The notes under the pieces: model-generated
The model's input: only the letters and a program-made list of their open reading frames with translations
What the model was told of the DNA's origin: nothing
Database searches by the model: none
From: an uncultured Flavobacteriaceae bacterium
GTDB taxonomy: Bacteria; Bacteroidota; Bacteroidia; Flavobacteriales; Flavobacteriaceae
Assembly (NCBI GenBank): GCA_905181835.1
Contig: CAJIZF010000001.1
Span: 248,001-312,000 of the forward strand
Reading direction: 5' to 3'
Length of the DNA: 64,000 nucleotides
Translations under genes and position numbers: made by a program
Part shown: in pieces, positions 1 to 64,000 of the stretch
Numbering within the stretch: the stretch's first letter is position 1
Layout: each line of letters begins with the position of its first letter

Positions 1-547
1 ATCAAGTTCAAATAAATCTTTAGCCTCTTTTAATTTATCAATCGCTTGTTGTCTTGTCATCGGAGCGTTCGGGTTAATTAATTCGCCTCTTGTAACTGAA
101 TAATCTGATGCAGTTAAGTAAGCACTTCCTAACAAGCCGCTTTTGAAGTTTACATCTTTCAACTCAATTTTTACTCCCGTTTTTCCCATTGAACGCCAAA
201 CTTGTGCTTTTGATAATACGTAAGTGTTTTGCTCAAACGTAGTTGATGCAAGAACAGGTTGTACTCCCATAAGTGCGCCACCGACAGTAATTCTACCAAT
301 ATATATAGTTTCGTATTGATTAGATATTTTACTTGAGGATGGTCCTAATTTTTATGGTATCTCCAACTACAACTGTAGAGCCATCTTTTAATATTAAACT
401 CTTTGTAACTATAAATTGTGCCTTATATAATTTTTTTACTTCCTCAAAAGGAGTAGAAAGGTCATAAGTTTCTACTTTTTTTAATTTTTGAGCATATACT
501 CCAAATGTTAATGCTGATATAATTAATGTTAAAATTAGTTTTTTCAT
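1..547 (-). pseudogene. Secreted hypothetical protein, frameshifted, 3' end outside the window
   Basis: The N-terminal part (547 down to 329) starts MKKLILTLIISALTFGVYAQ, a Sec signal peptide, and runs to GDTIKIRTILK before a stop. A second minus-strand frame then continues to the window edge with GGALMGVQPVLAST, RSMGKTGVKIELKDVNF and LINPNAPMTRQQAIDKLKEA, without a stop or a convincing start of its own. Removing one base from the T5 run at 349-353 joins the frames as GDTIKLGPSSSKISNQYET, which reads as one continuous secreted protein. I do not recognise the family. The break may be real decay or a homopolymer sequencing error. Confidence 0.6.
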
Positions 548-695
548 TTTGTTTTGATTGAAAATTAATAATAAACTAAAGTAATAATAATAAACTAAAT
601 AACTGATACATAGTTGATACTTCTAATTACATAACATTTTGCGTTTTCAAAAAGTGGACATAGTAGACATAGTTTATAGGTTTTAAAACTTTAAC

Positions 696-703
696 TATAT
701 TTG
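696..703 (+). promoter_or_regulatory. TAnnTTTG -7 element just before the start codon
   Basis: TATATTTG matches the Bacteroidota -7 consensus and ends three bases before the ATG at 707. This would place transcription start at about the start codon, giving a leaderless mRNA. The 14-base string through the ATG is identical at 13457-13470. Confidence 0.4.
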
Positions 704-706
704 AGT

Positions 707-1093
707 ATGAAACATTTACTATTAATATTATTGTTTGTTCCATTAATCAGTTTTGGGCAAGAGGACATAGAAAGATATAAACTCTATCCAACAGAGAAAT
801 ATGTGGACGTTTTTAGAACTTGATACTGCAACGGGTTTAATGTGGCAGATTCAATATGATGTTGAGGGAGACAAAAGGTTTAAGTCTGTTTTAAACGATA
901 TTGTTCTAAATGATAGCGAACAAGTTAATGGTAGGTGGAAGTTATACCCTACTCAAAATATGTATCAATTCCTACTTGTAGATGTTATGGTTGGTACTGT
1001 AATCCAAATCAATGGAGTACAGAAGAGAACAAACGTTTTGTAATAGGTTATAGACTAAAAAACACCCTAAATAAACAGTGCTTAACCCTCTAA
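707..1093 (+). pseudogene. KLYPTQNM-repeat secreted protein, two frameshifts
   Basis: The true start is the ATG at 707, which gives the signal peptide MKHLLLILLFVPLISFGQ followed by YKLYPTEK. Near 800 the frame shifts into MWTFLELDTATGLMWQIQY, then RWKLYPTQNMYQFLLVD. Near 1003-1010 it shifts again, where the restored frame reads QWSTEENKRFVIGYRLKN and stops at 1093. The repeated motif KLYPTQNM[WY]xFLxLD and the WQ[IV]Q[WY] segments match a small secreted protein family I know from flavobacterial genomes, of unknown function. Both breaks look like single-base indels (an extra A in the AAA run near 798, a missing base near 1008). Confidence 0.65.
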
Positions 1094-1407
1094 AATGTTG
1101 ACAATTTTGTCAATAACGTATTTGGTTTTTCCTTGACTTTTTAAATTTAAACTTGTAACTTTATTTCATAGTGTTTCAAGATATATTCTTCTGAATTTTT
1201 TCAGATAAAAAGTTTCCTTGTTGTATTCCCCTAAAGGGATATATAAATAAAAATCTTCAAAGATTTATCTAAATAAATATTTCAAAAACGTTATATATAC
1301 AGATATAAAAAATAATACTTGCTTGTATTAAGGATAGCTATATCCAATTACGAATGAATAGTTGTTCTGTAATCTTTCAGGTATTTAAAAAGTAGTTTAA
1401 AATAGAT
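1094..1407. other. Intergenic region, no gene seen
   Basis: This stretch is extremely AT-rich with stops in all frames. A short inverted repeat (AAATCTT/AAGATTT, near 1250-1266) and stretches of A/T are present. I see no convincing promoter, RNA gene or coding relic. Confidence 0.5.
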
Positions 1408-1698
1408 ATGAATACAACAGGAAAGAAGTTTGGAGGGAGACAAAAAGGGACTCCTAATAAACTAAATAGTAAGATAAAAGATAAACTATCAGATATAATA
1501 AGTGATGCTATTAGTTCTCTTGATATAGAGGATATGACAAAAGCAGAAAGACTTAAATTAATACAACTTGGTTTACCTTATATAATTACTAAACCTCAAC
1601 AAGAAGAAATACAGGAACAACAAAACTTCACTATAGAAATAATAGATAGATTAAGTGATTATTCAGATAAACAACTTGATAATGCTATTAAGAATTAA
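1408..1698 (+). CDS. Small GGRxKGTPNK-motif protein (DUF5681-like)
   Basis: This 96-residue protein begins MNTTGKKFGGRQKGTPNK. The GGRxKGTPNK motif is shared by small phage- and island-borne proteins, some of them next to terminase genes, so a DNA-packaging or DNA-binding role is possible but not shown. The rest is predicted helical and charged, with DMTKAERLKLIQLGLPYIITKPQ and a Gln/Glu-rich linker near residues 70-80. It has no membrane segment or signal. Its place in the integrase-linked region supports a mobile-element origin. Confidence 0.55.
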   Translation: MNTTGKKFGGRQKGTPNKLNSKIKDKLSDIISDAISSLDIEDMTKAERLKLIQLGLPYIITKPQQEEIQEQQNFTIEIIDRLSDYSDKQLDNAIKN

Positions 1699-1818
1699 AT
1701 GTTTTATAAATAATATAGAGAATAATTAAAATAACAACAATCCACCAATATTTTTTAAACATATAATCAGTCCACTTATTTGCTCCCCACATAATATAGA
1801 ATTAATAATTCAAATATA

Positions 1819-1932
1819 ATGCTATTAATAATTAACAACCCAAGAGAAGCTATAATAGAAAGCTATAAAAGACCTATTTCTTATAAAAACTATATTCTAC
1901 TAAATGGTAAGGTTGTGATTAGATTTAAATAA
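1819..1932 (+). CDS. Short hypothetical protein (37 aa)
   Basis: An ATG at 1819 opens a 37-residue frame starting MLLIINNPREAIIESYK and ending VVIRFK with TAA at 1930. It sits between the GGRxKGTPNK gene and the zinc-ribbon nuclease, on the same strand. Nothing in it is recognisable. Its composition is plausible for coding sequence, but an open frame of this length could occur by chance. Confidence 0.3.
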   Translation: MLLIINNPREAIIESYKRPISYKNYILLNGKVVIRFK

Positions 1933-1972
1933 AATAAATATTTTTTCTACCTTTATTTTGCCTTTCAAAAAA

Positions 1973-3512
1973 ATGAAATGCTACATATGGGTGCCAGAAA
2001 AACATTTACAAATTTTTATTAATTCTGCAAAATCAATTTATGGTGATAAATACGATTACTCTAAAGTAATCTACAAAAACACCTCTACCAAAGTAGAAAT
2101 TATTTGTCCTAAACACGGCTCTTTTTTTAAAACACCTTCAAAATTTATTAATGCTAAACAAAGCTGTAGGGAGTGTAATGGATATATAAAATGGACTTGG
2201 GATAAATTTGTTGGAAAAGCAAATATATTTCATAAAAATAAATACACATACCCAAAACAAACTTTTATAAATACAAAGACAAAGTATAAAATTATTTGTC
2301 CGGTACACGGAGAATTTATGCAGTCAATTTCTCATCATTTAAAAGGTGGATGTAATCAATGTGGTATTGATAATAGAAACAATAAGCAAAGAGATACTAA
2401 AGAAGAATTTGTAAAAAAAGCAAATTTGTTATTTGGACAGAAATACAATTATTCCGAAGTTAAATATTTTAATTCTATACAGGGTTGGAGAATTATTTGT
2501 TCGACACACGGAAAATTTAGTATGAAACCAAATAGCCATTTAAATGGTCAAAACTGCCCTAAATGCGGAAGGGTGAATGCAATTCGTAATATGAGAACTA
2601 GTTACGATGTTGCTTTAAAAAGGTTTAGGAGTATTCACGGAAACAAATATGAATATAAAAAAGAAACATATAAAGATAATATAATACAATATGGTAATGG
2701 TTTGTAAAATACACGGAGAGTTTACTCAAATACCACACGCACACTTTTCAATGAAAGCCGGTTGTAGAAAATGTGGCATATTGGTTACGGCTAACAAAAA
2801 TAGATATGATTTAAGTGAGGTTATTAACTCATTTAAGAAAGTTCACTCTGACCGTTATAAATATGACATTAAATCTTATAATGGAGTAGCAAATAAAATT
2901 AGAATAAAATGTAAAAAACACGGTTGGTTTAAGCAATCTGTCTCGGCACACAAGGGAGGTAACGGTTGTCCAGAATGTTCATATGAGTTAATAGGGGATA
3001 GAACAAGAGTGACACTTGATGATTTTTTAGTTAGTGCAAAAGAAACACACGGTAACTTATATGATTATTCGAAGATAAATTGGATTGACCAGTATACAGA
3101 TGTTTTAATTGGATGTAAGAAAAAAAATCACGGATTTTTCCATCAAACTCCAAGAGACCACAAAAGAGGCTCTGGTTGTCCAAAATGTAATCATTCAAGA
3201 GGAGAAAGATTAATTTTTAATTGGTTACAAGAAAATGAAATAGACTTTATACCTCAACATACCTTTTCAGATTTAAAACAAAAATCCTTCTTAAGGTGTG
3301 ATTTTTTTGTTCCCGATTATAATTTAGTTATCGAGTATAACGGAGTACAACATTATAAGCCTATTGAGCATTTTGGAGGTATGGAAAGTTTAATGGATAC
3401 TCAAGCAAGAGATAAAACTAAAGAGGATTATTGTTTAGATAATGGTATAGCATTTGAAGTAATAAAATATGATGAAGATATAGTTTTAGAATTAAATAAA
3501 ATAATCAACTAA
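1973..3512 (+). pseudogene. Zinc-ribbon repeat nuclease (PD-(D/E)XK-like C-terminus), one frameshift
   Basis: Two overlapping frames (1973-2707 and 2691-3512) form one gene. The product has about seven modules of roughly 60 residues, each with a Y-x-Y-[SKD] segment, then [CS]xxHGxF and a closing CxxC or CxxCG, typical of phage zinc-ribbon proteins. The C-terminus reads GERLIFNWLQEN, then CDFFVPDYNLVIEYNGVQHY, then KTKEDYC and FEVIKY, a Vsr/DUF559-like PD-(D/E)XK nuclease pattern (Asp of CDFF, Glu and Gln of IEYNGVQ). One indel near 2688-2693 splits the sixth module: the first frame ends IIQYGNGL while the second resumes MVCKIHGEF. The ATG at 1973 is preferred over the in-frame TTG at 1958. 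Such proteins are often homing or superinfection-type endonucleases; the substrate is unknown. Confidence 0.7.
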
Positions 3513-4552
3513 ACCATAGGCATATCCTCCTCTTTCAGTTCAGCTATTTCTAAACCTCTTAAATAGGTTAAACTTACATTTATAGATGAATGTCCCATAG
3601 CTTTCTGTAGCTTGGTTATAGAGCCAGTTCTCTTAAAGATTTCTATAGCACCAGAGTGCCTAAAAGAGTACAATGTTTGTCCTTGTTCAAGTGTGTTTGA
3701 TTGTCTCTTAAAACGACTCCAAAGAGTCTTAAAATAGTCTTGGTTTAAAGGTTGAGGTTGGTTAGAAAATATATTATGATAAAGTTCTCTTTTTACAAGA
3801 ACATCCCTAATATATGATGGAACTGGAACAATTCTATTTCTTCCAGATTTATTTCTGTTACCAGCTAAATGAATGTATTTTAAATCATCTGAAAAGTCAT
3901 TCCAAGTAAGTTCTCTTATTTCTCTATGTGGTCTTAAAAGGCAACCATAAGTAAGTAAACAGCATAAATGCAATTTGCTATTAAACAACTTAATATCATC
4001 AAGTATATCATTGATATTATCAAAAGGTTTGTGAAGTGTTGAATTGGGTTTCTTTAGTTTTACTTTACTAAACAAATTAGGTCTATAATCACTTATTAAA
4101 GGACTTAATGTAGATTTTACAGTGCGTTGTGTCTTTGCACTCCAATTAGGTCTAACAAGAAACTTTGTGACGTGTGATGGCTTTAATTTATCGATTGTAA
4201 TGTTCTTTATATACTGTTTACTCTCATAACGTTTCCAAAGAAGAATAATTCGTTTAATGTCCTTTATATACCTTTCTGAACACCTTTGAGATACCTTTGT
4301 TTCAAGACCATTATTGAGTGCTTGAATAACAGTTATAGGTTTATCCTTACATTCTTTTTTCTTTAGTTTTGGCTTCCATCCTTCTCTTAATTTTAATTCA
4401 AATGCAGCTTTGAGTAGTGATGGATTATCTATACATTTTAATTTAATTCCAATAGCTTTTCCATTCCAAAATCGATAACGTTTTTTATTGTAATAAACAT
4501 TTATAAATATTTGTTTTTTGTCTTGACCAATTGTTACATTAAAAGAGTTCAT
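3509..4552 (-). CDS. Tyrosine recombinase/phage integrase family protein
   Basis: About 347 residues from the preferred start MNSFNVTIG at 4552; an upstream ATG at 4609 would add a hydrophobic stretch unlike the family. The catalytic domain shows Arg in LLRPHREIREL, the RH pair in YSFRHSGAIEIF, His in MGHSSINV and the probable nucleophile Tyr in LTYLRG. The N-terminal half (HVTKFLVRPNWSAKTQRTVKS) fits a core-binding SAM-like domain. Bacteroidota elements commonly use this enzyme class to integrate at tRNA 3' ends, and this gene lies directly beside a tRNA-Met 3' fragment. Its stop overlaps the convergent nuclease gene by four bases. It looks intact. Confidence 0.88.
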   Translation of the reverse strand: MNSFNVTIGQDKKQIFINVYYNKKRYRFWNGKAIGIKLKCIDNPSLLKAAFELKLREGWKPKLKKKECKDKPITVIQALNNGLETKVSQRCSERYIKDIKRIILLWKRYESKQYIKNITIDKLKPSHVTKFLVRPNWSAKTQRTVKSTLSPLISDYRPNLFSKVKLKKPNSTLHKPFDNINDILDDIKLFNSKLHLCCLLTYGCLLRPHREIRELTWNDFSDDLKYIHLAGNRNKSGRNRIVPVPSYIRDVLVKRELYHNIFSNQPQPLNQDYFKTLWSRFKRQSNTLEQGQTLYSFRHSGAIEIFKRTGSITKLQKAMGHSSINVSLTYLRGLEIAELKEEDMPMV

Positions 4553-4616
4553 ACTGTCAGTTATTACTGTCAGTTTTAAAAAACAAAAATATAGATATAT
4601 GAAAATCAACAGTTTG

Positions 4617-4679
4617 CAGTAGGTTAGAGCGTCGGACTCATAACCCGAAGGTCACTGGTTCGAGTCCGTTCCCGCTACT
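4617..4679 (+). other. tRNA-Met (CAT) 3' fragment, probable attR
   Basis: From the D-loop onward the sequence matches an elongator tRNA-Met: GGTTAGAGC, an anticodon loop CTCATAA with CAT at 4639-4641, the GGTTCGAGT T-loop, and CCCGCTACT at the 3' end. The 5' acceptor strand and 5' D-stem are absent; AT-rich integrase-side DNA replaces them. The 3' T-stem also appears to lack one base (TCCGTT where TCCAGTT would pair with ACTGG). It is therefore not a working tRNA. It is the expected direct-repeat scar of an element integrated in a tRNA-Met gene whose intact copy would lie left of the window. Confidence 0.75.
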
Positions 4680-4687
4680 AAAACAAT

Positions 4688-4724
4688 AAAACGGTTATAC
4701 TTTTATAAAGTGTAACCGTTTTTT
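4688..4724 (+). terminator. Intrinsic terminator after the tRNA fragment
   Basis: AAACGGTTATAC pairs with GTGTAACCGTTT (one G-T wobble) around a short AT loop and is followed by a T run. It also serves the minus-strand DUF2306 gene, whose stop lies inside its right edge. The same hairpin recurs at 5285, 6081, 12440 and 13420, and in a shorter perfect form at 15989. Confidence 0.8.
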
Positions 4725-5118
4725 ATGTAAAAAAGACATTGTATAGATACCTTCCAGGAACAAGTGTAAAACCTCCTGCTATTATTAAACCGGCCCAAAA
4801 TAGTATAATCATTGATCTTGAGTGACCTTTAATATCACCCTTCTTTATATAATAGATGCTCTTTGGAACGGTGTATATAGTCAGAATACTTAGTAGATGG
4901 ATCCATCCAAAATGATTTAAAAATTGAGGTCCCACTCTTGCCTCCATAAAAAGAGATATCCCTGCTTGAAAAAACATTAAAATCATATATGCCCAACCAA
5001 TATTTTTATGATTTCCAGAGCCCTTAGTTGAAAAATAAATTAAATATGCTCCTATAATTAAACAAGGAGTTACTGCAATTAAATGAATTGTTCTTAGTAG
5101 TTCATACATGGATTTCAA
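4723..5118 (-). CDS. DUF2306 family four-helix membrane protein
   Basis: This 131-residue protein has four predicted membrane helices and the DUF2306 pattern: an early RTIHLIAVTPCLIIGAY helix, HKNIGWAYM, then NHFGWIHLLSILT, KKGDIKGHSRSMI, and a final GLIIAGGFTLVPGRYLYNVFF. The spaced histidines (in HLIA, HKNIG, NHFGW, IHLL and GHSR) are the conserved feature of the family, whose function is unknown. It is encoded convergently toward the tRNA fragment and shares its terminator. Decayed relatives occur at 6116-6215, probably 12478-12540, and as an N-terminal scrap near 15810, so this gene belongs to a locally amplified unit. Confidence 0.75.
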   Translation of the reverse strand: MKSMYELLRTIHLIAVTPCLIIGAYLIYFSTKGSGNHKNIGWAYMILMFFQAGISLFMEARVGPQFLNHFGWIHLLSILTIYTVPKSIYYIKKGDIKGHSRSMIILFWAGLIIAGGFTLVPGRYLYNVFFT

Positions 5119-5129
5119 AAATAGATTAA

Positions 5130-5325
5130 TTTGACGACATTAAATTATAAGCTTGAATAAAATCTCTTGGTGTAAAACTTAAGTTTAACTTTTCATAATA
5201 AGAGTCATTATATGATGAGTGTCTATTAAATCTTTTGGAGTAAAACTAATGTTCGATATTTCAATAGAGTTATCTACTAAAACAATAAAACGGTTATACT
5301 ATTATAAAGTGTAACCGTTTTTTTA
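5130..5325. repeat. tRNA-end-linked repeat, copy A (with terminator)
   Basis: The core from 5162 to CTACTA (5274-5279) and the following hairpin (5285-5323) are shared with copies B-E. On the minus strand two segments encode similar peptides, ISFTPKDLIDTHHIM and LSFTPRDFIQAYNLM, which differ partly at synonymous positions; this suggests a former coding sequence. The right end is the same hairpin that follows the tRNA fragment at 4688. Confidence 0.7.
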
Positions 5326-5340
5326 TGAATACACATTTAA

Positions 5341-5398
5341 TGTAAATAAAACCTTACATTTAATTATTTTTTCATATATTTGTAAAGTAAACATTACA
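5341..5398 (+). promoter_or_regulatory. Promoter with paired TGTAA-N8-TTACA operators
   Basis: Two 18-base inverted repeats, TGTAA-N8-TTACA, lie at 5341-5358 and 5381-5398 with centres 40 bp apart. A TATATTTG -7 element sits at 5375-5382, so one site covers the -33 region and the other covers the transcription start. The downstream operon encodes an HTH regulator, so autoregulation is the natural reading. Confidence 0.6.
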
Positions 5399-5408
5399 AA
5401 ATAATATT

Positions 5409-5795
5409 ATGAAAGATCAAAAAAAACAAAATAAAATTTTGCTGGCATGGACATTAGCATGGGTAGTAAGTTTAGGTATTTTAACAGCTGCAGAAAACTC
5501 ACTTTGGGATAATAAAATATACACTATAATAGGATTAATAATAAATTTTGCTGTTGGAGTAGGTATGATAATCGCTCATAAAAATTTATTTAAGACTTAT
5601 GACGAATTACAAAAGAGAATTCAATTTGAAACAATGGCCATTACATTGGGTTTAACAGTAATAGTTGGTCTAACATATGAAGTGTCTTTTGATTTTGGAA
5701 TTATTGGGAAGGAACCTGAATTCGAATATCTAATGATGTTTATTTCACTTTCATACATTATTGCTAATATCGTTAATTCAAGAAGATTTCGATGA
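5409..5795 (+). CDS. Four-helix membrane protein paired with an HTH regulator
   Basis: This 128-residue protein has four predicted transmembrane segments (about residues 12-28, 38-54, 75-92 and 105-120) separated by the amphipathic stretch KTYDELQKRIQFET. It resembles the membrane partner often encoded with small XRE/YozG-type regulators in Bacteroidota and Firmicutes; its biochemical role is unknown. Its stop overlaps the ATG of the next gene, so the two are translationally coupled. Expression probably comes from the operator-flanked promoter at 5375. Confidence 0.6.
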   Translation: MKDQKKQNKILLAWTLAWVVSLGILTAAENSLWDNKIYTIIGLIINFAVGVGMIIAHKNLFKTYDELQKRIQFETMAITLGLTVIVGLTYEVSFDFGIIGKEPEFEYLMMFISLSYIIANIVNSRRFR

Positions 5796-5992
5796 AAAAT
5801 AAACTAAAGGAATTAAGGAAAAATCAAAAATTGACACAGGAAGAATTAGCCAACTTAATTGGTATTTCACGTCAAGCGATAAACGCGATTGAAAAGGAAA
5901 AATTTGATCCAAGTTTACCCACAGCATTTAAGATGTCAAAGCTGTTTAAGATACCTATAGAGGAACTATTCTTTTTTGAAGGATCTAAATAA
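5792..5992 (+). CDS. XRE-family HTH transcriptional regulator (small)
   Basis: At 66 residues it is almost entirely one helix-turn-helix domain: LKELRKNQKLTQEELANLIG, then the recognition helix SRQAINAIEKEKFDPSL and a closing IPIEELFFFEG. Small stand-alone regulators of this kind normally repress their own operon with a membrane partner. Overlap with the upstream gene (ATGA) and the two TGTAA-N8-TTACA sites in the promoter support that role here. The effector signal is unknown. Confidence 0.85.
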   Translation: MKNKLKELRKNQKLTQEELANLIGISRQAINAIEKEKFDPSLPTAFKMSKLFKIPIEELFFFEGSK

Positions 5993-6041
5993 TTAATTGA
6001 ATTGATTTGTTAACTTCCAAGAATTCTACTGGGGTAAAATA

Positions 6042-6115
6042 AATGTTCGATATTTCAATAGAGTTATCTACTAAAACAATAAAACGGTTATACTTTTATA
6101 GTGTAGCCGTTTTTT
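6042..6115. repeat. tRNA-end-linked repeat, copy B (short)
   Basis: The copy begins near ATGTTCGATATTTC, passes CTACTA at 6068-6073 and ends in the hairpin 6081-6115. Only the last 30 bp before CTACTA are near-identical to the other copies. Upstream (6003-6041) the minus frame still encodes a related but diverged peptide, IYFTPVEFLEV. Confidence 0.65.
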
Positions 6116-6215
6116 AATTAAAAGACTGAGTTCAAACACCCTCAAAGATTATGAGACAATCTTCCAGCGATTATTAGACCAGTTCAAAATAGTATTGAAA
6201 AAGTATAATGTCATT
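6116..6215 (-). pseudogene. DUF2306 gene relic (C-terminal part)
   Basis: The minus strand here reads ILF-stop-TGLIIAGRL, matching IILFWAGLIIAGGF of the intact DUF2306 gene at 4723-5118, including its nucleotide stretch ATACTATTTTG. Stops and small changes show decay. It sits directly right of the terminator hairpin, the same arrangement as the intact gene beside its terminator. Confidence 0.6.
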
Positions 6216-6226
6216 TAAGAGAAGCA

Positions 6227-6646
6227 TTATCGAAAATTAAGCAACATAGAATTATAACTATCTTGAATTTTTTGAATAATTAGAGTCTTATCTAAATTCA
6301 AGCCTTCAATGTCATCTATTTCATTAAATTCTCGCATATTATAATTCCCCCACAAGCTGAATTCAATAATTATTGGAGTTAAACGAATCCCTTTTTCCGT
6401 TAACAAATAAATATTTTCTTTTTTGTTTTCAGGTGCTTTCGTTTTAAAAATCAGTTTATACGACTCTAATAATTTTAATCGTGCAGATAAAATGCTTGGT
6501 GCAATCTTTTCATATGAATCAGACATTTGCTTGAAAGTCTTTTTGTGCTTAACAAGCATGTCTCTGATGATTAACAAAGACCATTTATCACCTACAACAT
6601 CTAATGAAGACGAGACTGGACAACCAGAGCGAAATTCTTTTTTCAT
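6227..6646 (-). CDS. HxlR-family winged-helix transcriptional regulator
   Basis: This 139-residue protein carries the HxlR signature: CPVSSSLDVVGDKWSLLIIR near the N-terminus, with the conserved Cys at position 9, then KTFKQMSDSYEKIAPSILSARLKLLE for the recognition helix and YLLTEKGIRLTPII for the wing. HxlR proteins act as dimers and often sense thiol-reactive or quinone stress through the N-terminal Cys. It is divergent from the thioredoxin-like gene at 6741, with two inverted repeats in the shared intergenic region, so it probably regulates itself, that gene, or both. Confidence 0.9.
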   Translation of the reverse strand: MKKEFRSGCPVSSSLDVVGDKWSLLIIRDMLVKHKKTFKQMSDSYEKIAPSILSARLKLLESYKLIFKTKAPENKKENIYLLTEKGIRLTPIIIEFSLWGNYNMREFNEIDDIEGLNLDKTLIIQKIQDSYNSMLLNFR

Positions 6647-6660
6647 TTTTTATAGATTAT

Positions 6661-6710
6661 TACTATTAATTCAATAGTAATAATTACTTTTGCTATCGAA
6701 TTAAAAGTAA
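6661..6710. promoter_or_regulatory. Two inverted repeats, candidate HxlR operators
   Basis: TACTATT-AATTC-AATAGTA (6661-6679) is a perfect 7-bp-arm inverted repeat. TTACTTTT (6684-6691) and AAAAGTAA (6703-6710) form a second with 8-bp arms. Both lie in the divergent promoter region between the HxlR gene and the thioredoxin-like gene. Confidence 0.5.
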
Positions 6711-6740
6711 AAATACAAAAATTTAAAAATAAAATTTTGA

Positions 6741-7829
6741 ATGAAAACAAAAAAAAGCATAGTTAACACAGCCGATAAACTTAAAAATACAAAATTAATA
6801 ATATCATTATTCTTAATTTGTTGTCTAACTATTACTACTTCCACTGCTTTTGGTCAAAATAATAGTAACTCAAGCAATTTAGAACAGCTTAATAGTCTTA
6901 AAAAATCATTGAAAAAAATATCCATTTCAGATTTAGGCTCTTCTATATCGGTTAGTGAGGGTATAAAGGCTTATACCTTTGGCGGAGAACTTCTAAATAA
7001 AGAGGAATTACAATCAGCAATATCGTATGGGTTGATGGATCCAGAATCTAAAATTTATGTTGATACTAACAATGCAATTTCCTTGATTATAATTCCTAAA
7101 AAAGAAGATGAAGTTGTTGTAAATAAAATTCATGCTGAAGGGTTGAAAAGAATTAGTGAAGAAGATTTTTTAAATAGAAGGATTCGCTTTGAGGATGAAA
7201 ACTACACCTTTTATGGTGCTAATAATGAAAAATTAATGCCAGAAGATGCACTTAAGAAATTCAAAAGTGGGATGTATAAAGTTGATGCCTACGTTGATGA
7301 TAACGATCAGTTTAAAATGGCTTACCTTCTTAAAATGACACAAGAGCAGATGAACCAAGGCATTGAAGAAGCTATGAAAATGCAAAATGATTTTGAAGCT
7401 AAATTAAAAGGGAAACCTTTCCCTGACTTTAGATTAACAGATCTATCAGGTACCACACACACATCAGAGAGTATTAAAGGAAAAGTTGTTGTTATAAATT
7501 TATGGTTTACAGCTTGTGCTCCTTGTATCCATGAAATGCCAGAATTAAATAAGATTGTCGGTGAGTATAAAGAAAATGAGGATGTCCTATTTTTAGCATT
7601 TGCCCTCGACCCAAAATCTCGTGTGGATAAATTTCTAAAAAAATACAAATTCGATTATAATATTATTCCAGATAGTCAAGAATATATTACAAAAAAACTC
7701 AATCCTCCTGGTTATCCAACACATATTGTTTTAGATAAAAATTCAAATGTAGTCTTTTTATTTTCTGGATATACGCCACAAGCTGGTGAAGCAATTAAGA
7801 GTTATATTAATTCAGAATTAAAAAAGTAA
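6741..7829 (+). CDS. TlpA-like thioredoxin-fold protein, exported
   Basis: This 362-residue protein has a long N-terminal export signal (hydrophobic segment about 22-38, ending STAFGQ). The middle (about 50-200) has no family I recognise. The C-terminal third is a TlpA/AhpC-TSA-type thioredoxin domain: FPDFRLTDLSGTTHTSESIKGK, VVINLWFTACAPCIHEMPEL with a CAPC active site, and the cis-Pro region PPGYPTHIVLDKN. It probably acts as an envelope thiol-disulfide reductant. Divergence from an HxlR regulator fits redox-responsive expression. Confidence 0.75.
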   Translation: MKTKKSIVNTADKLKNTKLIISLFLICCLTITTSTAFGQNNSNSSNLEQLNSLKKSLKKISISDLGSSISVSEGIKAYTFGGELLNKEELQSAISYGLMDPESKIYVDTNNAISLIIIPKKEDEVVVNKIHAEGLKRISEEDFLNRRIRFEDENYTFYGANNEKLMPEDALKKFKSGMYKVDAYVDDNDQFKMAYLLKMTQEQMNQGIEEAMKMQNDFEAKLKGKPFPDFRLTDLSGTTHTSESIKGKVVVINLWFTACAPCIHEMPELNKIVGEYKENEDVLFLAFALDPKSRVDKFLKKYKFDYNIIPDSQEYITKKLNPPGYPTHIVLDKNSNVVFLFSGYTPQAGEAIKSYINSELKK

Positions 7830-7929
7830 CTCGATATTAAATAGCTAATTGGTAGGTATTTATCAGAGTAAGAAAAAGAATAACATTTGTTATTCTGGCT
7901 GCGAAGTATATGAAAATTAATTAGAAATT

Positions 7930-8628
7930 ATGATAGCAGGACATTTTACAACGGCATTAATAGCAAAACAAAAATTCCCAAAAGGAACGTTACTTTATTT
8001 TTTAATTATATCTCAATTACAAGATTTTTTGTGGTTTACCTTTCACTATTTAGGTCTTGAACCAACCAATCCGAGTGATGCATTTGATGCCACTTTAAGT
8101 AATATGGTAGTAGATATGTTATACAGCCATGATTTGTTACCGCAATTGTTTTGGTTGGCAATTGTTTTCTTAATTGGGAAACTGCTATTCAAAAACACCA
8201 AAATAGGCTTAGTAAGTATGGCTTTAGTATCAATCCATTTTGTTTTAGATTTCTTTTCAGGTCATATGCACCATATTTTTGGGGCAGATACACTGGAAGC
8301 TGGTCTTGGATTGTATGCATCTAATCCTTATTTAGCCATTTTAATAGAAGCCTTATTTTGTATTGCTGCTATGTGGTATTTCTTTAAAGAAGAAGCAAAA
8401 AAAGGAATTATTAGAACTACAAAAAATAGAATTGCAATTATTTCCGTTTTTGCTTATGGGATTATTTTTATACTACTTATTGCCACAAAATCTTTTAGAC
8501 AGTTATTTAGTATTCCAGAATTTGATTTAGGATTTAATACCAATATGCCTACGATCATTTTTACATACGTTGCAATGCTTTATTGCTTGAATTATTTTGC
8601 GCCGAAGTTTACGCTTGACAAAAAATAA
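7930..8628 (+). CDS. Multi-pass membrane protein, unknown function
   Basis: This 232-residue protein has about six predicted membrane helices. It begins MIAGHFTTALIAKQKFPKGT and contains LQDFLWFTFHYLG, MLYSHDLL and HFVLDFFSGHMHHIFG. The His/Asp spacing recalls membrane-bound YdjM-type hydrolases, but I cannot confirm the family. The gene is followed eight bases later by another membrane-protein gene, so they are probably co-transcribed. It lies between repeats B and C. Confidence 0.55.
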   Translation: MIAGHFTTALIAKQKFPKGTLLYFLIISQLQDFLWFTFHYLGLEPTNPSDAFDATLSNMVVDMLYSHDLLPQLFWLAIVFLIGKLLFKNTKIGLVSMALVSIHFVLDFFSGHMHHIFGADTLEAGLGLYASNPYLAILIEALFCIAAMWYFFKEEAKKGIIRTTKNRIAIISVFAYGIIFILLIATKSFRQLFSIPEFDLGFNTNMPTIIFTYVAMLYCLNYFAPKFTLDKK

Positions 8629-8635
8629 TAAGATT

Positions 8636-9436
8636 ATGGTTGAAGGAATATTAAATTTTATTAAGGAATTAAAAATTCGGAACGAATCCTTATTTTATTT
8701 TGGTTTGTTCTGCTTATCTCTTTCAATACTATTTATCGTTTTAACCAAACTTGCAACTACTCAAGTTCACGGAGTAAACGCTTGGTTTAAGCCCTTTAAA
8801 TTTGCTGTTTCAATAGGTTTATTTGCTTGGACAATGGCTTGGTATTGTCATTATTTGTCAAATTTTAATGAAACACCTTTTAACTGGGTAGTTATTATTT
8901 TGTTTGGTTTTGAACTTTTATATATCACTTATCAATCCTCACAAGGGCAGATGTCTCATTTCAATATAAGTACACCCACGTATTCAATGTTGTATTCATT
9001 AATGGGTTTAGCGGCTACAATCGTAACACTTTATACAGCATACATTGGTTTATTGTTTTTTACACAGACATTTCCTGATTTACCAAATTACTATATTTGG
9101 GCGATTCGTTTTGGAATACTCATTTTTGTAGTTTTTTCTTTCGAAGGTGCTTTAATGGGGTCGAGAATGAACCATAGCGTAGGAGCAATCAATGATAATT
9201 CTAACTGGTTTATTGTCGGTTGGAGTAAAACGGTAGGCGATTTAAGAGTGTCTCACTTTATAGGAATGCACGCTTTACAACTACTCCCATTTCTTTCTTT
9301 TTATATCTTTAAAAACACAAAAGTGACCATCATTATTTCATTGCTTTACGCAGTTCTTGCTACCACAACATTAGTTCAAGCATTAAAAGGAAAACCTATT
9401 TTTCAGAATACAGAAACAACTAAAATGGAAACATAA
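8636..9436 (+). CDS. Multi-pass membrane protein, unknown function
   Basis: From the ATG at 8636 the product is 266 residues with about seven predicted transmembrane helices. It starts MVEGILNFIKELKIRN and contains the conserved-looking loop HGVNAWFKPFKFAVSIGLFAW, then GSRMNHSVGAINDNSNW and VGDLRVSHFIGMHALQLLPF. I know similar uncharacterised proteins in Bacteroidota but no function. A longer frame from 8597 overlaps the upstream gene and lacks a better start. It forms a likely two-gene operon with 7930-8628. Confidence 0.6.
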   Translation: MVEGILNFIKELKIRNESLFYFGLFCLSLSILFIVLTKLATTQVHGVNAWFKPFKFAVSIGLFAWTMAWYCHYLSNFNETPFNWVVIILFGFELLYITYQSSQGQMSHFNISTPTYSMLYSLMGLAATIVTLYTAYIGLLFFTQTFPDLPNYYIWAIRFGILIFVVFSFEGALMGSRMNHSVGAINDNSNWFIVGWSKTVGDLRVSHFIGMHALQLLPFLSFYIFKNTKVTIIISLLYAVLATTTLVQALKGKPIFQNTETTKMET

Positions 9437-9530
9437 AACGACACCACAACAAGGTATAGTTCACATCCTATGGGATACGTGCCATACGCGAACAAACGTT
9501 GGCAGTCATTTAATACAAAGTTTTTTCATT
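9437..9530. repeat. Structured intergenic element ending in ACGTTGGCAGT
   Basis: After the membrane gene come ACAACAAGGTATAG, a small hairpin ATCC-TAT-GGGAT (about 9465-9476) and TGCCA...TGGCA arms (about 9480-9504). Similar sequences ending in CGTTGGCxGTxATT follow acquired genes in many Bacteroidota genomes in my experience; their nature is unclear. Only this one copy is in the window. Confidence 0.35.
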
Positions 9531-9573
9531 ATTATTTTTGAATGAGACCAATCAAATAATAGGTGTTTTCAAA

Positions 9574-9722
9574 ATCTCTTGGTGTAAAACTTAAGTTCAA
9601 CTTTTCATAATAAGAGTCATTATGTGATGAGTGTCGATTAAGTCTTTTGGAGTTAGACTTATGTTCGATATTTCAATAGAGTTATCTACTACCAACCCTT
9701 TCAGAAATGAGAGGGTTTTTTT
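9574..9722. repeat. tRNA-end-linked repeat, copy C, with a different terminator
   Basis: The left part matches copy A from ATCTCTTGGTGTAAAACTT to CTACTA (9686-9691). After CTACTA the usual AAACGGTTATAC hairpin is replaced by AACCCT...AGGGTT and a T run (9694-9722). The conserved part therefore stops exactly at CTACTA. The minus frame again encodes ISLTPKDLIDTHH and LSFTPRDF. From 9723 to 9980 I see only AT-rich DNA and a short box (9724-9750) resembled at 13761-13785. Confidence 0.7.
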
Positions 9723-9980
9723 ATGCAGTGTACTCAAGAATACAAAGGATTTTAAAGTGTATTAATTGAGTGTAATTCAGTTGATATTAACTATTTTTTA
9801 TTTAAAAACTAACATGTGTCAACTTTTATTTTTACAAGTTGTGGAGTAGTATTGACTCGTTATGCTTTAGACAACACTTAAACACCTATTAAACAAGGGG
9901 GTAACGTTTCTTTTAACTCCCATTTTTTTTGTATTTTTATTCTATTAAATAATATTTAAACTCCTCGCAAAATATTTATT

Positions 9981-11342
9981 ATGAAAACATCTTGCTTAAC
10001 CATCATCTTATTAGTTTTATTCTATTCATCCCAGGCTCAATTTGGTCCACAACAAATTATAACAACAAGCGCAGGCGGAACGTTTGGTGTTTATTCTACT
10101 GATATTGATGGAGATGGTGATATGGATGTGCTTTCTACCTCAAGCAATAGTATTGAATGGTATGAAAATATAGATGGGCAAGGTAATTTTAGCCCGCAAC
10201 AATCTGTAACAACTTTTACAAGTTCGGCAAGTTTAGTCTACTCTGCTGATATTGATGGAGATGGTGATATGGATGTGATTTCTGCTTCTTATCCAGGAGA
10301 TAAAATAGTCTGGAACGAAAATATAGATGGGCAAGGTAATTTTGGACCACAACAAATAATCTCAGCATTTGCAAATGGACCATCAGAATTGCATGCCACC
10401 GATTTAGATGGTGATGGTGATATAGATGTACTATCTGCTTTAGCTTGGGAAGATAAAATAGTTTGGTATGAAAATATAGATGGGCAAGGAAACTTTGGTA
10501 GTCAGCAAATAATAATGTCAAATGAAGAAGGGGCGAGTTCAGTTTATACAACAGATATAGATGATGATGGTGATATTGATGTAGTTTCTTCCTCAGATGT
10601 TAGAATTGCATGGTATGAAAATACCGATGGACAAGGCAATTTTGGTTCTCAACAAATTATTGATTCAGATGTTATTGATGGGAGGGATGTGTATGCAGCT
10701 GATTTAGATGGAGATGGAGATATGGATGTACTTTCAGATTCTAACTATGGTGATAAAATAGGATGGTATGAAAATACAGATGGGCAAGGTAGTTTTAGTG
10801 TGCAACAAATAATATCAACAAATGTAGATGATATACGGTCTATTCACGCAACTGATTTGGATGAAGATGGAGATATGGATGTGCTTTCAGCTTCTTACTG
10901 GGATAATAAAATAGCTTGGTATGAAAATGCCGATGGGCAAGGTAATTTTAGTGTGCAACAAATAATATCAACAAATACAATGGCAGCAACATCGGTTTAC
11001 GCAGCTGATATAGATGGTAATGGTATTATAGATGTACTCTCAGCTTCATTTGATGATAATAAAATAGCTTGGTATGAAAATTTACATCCTTTAGGTGTAA
11101 ATGAAAATGCATTATTAGTCATTTCTGTTTTTCCGAACCCAGTTAAAGAGGTTTTAAACATCTTAACCCAAAATGGTAGTCCAATTAGTTCTATACAAGT
11201 CTTTGATATTCTAGGAAGATTGGTTATAGAAGAAAAACATGACTTCAATAAAGTGGATGTATCTAATCTAGGTAATGGTTTATTTTTTATAAAAATTCAA
11301 ACAACTGAAGGGGTAGTTACTAAGAAAATAATTAAAGAGTAA
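9981..11342 (+). CDS. Secreted FG-GAP/VCBS repeat protein with T9SS sorting domain
   Basis: This 453-residue protein has a signal peptide (LLVLFYSSQAQ) followed by seven tandem repeats of about 45-50 residues. Each carries a D[IL]DGDGD[MI]DV[LI]S calcium-binding loop and [IK]xWYEN-DGQGNF. They form a beta-propeller of the FG-GAP/VCBS type. The last ~75 residues (VFPNPVKEVLNI, VFDILGRLV, GLFFIKIQT, TKKIIKE) are a type A T9SS C-terminal domain, so it is exported to the cell surface or medium. DNA repeats within the gene make it prone to recombination. It has no obvious catalytic domain; adhesion or ligand binding is likely. Confidence 0.88.
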   Translation: MKTSCLTIILLVLFYSSQAQFGPQQIITTSAGGTFGVYSTDIDGDGDMDVLSTSSNSIEWYENIDGQGNFSPQQSVTTFTSSASLVYSADIDGDGDMDVISASYPGDKIVWNENIDGQGNFGPQQIISAFANGPSELHATDLDGDGDIDVLSALAWEDKIVWYENIDGQGNFGSQQIIMSNEEGASSVYTTDIDDDGDIDVVSSSDVRIAWYENTDGQGNFGSQQIIDSDVIDGRDVYAADLDGDGDMDVLSDSNYGDKIGWYENTDGQGSFSVQQIISTNVDDIRSIHATDLDEDGDMDVLSASYWDNKIAWYENADGQGNFSVQQIISTNTMAATSVYAADIDGNGIIDVLSASFDDNKIAWYENLHPLGVNENALLVISVFPNPVKEVLNILTQNGSPISSIQVFDILGRLVIEEKHDFNKVDVSNLGNGLFFIKIQTTEGVVTKKIIKE

Positions 11343-11416
11343 ACTCACCTGTAACCGTTTTTTTATTCATGCACAATAATAAAAAGAAGTCGTCGTTTAA
11401 AAAAAAATAGAATCCG

Positions 11417-12292
11417 ATGAAAAAATCAATTTTACTATTTACTTTCTTACTAACGATTTTTAGTAGCTGTGAAAAAGATGATAATAAAAATCCAGAGGAA
11501 TGTTCCTTTAATAATAATGTACAGTCCATAGTTCACGATGGTGTTAATAGAGAATATGTTTTATACATACCTGATTCATATGATGGAACATCTTCTGTTC
11601 CACTAATGCTTAATTTTCATGGGTTTGGTGGTAGTGCAAGTGATTATATGCAAGAAGCAGATATGCGCTCATTGGCAGAAGTTGACACTTTTATTTTAGT
11701 CTATCCCCAAGGTAGTTGCTTAGATGGCTCTTCCCATTGGAATCCTTGCCCAATAGGCGGAGACAATAAAAGTACTGCTGATGACGTAGGATTTGTTGAA
11801 TCTATGATTAGTGAGATTTCGTCTCAGTATAATGTAGATATGGAAAGAATTTATGCTGCGGGATACTCAAACGGGGGCATGATGGCATACGGGCTTGCGA
11901 ATTATAAAAGTGATTTAATTGCTGCGGTGGCATCTGTTTCCGGAACAATGTTAGATTGTACAGGACCTACCAATCATCCTATGCCAGTAGTACATCTTCA
12001 TGGAACCTCTGATAGTGTTGTTTCCTATAATGGGAGTACTGACTGGAATTCTGTACAAAGTACATTAGACCATTGGATTAACTTCAATAATACAGTTTTA
12101 ACTCCTACTATAACAAGTGACAACACTATTGAACATTATGTTTATGACCAAGGAGATAACTCAGTTTCCGTTGAGCATTATAAATTTATAGGAGGAGAAC
12201 ATGTTTGGTTTAGCACCACTTTCCAAGATCAGAGTACATCTGAATTAGTTTGGAATTTCGTATCCAGATATGATATTAATGGATTGAGATAA
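11417..12292 (+). CDS. Lipoprotein esterase, PHB depolymerase/feruloyl esterase (LpqC) family
   Basis: This 291-residue alpha/beta hydrolase has a lipoprotein signal (LLTIFSSCEKDD, lipobox Cys at 17). Family motifs are visible: REYVLYIPDSY, LMLNFHGFGGSASDY for the oxyanion region, AAGYSNGGMMAY with the nucleophile Ser in GxSxG, Asp in HLHGTSDSVVSY and the catalytic His in GGEHVW. Carbohydrate esterase family 1 and short-chain PHB depolymerases share this layout; the substrate is not decided by sequence. The leader holds a fragment of the local terminator (GTAACCGTTTTTTT near 11351), another trace of the repeat. Confidence 0.85.
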   Translation: MKKSILLFTFLLTIFSSCEKDDNKNPEECSFNNNVQSIVHDGVNREYVLYIPDSYDGTSSVPLMLNFHGFGGSASDYMQEADMRSLAEVDTFILVYPQGSCLDGSSHWNPCPIGGDNKSTADDVGFVESMISEISSQYNVDMERIYAAGYSNGGMMAYGLANYKSDLIAAVASVSGTMLDCTGPTNHPMPVVHLHGTSDSVVSYNGSTDWNSVQSTLDHWINFNNTVLTPTITSDNTIEHYVYDQGDNSVSVEHYKFIGGEHVWFSTTFQDQSTSELVWNFVSRYDINGLR

Positions 12293-12315
12293 GGAATAAA
12301 GGTAACGCTAATGGA

Positions 12316-12545
12316 TGTAAATCAAAATCATATTAGTTCAACTTTTCATAATAAGAGTCATTATATGATGAGTATCAATTAAGTCTTTTGGAGTTAGACT
12401 TATGTTCGATATTTCAATAGAGTTATCTACTAAAACAATAAAACGGTTATACTTTTATAAAGTGTAACCGTTTTTTAATTAAAAGACTTCGTTCAAACAC
12501 TGTCAAAGATTAATATAAGATTTTCCTGAGATTATTTTTACCTAA
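12316..12545. repeat. tRNA-end-linked repeat, copy D, with terminator and DUF2306 relic
   Basis: This copy is nearly identical to copy E from AAATCAAAATCA through CTACTA (12427-12432) and the hairpin (12440-12477). Right of the hairpin, 12472-12540 resembles the relic after copy B (shared TTAATTAAAAGACT, GTTCAAACAC and CAAAGATTA), so this copy retains a trace of a DUF2306-type gene end. Confidence 0.7.
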
Positions 12546-12566
12546 ATTTACACTTTACAAAAAACT

Positions 12567-13289
12567 ATGAAAAAAACAAAGAAGATATTTAACTGGATTT
12601 TTAAAGGATTAATTTTATCCTATATTTTATTAATATGTTTCCCTCATTTACTTTTCGCAAATAAATTTGACTATAAAAACTTTTCAGTGTATTACCATTC
12701 TAATGACATTAATACAGAAGAACTAAAATTAGTTTTAGATAAGTCTGAAAATTTACTAAAGAAATCTGAATTATTTAAAAAAGGAACAAGTCAAGACATC
12801 TTCATTTGCAATGGGTACAGTGAATTTACTTTTTTTGCCCTGTTGTCAAGAAAAGCATTTGCTGTAAACTATCCTATTTCTCAAAATATTTTCATATCCA
12901 AGTCTTCAATTTCACAGAACTATATTTTAAGAAATGGAAAAGAAAATAACAAAAGGACATTAAGTGGAGTTATTGCACACGAAACTGTTCATTCTCTGTT
13001 GGAAAATAAATTAGGGCTATTAAAATATAAATTGCTTCCTTCTTGGAAAAATGAAGGATACTGCGATTTTATTGCAAACGAAAGCTCTTTCAATAAACAA
13101 AAAGGAGTAAAAGAAATTTGTAATGATACTGAAAACACAGACATTCCATCTTTTAAATATTTTAAATACAGAATGATAACTGAGTATTTATTTGAGGAAA
13201 GAAAAGTTACATTAGAAAAATTCTTAGATGAGGATTTTGATTTGGAAAATATAAATAACAATTTGAAGAAAAAATACTGTGCACAATAG
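12567..13289 (+). CDS. Membrane-anchored putative zinc metallopeptidase (HExxH)
   Basis: This 240-residue protein has one N-terminal membrane segment or uncleaved signal (about residues 12-31). It carries a zinc-binding motif, SGVIAHETVHSLLENK, followed by PSWKNEGYCDFIA, where the Glu in NEGYC could be the third ligand as in gluzincins. This is the arrangement seen in peptidase MA-like proteins. The rest is Lys- and Phe-rich with no other domain I recognise. It is flanked by repeats D and E, like an inserted single-gene unit. Activity is inferred only from the motif. Confidence 0.6.
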   Translation: MKKTKKIFNWIFKGLILSYILLICFPHLLFANKFDYKNFSVYYHSNDINTEELKLVLDKSENLLKKSELFKKGTSQDIFICNGYSEFTFFALLSRKAFAVNYPISQNIFISKSSISQNYILRNGKENNKRTLSGVIAHETVHSLLENKLGLLKYKLLPSWKNEGYCDFIANESSFNKQKGVKEICNDTENTDIPSFKYFKYRMITEYLFEERKVTLEKFLDEDFDLENINNNLKKKYCAQ

Positions 13290-13295
13290 CGGGAA

Positions 13296-13457
13296 GGTAA
13301 ATCAAAATCACATTAGTTCAACTTTTCATAATAAGAGTCATTATATGATGAGTGTCGATTAAGTCTTTTGGAGTTAGACTTATGTTCGATATTTCAATAG
13401 AGTTATCTACTAAAACAATAAAACGGTTATACTTTTATAAAGTGTAGCCGTTTTTTT
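13296..13457. repeat. tRNA-end-linked repeat, copy E, with terminator
   Basis: This copy runs from AAATCAAAATCACATTAG to CTACTA (13407-13412) and the hairpin at 13420-13457. It is nearly identical to copy D over about 160 bp. The inverted repeat AAGTCT-N9-AGACTT lies inside it. Its terminator runs straight into the TATATTTG of the next gene. Confidence 0.72.
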
Positions 13458-13467
13458 ATATTTGAGT

Positions 13468-13737
13468 ATGTCAAAAAGAATTTTTTATCCTCTTTTTTTG
13501 TTATTAATTCCTTTAATTGGAATGGGTATCACTGACGAAATTAACTGGAGTCCATTTGATTTCATTATCATGGGTTCTCTACTAATTTCCCTTAGTATTG
13601 GAATTAATTTTGTGAGTACTCGTGTAAAGAATTTAAAAAATCGAGTCCTATACATTGGAATATTAGTTTTAATATTTATGTTAATATGGGCAGAGTTGGC
13701 AGTAGGTGTTTTTGGAACTCCTTTTGCAGGTAATTAA
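13468..13737 (+). CDS. Small three-helix membrane protein
   Basis: From the ATG at 13468 the product is 89 residues: MSKRIFYPLFLLLIPLIGM, then VNWSPFDF-type loop (EINWSPFDFIIMG), a second helix, the basic linker STRVKNLKNRVLY and a third helix ending VFGTPFAGN. Similar small proteins with the WSPFDF motif occur in Bacteroidota; the function is unknown. TATATTTG at 13457-13464 ends three bases before the ATG, so the mRNA may be leaderless. Confidence 0.65.
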   Translation: MSKRIFYPLFLLLIPLIGMGITDEINWSPFDFIIMGSLLISLSIGINFVSTRVKNLKNRVLYIGILVLIFMLIWAELAVGVFGTPFAGN

Positions 13738-13846
13738 CTAAACAATCGCTCTATTTGTTCTGCGGTGTATTCAAGAATACAAGGACTTATTTCAATAAAT
13801 TAGAATTTAAACTGTAATTTTGATAAATAGATAACTAGGAAACATT

Positions 13847-15691
13847 ATGGAAAAAATTAAAAGTGTTATTTCGTTTATAGACAATCTTCTCGAAAAATTT
13901 AGAAGAGTCTTTTTAAATATCCTTACCGTTCTTTTTTTAATGCTATTATCATTTGGTTTTATTTATAGCCTGAGTTCTTTGTTTGAATCTGATAAAGTTG
14001 AGACTGCAGATCAAATTTTATACTTGGAACCAAATGGAATGATTGTGGACAAGGCAATTACAATAAATGGACCTTTTGAAGAATTTGAGGTTTTTGGAAA
14101 CTCCTCCAATCAGATTGAATTAGAAAATTTTTTAAAAGTTATCAAAAACGCTGGTACAGATGATAATCTTAAAGCTATTTATCTTAATGTTGACGGCTTA
14201 AGTGCTTATTACACTTCTGCGTTAAAAATAGCAGATGCTCTATTCGAGGCAAGAGAAAATGGTAAAGAGATTATTGCTTTTACAAGCGGCCTGGGAACTA
14301 CAGGATATCTCATGGCTTCACAAGCGACTGAGATTATTTTAGAAAAAGACTCTTATGAATCAGTGCTTCCTTTTGGATTTAGTAGAGTAAGGCAATACCA
14401 GAAAGATTTCTTTGAAAATATTAAAGTTGACATGAATGTTTATGCTGCTGGTGATTTTAAATCAGGCCCTGAAGGTTATACAAGAAATGATATGTCTGAA
14501 ACAGACAAGCTTGCTTGGCTGGAGTTTGTAACCCCAGTTTGGGAAAAATATAAAAGTAAAATGGAGACGGGTAGAGGTTTCGATTCAGGTAAAATTCAGT
14601 ATATCGGAGACCATTACCATTTACTTACCGATGGTAATGGTGGTGATAACAATGAAACAGCTCTTGAAATTGGTCTTGTGGATAAGCTAATGTCTAAGCA
14701 AGAATTAAGGAACTACATGATTGAAAAATATGGTAGTGAAGAGGAATATGAACGTCCTGAAGGAATTTCAGGAATAGAATACCTGACCACTCTAAAAGAT
14801 GAGGATATAAGTAATAAGCAAAAAAAGGTTCAAGAAAAAAATAAAATTGCTATTATTCATGTTGAAGGAGCAATTGTAACCGGTAATATAGGGGTCGATA
14901 CTGCAGGGTCAGGAGATATTGTAAAAAACATTAATAAAGCTAGAGACGATGAAAATGTTAAGGGGATTGTTCTAAGGGTTAATAGCCCTGGAGGCGATGT
15001 ATATGCTTCTTCAATGATTACAAATGCTTTGGAGGAATTTCAAGCTACAGGAAGACCTGTAATAACATCCATGGGAGATATAGCTGCATCTGGAGGGGTC
15101 TGGGTAACTACCACCTCTGAAGAAATTTGGGCTGAAGAAACTACGCTGACAGGATCAATTGGGGTCTACAGTATTATTCCAGATTTTTCTCCACTAGAAA
15201 AGTGGGTGGGGATGAATTATGACGGTGTAAGTATGACAAAAGCTGGAGATATTTACGATTTGAGAAAAGGAATGAATGAAGAACTCGATAAGCAATTCAG
15301 AGAAAATACAGAAAAAATTTATAAGGATTTTGTTACTAAGGTTGCCAATAATAGAGAGATGGACTTCGCTAAAGTCCTTAAATTTGCTGGTGGAAGAATA
15401 TGGAGAGGTGATACCGCTCTTGAATTAGGTTTGGTTGATAAATTAGGCACCTTAGACGACGCAATTGATTCCATGGCAACAAAACTTGAGTTAGAAGATT
15501 ATAAAGTTTTTTCTTATAATAACGAGGTTGAATTTGAGGATTACTTAAATTTAATGGCACAGGACATACTTCCAGTCCAAATCCAAGATTTATTGAGTAA
15601 AATTAGTGGCTTGAACAGGATGTTCCTGGCTGAAAAAGACAGGTATGTGGTTGTTTATTGTTTTGACTGTGGTTTTAGAAATTTTGAATAA
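13847..15691 (+). CDS. sppA: Signal peptide peptidase SppA, 67K type
   Basis: This 614-residue protein has one N-terminal membrane anchor (about 24-48) and two S49 protease repeats. The catalytic Lys lies in AAGDFKSGPEGYTR and the catalytic Ser in GDIAASGGVWVTTTSEEIWAE, followed by TLTGSIGVYS. SppA degrades signal peptides left in the membrane after processing. Length fits the fused long form. The last ~20 residues after FLAEKDR (YVVVYCFDCGFRNFE) are Cys- and aromatic-rich and do not look like the usual family end, so the 3' end may have been altered by recombination at the border of the accessory zone. Confidence 0.9.
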   Translation: MEKIKSVISFIDNLLEKFRRVFLNILTVLFLMLLSFGFIYSLSSLFESDKVETADQILYLEPNGMIVDKAITINGPFEEFEVFGNSSNQIELENFLKVIKNAGTDDNLKAIYLNVDGLSAYYTSALKIADALFEARENGKEIIAFTSGLGTTGYLMASQATEIILEKDSYESVLPFGFSRVRQYQKDFFENIKVDMNVYAAGDFKSGPEGYTRNDMSETDKLAWLEFVTPVWEKYKSKMETGRGFDSGKIQYIGDHYHLLTDGNGGDNNETALEIGLVDKLMSKQELRNYMIEKYGSEEEYERPEGISGIEYLTTLKDEDISNKQKKVQEKNKIAIIHVEGAIVTGNIGVDTAGSGDIVKNINKARDDENVKGIVLRVNSPGGDVYASSMITNALEEFQATGRPVITSMGDIAASGGVWVTTTSEEIWAEETTLTGSIGVYSIIPDFSPLEKWVGMNYDGVSMTKAGDIYDLRKGMNEELDKQFRENTEKIYKDFVTKVANNREMDFAKVLKFAGGRIWRGDTALELGLVDKLGTLDDAIDSMATKLELEDYKVFSYNNEVEFEDYLNLMAQDILPVQIQDLLSKISGLNRMFLAEKDRYVVVYCFDCGFRNFE

Positions 15692-16066
15692 CTTCTTTAA
15701 CAATATTGAGTACCAACATAAATATTTAAAAAAGTATCATTTCGAATATTAGGTACAGTGTTTTTATTTTGTGAGAGTCATCTAATTATACAAAGGCTTT
15801 CTGCAATTAAATGAATTGTTCATAAATGTTACAGATGGCGTGAGTCAAACCAATAAAAAGTTCATAAAGAACTAAATCTTTACAATTTAAGGTTACAAAC
15901 CACTCTATTGATTTAGGGTGGTTGTTTATTTTCAGTAGCCATTAACCCGGAGATATTGTATTTTTTTACTAGAGCGAACCAAAATAATAAAACGGTTATA
16001 CTATTAGTATAACCGTTTTAATTCTCTCTTTAATTTTTTGGGTAATAAAAATTATTTCAAAAGAAT
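15692..16066. other. Intergenic region with a DUF2306 scrap and hairpins
   Basis: On the minus strand near 15795-15835 a frame reads TIHLIAESLCIIR, matching TIHLIAVTPCLIIGAY at the start of the intact DUF2306 protein; 20 bases are identical. A weaker hairpin, AACCAC...GTGGTT, lies at 15898-15924. No intact gene is present. Confidence 0.5.
15989..16019. terminator. Bidirectional terminator
   Basis: AAAACGGTTATAC and GTATAACCGTTTT form a perfect 13-bp stem with a five-base loop between the convergent sppA and NTF2-like genes. It is the compact form of the hairpin repeated through the accessory zone. Confidence 0.8.
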
Positions 16067-16577
16067 TTATTCTAATAAGCCTAATTGCATTAAAAATGAA
16101 TAGTTATCGAAAAAATCTTGTTCTTGTAATACTTTCCCGTCTTTCATTAACACTACGGTAGTACCACTGATATCTACTTTGTTGTTAGTAGGAGGTATTC
16201 CAAACATTTCTCCATCATGAGTTCCTTTAAAATTCCAATGTTTAACTAATTGATCGCCTTGTCCGATAATATCAATAAAATTAAATTCAGCATCCGAAAA
16301 ACCAGTTAAATAGTTATTGTAATAATCTCGAAAGCCATCAATACCTGTAATATTTCCTTCTGCAGTTACGACGGTTACTTGTTCATCAAAACTATCCGTA
16401 TTTATAGCGTTAGGGTCTCTAGTTTCAAAAAAAGCATCCCAAGCAGTTTTATAGGTATTGATATTTTTTTCAATTTGTGCATTCGCCTTTTGCAAGAGAG
16501 TCACACTCTTCATTTTTTGGCTGATTGCAACTAATAAATAATAGTGTTGCGATTGATAATAGAATTATTTTTTTCAT
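16067..16577 (-). pseudogene. SnoaL/NTF2-like lipoprotein, frameshift near the N-terminus
   Basis: The main frame (16513 down to 16067) encodes a SnoaL-like ester-cyclase fold: NTYKTAWDAFFETRDPNAIN, VTVVTAEGNITGIDGFRDYY, DQLVKHWNFKGTHDGEMFGI and GKVLQEQDFFDNYSFL. Upstream in another frame an ATG at 16577 opens a lipoprotein signal, IILLSIATLLFISCNQ. Adding one base to the A6 run (T6 at 16513-16518 on the plus strand) joins them as CNQPKKMKSVTLLQKANAQI. Without the repair the product lacks its signal and could be translated from 16513. These folds bind or isomerise small hydrophobic molecules; the substrate is unknown. Confidence 0.6.
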
Positions 16578-16682
16578 GATAGTTATATTAAATTAATAGT
16601 AGATTATAAAGTTACTATATTTTCTAATATTTCGCTAAAACCTTCCAATATTAAATTTTCTGCAAAAACTACCTGAGTTATC

Positions 16683-18271
16683 TTACAATAGATATTCAGT
16701 CGTTACAAAATTAGATACTTTGGAGTCTAAAAGATTCTCTATGATTTTTTTGTTTTTAGAACTATTTTTTGCCGCTACAAATGTTCTTATCGAGAATGAT
16801 CGCAACGCATCATATACACTCAACGTACTCACTGCAGAATTTTTCCTTCCAGCAAATGGATAAACATCGGGCCTCTCTGGCAAGCACTATTAAGATTCAC
16901 CCTACAAACAAGGTTGGCTAGCGCATCTATTAAAGGTCCCAAATCATCAATATTTTCTCCAAAAAGACTTACCTGCTGGCCATAATTAGAGGCAGCCATA
17001 TCATTTAAAGGCATGTCGATATCAGTGTAGGGGATAATTGGAATAATTGGGCCAAATTGCTCTTCATGGAACAATCTCATTTTATCGTTTACAGGATAAA
17101 GGACAGCAGGGAAAGAAAAATTATCGGATAGTTCCCCTCCTTTTTTATTGATCACTTTAGCGCCATATTTAGTAGCGTCGCTGATTAATTCTTGGATGTA
17201 TTCAGGTTTCGATTTTTCTGGCAAAGGAGTTAAAAAAGTGTCTTCCCAAGGCATTCCAAATTTTAAATTGTCAACAGCTTTTGTAAAAAGTTCATTAAAA
17301 GAATCGACAATCGATTCATGAACATATAAAACTTTTAAAGCGGTACAACGTTGTCCATTAAAGGACAAGCTACCAGAAATACATTCTTTAACAGCATGTT
17401 CTAAATCGGCATCTGGCAGTACAATACCCGGGTTTTTGGCCTCCAAGCCCAAAACCAATCGGAGTCTGTTTTTATTGGGGTGTAAATCTTGCAGTGATAC
17501 TGCAGAAGAACTATGCCCAATTAAGGCCATCACATCAATTATTCCAGTTTTCATAATGGGAGACGCGATACTCCTTCCTCGCCCAAAAAGAATGTTTACC
17601 ACTCCTGGAGGAAAACTTTCTTGAAAGGCTTTTAATAAGGGAGTTATAAGTAAAACGCCGATTTTTGCCGGTTTAAATATAGCGGTGTTCCCCATGATAA
17701 TTGCTGGTATTAATAGGCAAAAAGTCTCATTTAAGGGGTAATTATAAGGGCCTAGACATAAAACAACTCCAATAGGACCTCGTCTTATGTGAGCTAATAC
17801 ACCATCTTGACTGTCAAACTTTGCGCCTTTACGATCAATATTTTTATAGGCCTCAATGGTATTTAATATATAATCTATAGTTCTATCAAACTCTTTATAA
17901 GAGTCTGTTTTATTTTTACAAATTTCCCACATCAAGAGTTTAACAACTTCTTCTCTGTGTAATTTCATCTTCTCAACAAAAATCTCCATACATTTCAAGC
18001 GATCAGATACCGACATTGTTGGCCAGGCACCTTTTCCTCTATTGTAGGCTTTATTTGCAGAATCGACGGCTTCTAATGCGGTTTTTTCTCCCATATCAGG
18101 AACCGTTCCTAAAAAAGTAGGGCCAATTTCTCCTTGTTTATTAGGAGTTTTAATCACAGAATATACTTCCGTTGTATTTCCTTCCCATTTTCTCAACTCA
18201 CCGTTGATTAAATAGTGGTTACTGTGTTGAGGTTTTATTTTAAATTTTTCAGGGATATTTTGTTCATTCAT
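16683..18271 (-). pseudogene. gapN: NADP-dependent glyceraldehyde-3-phosphate dehydrogenase (GapN-like), C-terminal frameshift
   Basis: The product is an aldehyde dehydrogenase oxidising glyceraldehyde-3-phosphate directly to 3-phosphoglycerate with NADP. Visible motifs are [11 protein letters not shown], the catalytic Glu in [11 protein letters not shown] and the catalytic Cys in [11 protein letters not shown]. The first frame ends [24 protein letters not shown], while the overlapping frame continues [19 protein letters not shown] to the family's normal end VTTEYLL. The junction is at the GGG run 16869-16871 on the plus strand; one extra base restores [13 protein letters not shown]. The family ending is therefore present but out of frame. 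A shortened enzyme lacking ~60 residues of the oligomerisation region is unlikely to be stable. Confidence 0.75.
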
Positions 18272-18413
18272 AGTGATTAAATTATACTTTCAAAAGTATT
18301 AATTTACAGGTTGTTATATGTTAATCTTATGATAAGAAAAAATAAAAGTATTAACCCTTTAGTTGCGTTATTAGAATTCAAAAATCTGACTTTTTTTTGC
18401 ATATTTTTTGATA

Positions 18414-18450
18414 TTTTGGCTCTTTTTGGCTCTTTTTGGCTCTTTTTTTG
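18414..18450. repeat. Short tandem repeat, 10-bp unit
   Basis: TTTTGGCTCT occurs three times in tandem (18414-18443) and is followed by TTTTTTTGG. It lies upstream of the FGE-like gene and the divergent gapN. It is a candidate slippage site; no function is shown. Confidence 0.7.
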
Positions 18451-18555
18451 GATTTTTTAGGTATTTTTACAACTACTAACAATAAGAATTCTATCCATCC
18501 AAAAACCTAAATTAAATCATAAATCATCAATTAATTAATAAGTAGCTTATTAAGT

Positions 18556-19130
18556 ATGAAAAAATTTATTTTTCTATTTTTAATTATTTTTTATTCATGC
18601 AAGAATAATAAACCTCACATAAAACCAGTTTCTTATGCTCAGTTTGAAGAATTTGTAAATGAAACTAAATACATTACAGATGCCGAAAGGTATGGGTGGT
18701 CAATTGTACAAATAGATGTAGCAAATTTTAGAAAAGGAACAAATGCAAATTGGAAAAAACCCAATGGAGTTGACGTGGTTTCCTCCACTGGTTTGCCTGT
18801 TACTCAAGTGAGTTATAATGATGCTAAAGCTTATTGTAATTGGGCCAATAAAAGACTCCCCACTTATGATGAATATTGGGAACTTGTAAAAAACGATCAT
18901 CGAACCATTGTTTCTGAAAATATACTTCCAATCTCTAACGTTGACGAAGTAAATATTATTGGAAATGTTTGGGATATAACCGAAATTGAAAAAAAAGAGT
19001 CTGTTAGACTTGCAGGGGGTTCACTTTTTTGTTCTGTTAACAGTTGTCTGGAACCGTTAAAGATAGAGAACTCTTTGTAGATAAAGAAACCGGAAATATA
19101 CATATTGGATTTTCGGTTATAGAAAAATAA
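18556..19130 (+). pseudogene. Formylglycine-generating-enzyme (SUMF1)-like lipoprotein, 3' frameshift
   Basis: The N-terminus is a lipoprotein signal (FLFLIIFYSCKNN). The domain shows FGE-sulfatase motifs: VTQVSYNDAKAYCNWANKRLPTYDEYWE, a GNVWDITE motif and RLAGGSLFCSVNSC. In the first frame the protein ends LEPLKIENSL. A second frame from about 19050 reads GTVKDRELFVDKETGNIHIGFSVIEK, the typical closing strand of the family, and stops at 19130. One base is missing near 19047-19049. At ~190 residues it is shorter than catalytic FGEs; many such Bacteroidota proteins are non-catalytic or gliding-related (GldJ/GldK-like), so the role is open. Confidence 0.65.
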
Positions 19131-19137
19131 TTAAAAT

Positions 19138-19169
19138 AAAAAAACAGCGCTAATTAGCGCTGTTTTTTT
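19138..19169. terminator. Bidirectional terminator
   Basis: A perfect palindrome with A7 and T7 ends surrounds CAGCGCTAA/TTAGCGCTG. It separates the convergent FGE-like gene and the T9SS cargo gene. Confidence 0.9.
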
Positions 19170-19187
19170 ATTTTAATATTAGTGCTA

Positions 19188-19844
19188 TTACTTCTTGATA
19201 ATCTTTTTGTTTAATAAAGCATTATTTTGATTATAAACCTTCACTAAATAAGTGCCTGATGGATAATTGGCAATATTTAAGGCATAGGTATTGGCATTTA
19301 ATTCTTTTTTAAATAAAAGTTTTCCAGTGATATCATACAATTCTATGTTAGAAAGGCGATCCTCACCAAAGCTGATGTTGATCAGTTCATTAGATGGATT
19401 TGGATATAAGCTTACAGTGGGAATAATAAAATCATTATCTCCTAAGATTGGGACATTCCCATTAAGAAACTCCCATCTATTGTTAGTGTCCCAAAATAAA
19501 ACATCTTCAACAAAGCAGGCAACCCCAGCAACCTCATTAATGAGTAATGCAGAAATATTCATAGTATCTGTAGTAGGAATATCGTGGTAAAAATCGAAGC
19601 GGCTCTCATCTATTAGGGTTTCTTGAGCAATAATAGTGCCTTGGTTATCTGTAACGGTCCATGTGATGGTATTTTCTTCTTGAGGATGTGTTAAATAGTG
19701 TCCTGAGTGGTAAATGTCAATATGATCGGGTATGGACCCAACATTAACTACCCACGTTTTTTGCTCGCATGGGATGTCTGTTTGTGCTATTGTTGCTTGT
19801 GTAACTCCTACTATAATAAGCAAGGTAAGAAGGATATTTTTCAT
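19188..19844 (-). CDS. Secreted protein with T9SS type A sorting domain
   Basis: This 218-residue protein has a signal peptide (LLTLLIIVGVTQATIAQ). A central beta-rich part has ITWTVTDNQGTIIAQE and two Cys-containing segments (DIPCEQ, GVACFVED). The C-terminal sorting domain of about 75 residues reads VSLYPNPSNELINISF, IELYDITGKLLFKKEL, YPSGTYLVKVYNQ and NKKIIKK. The passenger has no enzymatic motif I recognise. It faces the FGE-like gene across a shared terminator. Confidence 0.8.
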   Translation of the reverse strand: MKNILLTLLIIVGVTQATIAQTDIPCEQKTWVVNVGSIPDHIDIYHSGHYLTHPQEENTITWTVTDNQGTIIAQETLIDESRFDFYHDIPTTDTMNISALLINEVAGVACFVEDVLFWDTNNRWEFLNGNVPILGDNDFIIPTVSLYPNPSNELINISFGEDRLSNIELYDITGKLLFKKELNANTYALNIANYPSGTYLVKVYNQNNALLNKKIIKK

Positions 19845-20132
19845 GGTTTTAATTTTTTACAAATATGCACTAATTATAGCTAAAAATATTCACGTGTAGG
19901 AGTGAATATTATAATTTAACGGCTTTTCCAAAGGATTATAACAATCAAAACTAATTTAATTTTTATGATTTCAAAATAATAACATTCCTGCTGATAGGTT
20001 TTTTTTGAGTTATTATTATACTCTATTTAGTCCTTTTTTTAGTTTTTTATTGCAAAATGCAATTTAATAAGTTGTTTTTTAAAAATATTTAATAAATTTT
20101 TATATGTTTGATTAAACTTAACAAACAATATT

Positions 20133-21263
20133 ATGAAAAAATTACTTTTTATTCTAGCATTGAGCTCAACAGTAGCCAGTGCGCAATGGGTTCAAAAAAC
20201 ATCTTGTAAAAAAGATGCTGCAAAAATTACGAATGAGGCTATCGAGTCTATTGCGAATTTAGAATATTTACCAGCAATGGGAATGGCAAAAGCAGCCCTT
20301 TTACTAGATCCAGAATGTGGATGTGCTCAACTAGCCTTAGCTGCTATCAGCAGTCCAAATCCAAATTGGGGAAGCCAAAAATCAAAGTTGGAAGCAATGG
20401 ATGTTACATCACTAAGTGCCGAGGAAAAAGCATGGCATGGATTTTTAATGGCTTCAAGAGAAGACCGACCTGCTGTTGCACAAGCTGCGGCGACTAAATA
20501 TCCAGACAGTCCCTTGGTTAATTTATTAGTTACTTCTCCGGCAGACTTTAATTCCTTCAAAACATTTGCAGAAAAGTTTCCAAACCAAGCTGCTGCTGCC
20601 TACAATATGATGTCTTATGGATATTTAAGAGGCGATTATGGAGAGCCTAATCAAGACATGGCTATGGACTATGTTAAACGATCTCAACAAATGCATGACG
20701 GTCCTAATGCACACGATTCAATGGCAGAACATTATGCGGCTATTGGAGACTATCAAAAGGCTTTAGATGCTGAATTAAAAGCTGTTGATTATGCACGTTT
20801 TGGATCTCCTTATTGGGATTACGCTCGGACTTATTATGCTAAAGTGAACCAAGAGGAACTTTCTAAAGAATTGATGAAAAGCCAAACAGAGGCTCAAGAT
20901 GCTGTCACAAACGGAGATTATGAAACATTTTCAAAATATGAGCATCCCGATATTATTCACACCACTGGAGATTCTAACTTATCTCCTTTTTATACGTTTA
21001 ATAAAGCTTCTTTTGATAGAGAACAAGCAATCGTTTGGAATAAATTTGTATTAAATGATATGGATGTAACTTACTCACCAGATATGCGAACAGCAGTTCT
21101 AACGTTTTATGCTGCTGGCAGTTATACCTTTAAAGACACTAAAGAAGAGGTTGCTTACAGTACAAGAGGCTCCTCGGTTTGGGTAAATACGGCAGATGGC
21201 TGGAAAATAATGCACAGTTCTTGGGCACCAAATAAAGATGGGAAAGGAATCCCCCAATCATAA
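20133..21263 (+). CDS. Secreted TPR protein with a C-terminal NTF2-like (SnoaL/DUF4440) domain
   Basis: This 376-residue protein has a signal peptide ending STVASAQ. The middle (about 25-250) is helical with TPR-like pairs, including AAYNMMSYGYLRGDYGEPNQ and SMAEHYAAIGDYQKALDAEL. The C-terminal ~125 residues form an NTF2-like domain: AVTNGDYETFSKYEHPDIIH, FVLNDMDVTYSPDMRTAVL, YSTRGSSVWVNTADGWKIMHSSW. The domain pair suggests a periplasmic binding or scaffold protein rather than a known enzyme. TATGTTTG at 20103-20110 is a candidate -7 element. Confidence 0.65.
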   Translation: MKKLLFILALSSTVASAQWVQKTSCKKDAAKITNEAIESIANLEYLPAMGMAKAALLLDPECGCAQLALAAISSPNPNWGSQKSKLEAMDVTSLSAEEKAWHGFLMASREDRPAVAQAAATKYPDSPLVNLLVTSPADFNSFKTFAEKFPNQAAAAYNMMSYGYLRGDYGEPNQDMAMDYVKRSQQMHDGPNAHDSMAEHYAAIGDYQKALDAELKAVDYARFGSPYWDYARTYYAKVNQEELSKELMKSQTEAQDAVTNGDYETFSKYEHPDIIHTTGDSNLSPFYTFNKASFDREQAIVWNKFVLNDMDVTYSPDMRTAVLTFYAAGSYTFKDTKEEVAYSTRGSSVWVNTADGWKIMHSSWAPNKDGKGIPQS

Positions 21264-21290
21264 TTTATACAATAAGATATGAAACTAAAG

Positions 21291-21319
21291 GAGTTATCAG
21301 AAATGATGACTCTTTTTTT
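21291..21319 (+). terminator. Intrinsic terminator
   Basis: GAGTTATCA pairs with TGATGACTC (one wobble) around a four-base loop and runs into seven T residues, just after the TPR/NTF2-like gene. Confidence 0.85.
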
Positions 21320-21446
21320 ATGACGTATTGAATATTTTATTTTTTTTAAAACTGTATCTTTACATTAAATCCTTGCATCTGCTTGAGAAATTGAGTCTAA
21401 AGGAAGTAGAAATAAAAACAATTAATATTCAAATAAACTAAATAGT

Positions 21447-21724
21447 ATGAATTTAAAAAATGAAAAAACAGAAATACCCTGCCCAGGAGGAGGAAGAGCC
21501 ATTAAAACTACGTACGGGGATTTAGCAAGAAAAAGTTCTTTAAAATCAAATAAAGGACATGAAGAAAGTTTAAATCTAGTGATCAAAGCAAACTTAAAAG
21601 AGCGATGGATAAATTAGAAAGATTACAAAAAGATTTTGAAAGGGATATGGAAAGGGCTCAAAAAGAATTTGGCGAAAGTTTAAATGATGTAATTGGTAAT
21701 GCTGATATACTACTAAAGAAATAA
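21447..21724 (+). pseudogene. Small conserved-looking basic/coiled protein, one frameshift
   Basis: The first frame begins MNLKNEKTEIPCPGGGRAIK and TTYGDLARKSSLKSNKGHEE, then would end at LKERWIN. Another frame from 21569 reads FKSSDQSKLKRAMDKLERLQ and KDFERDMERAQKEFGESLND and ends at 21724. Adding one A at 21565-21567 joins them as GHEEKFKSSDQSKL. The restored product is ~92 residues with a GGGRAIKTTYGD motif and a charged C-terminal coiled coil. I do not recognise a family. The stop lies one base before the ATG of the next gene. Confidence 0.5.
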
Positions 21725-21725
21725 T

Positions 21726-22091
21726 ATGGACGATATCGAAGAAATTTTAAAAAAAATAGACACTGACTCATTAGGTGAAATTCTTTTAGATAAATCTGAA
21801 TCAATTAAACATAGTGATTCCAATCTAATTATATTAAAAATAGGATTAGAAGATTTAGTGAATGAAAATTTTCAAAATACAGAACATATAATATCCATTA
21901 AATATGGTGATTGGAATTCGCTCAAAAACTTTGTTTCTGAAAGTGAAGTTGAAAACATTAAAAATATTTTTGAAGAAAGTTTAGAAGATATTAAGGAATT
22001 TGATGACAACGATATTGAATATTGTTCTCAAATATATATATCAGCTCTTTATTGCAACGAAGAATTTGTCTGGGAAGGAACAACATTTTGA
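21726..22091 (+). CDS. Acidic hypothetical protein (121 aa)
   Basis: Very acidic (many Asp/Glu), with no membrane segment or signal: MDDIEEILKKIDTDSLGEIL, then YGDWNSLKNFVSES and ALYCNEEFVWEGTTF. Size, acidity and position directly after a small basic gene recall immunity or antitoxin-like proteins, but no family motif supports this. It is followed 18 bases later by the YxNQAD repeat protein. Confidence 0.5.
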   Translation: MDDIEEILKKIDTDSLGEILLDKSESIKHSDSNLIILKIGLEDLVNENFQNTEHIISIKYGDWNSLKNFVSESEVENIKNIFEESLEDIKEFDDNDIEYCSQIYISALYCNEEFVWEGTTF

Positions 22092-22109
22092 ATTTAACAA
22101 AAAATTAAT

Positions 22110-22445
22110 ATGAAAAAATTACTTTTTTTACCTCTTGTTCTTTTAAGTTCTTTGTTTTGTTATTCTCAAAAAGTACATTCGGTAGCTTATGCAAATCAGG
22201 CGGAGGTAAAGATTCATGTAGTTGGCTATGAAAATCAAGCCGATTTAAAGGTCTTTAAAGTAGCCTATGGTAATCAAGCTGAAGGTAATGATGGCTTATG
22301 GTATTTTGTTGACTATGCCAACCAAGCTGATAAAAAAGTATATTTTGTTGATTATGCCAATCAAAGTGATCTTAAAATTTATTTTGTTAAATACCGAAAT
22401 CAAGCAGGGTGGCGAAACAAATCAAAAAAACATTTACTCTATTAA
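22110..22445 (+). CDS. Exported YxNQAD repeat protein (DUF6150-like)
   Basis: This 111-residue protein has a signal peptide (LLFLPLVLLSSLFCYSQ) and then six tandem units of 15-17 residues with consensus V-x-Y-x-N-Q-A-[DE]-x-K-[IV]-[YF]-x-V. Examples are VAYANQAEVKIHVVGYENQA and FVDYANQADKKVYFVDYANQ. The regular alternation suggests stacked short beta strands. The sixth unit ends in the basic tail GWRNKSKKHLLY. Proteins of this kind are annotated DUF6150 in Bacteroidota; no function is known. Its ATG is 18 bases after the acidic hypothetical gene. Confidence 0.7.
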   Translation: MKKLLFLPLVLLSSLFCYSQKVHSVAYANQAEVKIHVVGYENQADLKVFKVAYGNQAEGNDGLWYFVDYANQADKKVYFVDYANQSDLKIYFVKYRNQAGWRNKSKKHLLY

Positions 22446-22548
22446 TTTTTAAAAATTCTTTTATTGTTTTTTTACAATTTAATAAAATTTTGTTAAATTG
22501 CATTTGGTAGCTAACTGATAACCAAATTATTAATTAAATTTTATTAAA

Positions 22549-24213
22549 ATGAAAAAAACACTATTTTTTATCTGTTTGTTTGTGTCTCAGATAACATTTT
22601 CACAGACACTTGAAATGCCCAACTTACCAGATGGTTTAATTACCTATGATGTTTCTGTTAAAAACCAACTTATAGAATTTTCAGATGATGGAGATTGGGA
22701 CTTTTCTGAAGTGACTACTGATAGCGATTCAGCCATTCAAATAATACCTATTGCTGATTCGCCAGATGCCGAAGATTATCCCAATGCCACACATGTTAAA
22801 TTTGAAGATGGGTTTACGTTTTTTCTTGGATTTGAACCTACTGGGTATACTTACAATGGGGAAATAAGTTTCATCAATTCTGTATACTCTACACCATTGG
22901 TACTGACTCCTTATCCATTTAATATCGGAGATACTCATACCGATGGGGTATTTAATATTCCATTTGAAATCGTAGGTGGAGGCCCTCCAGAATTATATAG
23001 AGATCATGAAGTGGTAACTACATCGCTTTCTTCAGGAAGTGTTACCATGCCAGACGGTTTTGTATACAACAATGTAACATTGGTTAAAAGCACAAGCACA
23101 TTTACTGATGGCCAAACTGGATCCTCCCCATGTATCACAACTCTTGATCAATGGCTCTGGTGGGCTCAAGGCTATGCTATCCCTATTATAGAAACTCGAA
23201 CAATGTCTTCAACCGGTCAATGTGCACCGAATCCATCTCAATATACCAAGTTTTTGAATACACAAACAGCAAGAGTTCAAGTGATTCATAATTCTGCAGA
23301 TGCTGCTGCAGAAATCGTAGATGTTTATTTAAACGAAACGCTACTAATTCCAAATTTTGAATTTAGAACTGCTTCACCTTTTGTGGATGCACCAGCAGGA
23401 GTAGAAATTGAACTATCAGTAGCACCTCCAAACAGCTCCGGAGTAGAGGAAGCTATTTACACGGCTGCTGTTACGTTATCTGCAGACGAAACTTATGTAG
23501 TAGTAGCTGACGGTATTGTTAGTGGTTCAGGTTACAACCCACCACAAGCTTTTGGATTGCAAATTTATGATATGGGTAGAGAACTAGCCGCTAATTCGGA
23601 AAATACGGATGTATTAGTACATCATGGATCTACAGATGCCCCAACCGTAGACATCGTTGAAACAGGTGTGGGTGCTGGAACCTTAGTAGATAATATTTCT
23701 TATACCGAATTTCAAGGTTATCTGGAACTACCAACTGCTGACTATGTTATTGATGTTAGAGACGAAACAGGTTCTGTAACGGTAGCTTCATATCAAGCCC
23801 CTTTAGCTTCTCTTAATTTAGATGGAGCAGCATTAGTTGCTGTGGCTACTGGATTTTTAGATCCCTCTCAGAATTCTGATGGCCCAGGATTTGGAATTGG
23901 AGTTGCATTGCCCTCAGGAGGACCTTTAGTTATGTTACCGGAACTTTTAGGAAATTTAGACTATGAGTTAAGCAATGCAATTGCATTATACCCGAGCCCA
24001 GCAAAAGAACAAGTGACACTGTCAAACAGTTCCAGTATTAAGTTAGAGGCTGCTATGATCTATGACTTAAAAGGAAAACTAGTATCACAAATCAATTTGC
24101 AGGATATGCAAGATGAGCGAGTGATCGATGTTTCTTCCTTTGCAACTGGTGTTTATATGGTACACATAAAAGGCGAACAATCAAGCGTTGTAAAACGAAT
24201 GATCAAAAAGTAG
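22549..24213 (+). CDS. Secreted DUF4397-domain protein with T9SS sorting domain
   Basis: This 554-residue protein has a signal peptide (FFICLFVSQITFSQ). The first ~230 residues are beta-rich with aromatic and Asp-rich loops. A DUF4397 domain follows: ARVQVIHNSADAAAEIVDVY, PAGVEIELSVAPP, VLVHHGSTDAPTVDIVE and YVIDVRDETGSVTVASYQAP. The type A C-terminal domain (IALYPSPAKEQVTLS, MIYDLKGKLVSQI, FATGVYMVHIKG, VVKRMIKK) directs export by T9SS. The gene is intact and followed by a strong terminator. Confidence 0.85.
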   Translation: MKKTLFFICLFVSQITFSQTLEMPNLPDGLITYDVSVKNQLIEFSDDGDWDFSEVTTDSDSAIQIIPIADSPDAEDYPNATHVKFEDGFTFFLGFEPTGYTYNGEISFINSVYSTPLVLTPYPFNIGDTHTDGVFNIPFEIVGGGPPELYRDHEVVTTSLSSGSVTMPDGFVYNNVTLVKSTSTFTDGQTGSSPCITTLDQWLWWAQGYAIPIIETRTMSSTGQCAPNPSQYTKFLNTQTARVQVIHNSADAAAEIVDVYLNETLLIPNFEFRTASPFVDAPAGVEIELSVAPPNSSGVEEAIYTAAVTLSADETYVVVADGIVSGSGYNPPQAFGLQIYDMGRELAANSENTDVLVHHGSTDAPTVDIVETGVGAGTLVDNISYTEFQGYLELPTADYVIDVRDETGSVTVASYQAPLASLNLDGAALVAVATGFLDPSQNSDGPGFGIGVALPSGGPLVMLPELLGNLDYELSNAIALYPSPAKEQVTLSNSSSIKLEAAMIYDLKGKLVSQINLQDMQDERVIDVSSFATGVYMVHIKGEQSSVVKRMIKK

Positions 24214-24240
24214 GGGAGCCATAATAAATAATTTAATACA

Positions 24241-24274
24241 AAAAAAATCCCTTCCGATAGGAAGGGATTTTTTT
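24241..24274. terminator. Bidirectional terminator
   Basis: A7-TCCCTTCC and GGAAGGGA-T7 pair around GATA, between the convergent DUF4397 and NTF2-like genes. Confidence 0.92.
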
Positions 24275-24291
24275 ATACTACCACTAATAAA

Positions 24292-24843
24292 TTATTCACC
24301 AGCAGCAGTCATAGATGCTGACTGTTTTTCCTCTTCTTTTGGAGGTTCAGGAATATCTTTACTGTATACAAAAAATCGTTTGATTTTTCCATCTTCAATT
24401 TGCCCATCAATCATGTGCAATTCAGTTTTTTCTTTTCCATCGACGGTCGTTTTTACTTGGTGTCCTGCGATTATCCATTCTGCACCATTTTTAACTGCTT
24501 TATAAGGCATAGCCCAATAAACTTCCCACATTGGGTCTTCCGCTTTAAACCATGCGTCTAGTAGCTCTCTATGCATCGCTTTTCCCACAATAACACTGCC
24601 GTCTGGACCATCTATACTTATTGAATCAGACTCCATTTTCATGATAGCATCTAAATCTCTTTTGTTGTGAGCATCGATGTAGTTCATCCAAACATCGGTG
24701 ACTGCATCAGTTGATACGACATACTTTTCGCCAGGTGATGGCAAGAAGAAACCTGCACCCTCTGGTGTACTTGCTGTTTCTTTTTCTGTTTGTGGATTAC
24801 AAGCTGTGATAATTACAGCCAAAATCAGAATTAATTTTTTCAT
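24292..24843 (-). CDS. NTF2/SnoaL-like lipoprotein
   Basis: This 183-residue protein has a lipoprotein signal with lipobox ITACNPQ. Residues about 45-165 form an NTF2-like fold: VWMNYIDAHNKRDLDAIMKM, GSVIVGKAMHRELLDAWFK, WIIAGHQVKTTVDGKEK and DGQIEDGKIKRFFVYSKDI. The tail is Glu/Lys-rich. The fold commonly carries small-molecule binding or isomerase activity; no catalytic residue set can be named. It is transcribed toward the DUF4397 gene with a shared terminator. Confidence 0.7.
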   Translation of the reverse strand: MKKLILILAVIITACNPQTEKETASTPEGAGFFLPSPGEKYVVSTDAVTDVWMNYIDAHNKRDLDAIMKMESDSISIDGPDGSVIVGKAMHRELLDAWFKAEDPMWEVYWAMPYKAVKNGAEWIIAGHQVKTTVDGKEKTELHMIDGQIEDGKIKRFFVYSKDIPEPPKEEEKQSASMTAAGE

Positions 24844-24928
24844 TTTTAAGTTGTTAAATGGTTATTAAATAATTGGTTAGTCACAAATCTAATTAAACAA
24901 TTTTTAATATTTAATAAATAAAAAATAA

Positions 24929-25348
24929 TTATTTAGTTTTTTCAAAGAGTTGATCTATATCTTTAAAGGATTTAAATTCAAGTGCATTATTCTCTGGATC
25001 TAAAAAAAACATCGTGGCTTGCTCTCCTATTTTTCCTTTAAAACGGATGTAAGGTTCAATAATAAATTTAATGTTTTTTAAGCGAAGTTTTTTTGCTAAA
25101 AGTTCCCATTGCTCCCATTCTAATACCACACCAAAATGAGGTACCGGAACATTGTGATCATCTACCGGATTTGAAATCGTTTCAGATTTCAATTCTTTTT
25201 TTTCATGAAGTACTAATTGATGGCCAAAAAAATTAAAATCTACCCATTTTTCGGAACTTCTTCCTTCCTCACACTCCAATATTTCTCGATAAAACTTTTT
25301 GCAAATTGATAAATTTGACACAGGAATTGCTAGATGAAATGGTCTCAT
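24929..25348 (-). CDS. VOC (glyoxalase/bleomycin-resistance) family protein
   Basis: This 139-residue protein has the paired beta-alpha-beta modules of the vicinal oxygen chelate fold. It opens [20 protein letters not shown], has a metal-ligand-type His at residue 4, [18 protein letters not shown] in the second module, and closes [20 protein letters not shown] with the usual Glu. It probably is a metal-dependent dioxygenase or lyase of unknown substrate. Its start is two bases from the stop of the exonuclease/phosphatase-family gene, so the two are probably an operon. Confidence 0.85.
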
Positions 25349-25350
25349 TT

Positions 25351-26511
25351 TTATTTCATTAGAACAAGCTTTTTTGAACCGACTTGCTGATTGTTGATGA
25401 TTAATTTTGCGATATAAATTCCATTAGTAAAGTTTTCAGCATTCCAAGTAATGGTATTTAAACCGAACAATTTATGGAGCGTTGTAATTTTTTGTCCAAC
25501 AGCAGTGTAAATTTCTATTTTTTGATCTTCTGCGAAGTCATTTAATTTAAAAACAGTTTGTGTCTTAAATGGGTTGGGGGTGTTCCAAAAAATAGCATCA
25601 TTATCATTAATATCATTTACACTCAAACCAACATCCATATTTAGTTTTAGCGCTACGGGACGATGATCAGAAATATTTTGATCATACTCAGACCAACCGC
25701 TCAGGTAGTCATCAATTTTAATGGTTTTGACTTCAGATTCTTCATTTTCGAATTCAGAAAATAATTCGTTGGTGATTAATACATGATCTAAATGCGAAGG
25801 CCAATTTGGAAATGACCAGTTGGCACTGGTCCCAGTTGCAATTTCATAGTCTGCAAATAAATAATTTCCAGCATCTTCAATAAACATCTGAAAAACATTG
25901 TTTTGAGCAGTTTCTGAGATGTCATCATTTAAATCGCCCAATAAAATTACGTTTTCATCCGAAAAATTTTCGTCAATATAGGCTTTAAGTAATAAATTAG
26001 CTTGGTATCTTCTTGTTTCTTCATCGCCTGAATCACCGCTATTAAATATTCCATCCCCACAACATTTATAATGATTATTGATGATAATGATTCTATGATC
26101 ATAATAATTTAAATCCATCACCATTGGAGATCTTGGAAAAGCACTCCAATATTGAGAGGTAGTGTATATTTCGTAAAGGTCGTTAATTTGAATCACCTCG
26201 GAGTTATAGATGTAAGCAAGTCCAGCAAACCATTCAGATTCTAGATAACCTTCATACAAACTTAGTCCGGCTACCATTTGATCGAAATAGTTGATATTAT
26301 CAACTTCTTGAATTGCAATAATATCCATTTCTAAATTTTGAATAATATCGGACACATAATTTACTGTTGTTTGACCATTTTTTGGAAATTGTTCAATGTT
26401 CCAGGTCATAATATCAAAAGTTTCAGGGGTTCCAAAGGATAAGTCTTCTATTTGACCATTTGAAACAGAGCTTATCAATAAAAAAAAGAGTGGAATTAAT
26501 CTAGATGACAT
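25351..26511 (-). CDS. Secreted endonuclease/exonuclease/phosphatase family protein with T9SS domain
   Basis: This 386-residue protein has a signal peptide ([16 protein letters not shown]). EEP motifs are present: [54 protein letters not shown] and the closing [10 protein letters not shown]. Together these are the Asn, Glu, Asp and His of the DNase I-like active site. The C-terminal part ([42 protein letters not shown]) is a T9SS sorting domain. It is probably an extracellular nuclease or phosphodiesterase used for nutrient scavenging. Confidence 0.87.
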
Positions 26512-26625
26512 AAATAGAATTTTATCTTTTTGTTTCTAATTTAGAGATAATTAAGGTGCCAAATTATAAAAATAATCTGTAATATTTTTGATTGAAATAG
26601 AATTAATCTTTTATAATTTTGTGCC

Positions 26626-27087
26626 ATGCAACCAGATAATTTAAAAACAGAATTTTTTGGAATAGGAATCCAAAATGGAAAAACACCAGAAAACCTAGGA
26701 GTCTTGTGGAGAACTGCTCAAAATTTGGGAGCTAGTTTTATATTCACTATTGGAAATCGATATGCCAGTCAAGCTTGTGATACTAAAAATTCAGTAAAAT
26801 CTATTCCTTATTTTCATTACGATAATTTTGATGACTTTTACAAACACCTGCCAAAAGGAGCGCGAATAGTAGGTGTTGAAATAACAGATGAATCTTCAGC
26901 ATTAGAAGACTTTTACCATCCAAGAAGATGTGTTTATTTATTAGGAGCCGAAGACCATGGTTTATCAAAAATAGCTATTGAAAAATCTCATTTTTTGGTC
27001 AAGTTTTCTTCTATAGAAAGTCTAAATGTTGCAGTAGCAGGAAGTATTGTATTATACGATCGATCGAGAACTAAACCAAGAGTTTAG
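26626..27087 (+). CDS. SPOUT-type tRNA/rRNA methyltransferase (TrmH family, short form)
   Basis: This 153-residue protein is a SpoU domain without an N-terminal substrate-binding extension. Motif 1 is NGKTPENLGVLWRTAQNLGA, motif 2 is RCVYLLGAEDHGLSKIAIE and motif 3 is SLNVAVAGSIVLYDR. These build the trefoil knot that binds S-adenosylmethionine for ribose 2'-O methylation. The target base is not decided. TAATTTTG ends four bases before the ATG, so the transcript may be leaderless. It is followed 24 bases later by era. Confidence 0.9.
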   Translation: MQPDNLKTEFFGIGIQNGKTPENLGVLWRTAQNLGASFIFTIGNRYASQACDTKNSVKSIPYFHYDNFDDFYKHLPKGARIVGVEITDESSALEDFYHPRRCVYLLGAEDHGLSKIAIEKSHFLVKFSSIESLNVAVAGSIVLYDRSRTKPRV

Positions 27088-27111
27088 CGTATCTTTGGCA
27101 AAAATTAAATA

Positions 27112-27993
27112 ATGAATCATAAAGCAGGTTTTGTTAATATAATTGGAAACCCTAATGTGGGTAAGAGTACCTTGATGAATTCATTTGTTGGAGAACGATT
27201 GTCTATTATTACTTCTAAAGCTCAAACTACTCGTCATCGTATTTTAGGTATTGTAAATGGAGAGGATTTTCAAATGATTTTAAGTGATACTCCTGGAATC
27301 ATTAAGCCAGCGTATCAACTTCAGGAAAGTATGATGGATTTCGTAAAATCTGCTTTCGAAGATGCTGATGTATTAATTTATATTGTTGAATTAGGTGAGA
27401 AAGAATTAAAGGATGAAGCGTTTTTTAATAAAATTACCAATGCAAATATTCCTGTTTTACTATTGATTAATAAAATTGATAAAGGAAACGAAGAACTTTT
27501 AAAAGAGGCTATGATTTTTTGGACTGAAAAAGTTCCAAACGCTAACATATTTGCTATTTCTGCACTTGAAGACTTTGGTGTAAAAGAAGTTTTTCAAAAA
27601 ATAATAGCATTATTGCCGGAGTCTCCAGCATTTTATCCAAAAGATCAATTAACAGATAAACCAGAACGCTTTTTTGTAAATGAAATAATTCGAGAAAAAA
27701 TATTATTGCATTACAAAAAAGAGATACCTTATTCAGTTGAAATTGATACCGAAGAGTTTTTTGAGGAAGATACAATTATAAGAATGCGAAGCATTATAAT
27801 GGTTGAAAGAGATACTCAAAAAGGAATCATTATTGGTCATAAAGGATCTGCTTTAAAGCGAGTAGGAGTAGAGGCTCGTAAAGATTTAGAGAAATTTTTT
27901 GGAAAACAAGTTCATCTAGAACTTTATGTTAAAGTTAATAAAAATTGGCGAAGTAATGATCGACAATTGAAACGATTTGGTTACAACCAATAA
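27112..27993 (+). CDS. era: GTPase Era
   Basis: This 293-residue protein has the Era G domain: [17 protein letters not shown] (G1), QTTRHRILG (G2), SDTPGIIKP (G3), LLINKIDKG (G4) and ISALEDFGV (G5). A C-terminal KH domain contains the IGHKGSALKRVGVEARKDLE loop that binds the 3' end of 16S rRNA. Era helps mature the 30S ribosomal subunit. Length is normal and the gene intact. Its neighbour der also acts in ribosome assembly. Confidence 0.98.
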   Translation: MNHKAGFVNIIGNPNVGKSTLMNSFVGERLSIITSKAQTTRHRILGIVNGEDFQMILSDTPGIIKPAYQLQESMMDFVKSAFEDADVLIYIVELGEKELKDEAFFNKITNANIPVLLLINKIDKGNEELLKEAMIFWTEKVPNANIFAISALEDFGVKEVFQKIIALLPESPAFYPKDQLTDKPERFFVNEIIREKILLHYKKEIPYSVEIDTEEFFEEDTIIRMRSIIMVERDTQKGIIIGHKGSALKRVGVEARKDLEKFFGKQVHLELYVKVNKNWRSNDRQLKRFGYNQ

Positions 27994-28040
27994 TATTGAT
28001 TTTAATGCAATTCTCTTGTTTTTCTTCAATTTCTAAAGCG

Positions 28041-28048
28041 TACCTTTG
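28041..28048 (+). promoter_or_regulatory. TACCTTTG -7 element for der
   Basis: TACCTTTG fits the TAnnTTTG consensus, with a TTG 22 bases upstream at 28016-28018. It lies 16 bases before the der ATG. Confidence 0.5.
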
Positions 28049-28064
28049 CAACAATTTATAGGTT

Positions 28065-29369
28065 ATGAGTATAGTAGCAATAGTAGGAAGACCAAATGTT
28101 GGAAAATCCACTTTATTTAACAGATTAATCCAGCGTCGCGAAGCAATCGTCGATGCGGTAAGTGGTGTCACTAGAGATCGTCATTATGGGAAAAGTGATT
28201 GGAATGGAAAAGAATTTTCACTCATAGATACTGGAGGTTACGTAGTTGGTAGTGATGATATATTTGAATCTGAGATCGATAAGCAGGTTGAGTTAGCAAT
28301 AGGTGAAGCAGATGCTATCATTTTTATGACGGATGTAGTTTCTGGAGTTACAGGAATGGATGAGGAAGTAACAAAACTACTACGTAAATGCGCAAAGCCT
28401 GTATTCCTGGTTGTTAATAAAGTAGATAGTGCTAATCGAACCAATGATGCTGTTGAGTTTTATTCTTTAGGTTTTGAAAAATATTACATTATGTCTAGTA
28501 TCAACGGTAGTGGTACAGGTGATTTATTAGATGATTTAGTCGAAGTTCTTCCTGAAGAGGAAATCTCTGAAGAAGTCAATGAGTTACCTCGCTTTGCTGT
28601 TGTTGGGAGACCTAATGCCGGAAAATCTTCCTTTATCAATGCTTTAATTGGAGAAGATAGATACATAGTTACTGATATTGCCGGAACTACCCGTGACAGT
28701 ATTGATACACATTACAATCGATTTGGGTTTGAATTCAATTTAGTTGATACTGCGGGGATCCGTAAAAAAAGTAAAGTAAAGGAAGACCTAGAGTTTTATT
28801 CAGTAATGCGAAGTGTTCGAGCTATTGAACATTGCGATGTGGCAATTTTAGTGTTGGACGCAACAAGAGGTTTTGATGGTCAAGTACAAAATATTTTTTG
28901 GTTGGCTCAAAAAAATAACAAAGGAGTCATCATTTTAGTTAATAAGTGGGACTTAGTTGAAAAAGATCATAAAAGCGTCAAAGAATATGAAACCTTAATC
29001 CGTTCGCAATGCGAACCATTTACAGATGTTCCAATAATATTTATTTCAGTACTTACAAAACAACGAATTTTTAAAGCTATAGAAACTGCTGTTGAGGTAT
29101 TTAAAAATAGGAGTAAGCGTGTAAAAACAAGTGAATTAAATGAGGTGATGCTTCCTGTAATTGAAGCCTATTCCCCACCAGCCTATAAAGGGAAATATGT
29201 AAAAATTAAGTATTGTATGCAACTACCAACACCCTATCCTAGCTTTGCTTTTTTTGCTAATTTGCCTCAGTATGTAAAAGAACCCTATAAGAGATTTTTG
29301 GAAAATAAGTTACGTGATAAATTTGATTTTCACGGAGTGCCAATTACGGTATACTTAAGAAAAAAATAA
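28065..29369 (+). CDS. der: GTPase Der (EngA)
   Basis: This 434-residue protein has two consecutive G domains, the hallmark of Der. The first carries [20 protein letters not shown] and VNKVD; the second carries [26 protein letters not shown] and NKWDLV. A C-terminal KH-like domain closes with [13 protein letters not shown]. Der acts in 50S ribosomal subunit assembly. It starts 72 bases after era with its own candidate promoter. It is intact. Confidence 0.98.
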
Positions 29370-29699
29370 TTAAAGGTGGTCTTTCAATTTTAGTAATTCT
29401 ATTTTTATTCCTTCTAACTTTCTAATAATTTCGAAATTACTAATACTATTGTGTTTGTTTTCTTTTAAATATTTTTTTGCTCCATCAAGAGTAAAACCTC
29501 GCTCTTTTACCAGATGATATATTAATTCTAAGTTTTTTACATCTACAGGAGTAAACTTGCGATCGCCTTTATTATTTTTTTTTGGTTTTAAAATATCAAA
29601 CTCTTTTTCCCAGAAGCGAATCAATGAATTATTGACTGAGAACGCTTTTGCAACCTCTCCAATCCCATAATATCTTTTCTCAGGTAGCTCTATTCTCAT
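29370..29699 (-). CDS. MerR-family transcriptional regulator
   Basis: This 109-residue protein is a MerR-type winged helix: KRYYGIGEVAKAFSVNNSLI, RFWEKEFDILKPKKN, KGDRKFTPVDVKNLELIYHL and VKERGFTLDGAKKYLKEN. It lacks a large effector-binding domain, as is usual for this flavobacterial protein. Its ATG overlaps the stop of the M23 peptidase gene by one base, so they are translationally coupled. The target genes are unknown. Confidence 0.88.
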   Translation of the reverse strand: MRIELPEKRYYGIGEVAKAFSVNNSLIRFWEKEFDILKPKKNNKGDRKFTPVDVKNLELIYHLVKERGFTLDGAKKYLKENKHNSISNFEIIRKLEGIKIELLKLKDHL

Positions 29700-30676
29700 T
29701 AATCTAAAGATTGATTTTCTTGACCAGCAACTTTTAGTAATTCGGCAAACTCTTCAGGAGACAAATTCCCGTAATAAAAATTTAGTGGGTTAACACGCTT
29801 ACCATCTTTTATAATTTCGTAGTGCAAATGAGGAGCTTGAGATCTTCCAGTACTCCCGACAAATCCAATCAAATCTCCACGTTTTACTTTTTGTCCTCTT
29901 TTAACCACATATTTGTATAGGTGTGCATACAAGCTAGTGTAACCAAAGCCATGATTTATTCTTACATGACGACCATATCCTGATGAACGCCTATCAGCTC
30001 TTTTAACAACACCATTTCCAGTGGCATAAACAGGTGTTCCTCGGGGTGCTGTAAAATCCATGCCTCGATGAAATTTTCTAGCTTTTGTAAACGGATCAGA
30101 TCGATAGCCATAACCAGAGGCCATACGAGTTAAATCTTCGTTTTTTACAGGTTTGATTGTAGGGATTGCTTTTAAAAGTTTTTCTTTTTCTTCCGCAAGG
30201 CCAGCAATTTCGTCCAGTGATTTGGATTGTACCACGATTTGTTTAGTTAAAACATCTATTTTTTTACTAGTACTTATAATTAAATTTGAATTATCAAAGC
30301 CTTCCAAATTTTTATATCTGTTAACCCCTCCAAAGCCTGCTTTTCTTTGTTCCTCAGAAATAGGGTTCGCTTCAAAATAGACTCTATAGATAGCGTTGTC
30401 CCTCATCTCAATTTCGGATAAAACGGTTTGAGCTTGAACCATTTTTTTATTTAATAACTCAAATTGTAATTCCATATTTGAAAGCTCTCTTTTTAAAGCT
30501 TTTTCTCTTGGAGTTTCAATGTAAGGGATATTTAAGTAGATGATAAGTAAAAGAAACCCACTTAAAATCATACCTAATAGACTCAGAAAGAAAATTTTTG
30601 TTTTCCTCCCTTTTTTATATTCAATCTTCCGGTACGATAAGGTATCACTATCGTAGTAATATTTTACTTTAGCCAT
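29699..30676 (-). CDS. Membrane-anchored M23 family metallopeptidase
   Basis: This 325-residue protein has one membrane segment (about 28-48), a coiled coil (about 60-95) and a C-terminal LytM/M23 domain. Zinc and catalytic residues are visible in KFHRGMDFTAPRGTPVYATG (HxxxD), GYTSLYAHLYKY (His) and RSQAPHLHYEIIKDG (HxH). All expected ligands are present, so it is probably an active DD-endopeptidase cutting peptidoglycan cross-links in the periplasm, or an activator of amidases. It is cotranscribed with the MerR gene. Confidence 0.92.
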   Translation of the reverse strand: MAKVKYYYDSDTLSYRKIEYKKGRKTKIFFLSLLGMILSGFLLLIIYLNIPYIETPREKALKRELSNMELQFELLNKKMVQAQTVLSEIEMRDNAIYRVYFEANPISEEQRKAGFGGVNRYKNLEGFDNSNLIISTSKKIDVLTKQIVVQSKSLDEIAGLAEEKEKLLKAIPTIKPVKNEDLTRMASGYGYRSDPFTKARKFHRGMDFTAPRGTPVYATGNGVVKRADRRSSGYGRHVRINHGFGYTSLYAHLYKYVVKRGQKVKRGDLIGFVGSTGRSQAPHLHYEIIKDGKRVNPLNFYYGNLSPEEFAELLKVAGQENQSLD

Positions 30677-30795
30677 ACGTTAAAATGTCTTATTTTTGCT
30701 CATGGGTAATAATTATGATAATCAAAAACGATTTACAAATATAGAAATTGTGTTGGAAACCCCCTAATTGGGCTTTTTATTAAAATAACAAATTT

Positions 30796-33408
30796 ATGAC
30801 TTCAAAGGAAATACGTTCTAAATATTTAGATTTTTTCAAATCAAAATCTCATTCTATTGTAGACTCAGCCCCTATGATTCTTAAGAATGATCCAACTTTA
30901 ATGTTTGTAAATGCAGGAATGGTTCCTTTCAAAGAATATTTTTTAGGGCAAAAAAAAATAACAAATAAACGAGTTGCAGACTCACAAAAGTGCTTACGTG
31001 TTTCAGGAAAACACAATGATTTAGAAGAAGTTGGTAAAGACACCTACCATCATACGATGTTCGAAATGTTGGGTAATTGGAGTTTTGGCGATTACTTTAA
31101 AAAAGAGGCAATTAATTGGGCCTGGGAGTTTTTAACAGAAGTTCTTAAAATAGATAAAAACAATCTCTACGTTAGTGTTTTTGAGGGAGCTAAGGAAGAT
31201 GATTTAGCTTTTGATCAAGAGGCTTACGATATTTGGAAAGATATTATTGATGAAGATCGAATTATTAACGGTAACAAACAAGATAATTTTTGGGAAATGG
31301 GAGCTCAAGGACCTTGCGGACCTTGCTCTGAAATTCATGTAGACATTCGATCTGCCGAGGAAAAAGCTCAAATATCAGGTAAAAGTCTTGTTAACAAGGA
31401 TCATCCTCAGGTTGTTGAAATTTGGAATTTGGTTTTTATGGAATTCAATCGAAAAGCGAATGGAACCCTTGAAAAATTACCTCATAAACATGTGGATACC
31501 GGCATGGGTTTTGAACGATTGTGTATGGTAATGCAAAACGTAAGCTCCAATTACGATACGGATGTTTTTATGCCATTAATCAAAGAAATCGAAACCATAA
31601 CAAGTACCACCTACGGTAACAATACAGAAATCGATGTTGCGATCCGAGTTATTTCTGACCATGTCCGGGCAGTAGCTTTTGCCATTGCCGACGGTCAGTT
31701 ACCGTCAAATACGGGTGCAGGATACGTAATAAGGAGAATACTGAGAAGAGCTGTTCGCTATGGTTTTACTTTTTTAGGAACAAAAAAACCATTTATATAT
31801 CAATTAGTAGATACCCTAACTAAACAAATGGGAACTACTTTTCCTGAATTGCTAAGAGAAAATAAATTAATTTCTATTGTAATTAAAGAAGAAGAACATT
31901 CGTTTTTAACAACCTTAGATCAGGGCCTAGTATTATTAGAAAATGTTATTCAGAATGCAGATTCTAGCATTATTTCTGGAAAAAAAGCATTTGAAATGTA
32001 TGACACATTTGGATTTCCTAAAGATTTAACCGCTTTGATTTTAAGAGAGCGAGGACTAGACCTAGATGAAACTGAATTTGAGTCAGAACTTGAAAAGCAA
32101 AAGGAACGTTCAAGGTCGGCCACTAAAGTAGAAACAGGAGATTGGGTTGTATTGACTGAAGACGATGTTCAGGAATTTATTGGCTATGACTACTTAGAAA
32201 CAAATGTGAAGATCGCTCGTTACAGAAAAACAAAAACAAAAAAACATGGTGAGTTCTTCCAAGTAGTATTCAATTTAACACCATTTTATCCCGAAGGTGG
32301 TGGACAAGAAGGAGATAAAGGATATTTAGAATCTTCACATGGAGATTTGGTTTATATTATAGATACTAAAAAAGAAAATAACCTAGTTATTCATTACCTT
32401 AAAAATCTTCCAAAAGATGTACATGATACTTTTAAAGCAGTTGTTGATAAGAAAATCAGATCTTATACGGAAGCAAATCATAGTGCAACTCATTTATTAC
32501 ATCAAGCTTTACGAGCTGTTTTAGGGACCCACGTGACTCAAAAAGGATCTATGGTCCACAGTCGTGGATTGCGATTTGATTTTTCGCATTTTAGTAAAGT
32601 GACGGCAGAGGAATTAATTCAAGTAGAAAATTTTGTAAACGCTCGTATTAGAGAAGGATTAAGTTTAAAAGAAAAAAGGAATATCCCCTTACAAGTGGCA
32701 CTAGATGAGGGAGCAATTGCTCTTTTTGGAGAAAAGTATGGCGATACAGTTCGTACCATAAAATTTGGGGGCTCTATGGAGCTTTGTGGAGGAACCCATG
32801 TGGAAAACACAAAAGATATTTGGCATTTTATTCTTCTTCATGAAGGAGCTGTAGCTTCAGGGGTCAGAAGAATTGAAGCTATTACTGGAGAATTTGCAAA
32901 AGATTTCTTTATTTCCAATTCCAATAAATTTAAAGAAATAAAAAAAGTTCTTCAAAACACAAAAGACCCCCTAAAAAGTATTGTTACAATTCAAGAAGAA
33001 AATTCAGATTTAAAAAAGCAGATTCAAACTCTTTTAAAAGAAAAAGGGAAAAACTTAAAGACAGATCTTAAAAATGAGATTTCAGAAATGAATGGAGTTA
33101 ATTTTTTAGCAAAGCAAGTAGATTTAGATGCCAACGGTATTAAAGATATTTCATTTGAGCTAGGTGGAGAATTTGATAATTTATTTCTTTTGTTAGGAAC
33201 CAATCAAAACGGAAAAGCGTTACTCTCTTGTTATATTTCCAAAGGTTTGGTAACTTCTAAAAATTTGGATGCAGGAAAAATTATCAGAGAATTGGGTAAG
33301 TATATTCAAGGTGGCGGAGGGGGGCAACCTTTCTTTGCAACAGCAGGAGGTAAGAATCCAGACGGATTAAGTGAAGCGTTGAGTAAAGGAAAAGATTATA
33401 TTTTTTAA
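30796..33408 (+). CDS. alaS: Alanyl-tRNA synthetase
   Basis: This 870-residue protein has the class II catalytic core at the N-terminus ([52 protein letters not shown]). The editing domain has the zinc motif [14 protein letters not shown] and [11 protein letters not shown]. The C-terminal DHHA1 domain ends [20 protein letters not shown]. It charges tRNA-Ala and clears mischarged Ser and Gly. It is intact. A weak CCCC-N6-GGG hairpin with T run at about 30759-30777 lies in its leader. Confidence 0.98.
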
Positions 33409-33434
33409 ACCCTATTAGCTTTGTTGTACTACCT

Positions 33435-34382
33435 ATGAAACTTCAAACAAAAATACCTATTGAATCTGAAATTCCTAAAATAGATTACGATTCTAAAATA
33501 GTGTTAGTAGGTTCTTGTTTTGTTGAAAGTATTGGTGATAAATTAGATTATGTTAAGTTTCAAACTCTTCAAAACCCCTTTGGAATATTATTTCATCCCA
33601 TAGCTATTGAACGAATAATCGAAAGAGCCTTACAAAGTGATTTGTTTACAGAAGATGATATTTTTTTAAAAAATGAACGTTGGTATTGTTTTGAGATGCA
33701 CTCCTCTGTGTGCGCAACTAACAAAATTGATTTTCTATCGCTTATAAATAACAAATTAAACAGATTAAGAGAGTATTTACTAACCGCAAGTCATATTGTT
33801 TTGACTTTTGGCACTGCATGGATATACCGACTTCTCTCGAGTCAAACCATAGTTGCTAATTGTTTAAAAATTCCACAAAAGGAATTTCAGAAAGAATTGC
33901 TATCGATAGAAGAAATTAAAACATCTTATAAAAATATGGTTACTCAAATCTTAAATCGAAATCCGAACACTCAAATAATTACAACGATTTCTCCAGTAAG
34001 ACACGTTAGGGATGGTATTATTGAAAATAGTAGAAGTAAGGCTCATTTAATAACCGCTTTACATCAACTTATTTCTGAAGAAAAAAAAGTGTATTATTTT
34101 CCATCTTATGAACTCATGATGGATGAGTTAAGAGATTACCGTTTTTACAAAGAAGATATGATACACCCTACTAACCTTGCCATCGAAATTATCTGGGAAT
34201 CGTTTAAAAAGGCTTGGATATCTCCAGAAACTGAATCTATTCAAAAATCGATTCGCACGATCCGAAGTGGTTTAGAGCATCAACCTTTTGACCCAACTAG
34301 TAAACAACATCAATCGTTTCTAAAAAATTTAAAGACAAAAATGAATCAAATCGAAAAAGAATTTCCACACATTAAATTTTAA
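33435..34382 (+). CDS. GSCFA-domain (SGNH-like) protein
   Basis: This 315-residue protein has the GSCFA signature KIVLVGSCFVESIGDKL near residue 28. It also has FQTLQNPFGILFHPIAIE, VLTFGTAWIYRLL, TTISPVRHVRDG and YYFPSYELMMDELRDYRFY, ending EDMIHPTNLAIEIIWE. The block resembles SGNH hydrolases (Ser, Gly, Asn, His-type motifs), so an esterase or acyl-transfer role is possible but unproven. It follows alaS by 26 bases and probably shares its transcript. Confidence 0.85.
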   Translation: MKLQTKIPIESEIPKIDYDSKIVLVGSCFVESIGDKLDYVKFQTLQNPFGILFHPIAIERIIERALQSDLFTEDDIFLKNERWYCFEMHSSVCATNKIDFLSLINNKLNRLREYLLTASHIVLTFGTAWIYRLLSSQTIVANCLKIPQKEFQKELLSIEEIKTSYKNMVTQILNRNPNTQIITTISPVRHVRDGIIENSRSKAHLITALHQLISEEKKVYYFPSYELMMDELRDYRFYKEDMIHPTNLAIEIIWESFKKAWISPETESIQKSIRTIRSGLEHQPFDPTSKQHQSFLKNLKTKMNQIEKEFPHIKF

Positions 34383-34426
34383 CCCCCTTTATGGTTTTCA
34401 TATTTTTTTGTCATTAAATCCATAAA

Positions 34427-34454
34427 AAAAAGCTCTTCCTAACAAGAGCTTTTT
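34427..34454. terminator. Bidirectional terminator
   Basis: AAAAAGCTCTT pairs perfectly with AAGAGCTTTTT around a six-base loop, between the convergent GSCFA and small lipoprotein genes. Confidence 0.9.
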
Positions 34455-34475
34455 ATAAAAATTATATTTGTTACA

Positions 34476-34916
34476 TTACTTATTTTTGCAGTATTCTTCA
34501 AATGATACATTTTCAGTTAACCCACTAGCAAATGCCATTGCTGCTTTCATCATTTCTTTTTTACTAACATCATCCATGGTTTTTTCTTCCATTAATTTTT
34601 CTAATTTTTCAGTATCGGTTTTTATCTCTGCGTTAAGAACATCCATACAAACCTTAAATTCCTGCATTTTTTCATTAAATACCTTCATTTCACCCATACT
34701 CTTTTCTAATTTTTCTTGTGTATCAGTTGGATTATTTGCTTGATTTTGAATCATAGCTTGCATCTCTGTATTTAATTTTAAGTATTCTGCTGTTCCAGCA
34801 TCAGCCAATAAGGCTTTTTGAGCCATTGACTCCATTAAGAGTTCAATTTCACTTTTAGAGTTGTCACATCCAATGAAAATAGTAGTCATTAGAAATAGAA
34901 TTAGTAGTTTCTTCAT
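34476..34916 (-). CDS. Small helical lipoprotein, unknown function
   Basis: This 146-residue protein has a lipoprotein signal (ILFLMTTIFIGCDNSK). The mature part is charged and helical with heptad-like Leu/Met spacing: IELLMESMAQKALLADAGTA, LEKSMGEMKVFNEKMQEF, TEKLEKLMEEKTMDDVSK. It has no domain I can name. It lies 12 bases downstream of metK on the same strand and may be transcribed with it; the terminator at 34427 closes the unit. Confidence 0.6.
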   Translation of the reverse strand: MKKLLILFLMTTIFIGCDNSKSEIELLMESMAQKALLADAGTAEYLKLNTEMQAMIQNQANNPTDTQEKLEKSMGEMKVFNEKMQEFKVCMDVLNAEIKTDTEKLEKLMEEKTMDDVSKKEMMKAAMAFASGLTENVSFEEYCKNK

Positions 34917-34927
34917 TTTTATTTATT

Positions 34928-36187
34928 TTATGTTAGTTTAAATATAGTATTTTTTATTTTATCTACGAAATCTAGCTTTTCCCAGGTAAAAGTCTCCACT
35001 ATTTTCTTAATTTTTTTACCATCACCAGCATAAAAAGTCAATTCTTTTTCTTCAGGAATTCTTCCCATATGACCATACGAAGCAGTTTCTAAATAAATTG
35101 GGTTTCTAAGTTTTAAACGTGATTCAATTGCAGCGGGTCGCATATCAAATATAGATGCCACTAGTTTAGATATTTCACCATCACTCTTATTAATTTTTGA
35201 AGTATGGTAGGTATTTACATTGATAGAAGTAGGTTCTGCTACACCAATCGCATAACTAACTTGCACTAACACTTCGTCACAAACTCCAGCAGCTACCATG
35301 TTCTTTGCTATGTGCCTCGAGGCATAGGCTGCACTACGGTCTACTTTACTAGGATCTTTTCCGCTAAAAGCACCACCACCATGAGCTCCTTTTCCTCCAT
35401 AGGTATCTACAATTATTTTTCTTCCTGTTAATCCAGTATCTCCATGAGGGCCGCCAATCACAAATTTACCAGTTGGGTTGATATGGTAAGTAATATTGTT
35501 ATTGAACAAAGCTTTTGTGTCAGGATCTAACTGAGCAATCACTCTTGGAATTAAAATCGATTTTAAATCTGATTCGATTTTACTTAACATTTTTGCATCC
35601 TCATCAAATTCGTCATGTTGAGTTGAAATAACAATGGTATCTATTCTTACGGGTTTATTATCATCACTATATTCAATCGTAACTTGACTTTTTGCATCTG
35701 GTCTTAAATAATCGATTTCAGTACATTCTCTTCTAATTTTAGCCAATTCAACTAAAATACGATGACTTAAATCTAGCGCTAAAGGCATATAATTTTCAGT
35801 TTCATTGGTAGCATATCCAAACATCATTCCTTGGTCACCTGCTCCCTGTTCTTCACCATCTTCTTTGTCTACTCCTTGATTAATTTCTGGAGACTGTTCG
35901 TGAATAGAAGAAAATACACCACAGGAATCACCATCAAACTTGTATTCACTTTTGGTGTACCCAATTTTTTTGATAACATCTCTTGCTATTTTCTGAACAT
36001 CTAAATAGGTATTACTCTTTACCTCCCCTGCTAAAACTACTTGTCCTGTTGTTACTAAAGTTTCACAAGCAACTTTTGATTGCGGGTCAAAGGCTAAAAA
36101 ATGATCAACTAATGCATCACTTATCTGATCGGCAACTTTATCTGGATGCCCTTCAGAAACACTTTCGGATGTAAATAAATAAGCCAT
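34928..36187 (-). CDS. metK: S-adenosylmethionine synthetase
   Basis: This 419-residue protein makes S-adenosylmethionine from methionine and ATP. Signatures are [79 protein letters not shown] and [10 protein letters not shown]-like [13 protein letters not shown]. All active-site loops are present. An upstream SAM-II-like leader suggests feedback by its product. Confidence 0.98.
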
Positions 36188-36272
36188 AAATGGATAATTT
36201 TTAATTTAATATTTTAGAAAAAATGGATTGCAGCCTGCTGAGAGAACAGATTTCTTAAGAAACTTGTTTTAC

Positions 36273-36336
36273 GTTTTAGCATTTATAGTTACCTAAAATT
36301 AGTAACAGAGGTTGCAATCAGTCAAATTTTTCCTCT
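36273..36336 (-). ncRNA. SAM-II-like riboswitch upstream of metK, with an inserted hairpin
   Basis: Read on the minus strand: AGAGG (36336-36332) pairs with CCUCU (36311-36307), enclosing a 20-base loop with UGACUGAUUGCAA that resembles the SAM-II L1 (UGAUUUAACCGUAUUGCAA). Then comes an extra hairpin GUUAC-N9-GUAAC (36306-36288), followed by UAUAAAUGCUAAAAC (36287-36273), resembling the conserved SAM-II 3' strand AUAAAUGUAGCUAAA. The extra stem sits where SAM-II has only a short linker. The gene (metK) and position (promoter -7 at 36347-36354) fit. The assignment is by eye from known SAM-II sequences. Confidence 0.65.
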
Positions 36337-36346
36337 TTTGATTTTA

Positions 36347-36378
36347 CAAAAATACATATTTTCACAAAAAGAATTCAA
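36347..36378 (-). promoter_or_regulatory. metK promoter
   Basis: On the minus strand TATTTTTG (36354-36347) matches TAnnTTTG, and TTG (36378-36376) lies 21 bases upstream. Transcription would start at about 36341, directly before the riboswitch. Confidence 0.55.
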
Positions 36379-36450
36379 TTTTTTTAAGATTCTGTGGTAA
36401 TTATTTTTTTTTTAAAGATTAGTTTATATTAGCTCCTTTCAAAAAAAATA

Positions 36451-37545
36451 ATGAAAAGAAATATCTCTTTACTTTTAATAATGATTTGCTATTGTTGTTT
36501 CTCTCAAGAAAACAATAACTATCAATTAGAGGGGAGTTATTTTTATGGAAATATTTACAATCACAATTCTGACATTTCTCATTTAATTAATGGACATCCA
36601 ACCGGAGCTTTTCTATCCTTTAATAAAAAAACATTTGGATTAAAAGACTGGGAAAAAAAATATAATTTTCCAGATTGGGGTTTATCCTTTATATATAAGG
36701 ATCTTAAAAATGAAACCCTTGGTGAAAATTATGGTCTTTATGCAAATTATAATTTTTACTTATTCAAAAGAAACCTGCAATTAACCTTAGGTTCAGGACT
36801 TGCACTAAATACCAATCCATATGATCAAGATTCTAATTATTTAAATATTGCATACGGAACGAGTCTATTGAGTTCAAGTTTTATCAAAGCAAATTTTATC
36901 AAAAACTCGATTTGGAAAGGTTTAGGTTTTCAAGCAGGATTAATGTTCATTCACTATTCTAACGGAAATACAAAAGCTCCAAATACAAGCACTAATTCTT
37001 TTTTAATAAATGCAGGATTAAACTATCAATTAAATTACAAGAATATAAACGAATACGTGAGGGAGCAGGATTTGACTAATTACCGTGAAAAAATTAAATT
37101 TAATTTTGTTTTCAGAACTGGATGGAATCAAAGTGATGTAATTGGATCTGGAACATATCCCTTTTATGTGTTTTCAGCTTTTATAGATAAAAAATTAAAT
37201 TATTACAGTACCCTTCAGTTTGGTGCAGATTTATTTATTTCGAAATTCTTAGAAGAATTTATTAGCTACACTGCAATAGCATATCCAGAGTCGAATTTAA
37301 GTGGAGATGAGGATTATAAGAGAGTAAGTTTATTTGTGGGTCATGAATTAAGTATTGATAAAAACGGAATTCTTTTCCAAATAGGGTATTATGTTTATTA
37401 CCCTTACGAATTCGAAAAAAGAATATATTTAAGGGCTGGTTTTAAAAGGTATTTTTATAAAAATAAATTATTTGCTGTTGTTTCCCTTAAATCGCACTGG
37501 GCACAAGCTGAAGCAGTTGAATTTGGTGTTGGTTACAGATTTTAA
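36451..37545 (+). CDS. Acyloxyacyl hydrolase/PagL-like outer-membrane protein
   Basis: This 364-residue protein has a signal peptide (ISLLLIMICYCCFSQ). It has the long alternating beta strands of an outer-membrane barrel, such as YGLYANYNFYLFKRNLQLTL and GSGLALNTNPYD. The segment LMFIHYSNGNTKAPNTSTNS carries the His-x-Ser pair typical of PagL-type lipid A deacylases. It ends in an aromatic-rich strand, VEFGVGYRF. Lipid A remodelling in the outer membrane is the likely role. It is followed within four bases by a DUF2807 lipoprotein gene. Confidence 0.78.
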   Translation: MKRNISLLLIMICYCCFSQENNNYQLEGSYFYGNIYNHNSDISHLINGHPTGAFLSFNKKTFGLKDWEKKYNFPDWGLSFIYKDLKNETLGENYGLYANYNFYLFKRNLQLTLGSGLALNTNPYDQDSNYLNIAYGTSLLSSSFIKANFIKNSIWKGLGFQAGLMFIHYSNGNTKAPNTSTNSFLINAGLNYQLNYKNINEYVREQDLTNYREKIKFNFVFRTGWNQSDVIGSGTYPFYVFSAFIDKKLNYYSTLQFGADLFISKFLEEFISYTAIAYPESNLSGDEDYKRVSLFVGHELSIDKNGILFQIGYYVYYPYEFEKRIYLRAGFKRYFYKNKLFAVVSLKSHWAQAEAVEFGVGYRF

Positions 37546-37549
37546 AAAG

Positions 37550-38296
37550 ATGAAAAAAGGAATATTTTTGATGTTTTTTATAGTATTAGTAGCTTGTAAT
37601 AGTGAAAATGCTCCAGATTGTATTAGATCTGAGGGCGCTATTATTCAAACTGAAATAAATGTTTCATCATTTTCCAGAATCCTGGTATACAATAACATTC
37701 AACTATTTATTACTGAAGGTCCAGAACAAAAAGTAATAGTAGAAACTGGTGAAAATATTTTTAATGATATTGAAATAAGTATTAATGGAGATTTATTAAT
37801 AGTAACTAATAATATTAATTGTAATTTTATTCGTGATTATGGATTAACCAAAATTTATATTACCTCTCCAAATGTAAGTGAAATCACAAATAGCTCTGAA
37901 TTAACTGTTACCAGTTTAGGGGTATTGAATTATCCTAATTTAGATTTGATCTCCGATGACTTTATAAATAACGAATATTATACTAACGGTGATTTTGACT
38001 TAGAATTAAACACTGAAAATTTAAAAATTATTACGAATGGTTTTTCTAATTTTTTTTTAAAAGGAGCTGTGTTTAATGCTAATATTGGTCTATATGCAGG
38101 TGACTCAAGAGTAGAGGCTTCTGATTTGATTATTCAAAACCTGAATATTTTTCATCGCAGTACCAACAAAATGATTGTAAATCCTCAACAATCAATAACA
38201 GGAGAAATTAGAAGTTTAGGAGATGTTATTTCAAAAAATATTCCACCAGTGGTGGAAGTGACTGAATACTATACAGGAACTCTTATTTTTGATTAG
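37550..38296 (+). CDS. DUF2807 (head GIN domain) lipoprotein
   Basis: From the ATG at 37550 the product is 248 residues with a lipoprotein signal (MFFIVLVACNSEN). The mature part is a right-handed beta-helix of the DUF2807 type: NVSSFSRILVYNNIQLFITE, QKVIVETGENIFNDIEIS, EITNSSELTVTSLG, NANIGLYAGDSRVEASDLI. The longer reading from 37472 overlaps the previous gene and lacks the signal, so the shorter start is chosen. The family is envelope-located with unknown function. Its 3' end overlaps the convergent gldA by 14 bases. Confidence 0.8.
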   Translation: MKKGIFLMFFIVLVACNSENAPDCIRSEGAIIQTEINVSSFSRILVYNNIQLFITEGPEQKVIVETGENIFNDIEISINGDLLIVTNNINCNFIRDYGLTKIYITSPNVSEITNSSELTVTSLGVLNYPNLDLISDDFINNEYYTNGDFDLELNTENLKIITNGFSNFFLKGAVFNANIGLYAGDSRVEASDLIIQNLNIFHRSTNKMIVNPQQSITGEIRSLGDVISKNIPPVVEVTEYYTGTLIFD

Positions 38297-38987
38297 TAAG
38301 TTCAGTAAATAAAGTTTCTAAATTAGTTGCTTTTAGAGTGTCAGATAACGATTTGTCATGAATTAAAACACCATTGTTTATTATAATTACACGGTCACAA
38401 ATAGCTTCCACTTCTTGCATAATATGAGTAGAAAATAATACGGTAATATTTGCTTCTTTTGCTACTTTTTTCACCAGTTCTCTAATCTCAATTAGCTGGT
38501 TTGGATCTAAACCTGTAGTAGGTTCATCTAAAATTAAAACCTTTGGTTGGTGCAATAAAGCACTAGCTAAGCCTACCCTTTGCCTATAACCCTTTGATAG
38601 TTCTCCTATTTTTTTGTGTGCTTCTTTTTTAAGTCCTGTTTGGATGATAACTTTTTCGATTTGATTTTTATCGATTTTATAAATGTCGGCATTAAAATTC
38701 AGAAATTCTTTTACATATAATTCCGGGTATAAGGGATTGTGTTCAGGTAGGTAACCCACACTTTGTTGTACTTTAATCTTGTCGTCGATGACAGAATAAT
38801 TATTAACCCACGCATTTCCTTCAAAAGAGGATATATAAGTAGTTAATATTTTCATTAAGGTTGATTTTCCAGCACCGTTAGGTCCAAGAAATCCTACTAT
38901 CTCACCTCGTTTAATCGAAAATGAAATTTTACTCAAGGCAGTTTGTTCTCCATACTGCTTCGTGATATTTTCTACTCTAATCGACAT
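38283..38987 (-). CDS. gldA: ABC transporter ATP-binding protein, GldA-like, short
   Basis: This 234-residue ABC ATPase has Walker A GPNGAGKSTLMK, Q-loop YLPEHNPLYPELYVKEFL, signature LSKGYRQRVGLASALLHQPK, Walker B VLILDEPTTGLDPNQ and H-loop LFSTHIMQEVEAI. EHNPLYPELYVKEFL is characteristic of gliding protein GldA, which with GldF and GldG forms a transporter needed for gliding in some flavobacteria. GldA is usually about 300 residues. Here ~65 residues before the final LETLFTELT are absent, while that terminal motif remains. gldF/gldG are not adjacent. Overall assignment is good; full function is uncertain. Confidence 0.82.
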   Translation of the reverse strand: MSIRVENITKQYGEQTALSKISFSIKRGEIVGFLGPNGAGKSTLMKILTTYISSFEGNAWVNNYSVIDDKIKVQQSVGYLPEHNPLYPELYVKEFLNFNADIYKIDKNQIEKVIIQTGLKKEAHKKIGELSKGYRQRVGLASALLHQPKVLILDEPTTGLDPNQLIEIRELVKKVAKEANITVLFSTHIMQEVEAICDRVIIINNGVLIHDKSLSDTLKATNLETLFTELTNQK

Positions 38988-39076
38988 TTTTATCTTTAAA
39001 ACAAAACTACATAAATAAAAAGTAAAAAATTACAGCTAGTTTTTAATATTTATCTATATTTATAAAAAATAAATCA

Positions 39077-39148
39077 ATGATCAGATTAGTTACATTTAAA
39101 AATTTTTATCATTTCTTTTTTAAAGATAGGATAGAGATTGATATGTAA
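39077..39148 (+). CDS. Phe-rich leader peptide of the pheA operon
   Basis: A 23-codon frame starts ATG at 39077 and stops TAA at 39146. Residues 7-15 read FKNFYHFFF, so five of 23 are Phe and one is Tyr, with three consecutive Phe codons at 13-15. It lies just upstream of a terminator hairpin and then pheA, the same plan as the enterobacterial pheL leader. Bases GAGATT at 39134-39139, within the leader, can pair with AGTCTC (39174-39179) of the terminator 5' arm, forming an antiterminator when a ribosome stalls on the Phe codons. Confidence 0.7.
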   Translation: MIRLVTFKNFYHFFFKDRIEIDM

Positions 39149-39170
39149 TTAAACTTTAGGTATAATTTAT

Positions 39171-39202
39171 AAAAGTCTCGAAATAATTCGGGACTTTTTT
39201 TT
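39171..39202 (+). terminator. Attenuator terminator of the pheA operon
   Basis: AAGTCTCGAA (39173-39182) pairs over 10 bp (one wobble) with TTCGGGACTT (39187-39196) around ATAA, followed by T residues to 39202. It lies between the Phe-rich leader and pheA on the coding strand, so it is positioned to stop transcription before the operon. Confidence 0.8.
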
Positions 39203-39220
39203 GTTTAAAAAAATAAAATT

Positions 39221-40093
39221 ATGAGTTTAAAAATTGCAATTCAGGGTATCGAAAGTTCTTTTCACGATATGGCTGTAAAAAAAATGTTTCCGAATGACGA
39301 AATTGAATTGGTAATGTGTAACTCATTTGAAAAAGTCACAGCATCTATTAATAATTTAAATGCAGATTTTGGAGTTTTGGCAATAGAGAACACCATAGCA
39401 GGTTCTATTTTGCCAAATTATAATTTAATAGATACCAGTAATCTTATCATTATTGACGAGGTGTTTTTAAATATTCAAATGTATATTATGGCACTCGAAA
39501 CTGATACCATACACGATATTATTGAAATTCATTCACATCCAGTTGCATTACTTCAATGTAAAAACTATTTACAAAAGTTCCCTCCATATTTTAAAATTAT
39601 AGAAGGTACAGATACAGCATCAGTTGCAAAAAAAATAAAAGAAGAAAATCTTAAAGGAGTAGCTGCTATTGCTGGAAAGCAAGTAGCGAAAAAATTTGGT
39701 TTAAAAATATTAGAAAGTAAAATTCAAAATAATAGTCAAAATCAGACACGTTTTGTTTTAGTTGGAAAAAACAATAAAAATTATTCAAAAGAAGTAAATA
39801 AAGCGACTTTAAAATTTAAATTAGATCATAGGGTAGGGAGTTTGTCAAATGTATTGCAATTGTTTAGTACTTTTGAAATTAATTTAACAAAAATACAGTC
39901 TTTACCAATAATAGGAAAACCTTGGCAGTATGCCTTTTTCGTGGATGTATTTTTTAAAGATTATACCTTGTTTAACGAGGTAACAAAAGTACTTGAAAAA
40001 GCAGTTGAAGAACTCAAAATAATAGGAGTTTACAAACAAAATTTTGACAATGAACCAAGCCAACTTTTAAAGACTCTAATTAATGAAAAATAA
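39221..40093 (+). CDS. pheA: Prephenate dehydratase
   Basis: This 290-residue protein converts prephenate to phenylpyruvate in Phe synthesis. The N-terminal domain has IAIQGIESSFHDMAV, FGVLAIENTIAGSILPNYN and the NQTRFVLVG (TRF) motif of the active site. The C-terminal ACT domain (LDHRVGSLSNVLQLFSTFEI, NLTKIQSLPIIGKPWQYAFF) allows Phe feedback inhibition. It is a stand-alone dehydratase without chorismate mutase, which is supplied by the next gene. The two genes overlap by 11 bases. Phe-responsive attenuation upstream fits its job. Confidence 0.95.
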   Translation: MSLKIAIQGIESSFHDMAVKKMFPNDEIELVMCNSFEKVTASINNLNADFGVLAIENTIAGSILPNYNLIDTSNLIIIDEVFLNIQMYIMALETDTIHDIIEIHSHPVALLQCKNYLQKFPPYFKIIEGTDTASVAKKIKEENLKGVAAIAGKQVAKKFGLKILESKIQNNSQNQTRFVLVGKNNKNYSKEVNKATLKFKLDHRVGSLSNVLQLFSTFEINLTKIQSLPIIGKPWQYAFFVDVFFKDYTLFNEVTKVLEKAVEELKIIGVYKQNFDNEPSQLLKTLINEK

Positions 40094-41168
40094 CAAAAGC
40101 CTAAGATCTTGGTTAAATAAAATGGAATTAAAACATCCATTGGTAATCGCAGGACCGTGTAGTGCAGAGTCAGAAAGCCAAGTATTAAATGTAGCACATC
40201 AATTAAAAAATACAGATGCTACTATTTTTCGTGCCGGTATTTGGAAGCCCAGAACAAGACCTGGAAATTTTGAGGGAGTAGGTAAAATAGGTTTGAAATG
40301 GTTGAAAAAAGTAAAAGAGGAGACAGGACTTTTAACTGCTACAGAGGTTGCTAATCCGACTCATGCGGAGTTAGCAATAAAAAATGAGGTCGATATTATC
40401 TGGATAGGAGCTCGTTCTACAGTTTCTCCTTTTATTGTCCAAGAAATTGCAGAAGCTCTAAAAGGCACTAAAAAAGTTGTTTTAGTAAAAAATCCAGTTA
40501 ATCCAGATTTATCGCTGTGGCTTGGGGCTGTTGAACGCTTGTATACCTCCAATATAAAAAATATAGGAGTCATACACAGAGGATTTTCTAACTATGAAAA
40601 AACTAGGTATAGAAATAATCCAGAGTGGCAAATCCCAATCGATTTACAAAATCAATTTCCAGATTTACCCTTACTGATAGACCCTTCTCATATTGCAGGA
40701 AGAAGAGATATTATTTTTGATTTGTGTCAAAGAGCTTTAGATTTAAATTTTGATGGCCTTATGATAGAGACGCACCATCAACCTGATGATGCATGGAGCG
40801 ACGCACAGCAACAGGTTACCCCAGAAAAATTAAAGCAAATCACCACTAATTTAAAGATCAGATATGAAGAAGGAAATGCTATTGAATATCAAAATAAATT
40901 AGCAAATCTCAGAACACAAATTGATGTGGTCGATCATAAATTAACTGAAACACTAGGTAAAAGGATGAAAATAGCAGATAAAATTGGTATTTTGAAGAAA
41001 GATAACAATGTTGCTATTTTACAAAATAAACGCTGGAATGAAATCTTAGAAAAAATGATACTAGAAGGTAAAGAAAATGGCTTGAGCAAAGAATTTGTTT
41101 TAAAAATATATAAAGCTATTCATCAAGAATCAATTAATCACCAAAACAAACTACATCAAGATCAATAA
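40083..41168 (+). CDS. Bifunctional DAHP synthase/chorismate mutase (type II)
   Basis: This 361-residue protein joins the first shikimate-pathway step and chorismate mutation. Residues about 15-255 are a class I KDSA/DAHP synthase-type barrel: HPLVIAGPCSAESESQVLNV, FRAGIWKPRTRPGNFEGVG, GARSTVSPFIVQEIAEALKG, VHRGFSNYEKTRYRNNPEW-like segment and LPLLIDPSHIAGRRD. Residues about 275-350 are an AroQ chorismate mutase: LANLRTQIDVVDHKLTETLG, KRMKIADKIGILKKDNN. In other flavobacteria an aminotransferase and tyrA usually lie between pheA and this gene; here they are missing. Confidence 0.92.
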   Translation: MKNNKSLRSWLNKMELKHPLVIAGPCSAESESQVLNVAHQLKNTDATIFRAGIWKPRTRPGNFEGVGKIGLKWLKKVKEETGLLTATEVANPTHAELAIKNEVDIIWIGARSTVSPFIVQEIAEALKGTKKVVLVKNPVNPDLSLWLGAVERLYTSNIKNIGVIHRGFSNYEKTRYRNNPEWQIPIDLQNQFPDLPLLIDPSHIAGRRDIIFDLCQRALDLNFDGLMIETHHQPDDAWSDAQQQVTPEKLKQITTNLKIRYEEGNAIEYQNKLANLRTQIDVVDHKLTETLGKRMKIADKIGILKKDNNVAILQNKRWNEILEKMILEGKENGLSKEFVLKIYKAIHQESINHQNKLHQDQ

Positions 41169-41227
41169 ATGAATATTCTTTTCAAAATAGACCTCTCGAT
41201 TAAATATAATTTAAGATTTTTGTCTTA

Positions 41228-42178
41228 ATGAAAGGAATAGTATACAAATCTACAGGCAGTTGGTACCATGTAAAAAATGAGCAAGGAGTTTTTTATGAAT
41301 GCAGATTAAAAGGAAAGTTTCGAATTCAAGGTATCAAGTCAACCAATCCAGTTGCGGTTGGAGATGTTGTTCATTTTGAAGTTGATAATAAAGGGGATGA
41401 AGAGTTTGGTGTTATTTATACTATAGAAGAAAGAAATAATTATATCATACGTAAATCAGTTAATTTATCAAAACAAACACAGATCATTGCTGCTAATATT
41501 GATTTGGCTTTTTTACTTATAACACTGAATAATCCTCCAACTTTTACAGCTTTTATTGACCGATTTTTAGTTAACTCGGAAGCTTATGGTATTAAAACAA
41601 TTTTATTATTTAATAAAATTGACTCTTATTCAGAAAATGAGTTGGGCGAAATAAAATCTTTAGCTCATTTATATCGGGCCATAGGTTATGATTGTATTGA
41701 GATTTCTGCTAAATCAGGAACAAATATTCAAAAAGTGAAGGCGCTTATGGAAAATAAAGTCAGTGTTTTCTCCGGTCACAGTGGTGTAGGAAAATCTACT
41801 CTAGTTAATTCTATCGAACCTTCTATTAAACTTAAAACTAAAGAAATTTCTGATCAACATTTACAAGGACAACATACTACAACATTTGCTGAGATGTTTG
41901 ATTTGTCCTTTGAATCTCAAATTATAGATACACCAGGAATAAAAGGTTTTGGAATGGTTGAAATTGATAAAGAAGAATTGTCAGGGTATTATCCAGAATT
42001 CTTTAAACTTAAAGAGTATTGCAAATTTAATAATTGTCTGCATTTAGAAGAACCAAAATGTGCTATTAAGGAAGCATTAGAAAATGGAGAAATTGCTTGG
42101 TCTCGCTATAAAAGTTACCTTCAAATATTAGAAGGAGAAGAAGAACATTATCGTAAAGATGTTTATGATAAGAATTAA
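41228..42178 (+). CDS. rsgA: Ribosome small-subunit GTPase RsgA
   Basis: This 316-residue circularly permuted GTPase has an N-terminal OB fold (GIVYKSTGSWYHVKN, FRIQGIKSTNPVAVGDVVHF). The G domain order is LLFNKIDSY (G4), IEISAKSG (G5), FSGHSGVGKSTLVNSIEP (G1), TTTFAEMF (G2) and DTPGIKGFG (G3). A C-terminal zinc motif, YCKFNNCLHLEEPKC, follows. RsgA checks late 30S subunit maturation. It is intact. Confidence 0.96.
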   Translation: MKGIVYKSTGSWYHVKNEQGVFYECRLKGKFRIQGIKSTNPVAVGDVVHFEVDNKGDEEFGVIYTIEERNNYIIRKSVNLSKQTQIIAANIDLAFLLITLNNPPTFTAFIDRFLVNSEAYGIKTILLFNKIDSYSENELGEIKSLAHLYRAIGYDCIEISAKSGTNIQKVKALMENKVSVFSGHSGVGKSTLVNSIEPSIKLKTKEISDQHLQGQHTTTFAEMFDLSFESQIIDTPGIKGFGMVEIDKEELSGYYPEFFKLKEYCKFNNCLHLEEPKCAIKEALENGEIAWSRYKSYLQILEGEEEHYRKDVYDKN

Positions 42179-42187
42179 TCTATACAT

Positions 42188-42640
42188 ATGAGAATTGTAG
42201 TTCAATTAGTAAAACAAGCCTCAGTTTCTGTAGATGAGAAAGTTATTTCAGAAATAGAAAAGGGGTATTTGATTTTGTTAGGAATTGAAACCGAAGATAC
42301 TCAGGAAGATATTAATTGGTTAGCTGGCAAAATCGCCCGACTCAGAATTTTTAGTGATGAAGATGGTGCTATGAATAAATCTATTTTAGATGTAAATGGT
42401 GATGTAATTATAGTTAGTCAGTTTACATTGCAAGCAAAAACTAAAAAAGGGAATAGACCCTCATACATAAAAGCGGCCCGACCAGAAATAGCTTCCGAAC
42501 TTTATGATAAATTTATTCTACAATTAGAAAATGAAATAGGAAAAAAAATACAAACTGGAAAATTTGGAGCTACGATGGATGTTAGCCTTATTAATGAGGG
42601 TCCGGTAACGATCTTTATGGACTCAAAAAATAAATATTAA
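42188..42640 (+). CDS. dtd: D-aminoacyl-tRNA deacylase
   Basis: This 150-residue protein hydrolyses D-amino acids from tRNA. Family signatures are MRIVVQLVKQASVSVDEKVI, ILLGIETEDTQEDINWLAGK, SQFTLQAKTKKGNRPSY and the cross-subunit NEGPVTIFMDS (the GP motif that excludes L-amino acids). The usual length is ~150. It starts nine bases after rsgA. Confidence 0.97.
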   Translation: MRIVVQLVKQASVSVDEKVISEIEKGYLILLGIETEDTQEDINWLAGKIARLRIFSDEDGAMNKSILDVNGDVIIVSQFTLQAKTKKGNRPSYIKAARPEIASELYDKFILQLENEIGKKIQTGKFGATMDVSLINEGPVTIFMDSKNKY

Positions 42641-42642
42641 TT

Positions 42643-42969
42643 ATGAATTTAAAAGAATCACAGCTAGTCGTTGATAAATGGATAAAAAAACATGGAGTTC
42701 GTTATTTTAACGAACTCACAAATATGGCTCAACTTACTGAAGAAGTAGGTGAAGTAGCTAGAATAATTGCTCGTAGATATGGCGAACAAAGTGAAAAAGA
42801 AAGTGATAAAAATAAAGATTTAGGTGAAGAGTTGGCAGATGTTATTTTTGTTGTTTTGTGTCTAGCTAATCAAACTGGAATTGACTTACAGGTAGCATTC
42901 GACAAAAAAATGCTAATTAAAACAAATAGAGATCATGATAGACACCATCAAAATAAAAAACTGAAATAA
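42643..42969 (+). CDS. MazG-like nucleotide pyrophosphohydrolase
   Basis: This 108-residue protein has the all-alpha NTP pyrophosphatase fold: LTEEVGEVARIIARRYGE supplies the ExxE magnesium motif, and LGEELADVIFVVLCLANQTGIDL supplies ExxxD. It is a single-domain MazG relative, thought to remove noncanonical NTPs. It begins two bases after dtd and overlaps the next gene by one base. Confidence 0.88.
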   Translation: MNLKESQLVVDKWIKKHGVRYFNELTNMAQLTEEVGEVARIIARRYGEQSEKESDKNKDLGEELADVIFVVLCLANQTGIDLQVAFDKKMLIKTNRDHDRHHQNKKLK

Positions 42970-43208
42970 TGTTTAAAAAAGTTATTTCAACAACAGGTTT
43001 TTGGAGATCGGTTTTCTCTCTGGGGATAGTTTTTTCTTTTCTATTTGTTATTGTTAAGTGGGCAATTGAGGGATTTAAAATAGAATTTTTTTCCGCTATA
43101 ACCAATCCTTATTTATTTGTATTTGGACTTCTTCTTGGAGGTTTTATTTATGGATTTCTGGTGACCTTTGGTAAGTTTCGAGCAAAAATCATAAAGAAAG
43201 AACTTTAG
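42969..43208 (+). CDS. Small two-helix membrane protein (DUF6095-like)
   Basis: This 79-residue protein has two membrane helices: VFSLGIVFSFLFVIVKWAI and YLFVFGLLLGGFIYGFLVTF, and ends with the basic KFRAKIIKKEL. It lies inside the dtd-mazG-aroA run in several flavobacteria I know and is conserved in position but uncharacterised. It shares an operon, with spacings of -1 and +2 bases. Confidence 0.75.
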   Translation: MFKKVISTTGFWRSVFSLGIVFSFLFVIVKWAIEGFKIEFFSAITNPYLFVFGLLLGGFIYGFLVTFGKFRAKIIKKEL

Positions 43209-43210
43209 TT

Positions 43211-44440
43211 TTGAAAGCATATTTAACCAACACCATCGAAAATAAAACCGTATTGGTTACTGTTCCTGGGTCTAAAAGTGAATCAAATAGGCTTTTAATC
43301 TTAAAAAAAATATATCCAAATATATCTTTACATAATTTATCTAACTGCGATGATACTCTAGCTCTTAGTAGAGGAATTGAGACAAAAAATGGGATTGTAG
43401 ATGTGCATCATGCAGGAACTGCTATGCGTTTTTTAACAAGTTTTTTTGCGTCAAAAAAAGATGTCGAGCTTACTCTTACTGGAAGTAAAAGAATGCAAGA
43501 AAGACCAATAAAAATATTGGTAGATACTTTAAGAGTGATAGGAGCAGATATATCGTATGTAAAAAATAATGGATACCCACCATTAAAAATTAATGGTAAA
43601 GAATTGGTTTTAGATTCATTATCGATAGATGCAAACATTAGCAGTCAATATATTTCTGCCTTAATGTTAATAGCCCCATCACTTCATAAAGGACTGACCA
43701 TTACTTTAAAAAATAAGATCACCTCTGTTCCCTACATAAAAATGACCCTAGAACTATTATATAGAATCGGGATATGTTGTACTTTAAATAATAATATTAT
43801 TAAAATTACTTCTACAAAGACAATTAAAGATGTTACAATTAATATAGAATCAGACTGGAGTTCAGCATCCTATTATTATAGTTTGGTTGCACTTTCTGAC
43901 CATTTGGAAATCACTTTAAAAACTTTTAAGAGAGACAGTATTCAAGGTGATTCAAAAGTAGTTGATCTGTACAAAAAAATAGGGGTAGAGACAATTTTTA
44001 ATGAGACTGATAACTCTATTACTTTAAGAAAAAATCAAAAAAAAATTGAAAATTTTTTAAGCTTCAATCTAATTGAAACCCCAGATATTGCACAAACTAT
44101 TGCAGTCACTTGTTTTGGTTTAGGAATTTCCTGTGAGTTAGTGGGATTAAAAACTTTAAAAATCAAAGAAACTGATAGGTTATTAGCTCTAAAAGTTGAA
44201 TTACAAAAACTAGGAGCGGAGTTAACGATTACTGAAAAGAGTTTGTTTTTAAAGCAACGTAAAACTATCAATAAAAATATAGTTATTGACACCTATGAAG
44301 ACCATAGAATGGCGATGTCATTTGCTCCCCTTTATTTAAAAGTTCCCATCATCATTAACAATCCAAATGTGGTTTCAAAATCATATAAGACTTTTTGGAA
44401 AGACCTTCAAAAAATTGGAGGTAAAGTATTAATTAAATAA
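43211..44440 (+). CDS. aroA: 3-phosphoshikimate 1-carboxyvinyltransferase (EPSP synthase)
   Basis: This 409-residue protein begins at a TTG codon (MKAYLTNTI). Family motifs are VPGSKSESNRLLILKK, GTAMRFLTSFFA (the phosphoenolpyruvate site), MQERPIKILVDTLRVIGAD, DWSSASYYYSL, ESDRL-like KIKETDRLLALKVELQKLGA and YEDHRMAMSFAP. It makes EPSP from shikimate-3-phosphate. It is slightly shorter than the common ~430 residues but has all key loops. It closes the rsgA-to-aroA run. Confidence 0.95.
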   Translation: MKAYLTNTIENKTVLVTVPGSKSESNRLLILKKIYPNISLHNLSNCDDTLALSRGIETKNGIVDVHHAGTAMRFLTSFFASKKDVELTLTGSKRMQERPIKILVDTLRVIGADISYVKNNGYPPLKINGKELVLDSLSIDANISSQYISALMLIAPSLHKGLTITLKNKITSVPYIKMTLELLYRIGICCTLNNNIIKITSTKTIKDVTINIESDWSSASYYYSLVALSDHLEITLKTFKRDSIQGDSKVVDLYKKIGVETIFNETDNSITLRKNQKKIENFLSFNLIETPDIAQTIAVTCFGLGISCELVGLKTLKIKETDRLLALKVELQKLGAELTITEKSLFLKQRKTINKNIVIDTYEDHRMAMSFAPLYLKVPIIINNPNVVSKSYKTFWKDLQKIGGKVLIK

Positions 44441-44455
44441 TAAGTTGCCTTTTAC

Positions 44456-44487
44456 TTGACAACCCCTACATTCAGATTGTATATTTG
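44456..44487 (+). promoter_or_regulatory. queA promoter
   Basis: TTG (44456-44458), a 21-base spacer and TATATTTG (44480-44487) form a good Bacteroidota promoter. The -7 element lies inside a small inverted repeat, GATTG-N8-CAATC. Confidence 0.65.
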
Positions 44488-44516
44488 CAATCTTTAATTT
44501 TTAAATTACAACGACT

Positions 44517-45572
44517 ATGGGAATGAAACTTTCAAAGTTTAATTTTGAACTGCCTGAAGATTTATTGGCAGAATATCCAGCTACTAACAGAGATGAGTCT
44601 CGTTTAATGGTGTTGAATAGAAAAGATAAAACAATTGAACATAAAATGTTCAAGGACTTAAAAGATTATTTTAGAGAAGATGATGTTTTAGTTTTAAATA
44701 ACACAAAAGTTTTTCCAGCTAGGTTATTTGGGAATAAAGAAAAAACAGGAGCCCGTATCGAGGTTTTTCTTTTAAGAGAGTTAAATAAAGAGACGCGCTT
44801 ATGGGATGTTTTAGTAGATCCAGCTCGTAAAATTAGAATTGGAAATAAGTTATACTTTGGTGAAGACGATTCTTTGGTAGCAGAAGTTATTGATAATACA
44901 ACTTCTAGAGGGAGAACACTTCGTTTTTTATACGATGGTCCTTACGAAGATTTTAGAAGAAAATTAACTGAATTAGGAGAAACTCCACTTCCAAAGTATA
45001 TAAAAAGAGACGTGGAGCCTGAAGATAAAGAAAGATATCAAACTATTTTTGCCAAGAATGAGGGAGCTGTTGCAGCTCCAACAGCTGGATTACATTTCTC
45101 AAAGCATTTACTGAAACGTCTTGAAATCAAAGGTGTTAATTTTGCAGAGGTAACTTTGCACGTTGGATTAGGAACTTTTAGCTCTGTAGAAGTTGAGGAT
45201 TTATCAAAGCATAAAATGGATTCTGAAGAATTCCATATCGATCCAATTGCAGAAAATATTATTAATAAAGGAATTAAAGAGAAAAGAAGAATCTGTGCTG
45301 TTGGAACAACAGTGATGAGAACACTTGAAAGTTCGGTGTCATCAAACGGAACGTTAAATGCTTACGATGGTTGGACTAATAGATTTATTTTTCCTCCCTA
45401 CGACTTTAGTATTGCCAACATGATGGTAACTAATTTTCATACACCTAAATCAACATTAATGATGATGGTTTCTGCATTTGCTGGTCATGATTTTGTTAGA
45501 GAGGCTTATGAGATTGCAATTAAAGAAAAGTATCGATTTTACACATATGGTGATGCTATGTTAATCATCTAA
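44517..45572 (+). CDS. queA: tRNA preQ1(34) S-adenosylmethionine ribosyltransferase-isomerase
   Basis: This 351-residue protein (ATG at 44517; a second ATG at 44523 gives the more usual MKLSKFNF) builds epoxyqueuosine in tRNA wobble position. Motifs are [63 protein letters not shown] and [17 protein letters not shown]. It is intact and monocistronic, with its own promoter and terminator. Confidence 0.96.
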
Positions 45573-45595
45573 TACCATAAAAACATAAAATTTTT

Positions 45596-45623
45596 AAACC
45601 TCTATGACTATAGAGGTTTTTTT
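45596..45623 (+). terminator. Intrinsic terminator of queA
   Basis: AAACCTCTAT pairs with ATAGAGGTTT around GACT and ends in a T run. Confidence 0.92.
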
Positions 45624-45700
45624 GTATAAACACGTTTTGATTTTTAATTTACGTCAGATTAAACTACATTAGTAAATTATAATATGCTCAAACAAATATT

Positions 45701-47362
45701 TTGAAGAGAAACCTTCTTTTAATTTCCTTGTTGATATCTGTTTTGTCTTTTGCACAAGATGAAAATAGGATACTTCCTATGAGTTTGCAATACAACCTCA
45801 GAAGCACTATAACTCCTATTGAACTCCCTCCACTATATTTAGATGAAATAATTGCAGAAGATGAAATTAACGATTTAGACAAAAGTTTACCTTGGCGATA
45901 TGGAATTTCTAGACCACTTGTTTTAGATCTCGAAAACGATGGAGAGTGGATGGAATTGGATAACAATCGTGGAAGAATTTGGCAAGTAGCTATTTGGTCG
46001 CCAGACGCAGTTAATTTGAGTATCAATTTTAATGATTTCAAGTTGCCAGATGGGGCTATGTTACATTTATACAACGATGATCGAACAGACTTTTCTAAAA
46101 CATATACAAAAAAACAAAATAGAGAAAATAAACAATTAGGCTCTTGGTTTGTATCAGGAGAAATTATTTGGATAGAATATTATGAGCCTGTAAATACTGA
46201 TGAAGCTGCTCAATTAGAGATTGGAAGTTTAATTCACGGATATAGAATGGGGCAAGTACATCAAATGATTGAAAACAATTCCAGGGGATTAAACGACTCT
46301 GGTGATTGTAATTATGATGTGAATTGCCCGATTGGCAGTGATTTTGATGAAAAAAAAGATGTCATAAAAAAGGCAGTCGCATTGCTTAATTTGGGTAACG
46401 GTTTTTTATGTTCATCCTCTTTAATCAATACCACTTTAAATGATAAAACCCCATATTTACTTACTGCAAATCATTGTTTAGAGTTTAGCAACCCCTCTTT
46501 TTGGTCCGTACGATTTAATTGGATGAGTCCAAGTCCAGTGTGTGCCTCTGAAGAAGAAAGTTTAGATATTCAGACAAACTTCACAATGAGTGGAGCTGAA
46601 TTAATAGCTAATAATAGCCTAAGTGATTTTGCTTTGGTTAAGTTGCACAACGAAATTCCTGGTTCATGGGATGTAGCTTTTGCTGGTTGGGATAACACCG
46701 ATAACTTACCATCTATGGAAGTTGGTATTCATCACCCAAACGGCGATATTATGAAAATTTGTAGAGACGATTCTGGAGCTGTAAAAGAAAATGCTAATGG
46801 AACTGACGTATGGCTCATAGGAGGTGTCTCTGTTGGTACAGGCGACGGTTGGGAAATTGGAACAACTGAAAGTGGTTCTTCTGGTTCACCACTTTTTAAC
46901 GAAGATGGAAAAATTATAGGGCAATTATATGCTGGTCAAGCTTTTTGTGATGGTGTTGAAAATAATAAGGACTTCGATATTTACGGAAGATTCGGAACTT
47001 CTTGGGAAGCAGGACAAACATCATCCGCAAGATTGAAAGACTGGTTAGATCCAAACAATACTGGTCAGACAACTACAGAGACACTTCAAAATGTTTTAAG
47101 CACTCAAGAGTTTGATGATACTGGAACATTAGATATATATCCTAATCCTGCAACTACTACCATTTCAATCATAAATAATAGGTATCCTAATTTGGAGTTT
47201 TGTTTTTATAATTTACAAGGTCAAAAGGTATACTCGGGAGATATGTCTAATACCATTAACGTTATCAATGTTGAGTATTTAAAAGAAGGTATTTACTTTT
47301 TATATTTATTAAATATAGATACCAATATTAGTTCCACAAAAAAAATAATCATAAGTAGATAA
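45701..47362 (+). CDS. Secreted trypsin-like serine protease with T9SS domain (lysyl endopeptidase-like)
   Basis: This 553-residue protein starts at TTG 45701 with a signal peptide (LLLISLLISVLSFAQ). An N-terminal propeptide-like part (about 20-200) has WRYGISRPL and NDFKLPDGAMLHLYN. The peptidase shows GNGFLCSSSLINTT, the catalytic His in LLTANHCL, Asp in SDFALVKLHNEIPG and Ser in ESGSSGSPLF, with HHPNGDIMKIC near the S1 site. This resembles Achromobacter lysyl endopeptidase-type enzymes. The C-terminus (LDIYPNPATTTISI, FYNLQGQKVYSG, LKEGIYFLYLL, KKIIISR) is a T9SS signal. Confidence 0.88.
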   Translation: MKRNLLLISLLISVLSFAQDENRILPMSLQYNLRSTITPIELPPLYLDEIIAEDEINDLDKSLPWRYGISRPLVLDLENDGEWMELDNNRGRIWQVAIWSPDAVNLSINFNDFKLPDGAMLHLYNDDRTDFSKTYTKKQNRENKQLGSWFVSGEIIWIEYYEPVNTDEAAQLEIGSLIHGYRMGQVHQMIENNSRGLNDSGDCNYDVNCPIGSDFDEKKDVIKKAVALLNLGNGFLCSSSLINTTLNDKTPYLLTANHCLEFSNPSFWSVRFNWMSPSPVCASEEESLDIQTNFTMSGAELIANNSLSDFALVKLHNEIPGSWDVAFAGWDNTDNLPSMEVGIHHPNGDIMKICRDDSGAVKENANGTDVWLIGGVSVGTGDGWEIGTTESGSSGSPLFNEDGKIIGQLYAGQAFCDGVENNKDFDIYGRFGTSWEAGQTSSARLKDWLDPNNTGQTTTETLQNVLSTQEFDDTGTLDIYPNPATTTISIINNRYPNLEFCFYNLQGQKVYSGDMSNTINVINVEYLKEGIYFLYLLNIDTNISSTKKIIISR

Positions 47363-47382
47363 AAATAATTGACTTAATTAAT

Positions 47383-47414
47383 AAAAAGCCTCTTTTGTAC
47401 AAAAGAGGCTTTTT
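47383..47414. terminator. Intrinsic terminator
   Basis: AAAAAGCCTCTTTT pairs perfectly with AAAAGAGGCTTTTT around GTAC, after the protease gene. Confidence 0.92.
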
Positions 47415-47451
47415 ATTATTTTTTGCTTAGTATTTATAATATTTTTGTTCA

Positions 47452-48492
47452 ATGGAATTAAAGAAAAAGGACATAAGGGCCCTCTCTAAAGATGAATTGA
47501 GACTGTTTTTCAAAGAAATAGGAGATCAAGAATTTAGAGGAAATCAAGTTTATGAATGGCTATGGAATAAAGGAGCTCATCAATTTGATGATATGTCTAA
47601 TATTTCAAAAGATACTAGGCAGATCCTTAAAAATCATTATGTAATTAACCATGTTGAGGTTGACAGTTTACAAAAAAGTAAAGACGGTACGATTAAAAAT
47701 GCAGTTAAACTCTTTGACGGTTTAATTGTTGAGTCAGTTTTAATTCCAACCCCAAACAGAACGACAGCCTGTGTTTCAACACAAGTTGGTTGTAGTTTAG
47801 ATTGTAAGTTTTGTGCGACTGCCAAGTTAAAAAAAATGAGAAATTTAAATCCTGACGAAATTTATGATCAAGTTAAAGCTATTGATCAGGAAAGTAGACT
47901 CTATCATTCTAGACCACTTTCTAATATTGTTTTTATGGGAATGGGAGAGCCTTTAATGAATTATAACAATGTGTTGAAGTCTATAGATAAAATAACTTCA
48001 GAAGAAGGACTAGGGATGTCTCCCAAACGAATTACGGTTTCGACTTCTGGTATACCAAAAATGATAAAAAAGTTAGCTGATGATAAGGTGAAGTTTAATT
48101 TAGCAGTATCCCTACATTCAGCAATTCAAGAAAAAAGAGAACAAATCATGCCTTTTGCAACTAAGTTTACGTTAATCGATTTAAAAGAATCACTTCAATA
48201 TTGGTATGAAAAAACCAACCAGAGAATTACATACGAATATGTTATTTGGGAGGGAATCAACGATACGCGTGAAGATATTGATGCCTTGATAAGGTATTGT
48301 AAACAAGTGCCATGCAAAGTGAACTTAATTGAGTACAACGCTATCGATGACGACTCTTTTAAGCAAGCCTCGAAAAGAGTAACAGATGCTTATATTTATA
48401 CCTTAGAAAAAAACAGAATTCCTGTTACAGTAAGAAGAAGTCGAGGAAAAGATATAGATGCTGCCTGTGGGCAGTTGGCCAATAAAAAGTAA
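47452..48492 (+). CDS. rlmN: 23S rRNA (adenine2503-C2) methyltransferase RlmN
   Basis: This 346-residue radical SAM enzyme has the cluster motif STQVGCSLDCKFCATAKLKK (CxxxCxxC), GEPLMNYNNVLKS, RITVSTSGIPKMIKKLA, FNLAVSLHSAIQEKREQIMP, the second catalytic Cys region YCKQVPCKVNLIEYN and the final DIDAACGQLA (methyl-accepting Cys). It methylates A2503 of 23S rRNA and A37 of some tRNAs. TATTTTTG ends four bases before the ATG, suggesting a leaderless mRNA. Confidence 0.97.
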   Translation: MELKKKDIRALSKDELRLFFKEIGDQEFRGNQVYEWLWNKGAHQFDDMSNISKDTRQILKNHYVINHVEVDSLQKSKDGTIKNAVKLFDGLIVESVLIPTPNRTTACVSTQVGCSLDCKFCATAKLKKMRNLNPDEIYDQVKAIDQESRLYHSRPLSNIVFMGMGEPLMNYNNVLKSIDKITSEEGLGMSPKRITVSTSGIPKMIKKLADDKVKFNLAVSLHSAIQEKREQIMPFATKFTLIDLKESLQYWYEKTNQRITYEYVIWEGINDTREDIDALIRYCKQVPCKVNLIEYNAIDDDSFKQASKRVTDAYIYTLEKNRIPVTVRRSRGKDIDAACGQLANKK

Positions 48493-48521
48493 AGCTAATT
48501 TTATATATTTTTATTTAGTAA

Positions 48522-49499
48522 ATGAAAATAGTTTCTAAAATAAAACAACCAATTGAATACGAAATGGAACTTTTTGAAAAAAAGTTTCAACTTTCTATGT
48601 ATTCAAAAGTATCTCTTCTAAATCGAATTACCCATTATGTGGTTAATAGAAAAGGAAAGCAAATGCGACCTATGTTTGTTTTTTTAATTGCAAAAATGTT
48701 TAATAATGGTGAAGTAAATGATAGAACTTACCGAGGAGCATCTGTTATCGAACTGATACATACCGCTACATTAGTACATGATGATGTAGTAGATGAAAGT
48801 AATAAAAGAAGAGGTTTTTTTTCCATAAATGCTCTATGGAAAAATAAGATTGCAGTTTTAGTGGGCGATTTTTTATTGTCTAAGGGTTTATTACTTTCCA
48901 TCGATAATAGTGATTTTGATCTTTTAAAAATCATTTCAACAGCAGTAAGGGAAATGAGTGAAGGAGAACTTCTTCAAATAGAAAAAACGAGGAAGTTGGA
49001 CATTACAGAGAACATTTATTTTGATATTATACGAAAAAAAACAGCAACACTAATAGCAGCGTGTTGTGAAATGGGTTCTCGATCCGTGATGGCTTCTAAA
49101 ACAGAAGTAGAAAATATGCGTCAATTTGGTGAATACATTGGAATGGCATTTCAAATTAAAGACGATCTTTTTGATTATGGAACCCAAAAAATTGGGAAAC
49201 CAACAGGGATTGATATTAAAGAGCAAAAAATGACACTTCCTTTAATCCATACCCTTAATAACTGCTCTAAAAAAGAAAAAAAATGGGTAGTCAATTCGAT
49301 TAAAAATTACAATACCGACAAAGTTAGAGTGAAAGAATTAATTCATTTTGTTAAGGAAAAAGGTGGATTAGATTATGCTGTTTCAAAAATGAAAGAATAC
49401 CAAAAAATGGCACTTGTTATTTTGCAAAAATATCCAGATTCAACTTACAAAGAATCATTAGAATTAATGGTTAATTACGTGATAAACAGAAAAAAATAA
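48522..49499 (+). CDS. Polyprenyl (octaprenyl-type) diphosphate synthase
   Basis: This 325-residue trans-prenyltransferase has GKQMRPMFVFLIAKM, the first Asp-rich motif LVHDDVVDESNKRRG, KTATLIAACCEMGS, and the second Asp-rich motif AFQIKDDLFDYG with GKPTGIDIKEQKMTLPLI. The two DDxxD motifs bind magnesium-diphosphate. Such enzymes supply the side chain of menaquinone in flavobacteria; the chain length is not decided here. It is intact. Confidence 0.93.
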   Translation: MKIVSKIKQPIEYEMELFEKKFQLSMYSKVSLLNRITHYVVNRKGKQMRPMFVFLIAKMFNNGEVNDRTYRGASVIELIHTATLVHDDVVDESNKRRGFFSINALWKNKIAVLVGDFLLSKGLLLSIDNSDFDLLKIISTAVREMSEGELLQIEKTRKLDITENIYFDIIRKKTATLIAACCEMGSRSVMASKTEVENMRQFGEYIGMAFQIKDDLFDYGTQKIGKPTGIDIKEQKMTLPLIHTLNNCSKKEKKWVVNSIKNYNTDKVRVKELIHFVKEKGGLDYAVSKMKEYQKMALVILQKYPDSTYKESLELMVNYVINRKK

Positions 49500-49614
49500 T
49501 CATTGAATTTCAGAAACACTATGTTTTTTTTAGAAATTTTACACAAAACTTTTTTTGTTGATAAATAAGTTCCTCTAAAAATTTATTTTTTCAACTAGAA
49601 TTTCACATCTTTGA

Positions 49615-51588
49615 ATGGTAAAGATGATTTCACAAGCAACCATAGATAATGTATTTGAAACGGCTCGCGTAGAAGAGGTGATTGGTGATTTTGTTGTTTT
49701 AAAAAAATCGGGAAGTAATTTTAAAGGATTAAGTCCTTTTAGTGATGAGCGGACACCAAGCTTTATGGTTTCTCCTGCAAAACAATTATGGAAAGATTTT
49801 TCAAGTGGTAAAGGTGGAAGTGTCGTTTCTTTTTTAATGGAACATGAACATTTTAGTTATCCAGAAGCAATTAAATACCTAGCAAATAAATATGGGATTG
49901 AAGTTGAGGAAACGGAAAGAACAGATGAGCAAAAAGAAAAAGCCACACAAAAAGAGAATCTATTCATTGTTAGCGATTATGCTAAAGAATATTTTCATAA
50001 AACCCTACTAAATGTAGAAGAGGGAAAAGCGATTGGTTTATCTTATTTTAAAGAGCGTGGCTTTACACAAAAAACTATTGAAAAATTCTCTTTGGGATAT
50101 TCTTTAGATAAATGGGACGCTTTTACCAATACAGCTATAAAAAAAGGTTATCAGTTGGAGTTTCTCGAAAAAACAGGATTAACAATCGTTAAAGGCGAAA
50201 AACAGTTTGATCGTTTTAAGGGACGAGTTGTTTTTCCGATTCAGAGTATGAGTGGTCGTACCTTAGGTTTTGGAGGTAGAATATTAACGAATGATAAAAA
50301 AGCTGCAAAATATTTAAATTCACCCGAAAGTGATATTTACCATAAAAGTGATGTTTTATATGGCTTGTATCAGGCAAAAAGTGTCATTTCGAAAGATGAT
50401 AATTGCTATTTGGTGGAGGGATATACAGATGTTTTGCAGTTCAATCAATCAGGAATTATCAACGTAGTTTCCTCTTCAGGAACTGCATTAACCCCTAATC
50501 AAATTAGACTTATTAATAGATTAACCAAAAACATCACTGTTCTATACGATGGAGATGATGCTGGTTTAAGAGCTTCCATAAGGGGGATTGATTTAATCCT
50601 CGAACAAGGAATGAATGTAAAAGTTTGTACCTTCCCTGAAGGAGAGGATCCTGATAGTTTCGCAAAAAATAATTCCATAGAGGTCTTGAAAGAATACTTG
50701 AATGAAAATTCTAAAGATTTCATAAGTTTTAAAGCAAACTTACTGGTAAAAGAAGCAGATAATGACCCTATTAAAAAAGCGAATACGGTTCACGAAATAA
50801 TTACTAGTATTTCTAAAATACCGGATGATATAAAAAAGGAAATTTATATTCAAGAATGTTCAAGGTTAATGAATATTGAAGAATCAACCCTTTACAGTTC
50901 TTTAGCTCAAAAATTAAAAAAACAGAATAAAGAATTAAGTAAGAAACTTCAAAAAAAGAATGTTCCATTTAATGTGATTTCTTCCGAAAAACAATCATTT
51001 AAAAAAGTAGATCACCAATTTGAGTTAGAAAAAAAAATAATTGAACTACTATTAATATATGGTGTTAAAGAAGAAGAATTTGAAGAAATTTCAATTGATA
51101 TTAATGATGAAGGAGAAATATCGCATACATCAGAAATAATAAAATCTAAGGTGTTTGAAAAAATATATTTAGATCTTCAAGAAGATGAAACTGAATTTGC
51201 TAATGATAGTTTTAAAGAGATGTATCAGCTCATTATTGAAGAATTTAACACCTATCAAAATTTTAAAGCAGAACGATTAATAAGAAAGTTACCTCCAGAA
51301 AAAGCAGAATTGATAACTCATATTTTATTTGATAGTGAACGATATGAATTACATAATTGGATAGGACAAGAAATATATGTAAAAGATAAAAATCAAACTA
51401 TTTCTCAAGTAGTAAGCGAAACTATTTTTAACTTACGGCGATACTTAATTTCGATGAAAATTAATGAGTTGGCTCAAGATATTAAAAACTTAAAAGATGA
51501 GAGTTTAAAAAAGGAAACGCTGAAAGAAACTTTTGAATATACTGCGCTTAAAAAATTGTTATCAGACAAATTAAATAGAGTTCTATAG
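49615..51588 (+). CDS. dnaG: DNA primase
   Basis: This 657-residue primase makes RNA primers at the fork. The N-terminal CHC2-like fold keeps the frame of a zinc finger (NFKGLSPFSDERTPSFMVSP, LWKDFSSGKGGSVVSFLMEH) but its Cys/His ligands are Ser, Phe or other residues. The TOPRIM core has NCYLVEGYTDVLQFNQSG and TVLYDGDDAGLRASIRGIDL, with GFGGRIL in the RNA polymerase domain. The C-terminal part is a helicase-binding region. An ATG nine bases downstream (MISQATIDN) is a good alternative start. Ligand loss is usual in flavobacterial DnaG as far as I know. Confidence 0.95.
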   Translation: MVKMISQATIDNVFETARVEEVIGDFVVLKKSGSNFKGLSPFSDERTPSFMVSPAKQLWKDFSSGKGGSVVSFLMEHEHFSYPEAIKYLANKYGIEVEETERTDEQKEKATQKENLFIVSDYAKEYFHKTLLNVEEGKAIGLSYFKERGFTQKTIEKFSLGYSLDKWDAFTNTAIKKGYQLEFLEKTGLTIVKGEKQFDRFKGRVVFPIQSMSGRTLGFGGRILTNDKKAAKYLNSPESDIYHKSDVLYGLYQAKSVISKDDNCYLVEGYTDVLQFNQSGIINVVSSSGTALTPNQIRLINRLTKNITVLYDGDDAGLRASIRGIDLILEQGMNVKVCTFPEGEDPDSFAKNNSIEVLKEYLNENSKDFISFKANLLVKEADNDPIKKANTVHEIITSISKIPDDIKKEIYIQECSRLMNIEESTLYSSLAQKLKKQNKELSKKLQKKNVPFNVISSEKQSFKKVDHQFELEKKIIELLLIYGVKEEEFEEISIDINDEGEISHTSEIIKSKVFEKIYLDLQEDETEFANDSFKEMYQLIIEEFNTYQNFKAERLIRKLPPEKAELITHILFDSERYELHNWIGQEIYVKDKNQTISQVVSETIFNLRRYLISMKINELAQDIKNLKDESLKKETLKETFEYTALKKLLSDKLNRVL

Positions 51589-51642
51589 TGGCCAACAAAT
51601 CAGAATTTAAACTAACTCCAAGTAGTTATGTTTAAGGAGTTG

Positions 51643-52434
51643 TTAACTCAGTAAATCTTTTGGTATTTTACAAATTGGAATAGGAATCATTTTATGCTTA
51701 TTGGTATTATTTAATTTTAAAAATAAATCAAATACAATTTTCTCTCTTCCTTCAAAATCCTCAGAGGACTTTTCTAGATCATTCATTTTCATTGCCCATT
51801 CAAGTTCATCATAACTTGCTCCAATTTGATCTTCATCAGTTCTATGATCACCAAACAATCCATCTGTTGGTGCTGCAATTAATATTGACTTAGGGACCTC
51901 TAAAAACTTTCCAATAGCATATACTTCACTTTTCATTAAATCTGCAATGGGACTTAAATCTACACCGCCGTCACCATATTTTGTATAAAAGCCAATTCCA
52001 AAATCCTCTACTTTATTTCCGGTCCCAGCAACAAGATGATTATTTAAGCCAGCAAAGTAATACAAGGTAGTCATTCTAAGTCGAGCTCTCGTATTGGCAA
52101 GGGATAAATTTAATTGAGGATTGTCATTATTCCATACATCCTGGTTTTTAAAAGTGTCAAAGACATTTGTAAGATCAAAAAATGTCGAACGGACGTTTGG
52201 AAATCTTTTTTTTAGATTTTCAATATGTTGTTTTGCTCTAGTTACCTGGTTTTCTGCCTGGTGTATTGGCATTTCAACACAGATTACTGGAAATCCTGTT
52301 TTGGCGCACAACATAGAACTGACAGCAGAATCAATACCACCGCTTACACCAATAACAAAACCATTCATCTTTGAATTTTCAGCATAATCCTTTAACCATT
52401 TTACAATATAATCAACTACTTTTAAAGTGTTCAT
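51643..52434 (-). CDS. nadE: NH3-dependent NAD+ synthetase
   Basis: This 263-residue protein amidates deamido-NAD. The PP-loop is VIGVSGGIDSAVSSMLCAKT; other motifs are QLNLSLANTRARLRMTTLYY, VAGTGNKVEDFGIGFYTKYG, GGVDLSPIADLMKSEVYAIG and APTDGLFGDHRTDEDQIG. There is no glutaminase domain, so it uses free ammonia. It is convergent with dnaG and divergent from gldB. Confidence 0.95.
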   Translation of the reverse strand: MNTLKVVDYIVKWLKDYAENSKMNGFVIGVSGGIDSAVSSMLCAKTGFPVICVEMPIHQAENQVTRAKQHIENLKKRFPNVRSTFFDLTNVFDTFKNQDVWNNDNPQLNLSLANTRARLRMTTLYYFAGLNNHLVAGTGNKVEDFGIGFYTKYGDGGVDLSPIADLMKSEVYAIGKFLEVPKSILIAAPTDGLFGDHRTDEDQIGASYDELEWAMKMNDLEKSSEDFEGREKIVFDLFLKLNNTNKHKMIPIPICKIPKDLLS

Positions 52435-52502
52435 AATGTTGAATTTTAATAATACCTTTGCATCGCAAATTACGTAAAAAATAAAATTTTATATAAATTT
52501 TT

Positions 52503-53486
52503 ATGTTAAACAGTTTCAAAATAAAATATCATAAATTTTATCTATTAATAGCTGTATTCTTACTCTGTTTTAGTTGTTACGAAACGAATGAATTAGAGAA
52601 GGAAATCGATTCAATTCCTATTGATATTGAGATAATAAGATTTGATAAAGTTTTTGGTAATTCAGATATGGACGACTTACAAGATTTAAAGTCAAGCTTT
52701 CCCATTTTTTTTCCAAAACAATATCATGATTCTATCTGGAAAATGAAAATGAATGATACGTTAACACGTCAGCTTTTTACAGAAGTAATCAAAAAATATC
52801 CAGAGGAGTCAAAATTAACCGAAGAACTTAAAACACTATTTAAGCATATCAAATATTATTACCCAACTTTTAAAGTACCTAATGTAATAACTGCTAATTC
52901 TGACGTAGATTATAAAAATAAGATATTTTTATCCAATCAAACGTTGATAGTTTCTCTTGATAATTATCTGGGCAGTGATCATTTTTTTTATCAAGGAATT
53001 CCTGAATATATAAGCAATAATATGAAAGAGTCACAGATTTTGTCTGATGTAGCCTCTGTATGTTCTCAGCTATTTATTCCAAAAATAAAAAACACAACAT
53101 TTTTATCGCAGATGATTTATTATGGCAGAATACTTTATCTAAAAGATATCTGGTTAACAAAAACTTCAGATGCGATTAAGATAGGTTACTCTGAGGAAAA
53201 ATTAAAATGGGTTCAAGATAATGAAAATCAAATATGGCGAAATTTTATTGAAAATGAATATCTATTTAGTACCAATCCAAAATTAATAGCAAGATTTATT
53301 AGTCTAGCTCCTTTTTCTAAATTTTATTTAGAAATTGATAATGATTCTCCGGGTATGGTCGGAAGATACATTGGGTGGCAAATTGTAAGATCTTTTATGG
53401 ATAAAAAAGATGCTAGTCTCGAAAAATTAATGACTTTAAGTGAAGAAGAAATATTTTATAAATCAAAATACAAACCTAGAAAGTAA
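52503..53486 (+). CDS. gldB: Gliding motility lipoprotein GldB
   Basis: This 327-residue protein has a lipoprotein signal (LLIAVFLLCFSCYETNE). It has the GldB pattern: IDIEIIRFDKVFG, FPIFFPKQYHDSIWKMKMND, KYYYPTFKVPNVIT-like IKYYYPTFKVPNVI, LDNYLGSDHFFYQGIPEYI, and FSKFYLEIDNDSPGMVGRYI with GWQIVRSFM. GldB is an envelope lipoprotein needed for gliding in Flavobacterium. TACCTTTG at 52453-52460 is a candidate -7 element. The stop overlaps the ATG of gldC. Confidence 0.92.
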   Translation: MLNSFKIKYHKFYLLIAVFLLCFSCYETNELEKEIDSIPIDIEIIRFDKVFGNSDMDDLQDLKSSFPIFFPKQYHDSIWKMKMNDTLTRQLFTEVIKKYPEESKLTEELKTLFKHIKYYYPTFKVPNVITANSDVDYKNKIFLSNQTLIVSLDNYLGSDHFFYQGIPEYISNNMKESQILSDVASVCSQLFIPKIKNTTFLSQMIYYGRILYLKDIWLTKTSDAIKIGYSEEKLKWVQDNENQIWRNFIENEYLFSTNPKLIARFISLAPFSKFYLEIDNDSPGMVGRYIGWQIVRSFMDKKDASLEKLMTLSEEEIFYKSKYKPRK

Positions 53487-53827
53487 TGGGAAATAAACAT
53501 ACATCGGATATTCATATAAATGTAACTTTAGATGAAAATAAAATACCAGAACAATTGCAGTGGACAGCAAAAGATGGTGGTGTAGAAAACATGGAGTCTA
53601 AAGCTATATTTATGTCAGTTTGGGATCATAAAACAAAGGAAGCATTACGTATTGATTTATGGACCAAAGATATGCCACTTGACGAAATGAAAATTTTCTT
53701 TCATCAAACTCTTACCGCAATGTCAGACACTTTTGAGCGGGCAACAAATGATGATAAAATGAGTGCAACCATGCGAGATTTTTGTGATTATTTTGCCGAG
53801 AAATTAGCTATAAAAAAGGAAAAATAA
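53486..53827 (+). CDS. gldC: Gliding motility protein GldC
   Basis: This 113-residue protein shows the GldC pattern: SDIHINVTLDENKIPEQLQW, AKDGGVENMESKAIFMSVWD, KEALRIDLWTKDMPLDEMKI and FFHQTLTAMSDTFERATND. It is predicted soluble and supports gliding in Flavobacterium; its biochemical role is unknown. It is translationally coupled to gldB by a one-base overlap and abuts the convergent engB. Confidence 0.93.
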   Translation: MGNKHTSDIHINVTLDENKIPEQLQWTAKDGGVENMESKAIFMSVWDHKTKEALRIDLWTKDMPLDEMKIFFHQTLTAMSDTFERATNDDKMSATMRDFCDYFAEKLAIKKEK

Positions 53828-54436
53828 TTAATCTTGTTTAGACATCAACGAGTTAATCTCACTCATATAATTTAACACCTTATCTCTTCCTGTTCCATTG
53901 CTTGAGGAGGTAATAAAATAATTTGGCATTTCTTCCCAAGACTCTAGCATTTTTAATTTATAATCTTCTATATTTTTTATCAATGCGTTTGGTTTCATTT
54001 TATCTTGTTTAGTAAAAATAATCGAAAAGGGCACTTGATTTTCGCCCATCCATTGCATAAACTCAAGATCTACTTTTTGTGGCTTATGTCTGCAATCTAT
54101 TAGAACAAAAGCTAAAGCTAGTTGCTGTCTCTTTGAAAAATATTGTGTTATGAACTTTTGAAAAATTCTTTTACTGCTTTTTGAAACTCTGGCATAACCA
54201 TAACCAGGGAGATCTACTAGGAACCAATTTTTATTAATTAAGAAATGGTTGATTAACTGAGTTTTTCCTGGCCTTCCAGATGTTTTTGCTAAACTCTTCT
54301 TTTGCATTAGCATATTTATTAGTGAAGATTTTCCAACATTAGATCTTCCAATAAAAGCATACTCGATAAGTTTTTCTTTGGGGCATTTAGTAACGTCACT
54401 GTTACTCATTACAAATTCAGCAGATTTAATTTTCAT
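53828..54436 (-). CDS. engB: Ribosome biogenesis GTPase EngB (YihA/YsxC)
   Basis: This 202-residue GTPase has EYAFIGRSNVGKSSLINMLM (G1), SGRPGKTQLINHF (G2), VDLPGYGYARVS (G3), FTKQDKMKP (G4) and TSSSNGTGRD (G5). It acts in 50S subunit assembly. It is intact and reads downstream of the alpha/beta hydrolase gene, nine bases away, as an operon. Confidence 0.96.
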   Translation of the reverse strand: MKIKSAEFVMSNSDVTKCPKEKLIEYAFIGRSNVGKSSLINMLMQKKSLAKTSGRPGKTQLINHFLINKNWFLVDLPGYGYARVSKSSKRIFQKFITQYFSKRQQLALAFVLIDCRHKPQKVDLEFMQWMGENQVPFSIIFTKQDKMKPNALIKNIEDYKLKMLESWEEMPNYFITSSSNGTGRDKVLNYMSEINSLMSKQD

Positions 54437-54445
54437 TTTAAAGTT

Positions 54446-55210
54446 TTAAAACTTTCTACTCAAAAGCCAATTGTAAAGGTGATCATTAAATTTGTCTGGG
54501 TGTTCCATCATTGCAGCATGACCACATTTATCAATCCAAAACAAATTTGAGTCAGGTAATAATTCGTTGAATTCGTTTGCTACCTCAGGGGGAGTGACAC
54601 TGTCGTTTTTACCCCATATGATACAAGTAGGAGTATTCATTTTTGGCAAATCTTTTGCCATATTATGACGAATAGCACTTTTGGCTATTGCTAAAGTTTT
54701 AATTAATTTATTTCGGTCATTTACCGTTTCAAAAACTTCATCTACTAGTTCTTTTGTTGCTATTGCAGGGTCATAAAAGACATCTTCTGCTTTTTTCTTG
54801 ATGTATTCGTAATCGCCTCTTTTAGGGAACGATCCACCCATCGCACTTTCATACAATCCCGAACTACCGGTAATCACAAGTGCTTTTATTTTTTCAGGAA
54901 ACAATTTAGTGCAATACAAACCAATGTGTCCTCCTAATGAATTTCCAACAAGTATTACTTGGCCGCATCCTATGTGGTTAATGAAATCTAAAACATATTT
55001 TGAGAAGTTTTTGACGTTAGTTTTTAACAAAGTCATTTCATAAATCGGTAATTCAGGTAATAAAATACGATATCCCTTTTTAGATAAAAAATGAGTTACT
55101 CCATCAAAGTTACTTAACCCGCCCATAAGTCCATGCAAAACAACAATAGGCTTTCCTTCTCCAACGTCTAGGTAAGTAAATTTTCCTTCTTTTTTTAACT
55201 GATGCGTCAT
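54446..55210 (-). CDS. Alpha/beta hydrolase
   Basis: From MTHQLKKEGKF at 55210 the product is 254 residues. The fold shows PIVVLHGLMGGLSNFDGVTH (oxyanion HG), ILVGNSLGGHIGLYCTKLFP with nucleophile Ser in GNSLGG, Asp in IIWGKNDSVTPPEVANEF and His in KCGHAAMMEHPDKFN. The triad is complete. The upstream start at 55258 would add a hydrophobic but unlikely segment. The substrate is unknown; this gene is a regular neighbour of mraZ in flavobacteria. Confidence 0.88.
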   Translation of the reverse strand: MTHQLKKEGKFTYLDVGEGKPIVVLHGLMGGLSNFDGVTHFLSKKGYRILLPELPIYEMTLLKTNVKNFSKYVLDFINHIGCGQVILVGNSLGGHIGLYCTKLFPEKIKALVITGSSGLYESAMGGSFPKRGDYEYIKKKAEDVFYDPAIATKELVDEVFETVNDRNKLIKTLAIAKSAIRHNMAKDLPKMNTPTCIIWGKNDSVTPPEVANEFNELLPDSNLFWIDKCGHAAMMEHPDKFNDHLYNWLLSRKF

Positions 55211-55314
55211 GTTAATAGCTAGATATGATAGTACAAAAGTACGCATTTTTATTTTCAACTTTCAATAAATATAAACCCTTACAATCTAGAGTTCTATAAT
55301 TTATTGAATTTTAA

Positions 55315-55378
55315 GTGGTAAAACTTATTAACAATGTGGTAATTTGTGGTAAAAAGTGGTAAAAGTTCTATATATTTG
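55315..55378 (+). promoter_or_regulatory. mraZ promoter with four GTGGTAA repeats (MraZ-box candidate)
   Basis: GTGGTAA occurs at 55315, 55336, 55346 and 55356; the last three are spaced exactly 10 bp, one helical turn, and the first is 21 bp away. TATATTTG (55371-55378) is the -7 element, so the repeats cover the -33 region. MraZ in other bacteria binds direct repeats of a GTG-type core with about 10-bp spacing upstream of its own gene. Confidence 0.75.
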
Positions 55379-55408
55379 AATTAGTAATCTTTTCAAAACA
55401 AAACCCCC

Positions 55409-55882
55409 ATGCTCAATTTAATTGGGACATATGAATGTAAGGCAGATATAAAAGGACGTGTTATGATTCCTACTGCTTTAAAAAAACAATTAGCTCCGGT
55501 TTCGACTCGTGGGTTTGTGATTAAGCGTGCGGTATTTCAGTCTTGTTTGGAGTTGTATCCAATGGAAGAGTGGTTGTTATTGATGAAGAAAATGAGCGGT
55601 TTAAATCGCTTTAATAGAAAGAATAATGATTTTATTAGAAGATTTACGGCAGGTGTAAGATCGCTTGAAATGGATGCTGCCGGAAGATTGTTAATACCAA
55701 AGGACTTATCAGGTTTTGCAGGAATAAAGAAAGAGATAGTAATTTCTTCAGCTATAAATATAGTTGAGATTTGGGATAAAAATAAATACGAACAAGCTAT
55801 TAACGAAGCAGCTAGCGATTTTGCTGATCTTGCTGAAGAGGTAATGGGAGATCAAAGTGATGGAGCTAATGGAATATCATAA
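55409..55882 (+). CDS. mraZ: Division/cell wall cluster transcriptional repressor MraZ
   Basis: This 157-residue protein has two AbrB-like repeats: LIGTYECKADIKGRVMIPTA with LELYPMEEWLLL, and FTAGVRSLEMDAAGRLLIPK with VEIWDKNKYEQAI. It forms a ring that binds repeats at its own promoter and represses the dcw cluster. The candidate boxes lie at 55315-55362. Its 3' end overlaps rsmH by 23-26 bases. Confidence 0.96.
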   Translation: MLNLIGTYECKADIKGRVMIPTALKKQLAPVSTRGFVIKRAVFQSCLELYPMEEWLLLMKKMSGLNRFNRKNNDFIRRFTAGVRSLEMDAAGRLLIPKDLSGFAGIKKEIVISSAINIVEIWDKNKYEQAINEAASDFADLAEEVMGDQSDGANGIS

Positions 55883-56765
55883 ACCAGTTTTATTAACTGA
55901 AACGGTTGACGGCTTATATGTGAAGCCCGATGGTATTTATGTGGATGTTACTTTTGGCGGAGGTGGACATTCCAAGGAAATTTTAAACAGATTAGGAGAG
56001 GAAGGGAGATTGATCGCTTTTGATCAAGATGAGGATTCCTTGGTAAATCTAATTAATGATTCTCGATTTTTATTAATTAATGAAAATTTTAGATACCTAA
56101 AACAGTTTTTAAAATTTAATAATATATCAAAAGTAGACGGTATTTTAGGCGATTTTGGAGTCTCTTCTCATCAGTTTAATGTTGCTGAACGAGGATTTTC
56201 AACACGATTTGAAGCAGAATTAGATATGAGGATGAATAAAAAATCGTCCTTCTCGGCTTTTGACGTAATTAACAAGTATTCGGAAGAAAAATTAAGACTG
56301 ATTTTTTTCAGCTATGGAGAATTAAGAGCTGCAGCTGGTATGGCAAGAGTTATTGTTGAAAACAGAAAACAAAGACCCATTGTATCCTCTAAACAATTAA
56401 AAAGTTCTTTAGGTAGATTTTTGCCAAAGCATCGAGAAAATAAAATTTTAGCTCAAATTTATCAAGCAATCAGAATTGAAGTTAATCAAGAACTAGAGGC
56501 TCTAAAGGATTTTTTAAGTCAGACTGTTGACGTTTTGAATCCTGGAGGAAGACTGAGTCTTATTTCATACCATTCTCTTGAAGATCGTTTGGTGAAAAGA
56601 TTTATGAGAAACGGACTTTTTGAGGGAGAGCCAGAAAAAGATGTGTTTGGAAGGGTGGAAATTCCATTTAAAAAAATTGGAAAATTTATAATTCCAACCG
56701 ACGACGAAATACAAATAAACAATAGAGCTAGAAGTGCAAAACTCCGAATTGCAGAGAAATTATGA
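55860..56765 (+). CDS. rsmH: 16S rRNA (cytosine1402-N4) methyltransferase RsmH
   Basis: About 301 residues from ATG 55860; ATG 55869 (MEYHKPVLL) is an equally good start. Motifs are HKPVLLTETVDGL, YVDVTFGGGGHSKEILNRLG for SAM binding, AFDQDEDSL, GILGDFGVSSHQFNVAERGF and ISYHSLEDRLVKRFM. It modifies C1402 in the ribosomal P-site. It overlaps mraZ upstream and ftsL downstream (four bases), so it is translationally coupled within the cluster. Confidence 0.96.
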   Translation: MELMEYHKPVLLTETVDGLYVKPDGIYVDVTFGGGGHSKEILNRLGEEGRLIAFDQDEDSLVNLINDSRFLLINENFRYLKQFLKFNNISKVDGILGDFGVSSHQFNVAERGFSTRFEAELDMRMNKKSSFSAFDVINKYSEEKLRLIFFSYGELRAAAGMARVIVENRKQRPIVSSKQLKSSLGRFLPKHRENKILAQIYQAIRIEVNQELEALKDFLSQTVDVLNPGGRLSLISYHSLEDRLVKRFMRNGLFEGEPEKDVFGRVEIPFKKIGKFIIPTDDEIQINNRARSAKLRIAEKL

Positions 56766-57079
56766 AAAAAGGGTTTTATGATTTATTGAAAGGGAAGTTT
56801 TTAATAAGCGATGATGCTTTTAAGAATTGGCGCTTTATATTTTTTATATCTGTGTTGATGATGCTAATGATTGGAAGTTCCCACAGAGCAGATAAAAAAG
56901 TACATAGAATTGCTCAACTAAATAATGAATTTAAAGAAATAAAAAGTGAGTATGTAGACGTTAGGATGATTTTGATGCAATCAAAAATGGAAACTAAAAT
57001 AATTTCGACCATGGAAAAAAACGGGTTGGTTCCATCAGAAAATCCTCCACAAAAATTAATAATTAAAAAACAAAACTAG
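56762..57079 (+). CDS. ftsL: FtsL-like cell division protein
   Basis: This 105-residue single-pass protein has a short cytoplasmic part, one membrane helix (WRFIFFISVLMMLMIGSS) and a coiled-coil-like periplasmic part (RIAQLNNEFKEIKSEYVDVR). Position between rsmH and the class B PBP identifies it as the FtsL equivalent, which recruits the septal synthase. The sequence itself is weakly conserved, as usual for this family. Confidence 0.88.
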   Translation: MKKGFYDLLKGKFLISDDAFKNWRFIFFISVLMMLMIGSSHRADKKVHRIAQLNNEFKEIKSEYVDVRMILMQSKMETKIISTMEKNGLVPSENPPQKLIIKKQN

Positions 57080-57081
57080 CT

Positions 57082-59082
57082 TTGCCAATCGAAGAAAAAA
57101 ACATACTGAATCGCTTATATTTTATTGCTGGAGGTATGTTTCTCTTTACTGTATTAATTGCTTTTAAAATAATCAATATTCAATTTGTTGATGGTGAAAA
57201 GTACCGAGCGCTTGCAAAAAAAAATACAATTAAAAATTGGATTATTCCTTCAAGTAGAGGAAATATTTATGCTGATGATGGTAGCCTTTTAGCAACTTCT
57301 GTTCCCAAATATGAAATTCGCTTTGATGCAGTAACGGTCTCATCTACTACATTTAATGAGCATCTTCCTGCCTTAGCTAAGGCTATGTCTGAAATGTATA
57401 ATAAGTCTGAGACCTATTATATTAAAAAGTTTAAAAACGCTCGAGCTAGTAAAAATAGATATTTACTGGTGGCAAAAAATTTAGGTTATTCCGATTATAT
57501 AAAAATAAAAAACTTTCCACTTTTAAGGATGGGGCCATACAAAGGGGGTCTTATTGTTAAGCAAAATAATATCAGAGAACATCCAATTGGAAAAGTGGCT
57601 GAACGTTTAGTGGGCAATGAAAAAAAAGGAGCTCCTGGCACTTATGATATTGGATTTGAAGGAGCTTATGATAAATATTTAAAAGGAAAAGATGGTAAAC
57701 GCTTAAAGCAAAAGATTGCAAAAGGTCAATGGAAGCCAGTTTTTGATGAAAATGAAATAGAACCTGTAGACGGATATGACGTGATAACGACCATAAATGT
57801 AAATATTCAAGATATAGCTCATCATTCTCTTTTGAGTCAATTGGAATATTACGAAGCAGAGCACGGCTGTGTAATTGTGATGGAAGTAGCAACAGGCGAA
57901 ATCAAAGCCGTATCCAATCTTGGAAGAACAAGCAGGGGAACCTATTACGAAAAATTAAATTATGCAGTGGGTGAGTCTCATGAACCAGGGTCTACTTTTA
58001 AAGTAGCTTCTTTAATGGCAGCCCTGGAAGATAAAGTTATAGACACAAGTTCTGTTATAGATACTAAAAGGGGAGTTAAAAATTTTTATGGAAGAAAAAT
58101 TTATGATTCACACAGAGGCGGTTATGGTGAAATTTCTGTAGCCAGAGCTTTAGAAGTATCCTCAAATATTGGTTTTGCAACTTTTATAGATGAGGGTTAT
58201 AAAGAGAATCCAAAGATGTTTATCGACAGGTTAGAATCCTTCAATCTTAAGGACTCTATCGGCATATCAATAAAGGGAGAAGGAAAACCAATGATACCAG
58301 GTCCAGGTCATAAAAAATGGAGTAAAAATGCTCTTCCTTCAATGGCATATGGTTATAATTTAAGATTAACTCCCTTACAGACACTAAATTTTTATAATGC
58401 GATCGCTAATAACGGTGTGATGGTAAAGCCCAGATTTATAAAGGAAGTACGTGCCTGGAATGAAACAATTTTAACTTTTAATAAAGAAATTATCAATCCA
58501 GAATTAGCTTCAATAAACACTATTTCAAAAATTCAAGAAATCTTGAAAAACATAATGGTAAGGGGCACCGGAAAGAAGTTGTATTCATCAAATTTCTCAA
58601 TGGCTGGTAAAACAGGTACAGCTCAGACAGAATATTGGATGAAAGATTGGGCTGAAAATAAACGATACATTTCTTCCTTTGCTGGTTATTTCCCCGCAGA
58701 AAACCCAAAGTATTCCTGTATAGTTATCATTCATAAGCCAAGTACCAATAAGGGGTATTATGGTGCAGATGTCTCTGGACCTGTATTTAAAAGGATTGCA
58801 CAAAAAATATTTACTGTTTCTCCTCTATTAGTAGAGGTATCAGACATAAATGAAAAAGATGAATTAGTAGTAACTGATTATGAGATCTATTATGAAAAAT
58901 TACAAAATGAAAATATAACAATTCCGAATGTCGTTGGAATGGCAGGAATGGATGCAGTTTCACTTTTAGAAAATATTGGGTTGAATGTAAATATTGTAGG
59001 TAATGGAACGGTCAATAAACAATCATTAAAATCTGGAAGTCACATCAGGTCTGGTGAAAAAATAACACTCTATTTATCATGA
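57082..59082 (+). CDS. Class B penicillin-binding protein (FtsI/PBP3-like) with PASTA domain
   Basis: This 666-residue protein starts at TTG 57082. It has one N-terminal membrane anchor (about 13-31), a pedestal domain (IPSSRGNIYADDGSLLATS), and a transpeptidase with EPGSTFKVASL (catalytic Ser in SxxK), EVSSNIGFATF (SxN) and MAGKTGTAQTE (KTG). A C-terminal PASTA domain reads ITIPNVVGMAGMDAVSLLEN, then NVNIVGNGTV and LKSGSHIRSGEKITLYLS. It cross-links septal peptidoglycan. The stop overlaps murE by four bases. Confidence 0.95.
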   Translation: MPIEEKNILNRLYFIAGGMFLFTVLIAFKIINIQFVDGEKYRALAKKNTIKNWIIPSSRGNIYADDGSLLATSVPKYEIRFDAVTVSSTTFNEHLPALAKAMSEMYNKSETYYIKKFKNARASKNRYLLVAKNLGYSDYIKIKNFPLLRMGPYKGGLIVKQNNIREHPIGKVAERLVGNEKKGAPGTYDIGFEGAYDKYLKGKDGKRLKQKIAKGQWKPVFDENEIEPVDGYDVITTINVNIQDIAHHSLLSQLEYYEAEHGCVIVMEVATGEIKAVSNLGRTSRGTYYEKLNYAVGESHEPGSTFKVASLMAALEDKVIDTSSVIDTKRGVKNFYGRKIYDSHRGGYGEISVARALEVSSNIGFATFIDEGYKENPKMFIDRLESFNLKDSIGISIKGEGKPMIPGPGHKKWSKNALPSMAYGYNLRLTPLQTLNFYNAIANNGVMVKPRFIKEVRAWNETILTFNKEIINPELASINTISKIQEILKNIMVRGTGKKLYSSNFSMAGKTGTAQTEYWMKDWAENKRYISSFAGYFPAENPKYSCIVIIHKPSTNKGYYGADVSGPVFKRIAQKIFTVSPLLVEVSDINEKDELVVTDYEIYYEKLQNENITIPNVVGMAGMDAVSLLENIGLNVNIVGNGTVNKQSLKSGSHIRSGEKITLYLS

Positions 59083-60542
59083 AATTGTTAAAAGATATAT
59101 TGTATCGGGTGACGATAAATAGAGTAATAGGAAGCACTTCTGTAGCAATTAATAATATTGAGTTTGATTCAAGAAAAATAGAATTTAATGATGTTTTTGT
59201 TGCTATAAAGGGAGTTTTGTCTGACGGTCACGATTATATTGAAAAGGCTTCAGATTTAGGAGCTTTGGTTATAATTTGTGAAAAAATTCCTGATAAAATT
59301 ATCAATGGCATAACCTATGTAGAAGTTGATAACTCAAATCTTGCTCTTTCAGTTTTAGCAGCTAATTATTACGGAAATCCATCTGATGATATTCAATTAA
59401 TTGGTGTTACAGGAACTAATGGAAAAACAACTGTAGCCACTTTATTATATAAATTATTTAAAAAGGCAGGTTTTAAAGTAGGATTGTTATCTACTGTCAA
59501 AATTCTTATTGATGATAAAGAATATAAGACAACTCATACAACACCAGATTCATTAACTATTAATAGACATTTAAAAGAAATGGTAGATGAGGGAATAGAA
59601 TTTTGTTTTATGGAGGTGAGCTCTCACGGAATAGACCAAATGAGGACAAGAAATTTAAATTTTAAAGGGGGTGTTTTTACAAATTTATCTCATGATCATT
59701 TAGACTATCATAAAGATTTTGCAGCCTACCGAGATGTAAAAAAAATGTTTTTTGATCAATTACCAAAAAATGCCTTTGCACTTACCAATTCCGACGATAA
59801 AAATGGGAAGTATATGCTTCAAAATACCAATGCAAAAAAATACACCTATGCTTTAAAATCTATAGCAGATTATAAATCTCAAGTATTAGAAAATCAATTT
59901 AATGGATTGTTATTGAAAATTAATGGTCAGGAACTATGGGTAAAATTAATTGGAAACTTTAATGCATATAACTTATTAGCTATTTATGCAGTAGCTGACT
60001 TACTAGGACTAGAAAATTTAGAGATTTTACAATTGATGAGTGAATTGGAAAGTGTAGATGGCCGATTTCAATATGTAGTCTCAAAAAATAATATAACAGC
60101 AATTGTTGACTATGCACATACGCCAGATGCTCTTAAAAATATACTAGAGACTATTAACGCTATTAGGTCAAAAAATGAAGATTTAATTACGATTGTTGGT
60201 TGCGGAGGTGACAGAGATGTGGACAAAAGACCTAAAATGGGAAATATTGCAGCTTCTTTGAGTTCTAAAGTAATATTTACTAGTGATAATCCACGAAGTG
60301 AAAATCCAGCTACCATAATTGAGTCTATGGAAAAAGGAGTTTCTGGAGAAAATTTTAATAAAACTTTATCTATTTCAGATAGAAAACAAGCGATCAAAAC
60401 AGCTTGTCAACTAGCAAAAAATGGGGATATTATATTGATAGCTGGAAAAGGTCATGAAACCTATCAAGAAATAAAAGGGAAACGGATTGATTTTGATGAT
60501 TACAAAATTATTAACGAATTATTAATAGCTCTAAACAAATAA
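59079..60542 (+). CDS. murE: UDP-MurNAc-L-Ala-D-Glu:meso-diaminopimelate ligase MurE
   Basis: This 487-residue Mur ligase has ATP site LIGVTGTNGKTTVATLLYKL, THTTPDSLTINRHLKEMV, the MEVSSHGIDQMRTRNLNF segment, FTNLSHDHLDYHKDFAAY and VDYAHTPDALKNIL. TSDNPRSENP contains the DNPR motif that selects meso-diaminopimelate over lysine. It adds the third peptide residue of peptidoglycan. Confidence 0.97.
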   Translation: MKLLKDILYRVTINRVIGSTSVAINNIEFDSRKIEFNDVFVAIKGVLSDGHDYIEKASDLGALVIICEKIPDKIINGITYVEVDNSNLALSVLAANYYGNPSDDIQLIGVTGTNGKTTVATLLYKLFKKAGFKVGLLSTVKILIDDKEYKTTHTTPDSLTINRHLKEMVDEGIEFCFMEVSSHGIDQMRTRNLNFKGGVFTNLSHDHLDYHKDFAAYRDVKKMFFDQLPKNAFALTNSDDKNGKYMLQNTNAKKYTYALKSIADYKSQVLENQFNGLLLKINGQELWVKLIGNFNAYNLLAIYAVADLLGLENLEILQLMSELESVDGRFQYVVSKNNITAIVDYAHTPDALKNILETINAIRSKNEDLITIVGCGGDRDVDKRPKMGNIAASLSSKVIFTSDNPRSENPATIIESMEKGVSGENFNKTLSISDRKQAIKTACQLAKNGDIILIAGKGHETYQEIKGKRIDFDDYKIINELLIALNK

Positions 60543-60545
60543 TTT

Positions 60546-61778
60546 ATGCTGTATTATCTATTTGATTACTTAGAAAAAACCTACCACATTCCTGGTGCAG
60601 GACTTTTTCAATTTTTAACTTTTAGAGCAGGCTTAGCTATTGGTTTTTCATTACTTATTGCTGCAATATTTGGTAAAAAAATCATCAACTATTTAAGAAA
60701 AAAACAAGTTGGTGAAACGATTCGTGATTTAGGTTTAGAAGGACAAATAGAAAAGGGAGGTACTCCAACAATGGGAGGTATTATCATTATAATGGCCACG
60801 ATTATCCCGACTCTTCTTTTTGCTAAGCTAGAAAATATTTATGTAATACTTCTTTTAGTGACAACGATATGGATGGGTGTTATTGGATTTATTGATGACT
60901 ATATAAAAATATTTAAAAAAAATAAAGAAGGGTTATCGGGTAAATTTAAAGTTATTGGACAAGTTGGCTTAGGGCTTATTGTTGGAGCTACCATGTATTT
61001 TCACGAAGATATAACTATTAAAAGGCACAAAGAAGTATCGAAAAATTTAATTGAAACTAGTGTTAATAGTCAAATCGCTGAATTTTATCCAGAAGAAAAG
61101 ACCTTACTTACGACCATTCCTTTTGTAAAGAAAAATGAATTTAACTATGAAAGTTTAATAAGTTGGATTGGAGAGGATGCTCGAGATTATGTGTGGCTAA
61201 TATTTATTCCTATTGTAATATTTATCATAACAGCAGTGTCTAACGGAGCAAATCTGACGGACGGAATCGACGGATTAGCAGCAGGAACTTCTGCTATCAT
61301 TGGTGTTACTTTGGCGTTATTCGCCTGGGTATCAGGTAATATTATTTTTTCAGACTATCTAAATATCATGTATATCCCCAATACTGGGGAGCTTACCATT
61401 TTTATAATGTCTTTTGTAGGTGCTCTAATTGGATTTTTATGGTACAATGCATACCCCGCTCAAATTTTTATGGGAGATACAGGCAGTTTAACTATTGGCG
61501 GTATTATAGCAGTTATTGCAATAGCAATTCGAAAAGAATGGTTAATACCAATTTTATGCGGAATTTTTTTAATGGAAAATTTGTCTGTTGTGATGCAAGT
61601 AGGTTGGTTTAAGTATACTAAAAAGAAGTTTGGTGAGGGACGTAGAATATTTAAGATGTCACCTCTTCATCATCATTATCAAAAATCTGGATTTCATGAA
61701 AGTAAAATTGTAACTCGATTTTGGATTGTTGGTTTATTTCTAGCAATTATTACAATTGCAACATTAAAAATAAGATAG
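60546..61778 (+). CDS. mraY: Phospho-MurNAc-pentapeptide transferase MraY
   Basis: This 410-residue membrane enzyme has about ten helices and makes lipid I from UDP-MurNAc-pentapeptide. Motifs are [36 protein letters not shown] (catalytic Asp pair), [40 protein letters not shown] and [15 protein letters not shown]. An insert of ~50 residues around position 150-210 lengthens it over the ~360-residue E. coli form, as is usual in Bacteroidota. Confidence 0.97.
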
Positions 61779-61797
61779 AAAACTTGATTTATAAAAG

Positions 61798-63138
61798 GTG
61801 AAAAAAAATAAAATAGTAATACTTGGAGGAGGAGAAAGTGGTATAGGCACAGCTATTTTAGGAAAGAAAGAAGGGTTTGAAGTTTTTGTTTCGGACTATG
61901 GAAAAATAAAAAAAAAATATAAACAAGTTCTTTTACATCATGAAATTAATTGGGAAGAAGAAGCTCACTCAGAAACTAAAATTCTAAGCGCAGGTATCGT
62001 AATGAAAAGTCCTGGTATTCCAGAAAATACTCCTGTAGTGTTGAAATTAAAGAAGAAAGGAGTTAGGATTGTTTCAGAAATTGAGTTTGCCGCTACTTAT
62101 ACATCAGCTACTTTAATTGGAATCACGGGTAGTAACGGAAAAACGACTGTAGCAACGATGATCCATAAGATATTAAAAGATGCTGGTAATAACGTTGCAC
62201 TAGCCGGAAATATAGGAAAAAGCTTTGCGGAACTGGTCGCTACAAAGGATATAAATCAATTTGTATTAGAACTAAGCAGTTTTCAATTAGATGGCACTTA
62301 TAATTTTGCACCTCACATAGCAATTTTAACCAATTTATCACCCGATCATTTAGATAGATACGGCAATGATTATGAAAAGTATATAGCTTCAAAATTTAAA
62401 ATAGTTATGAATCAGACAAGTGACGACTATTTTATCTATGATGCAGATGATTTAATGATAAATAAATGGATTTCTAATACAACAATCAAATCTCAATTAA
62501 TTCCTTTTTCATTACAGAAAGAATTGAAAAAAGGGGCTTACATAAAAAATAACGAATTAATAATAACAACAAATAACAACACATTTACTATGTCAATCAC
62601 AAAACTAGGACAACAAGGTCAGCATAACATTAAAAATGCTATGGCAGCATCAACTGCCTCAACTTTACTCAATATTAGAAAAGCTACTATTAGAAGAAGT
62701 TTAGAGAATTTTCAAGGTGTTGAACATCGATTAGAAAATGTATTAAAAATTAATAATGTTCGATATATCAATGATTCTAAGGGCACCAATGTTAATGCAA
62801 CATTTTATGCTCTAGATAGTATGGAGGCCTCTACAGTTTGGATTGTTGGTGGCGTTGATAAAGGAAACGATTACAGTGAGCTATTTGCATTAGTGAATGA
62901 AAAAGTGAAAGCGATTATTTGTTTAGGTGTTGACAATGAAAAAATAATTAAAGCATTTGGGAATGTAGTAGACATTATGGTGGAAACTCACTCTATGGAA
63001 GATGCCGTAAAAGTTGCGTACCGTCTTTCAAAAAAAGGTGATAATGTTTTACTGTCTCCAGCTTGTGCTAGTTTTGATTTATTCGAAAACTATGAAGACA
63101 GAGGAAGACAATTTAAAAATGCTGTTAGGAATTTATAA
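61798..63138 (+). CDS. murD: UDP-MurNAc-L-alanine:D-glutamate ligase MurD
   Basis: This 446-residue protein starts at GTG 61798; no ATG is nearby. Motifs are KIVILGGGESGIGTAILGKK for the nucleotide fold, LIGITGSNGKTTVATMIHKI for ATP, LELSSFQLDGTYNFAPHIAI, LTNLSPDHLDRYGNDYEKYI and NDSKGTNVNATFYALDSM. It adds D-Glu to the peptidoglycan precursor. It is intact and 19 bases after mraY. Confidence 0.97.
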   Translation: MKKNKIVILGGGESGIGTAILGKKEGFEVFVSDYGKIKKKYKQVLLHHEINWEEEAHSETKILSAGIVMKSPGIPENTPVVLKLKKKGVRIVSEIEFAATYTSATLIGITGSNGKTTVATMIHKILKDAGNNVALAGNIGKSFAELVATKDINQFVLELSSFQLDGTYNFAPHIAILTNLSPDHLDRYGNDYEKYIASKFKIVMNQTSDDYFIYDADDLMINKWISNTTIKSQLIPFSLQKELKKGAYIKNNELIITTNNNTFTMSITKLGQQGQHNIKNAMAASTASTLLNIRKATIRRSLENFQGVEHRLENVLKINNVRYINDSKGTNVNATFYALDSMEASTVWIVGGVDKGNDYSELFALVNEKVKAIICLGVDNEKIIKAFGNVVDIMVETHSMEDAVKVAYRLSKKGDNVLLSPACASFDLFENYEDRGRQFKNAVRNL

Positions 63139-63161
63139 TTTATAAAAAGATTGGTTAACTA

Positions 63162-64000
63162 ATGAAGAATGTTTTTCGACATATAAAAGGTGATAAGACT
63201 ATTTGGGCTGTAGTTTCTTTATTGGCGTTATTTTCCTTTTTACCTGTTTACAGCTCTAGCAGTAATTTAGCTTACTTATATGGAGATGGAAATACATTTA
63301 AATTTTTATTAAAGCATCTTACACATTTAATTCTAGGATTTGTGATTTTATATGGCGTTCATAAAGTTCCGTATAATTATTTTAAGGGCTTGTCTGTTAT
63401 TGCACTACCCATCGTAATTATTTTATTGATAATTACTATAACGCAAGGCGTTACTATAGATGGTGCTAACGCAAGTAGGTGGATTCGTATTCCTATAGTT
63501 GGAGTGACATTTCAAAGTTCAACTTTAGCATCAGTTGTTTTATTAACTTATATAGCTAGATATTTATCAAAAATTAAAGACAATACAATAACATTCAAAG
63601 AATCAGTGCTACCTCTTTGGGTTCCTGTTTTTCTAGTATTAATTTTAATACTTCCTGCAAATTTATCGACTGCTGCAATTATATTTTCCATGGTGATTGT
63701 ATTGATTTTTATTGGTGGTTATCCAGTCAAATATTTACTAATAATCCTCTTTACAAGTTTAATGTTTTTATCATTTTTTATTGTTTCAGCAAAAGCATTT
63801 CCAAATGTATTTCCAAATAGAGTTGATACTTGGATTAGTAGGATAGATAATTTTTTTGATGGTGAAAAAACAGAAGCTGATTATCAAATAGAAAAAGCAA
63901 AAATAGCAATTGCATCTGGAGGTGTTACAGGATTGGGCCCAGGAAAAAGTATTCAAAAGAACTTTTTACCACAATCATCTTCAGATTTTATTTACGCTAT
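63162..64000 (+). CDS. ftsW: Peptidoglycan polymerase FtsW, 3' end outside the window
   Basis: The ATG at 63162 opens a SEDS-family membrane protein that runs past the window edge (about 279 codons visible). It reads MKNVFRHIKGDKTIWAVVSL, LPVYSSSSNLAYLYGDGN, INGANAS-type DGANASRWIRIPIVGVTFQS and FPNRVDTWISRIDNFFDGE, with GGVTGLGPGKSIQKNFLPQS near the edge. At least six membrane helices are visible. The order after murD is that of the division cluster, where FtsW polymerises septal glycan with the class B PBP. Confidence 0.95.
   Translation, partial: MKNVFRHIKGDKTIWAVVSLLALFSFLPVYSSSSNLAYLYGDGNTFKFLLKHLTHLILGFVILYGVHKVPYNYFKGLSVIALPIVIILLIITITQGVTIDGANASRWIRIPIVGVTFQSSTLASVVLLTYIARYLSKIKDNTITFKESVLPLWVPVFLVLILILPANLSTAAIIFSMVIVLIFIGGYPVKYLLIILFTSLMFLSFFIVSAKAFPNVFPNRVDTWISRIDNFFDGEKTEADYQIEKAKIAIASGGVTGLGPGKSIQKNFLPQSSSDFIYA

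Follow-up and report, generated by a model that had tools for sequence, protein, structure and literature searches.

A phenylalanine- and tyrosine-codon leader ahead of pheA in Bacteroidia and its probable role in transcription attenuation

The pheA-aroG/CM unit of an uncultured Flavobacteriaceae bacterium is, as judged from its sequence and from comparison with relatives, very probably under classical ribosome-mediated transcription attenuation. The unit lies in the 64,000-nucleotide stretch of DNA that was analysed here (the window), where a leader frame rich in Phe codons, an intrinsic terminator and an antiterminator reaching back into the leader stand ahead of pheA. Our verdict is that this element would be a widespread, Rfam-less case of the classical mechanism.

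The features of the locus are collected in Table 1. An earlier note on this DNA had described a 23-codon Phe-rich frame, followed by a hairpin with a T run and then by pheA, and had placed GAGATT and AGTCTC where Table 1 gives them; direct reading confirmed both the arrangement and these coordinates. The leader begins with the ATG at 39077-39079 and ends with the TAA at 39146-39148. Phe is encoded by codons 7, 10, 13, 14 and 15 and Tyr by codon 11, i.e. five Phe codons and one Tyr codon within codons 7-15, 5' of the first gene. From the putative -7 box, transcription would start approximately 8-10 bases 5' of the leader ATG. The TAnnTTTG consensus is that of PMC9723704, and in a best-match search with no shuffle control the best box matched 5 or 6 of its 6 letters upstream of 135 of 143 distinct leaders, at a median of 18 nt from the ATG. 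Downstream, pheA opens with the ATG at 39221 and carries an additional ACT match slightly below the Pfam cut-off; aroG-CM overlaps the 3' end of pheA and is probably co-transcribed with it. Because the ABC ATPase neighbour lies on the other strand, the hairpin at 39171-39198 terminates no upstream gene on its own strand. Elsewhere in the window, a SAM-II riboswitch (long loop, RF01726, 50.9 bits) was observed on the minus strand at 36266-36341, before a minus-strand gene (34928-36187) that looks, by eye, like metK.

Table 1. Positions, strands and supporting evidence of the features at the pheA locus of the window
Feature	Position	Strand	Evidence or remark
Putative -7 box TATATTTA	39055..39062	+	5 of 6 fixed letters of TAnnTTTG; letters read from the sequence
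Leader reading frame MIRLVTFKNFYHFFFKDRIEIDM	39077..39148	+	23 codons and TAA; sequence read directly
Control region, codons 7-15 (F K N F Y H F F F)	39095..39121	+	Sequence; F/Y enrichment across the family
Strand 2 (GAGATT), antiterminator 5' strand	39134..39139	+	Inside the end of the leader frame; covariation, own-versus-foreign pairing, spacing
Strand 3, 5' arm of the terminator	39171..39182	+	AGTCTC at 39174-39179 common to terminator and antiterminator
Strand 4, 3' arm (39187-39198) and T run ending at 39202	39187..39202	+	Folding; covariation
pheA, prephenate dehydratase, first gene of the regulated unit	39221..40093	+	Pfam PF00800 (PDT), E 1.2e-50
aroG-CM, DAHP synthase-chorismate mutase fusion	40083..41168	+	Pfam PF00793 and PF01817
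Upstream neighbour, ABC ATPase gene	38283-38987	opposite to pheA	Divergent

Both alternative pairings of the terminator arm were examined in the window and across the family. On folding, the intrinsic terminator between leader and pheA (39171-39202) is AAAAGTCTCGAA/ATAA/TTCGGGACTTTT, a stem of 12 bp with a 4-nt loop (-13.0 kcal/mol) and a T run to 39202; the hairpin and T run reported earlier hold, whereas the stem is longer than the 10 bp given then. The helices sought on an alignment were the terminator, the antiterminator and a 1:2 pairing, and the alignment scored, A2, was made from sequence and comprises 25 leaders hand-picked for alignability from 81 leaders thinned for similarity. In A2, 96.4% of the terminator cells are paired and 5 of 10 pairs have changed on both sides; on four of five covariation measures 0 of 500 shuffles score as high, and on the fifth 8 of 500. 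The window antiterminator GAGATT/AGTCTC has 6 bp with one G-U, and about 61% of shuffles match it (p about 0.61). Since this match is at chance level, the antiterminator convinces solely through the relatives, and taken singly 31 of 143 distinct leaders likewise miss p 0.05 for this complementarity. In A2, 84.5% of the antiterminator cells are paired, 17 cells are changed on both sides, and the column pair 71-122 occurs as A-U in 14 leaders, G-C in 10 and G-U in 1. None of 500 shuffles reaches the antiterminator's value for cells paired, cells changed on both sides or covariation score; on pairs with a change on both sides (368/500) and further pair types (165/500) it does not exceed the shuffles. 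Sliding the partner by 1-3 columns lowers pairing to 21-44%, a comparison that favours the scored structures, which were set by hand on the alignment.

Each leader was also paired with its own and with foreign terminator arms. This analysis used all 81 thinned leaders, and the leader segment was defined by its position and not picked by pairing; the segment after the last control codon scored 18.7 with its own arm compared with 13.0 with foreign arms (0/20000 permutations). The first 22 nt of the leader showed no own-arm preference (8.36 versus 8.32; 8246/20000), and a control segment just 5' of the hairpin showed a slight one (9.01 versus 8.46; 48/20000), far below the strand 2 signal. Core words co-vary between leaders, as in CGAGAC/GTCTCG, CGGGACT/AGTCCCG, GCCGGG/CCCGGC, GAAGCGGGA/TCCCGCTTC, AGGATTGT/ACAATCCT and GAGCGGTC/GACCGCTC. 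As judged from these sequences, the hairpin and the competing antiterminator both covary across the family, and the pairing that the earlier note had proposed from the window is supported by the family covariation and the own-arm preference. The same note had likened the element to pheL-pheA, and the frame, the terminator and the antiterminator bear this out; a pheL-type 1:2 pause hairpin was found not to be conserved across the 143 leaders (median p 0.43; 16 leaders at p 0.05 or below, where approximately 7 are expected). In the predicted fold of the whole window leader, strand 2 is paired with upstream codons.

Relatives were scored with a combined rule, which comprised at least 6 aromatic residues in 12 codons, a hairpin downstream and a leader-to-arm pairing score of at least 11, with 3 of 4 aromatic residues as the control cluster and one stem mismatch or bulge allowed. 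The rule was revised once after inspection, and the shuffles were run with the revised rule. The first version (at least 7 aromatic residues in 12 codons, a perfect stem and a 5-bp match past the final aromatic residue of the whole peptide) passed 97 of 190 loci, with L001 and L002 both failing, and was dropped because its search segment fell behind the C-terminal Tyr of '...LYV' leaders and mismatched stems were missed. The revised rule is passed by 150 of 190 pheA upstream regions compared with 6 of 9450 dinucleotide shuffles; among the shuffles, 364 contain an aromatic-dense frame, 21 of these also a hairpin, and 6 of those also reach the complementarity threshold. After inspection, the searched region was shifted for L026 and L093, in which insertions separate the leader from pheA, and L166 was allowed GTG starts. 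Three loci in which a leader is visible by eye (L027, L093 and L138) fail the rule and were counted as leader-bearing in the operon comparison (153 loci). Seven of the 150 passing leaders are exact duplicates, which leaves 143 distinct leaders. In L026, the leader-terminator is intact at 846-984, and between 984 and 1501, ahead of pheA, it is followed by an array of repeats that resemble one another and that each contain a GC-rich hairpin; L007 has a single unit similar to these repeats between leader and pheA.

The 190 loci were taken from the phylum in four sets, with some genomes present twice. First, set A, drawn from an initial search for relatives (matches in 38 of 59 genomes), comprised the best 30 loci, ten of them from the genus of the window; 28 of the 30 pass, including all ten of the genus, the window's own among them. 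A Phe-rich frame and a hairpin do co-occur in relatives, which was the check that the earlier note had suggested. In this genus, 11 of 19 genomes have a pheA match, one being a partial gene outside the ten loci examined. Second, set B consisted of 40 loci hand-picked for spread among the matches listed in an order-wide search (241 of 393 genomes matched). Here the leader was found in 19/19 loci of the window's family f1 and 2/2 of f9, and no passing leader was found in f5 (0/12), f16 (0/6) or f12 (0/1). Third, 78 of 80 loci pass in set C, which is biased to similar PheA proteins because the best-scoring 80 of 590 hits in named genomes were taken; its genera include Flavobacterium, Polaribacter, Tenacibaculum, Maribacter, Flagellimonas, Capnocytophaga, Phocaeicola and Bacteroides, together with Prevotellaceae. 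The leader is present, for example, in F. tagetis (L105), F. psychrotolerans (L118) and F. cutihirudinis (L119), and that of Phocaeicola vulgatus (L095) is MKALYNTYFFFFYYFYFSNKVKREFVCVR. Fourth, set D held 40 loci of a phylum-wide search (138 of 158 genomes matched), i.e. all 17 matches from other families of the class and hand-picked loci from f1 (7) and from other classes (16), of which 15/17, 7/7 and 1/16 pass, respectively. The arrangement first noticed in a flavobacterium is present there and extends across the class, beyond the flavobacteria. The sole out-of-class leader, L191 (family f46), reads MKQNYKQARYYFYFYFYFFSSPGGYCLF, with a hairpin and T run, and may reflect either an older origin or transfer. 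L159 contains two tandem aromatic-rich frames (383-436 and 525-608) before one pheA, with a hairpin after each, possibly two attenuators in series. A plasmid search by blastn gave no match.

The position of strand 2 relative to the codons at which a ribosome would stall is nearly fixed. From footprint sizes, a ribosome that has the last control codon in its A site should have its front edge near the start of strand 2. Counted from the first base of the last aromatic control codon, the start of strand 2 lies at 10-16 nt in 133 of 143 leaders, compared with 17% of shuffled segments; the median is 13 nt (10th-90th percentile, 11-15), and in the window, where this codon is the last Phe codon, the distance is 15 nt. 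Such a conserved spacing is expected if a stalled ribosome must leave strand 2 free, and the stall geometry suggested by the earlier note is conserved across the family. The distance from strand 2 to the stop codon is more variable than that to the last control codon (SD 9.4 versus 3.2). Many Flavobacterium-type leaders stop directly after the control codons (MSNNRFYFSNSFYFFSER, MSTNRFYFSNSFYFFFRK), and elsewhere the stop follows 20 or more nt later. That the distance between stall site and strand 2 varies less than peptide length is expected if the RNA covered by the ribosome is what matters. With an assumed footprint of -18 to +14 around the stop codon, a terminating ribosome would overlap strand 2 in 137 of 143 leaders and cover it wholly in 92; strand 2 lies outside in L079, L083, L113, L116, L121 and L157. 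In ten loci (L034, L035, L038, L044, L048, L094, L112, L117, L123 and L126), the stop comes right after the control codons and strand 2 lies just outside the frame. These stop-early, Flavobacterium-type leaders stand beside similar leaders with strand 2 inside the frame and constitute a natural footprint test.

The control codons of the family are not those of Phe alone. In long ATG frames of the same loci, F accounts for 4.3% of residues and Y for 3.3%, whereas across the 143 distinct leaders the shares are 23.5% and 13.2%; Trp reaches 1.9% (1.1% in the long frames) and His 0.6%. Tyr codons occur in all 143 leaders and Trp codons in 64. The Phe control codons of the earlier note are therefore retained, and its restriction to Phe is not, as the family combines Phe with Tyr codons, and in some loci with Trp codons. 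A leader reading Phe and Tyr would fit the operon, which mostly holds pheA, an aminotransferase, tyrA and aroG/CM (assigned by Pfam in Flavobacterium tagetis and Phocaeicola vulgatus, elsewhere by similarity); tyrA was found in the searched stretch of 117 of 143 leader-bearing loci and was absent in 25, one stretch being too short. Within 3 kb after pheA, an aromatic-pathway gene was detected by similarity in 152 of 153 leader-bearing loci, and conversely 152 of 163 loci with such a gene have the leader compared with 1 of 27 without, namely L093. Since the leader tracks the aromatic operon, the element appears tied to pheA as the head of a pathway operon. The 11 loci that are leaderless despite an aromatic-pathway gene are six of f16, L029 and L070 (f12, same genome), L057 (f5), L160 and L164; in the last two, pheA follows, by eye, almost directly after another reading frame.

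In the genus of the window, the loci read contain pheA-aroG/CM only, and no prephenate dehydrogenase match was found in its 19 genomes (completeness 69-99%), whereas 14 of 14 control genomes match. The genome of L024 (G025), another tyrA-less case, likewise gave no prephenate dehydrogenase match. Tyr may be made from Phe in such tyrA-less genomes. Biopterin_H, the aromatic amino-acid hydroxylase domain, was matched in 10 genomes among the 19 of the genus, the window's own not being one of them, and in the two further tyrA-less genera examined (G030 and G025). It was also matched in 3 of 7 genomes with prephenate dehydrogenase (G064, G059 and G427); this hydroxylase, which might replace tyrA, is not specific to tyrA-less genomes. 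Tyr makes up 19% of Phe and Tyr codons in 12 tyrA-less leaders of related species, a group chosen after inspection (L001, L003-L011, L072 and L074), compared with 37% in the other 131, and a low Tyr share is clear in this group only. In statistics that ignore common descent, tyrA-less operons overall have a slightly lower Tyr share (p 0.026) and more, not fewer, Trp-bearing leaders (p 0.026). Tyr codons are kept in the tyrA-less operons of the flavobacteria L024, L071 and L073 and of L153, L161, L163, L165 and L167 from another family. The window's own genome (G000, 90% complete) gave no match for HisG, homoserine dehydrogenase, IlvD or phosphoribosylanthranilate isomerase; unless gaps in the assembly account for these absences, this organism is apparently auxotrophic for several amino acids yet retains Phe synthesis and the attenuator.

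Herein, we propose that attenuation of the pheA-aroG/CM unit would proceed as follows. RNA polymerase would start just 5' of the leader frame, and a ribosome would translate the leader. When charged tRNA-Phe, and in most relatives also tRNA-Tyr, is plentiful, the ribosome would reach the stop codon and cover strand 2; strand 3 would then pair with strand 4, and transcription would stop ahead of pheA. When Phe is short, the ribosome would stall at codons 13-15 with strand 2 just past its front edge, and the free strand 2 would pair with strand 3, so that no terminator forms and pheA-aroG/CM is transcribed. It might instead be the nascent peptide that arrests the ribosome and not slow decoding of Phe and Tyr, given that the leader peptides are short and strongly aromatic. 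We regard this as very unlikely, as the leaders differ widely in which residues they contain and in what order (FYHFFF, NFWYFFF, YYNWFYFFF, NGFYFYFFF, YFFFFYYFYF) but maintain their F/Y content, and the RNA that follows the aromatic cluster is used for pairing, which together fit codon counting and not a specific arrest sequence. Slightly less credible still is a reading in which the Phe-rich frame is incidental and the hairpin either terminates transcription constitutively or ends an independent small RNA. The hairpin by itself is indeed an ordinary intrinsic terminator, and the 364 of 9450 shuffles noted above show that a frame of such aromatic density can arise by chance; however, frame, hairpin and pairing stand together in the 150 passing loci, the hairpin arm covaries with strand 2, which lies within or next to the frame, and the distance of strand 2 from the last control codon is nearly fixed. 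Moreover, a terminator without release would be expected to silence a biosynthetic operon. Least likely of all is a ligand-binding RNA (riboswitch or T-box) governing the hairpin, which a structured 5' region ahead of a biosynthetic gene could suggest, as no Rfam family reached threshold at the locus or in nine relatives and the leader-side region is little structured (mean z -0.69 on the 72 of 143 leaders folded).

Bacteroidia populate guts, soils and seas, and for them the pheA attenuator described here would be a concrete and testable regulator of the Phe/Tyr pathway, common to Bacteroides, Phocaeicola, Prevotellaceae, Capnocytophaga, Flavobacterium and many marine Flavobacteriaceae. Its approximately 140 natural variants would measure the reach of a stalled ribosome, with strand 2 beginning about 13 nt beyond the start of the last control codon, and its leader codons may change as the gene content of the operon does. 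Bacteroidia ribosomes do not recognise Shine-Dalgarno sequences (PMC9976891). Beyond attenuation itself, it is possible, if somewhat doubtful, that the element is an ancestral attenuator of the whole class, in which a single short frame responds jointly to the supply of Phe, Tyr and in some cases Trp, translation proceeds independently of Shine-Dalgarno sites, no conserved pause hairpin keeps polymerase and ribosome in step, and the leader is retuned as the operon changes; the retuning draws on the lower Tyr share of the tyrA-less flavobacterial group.

Part of this picture is in print. For F. psychrophilum, PMC9723704 (2021) reports a structured 5' element upstream of pheA, Rfam-less and occurring in other Flavobacteriaceae genera, and strong clues for leader-peptide attenuation ahead of amino-acid operons. 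That element agrees with the window element in position and in having no Rfam hits, and the idea is therefore already published in outline. In the section concerned, however, the pheA element is not expressly called a leader-peptide case, no peptide, antiterminator or Tyr/Trp codons are given, and its occurrence is described at family level only. In the literature searched, of partial coverage and with subscription journals mostly outside, no other description of the leader was found and little on amino-acid attenuation in Bacteroidia, and the class-wide spread, two-helix covariation, fixed spacing and Phe/Tyr/Trp mix were not found. The main text of PMC2965389 does not mention Bacteroidetes, Bacteroides or pheA. 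In B. thetaiotaomicron, sORFs reminiscent of leader peptides are mentioned in PMC7366714, in passages that do not name pheA.

Amino-acid attenuation is textbook knowledge in enterobacteria, and the Bacteroid-trp motif is linked to trp genes. This motif (RF01692), listed by Weinberg and co-workers (PMC2864571), is a Bacteroidetes cis-regulatory RNA, as the pheA leader would be; no RF01692 match was found at the locus or in nine relatives. A 281-base scan (38980-39260) gave six Rfam matches up to E 10, and Phe_leader was not among them or at the gathering threshold; the best sub-threshold matches, rimP leader and STnc230, align over the terminator hairpin and were dismissed. The pheL-pheA attenuator combines a short leader rich in Phe codons, a terminator before pheA and a mutually exclusive antiterminator reaching into the leader. 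As in Escherichia coli and Salmonella, the window has a Phe-rich leader, a terminator and an antiterminator that reaches into the leader. Attenuation of pheA is named in PMC1183508, which also describes, for the enterobacterial models, the 1:2 pause hairpin that synchronises polymerase and ribosome. Unlike pheL-pheA, the Bacteroidia leaders mix in Tyr codons and in some loci Trp codons, the operon of most relatives also has an aminotransferase, tyrA and DAHP synthase-chorismate mutase, and a conserved 1:2 pause hairpin was not found; a further difference is the failure of Bacteroidia ribosomes to recognise Shine-Dalgarno sequences. The enterobacterial Phe_leader family is, we take it, RF01859 and included in the Rfam library scanned. 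The pheA leader would work like this family but is not a member of it by sequence and structure, and would merit an Rfam family of its own.
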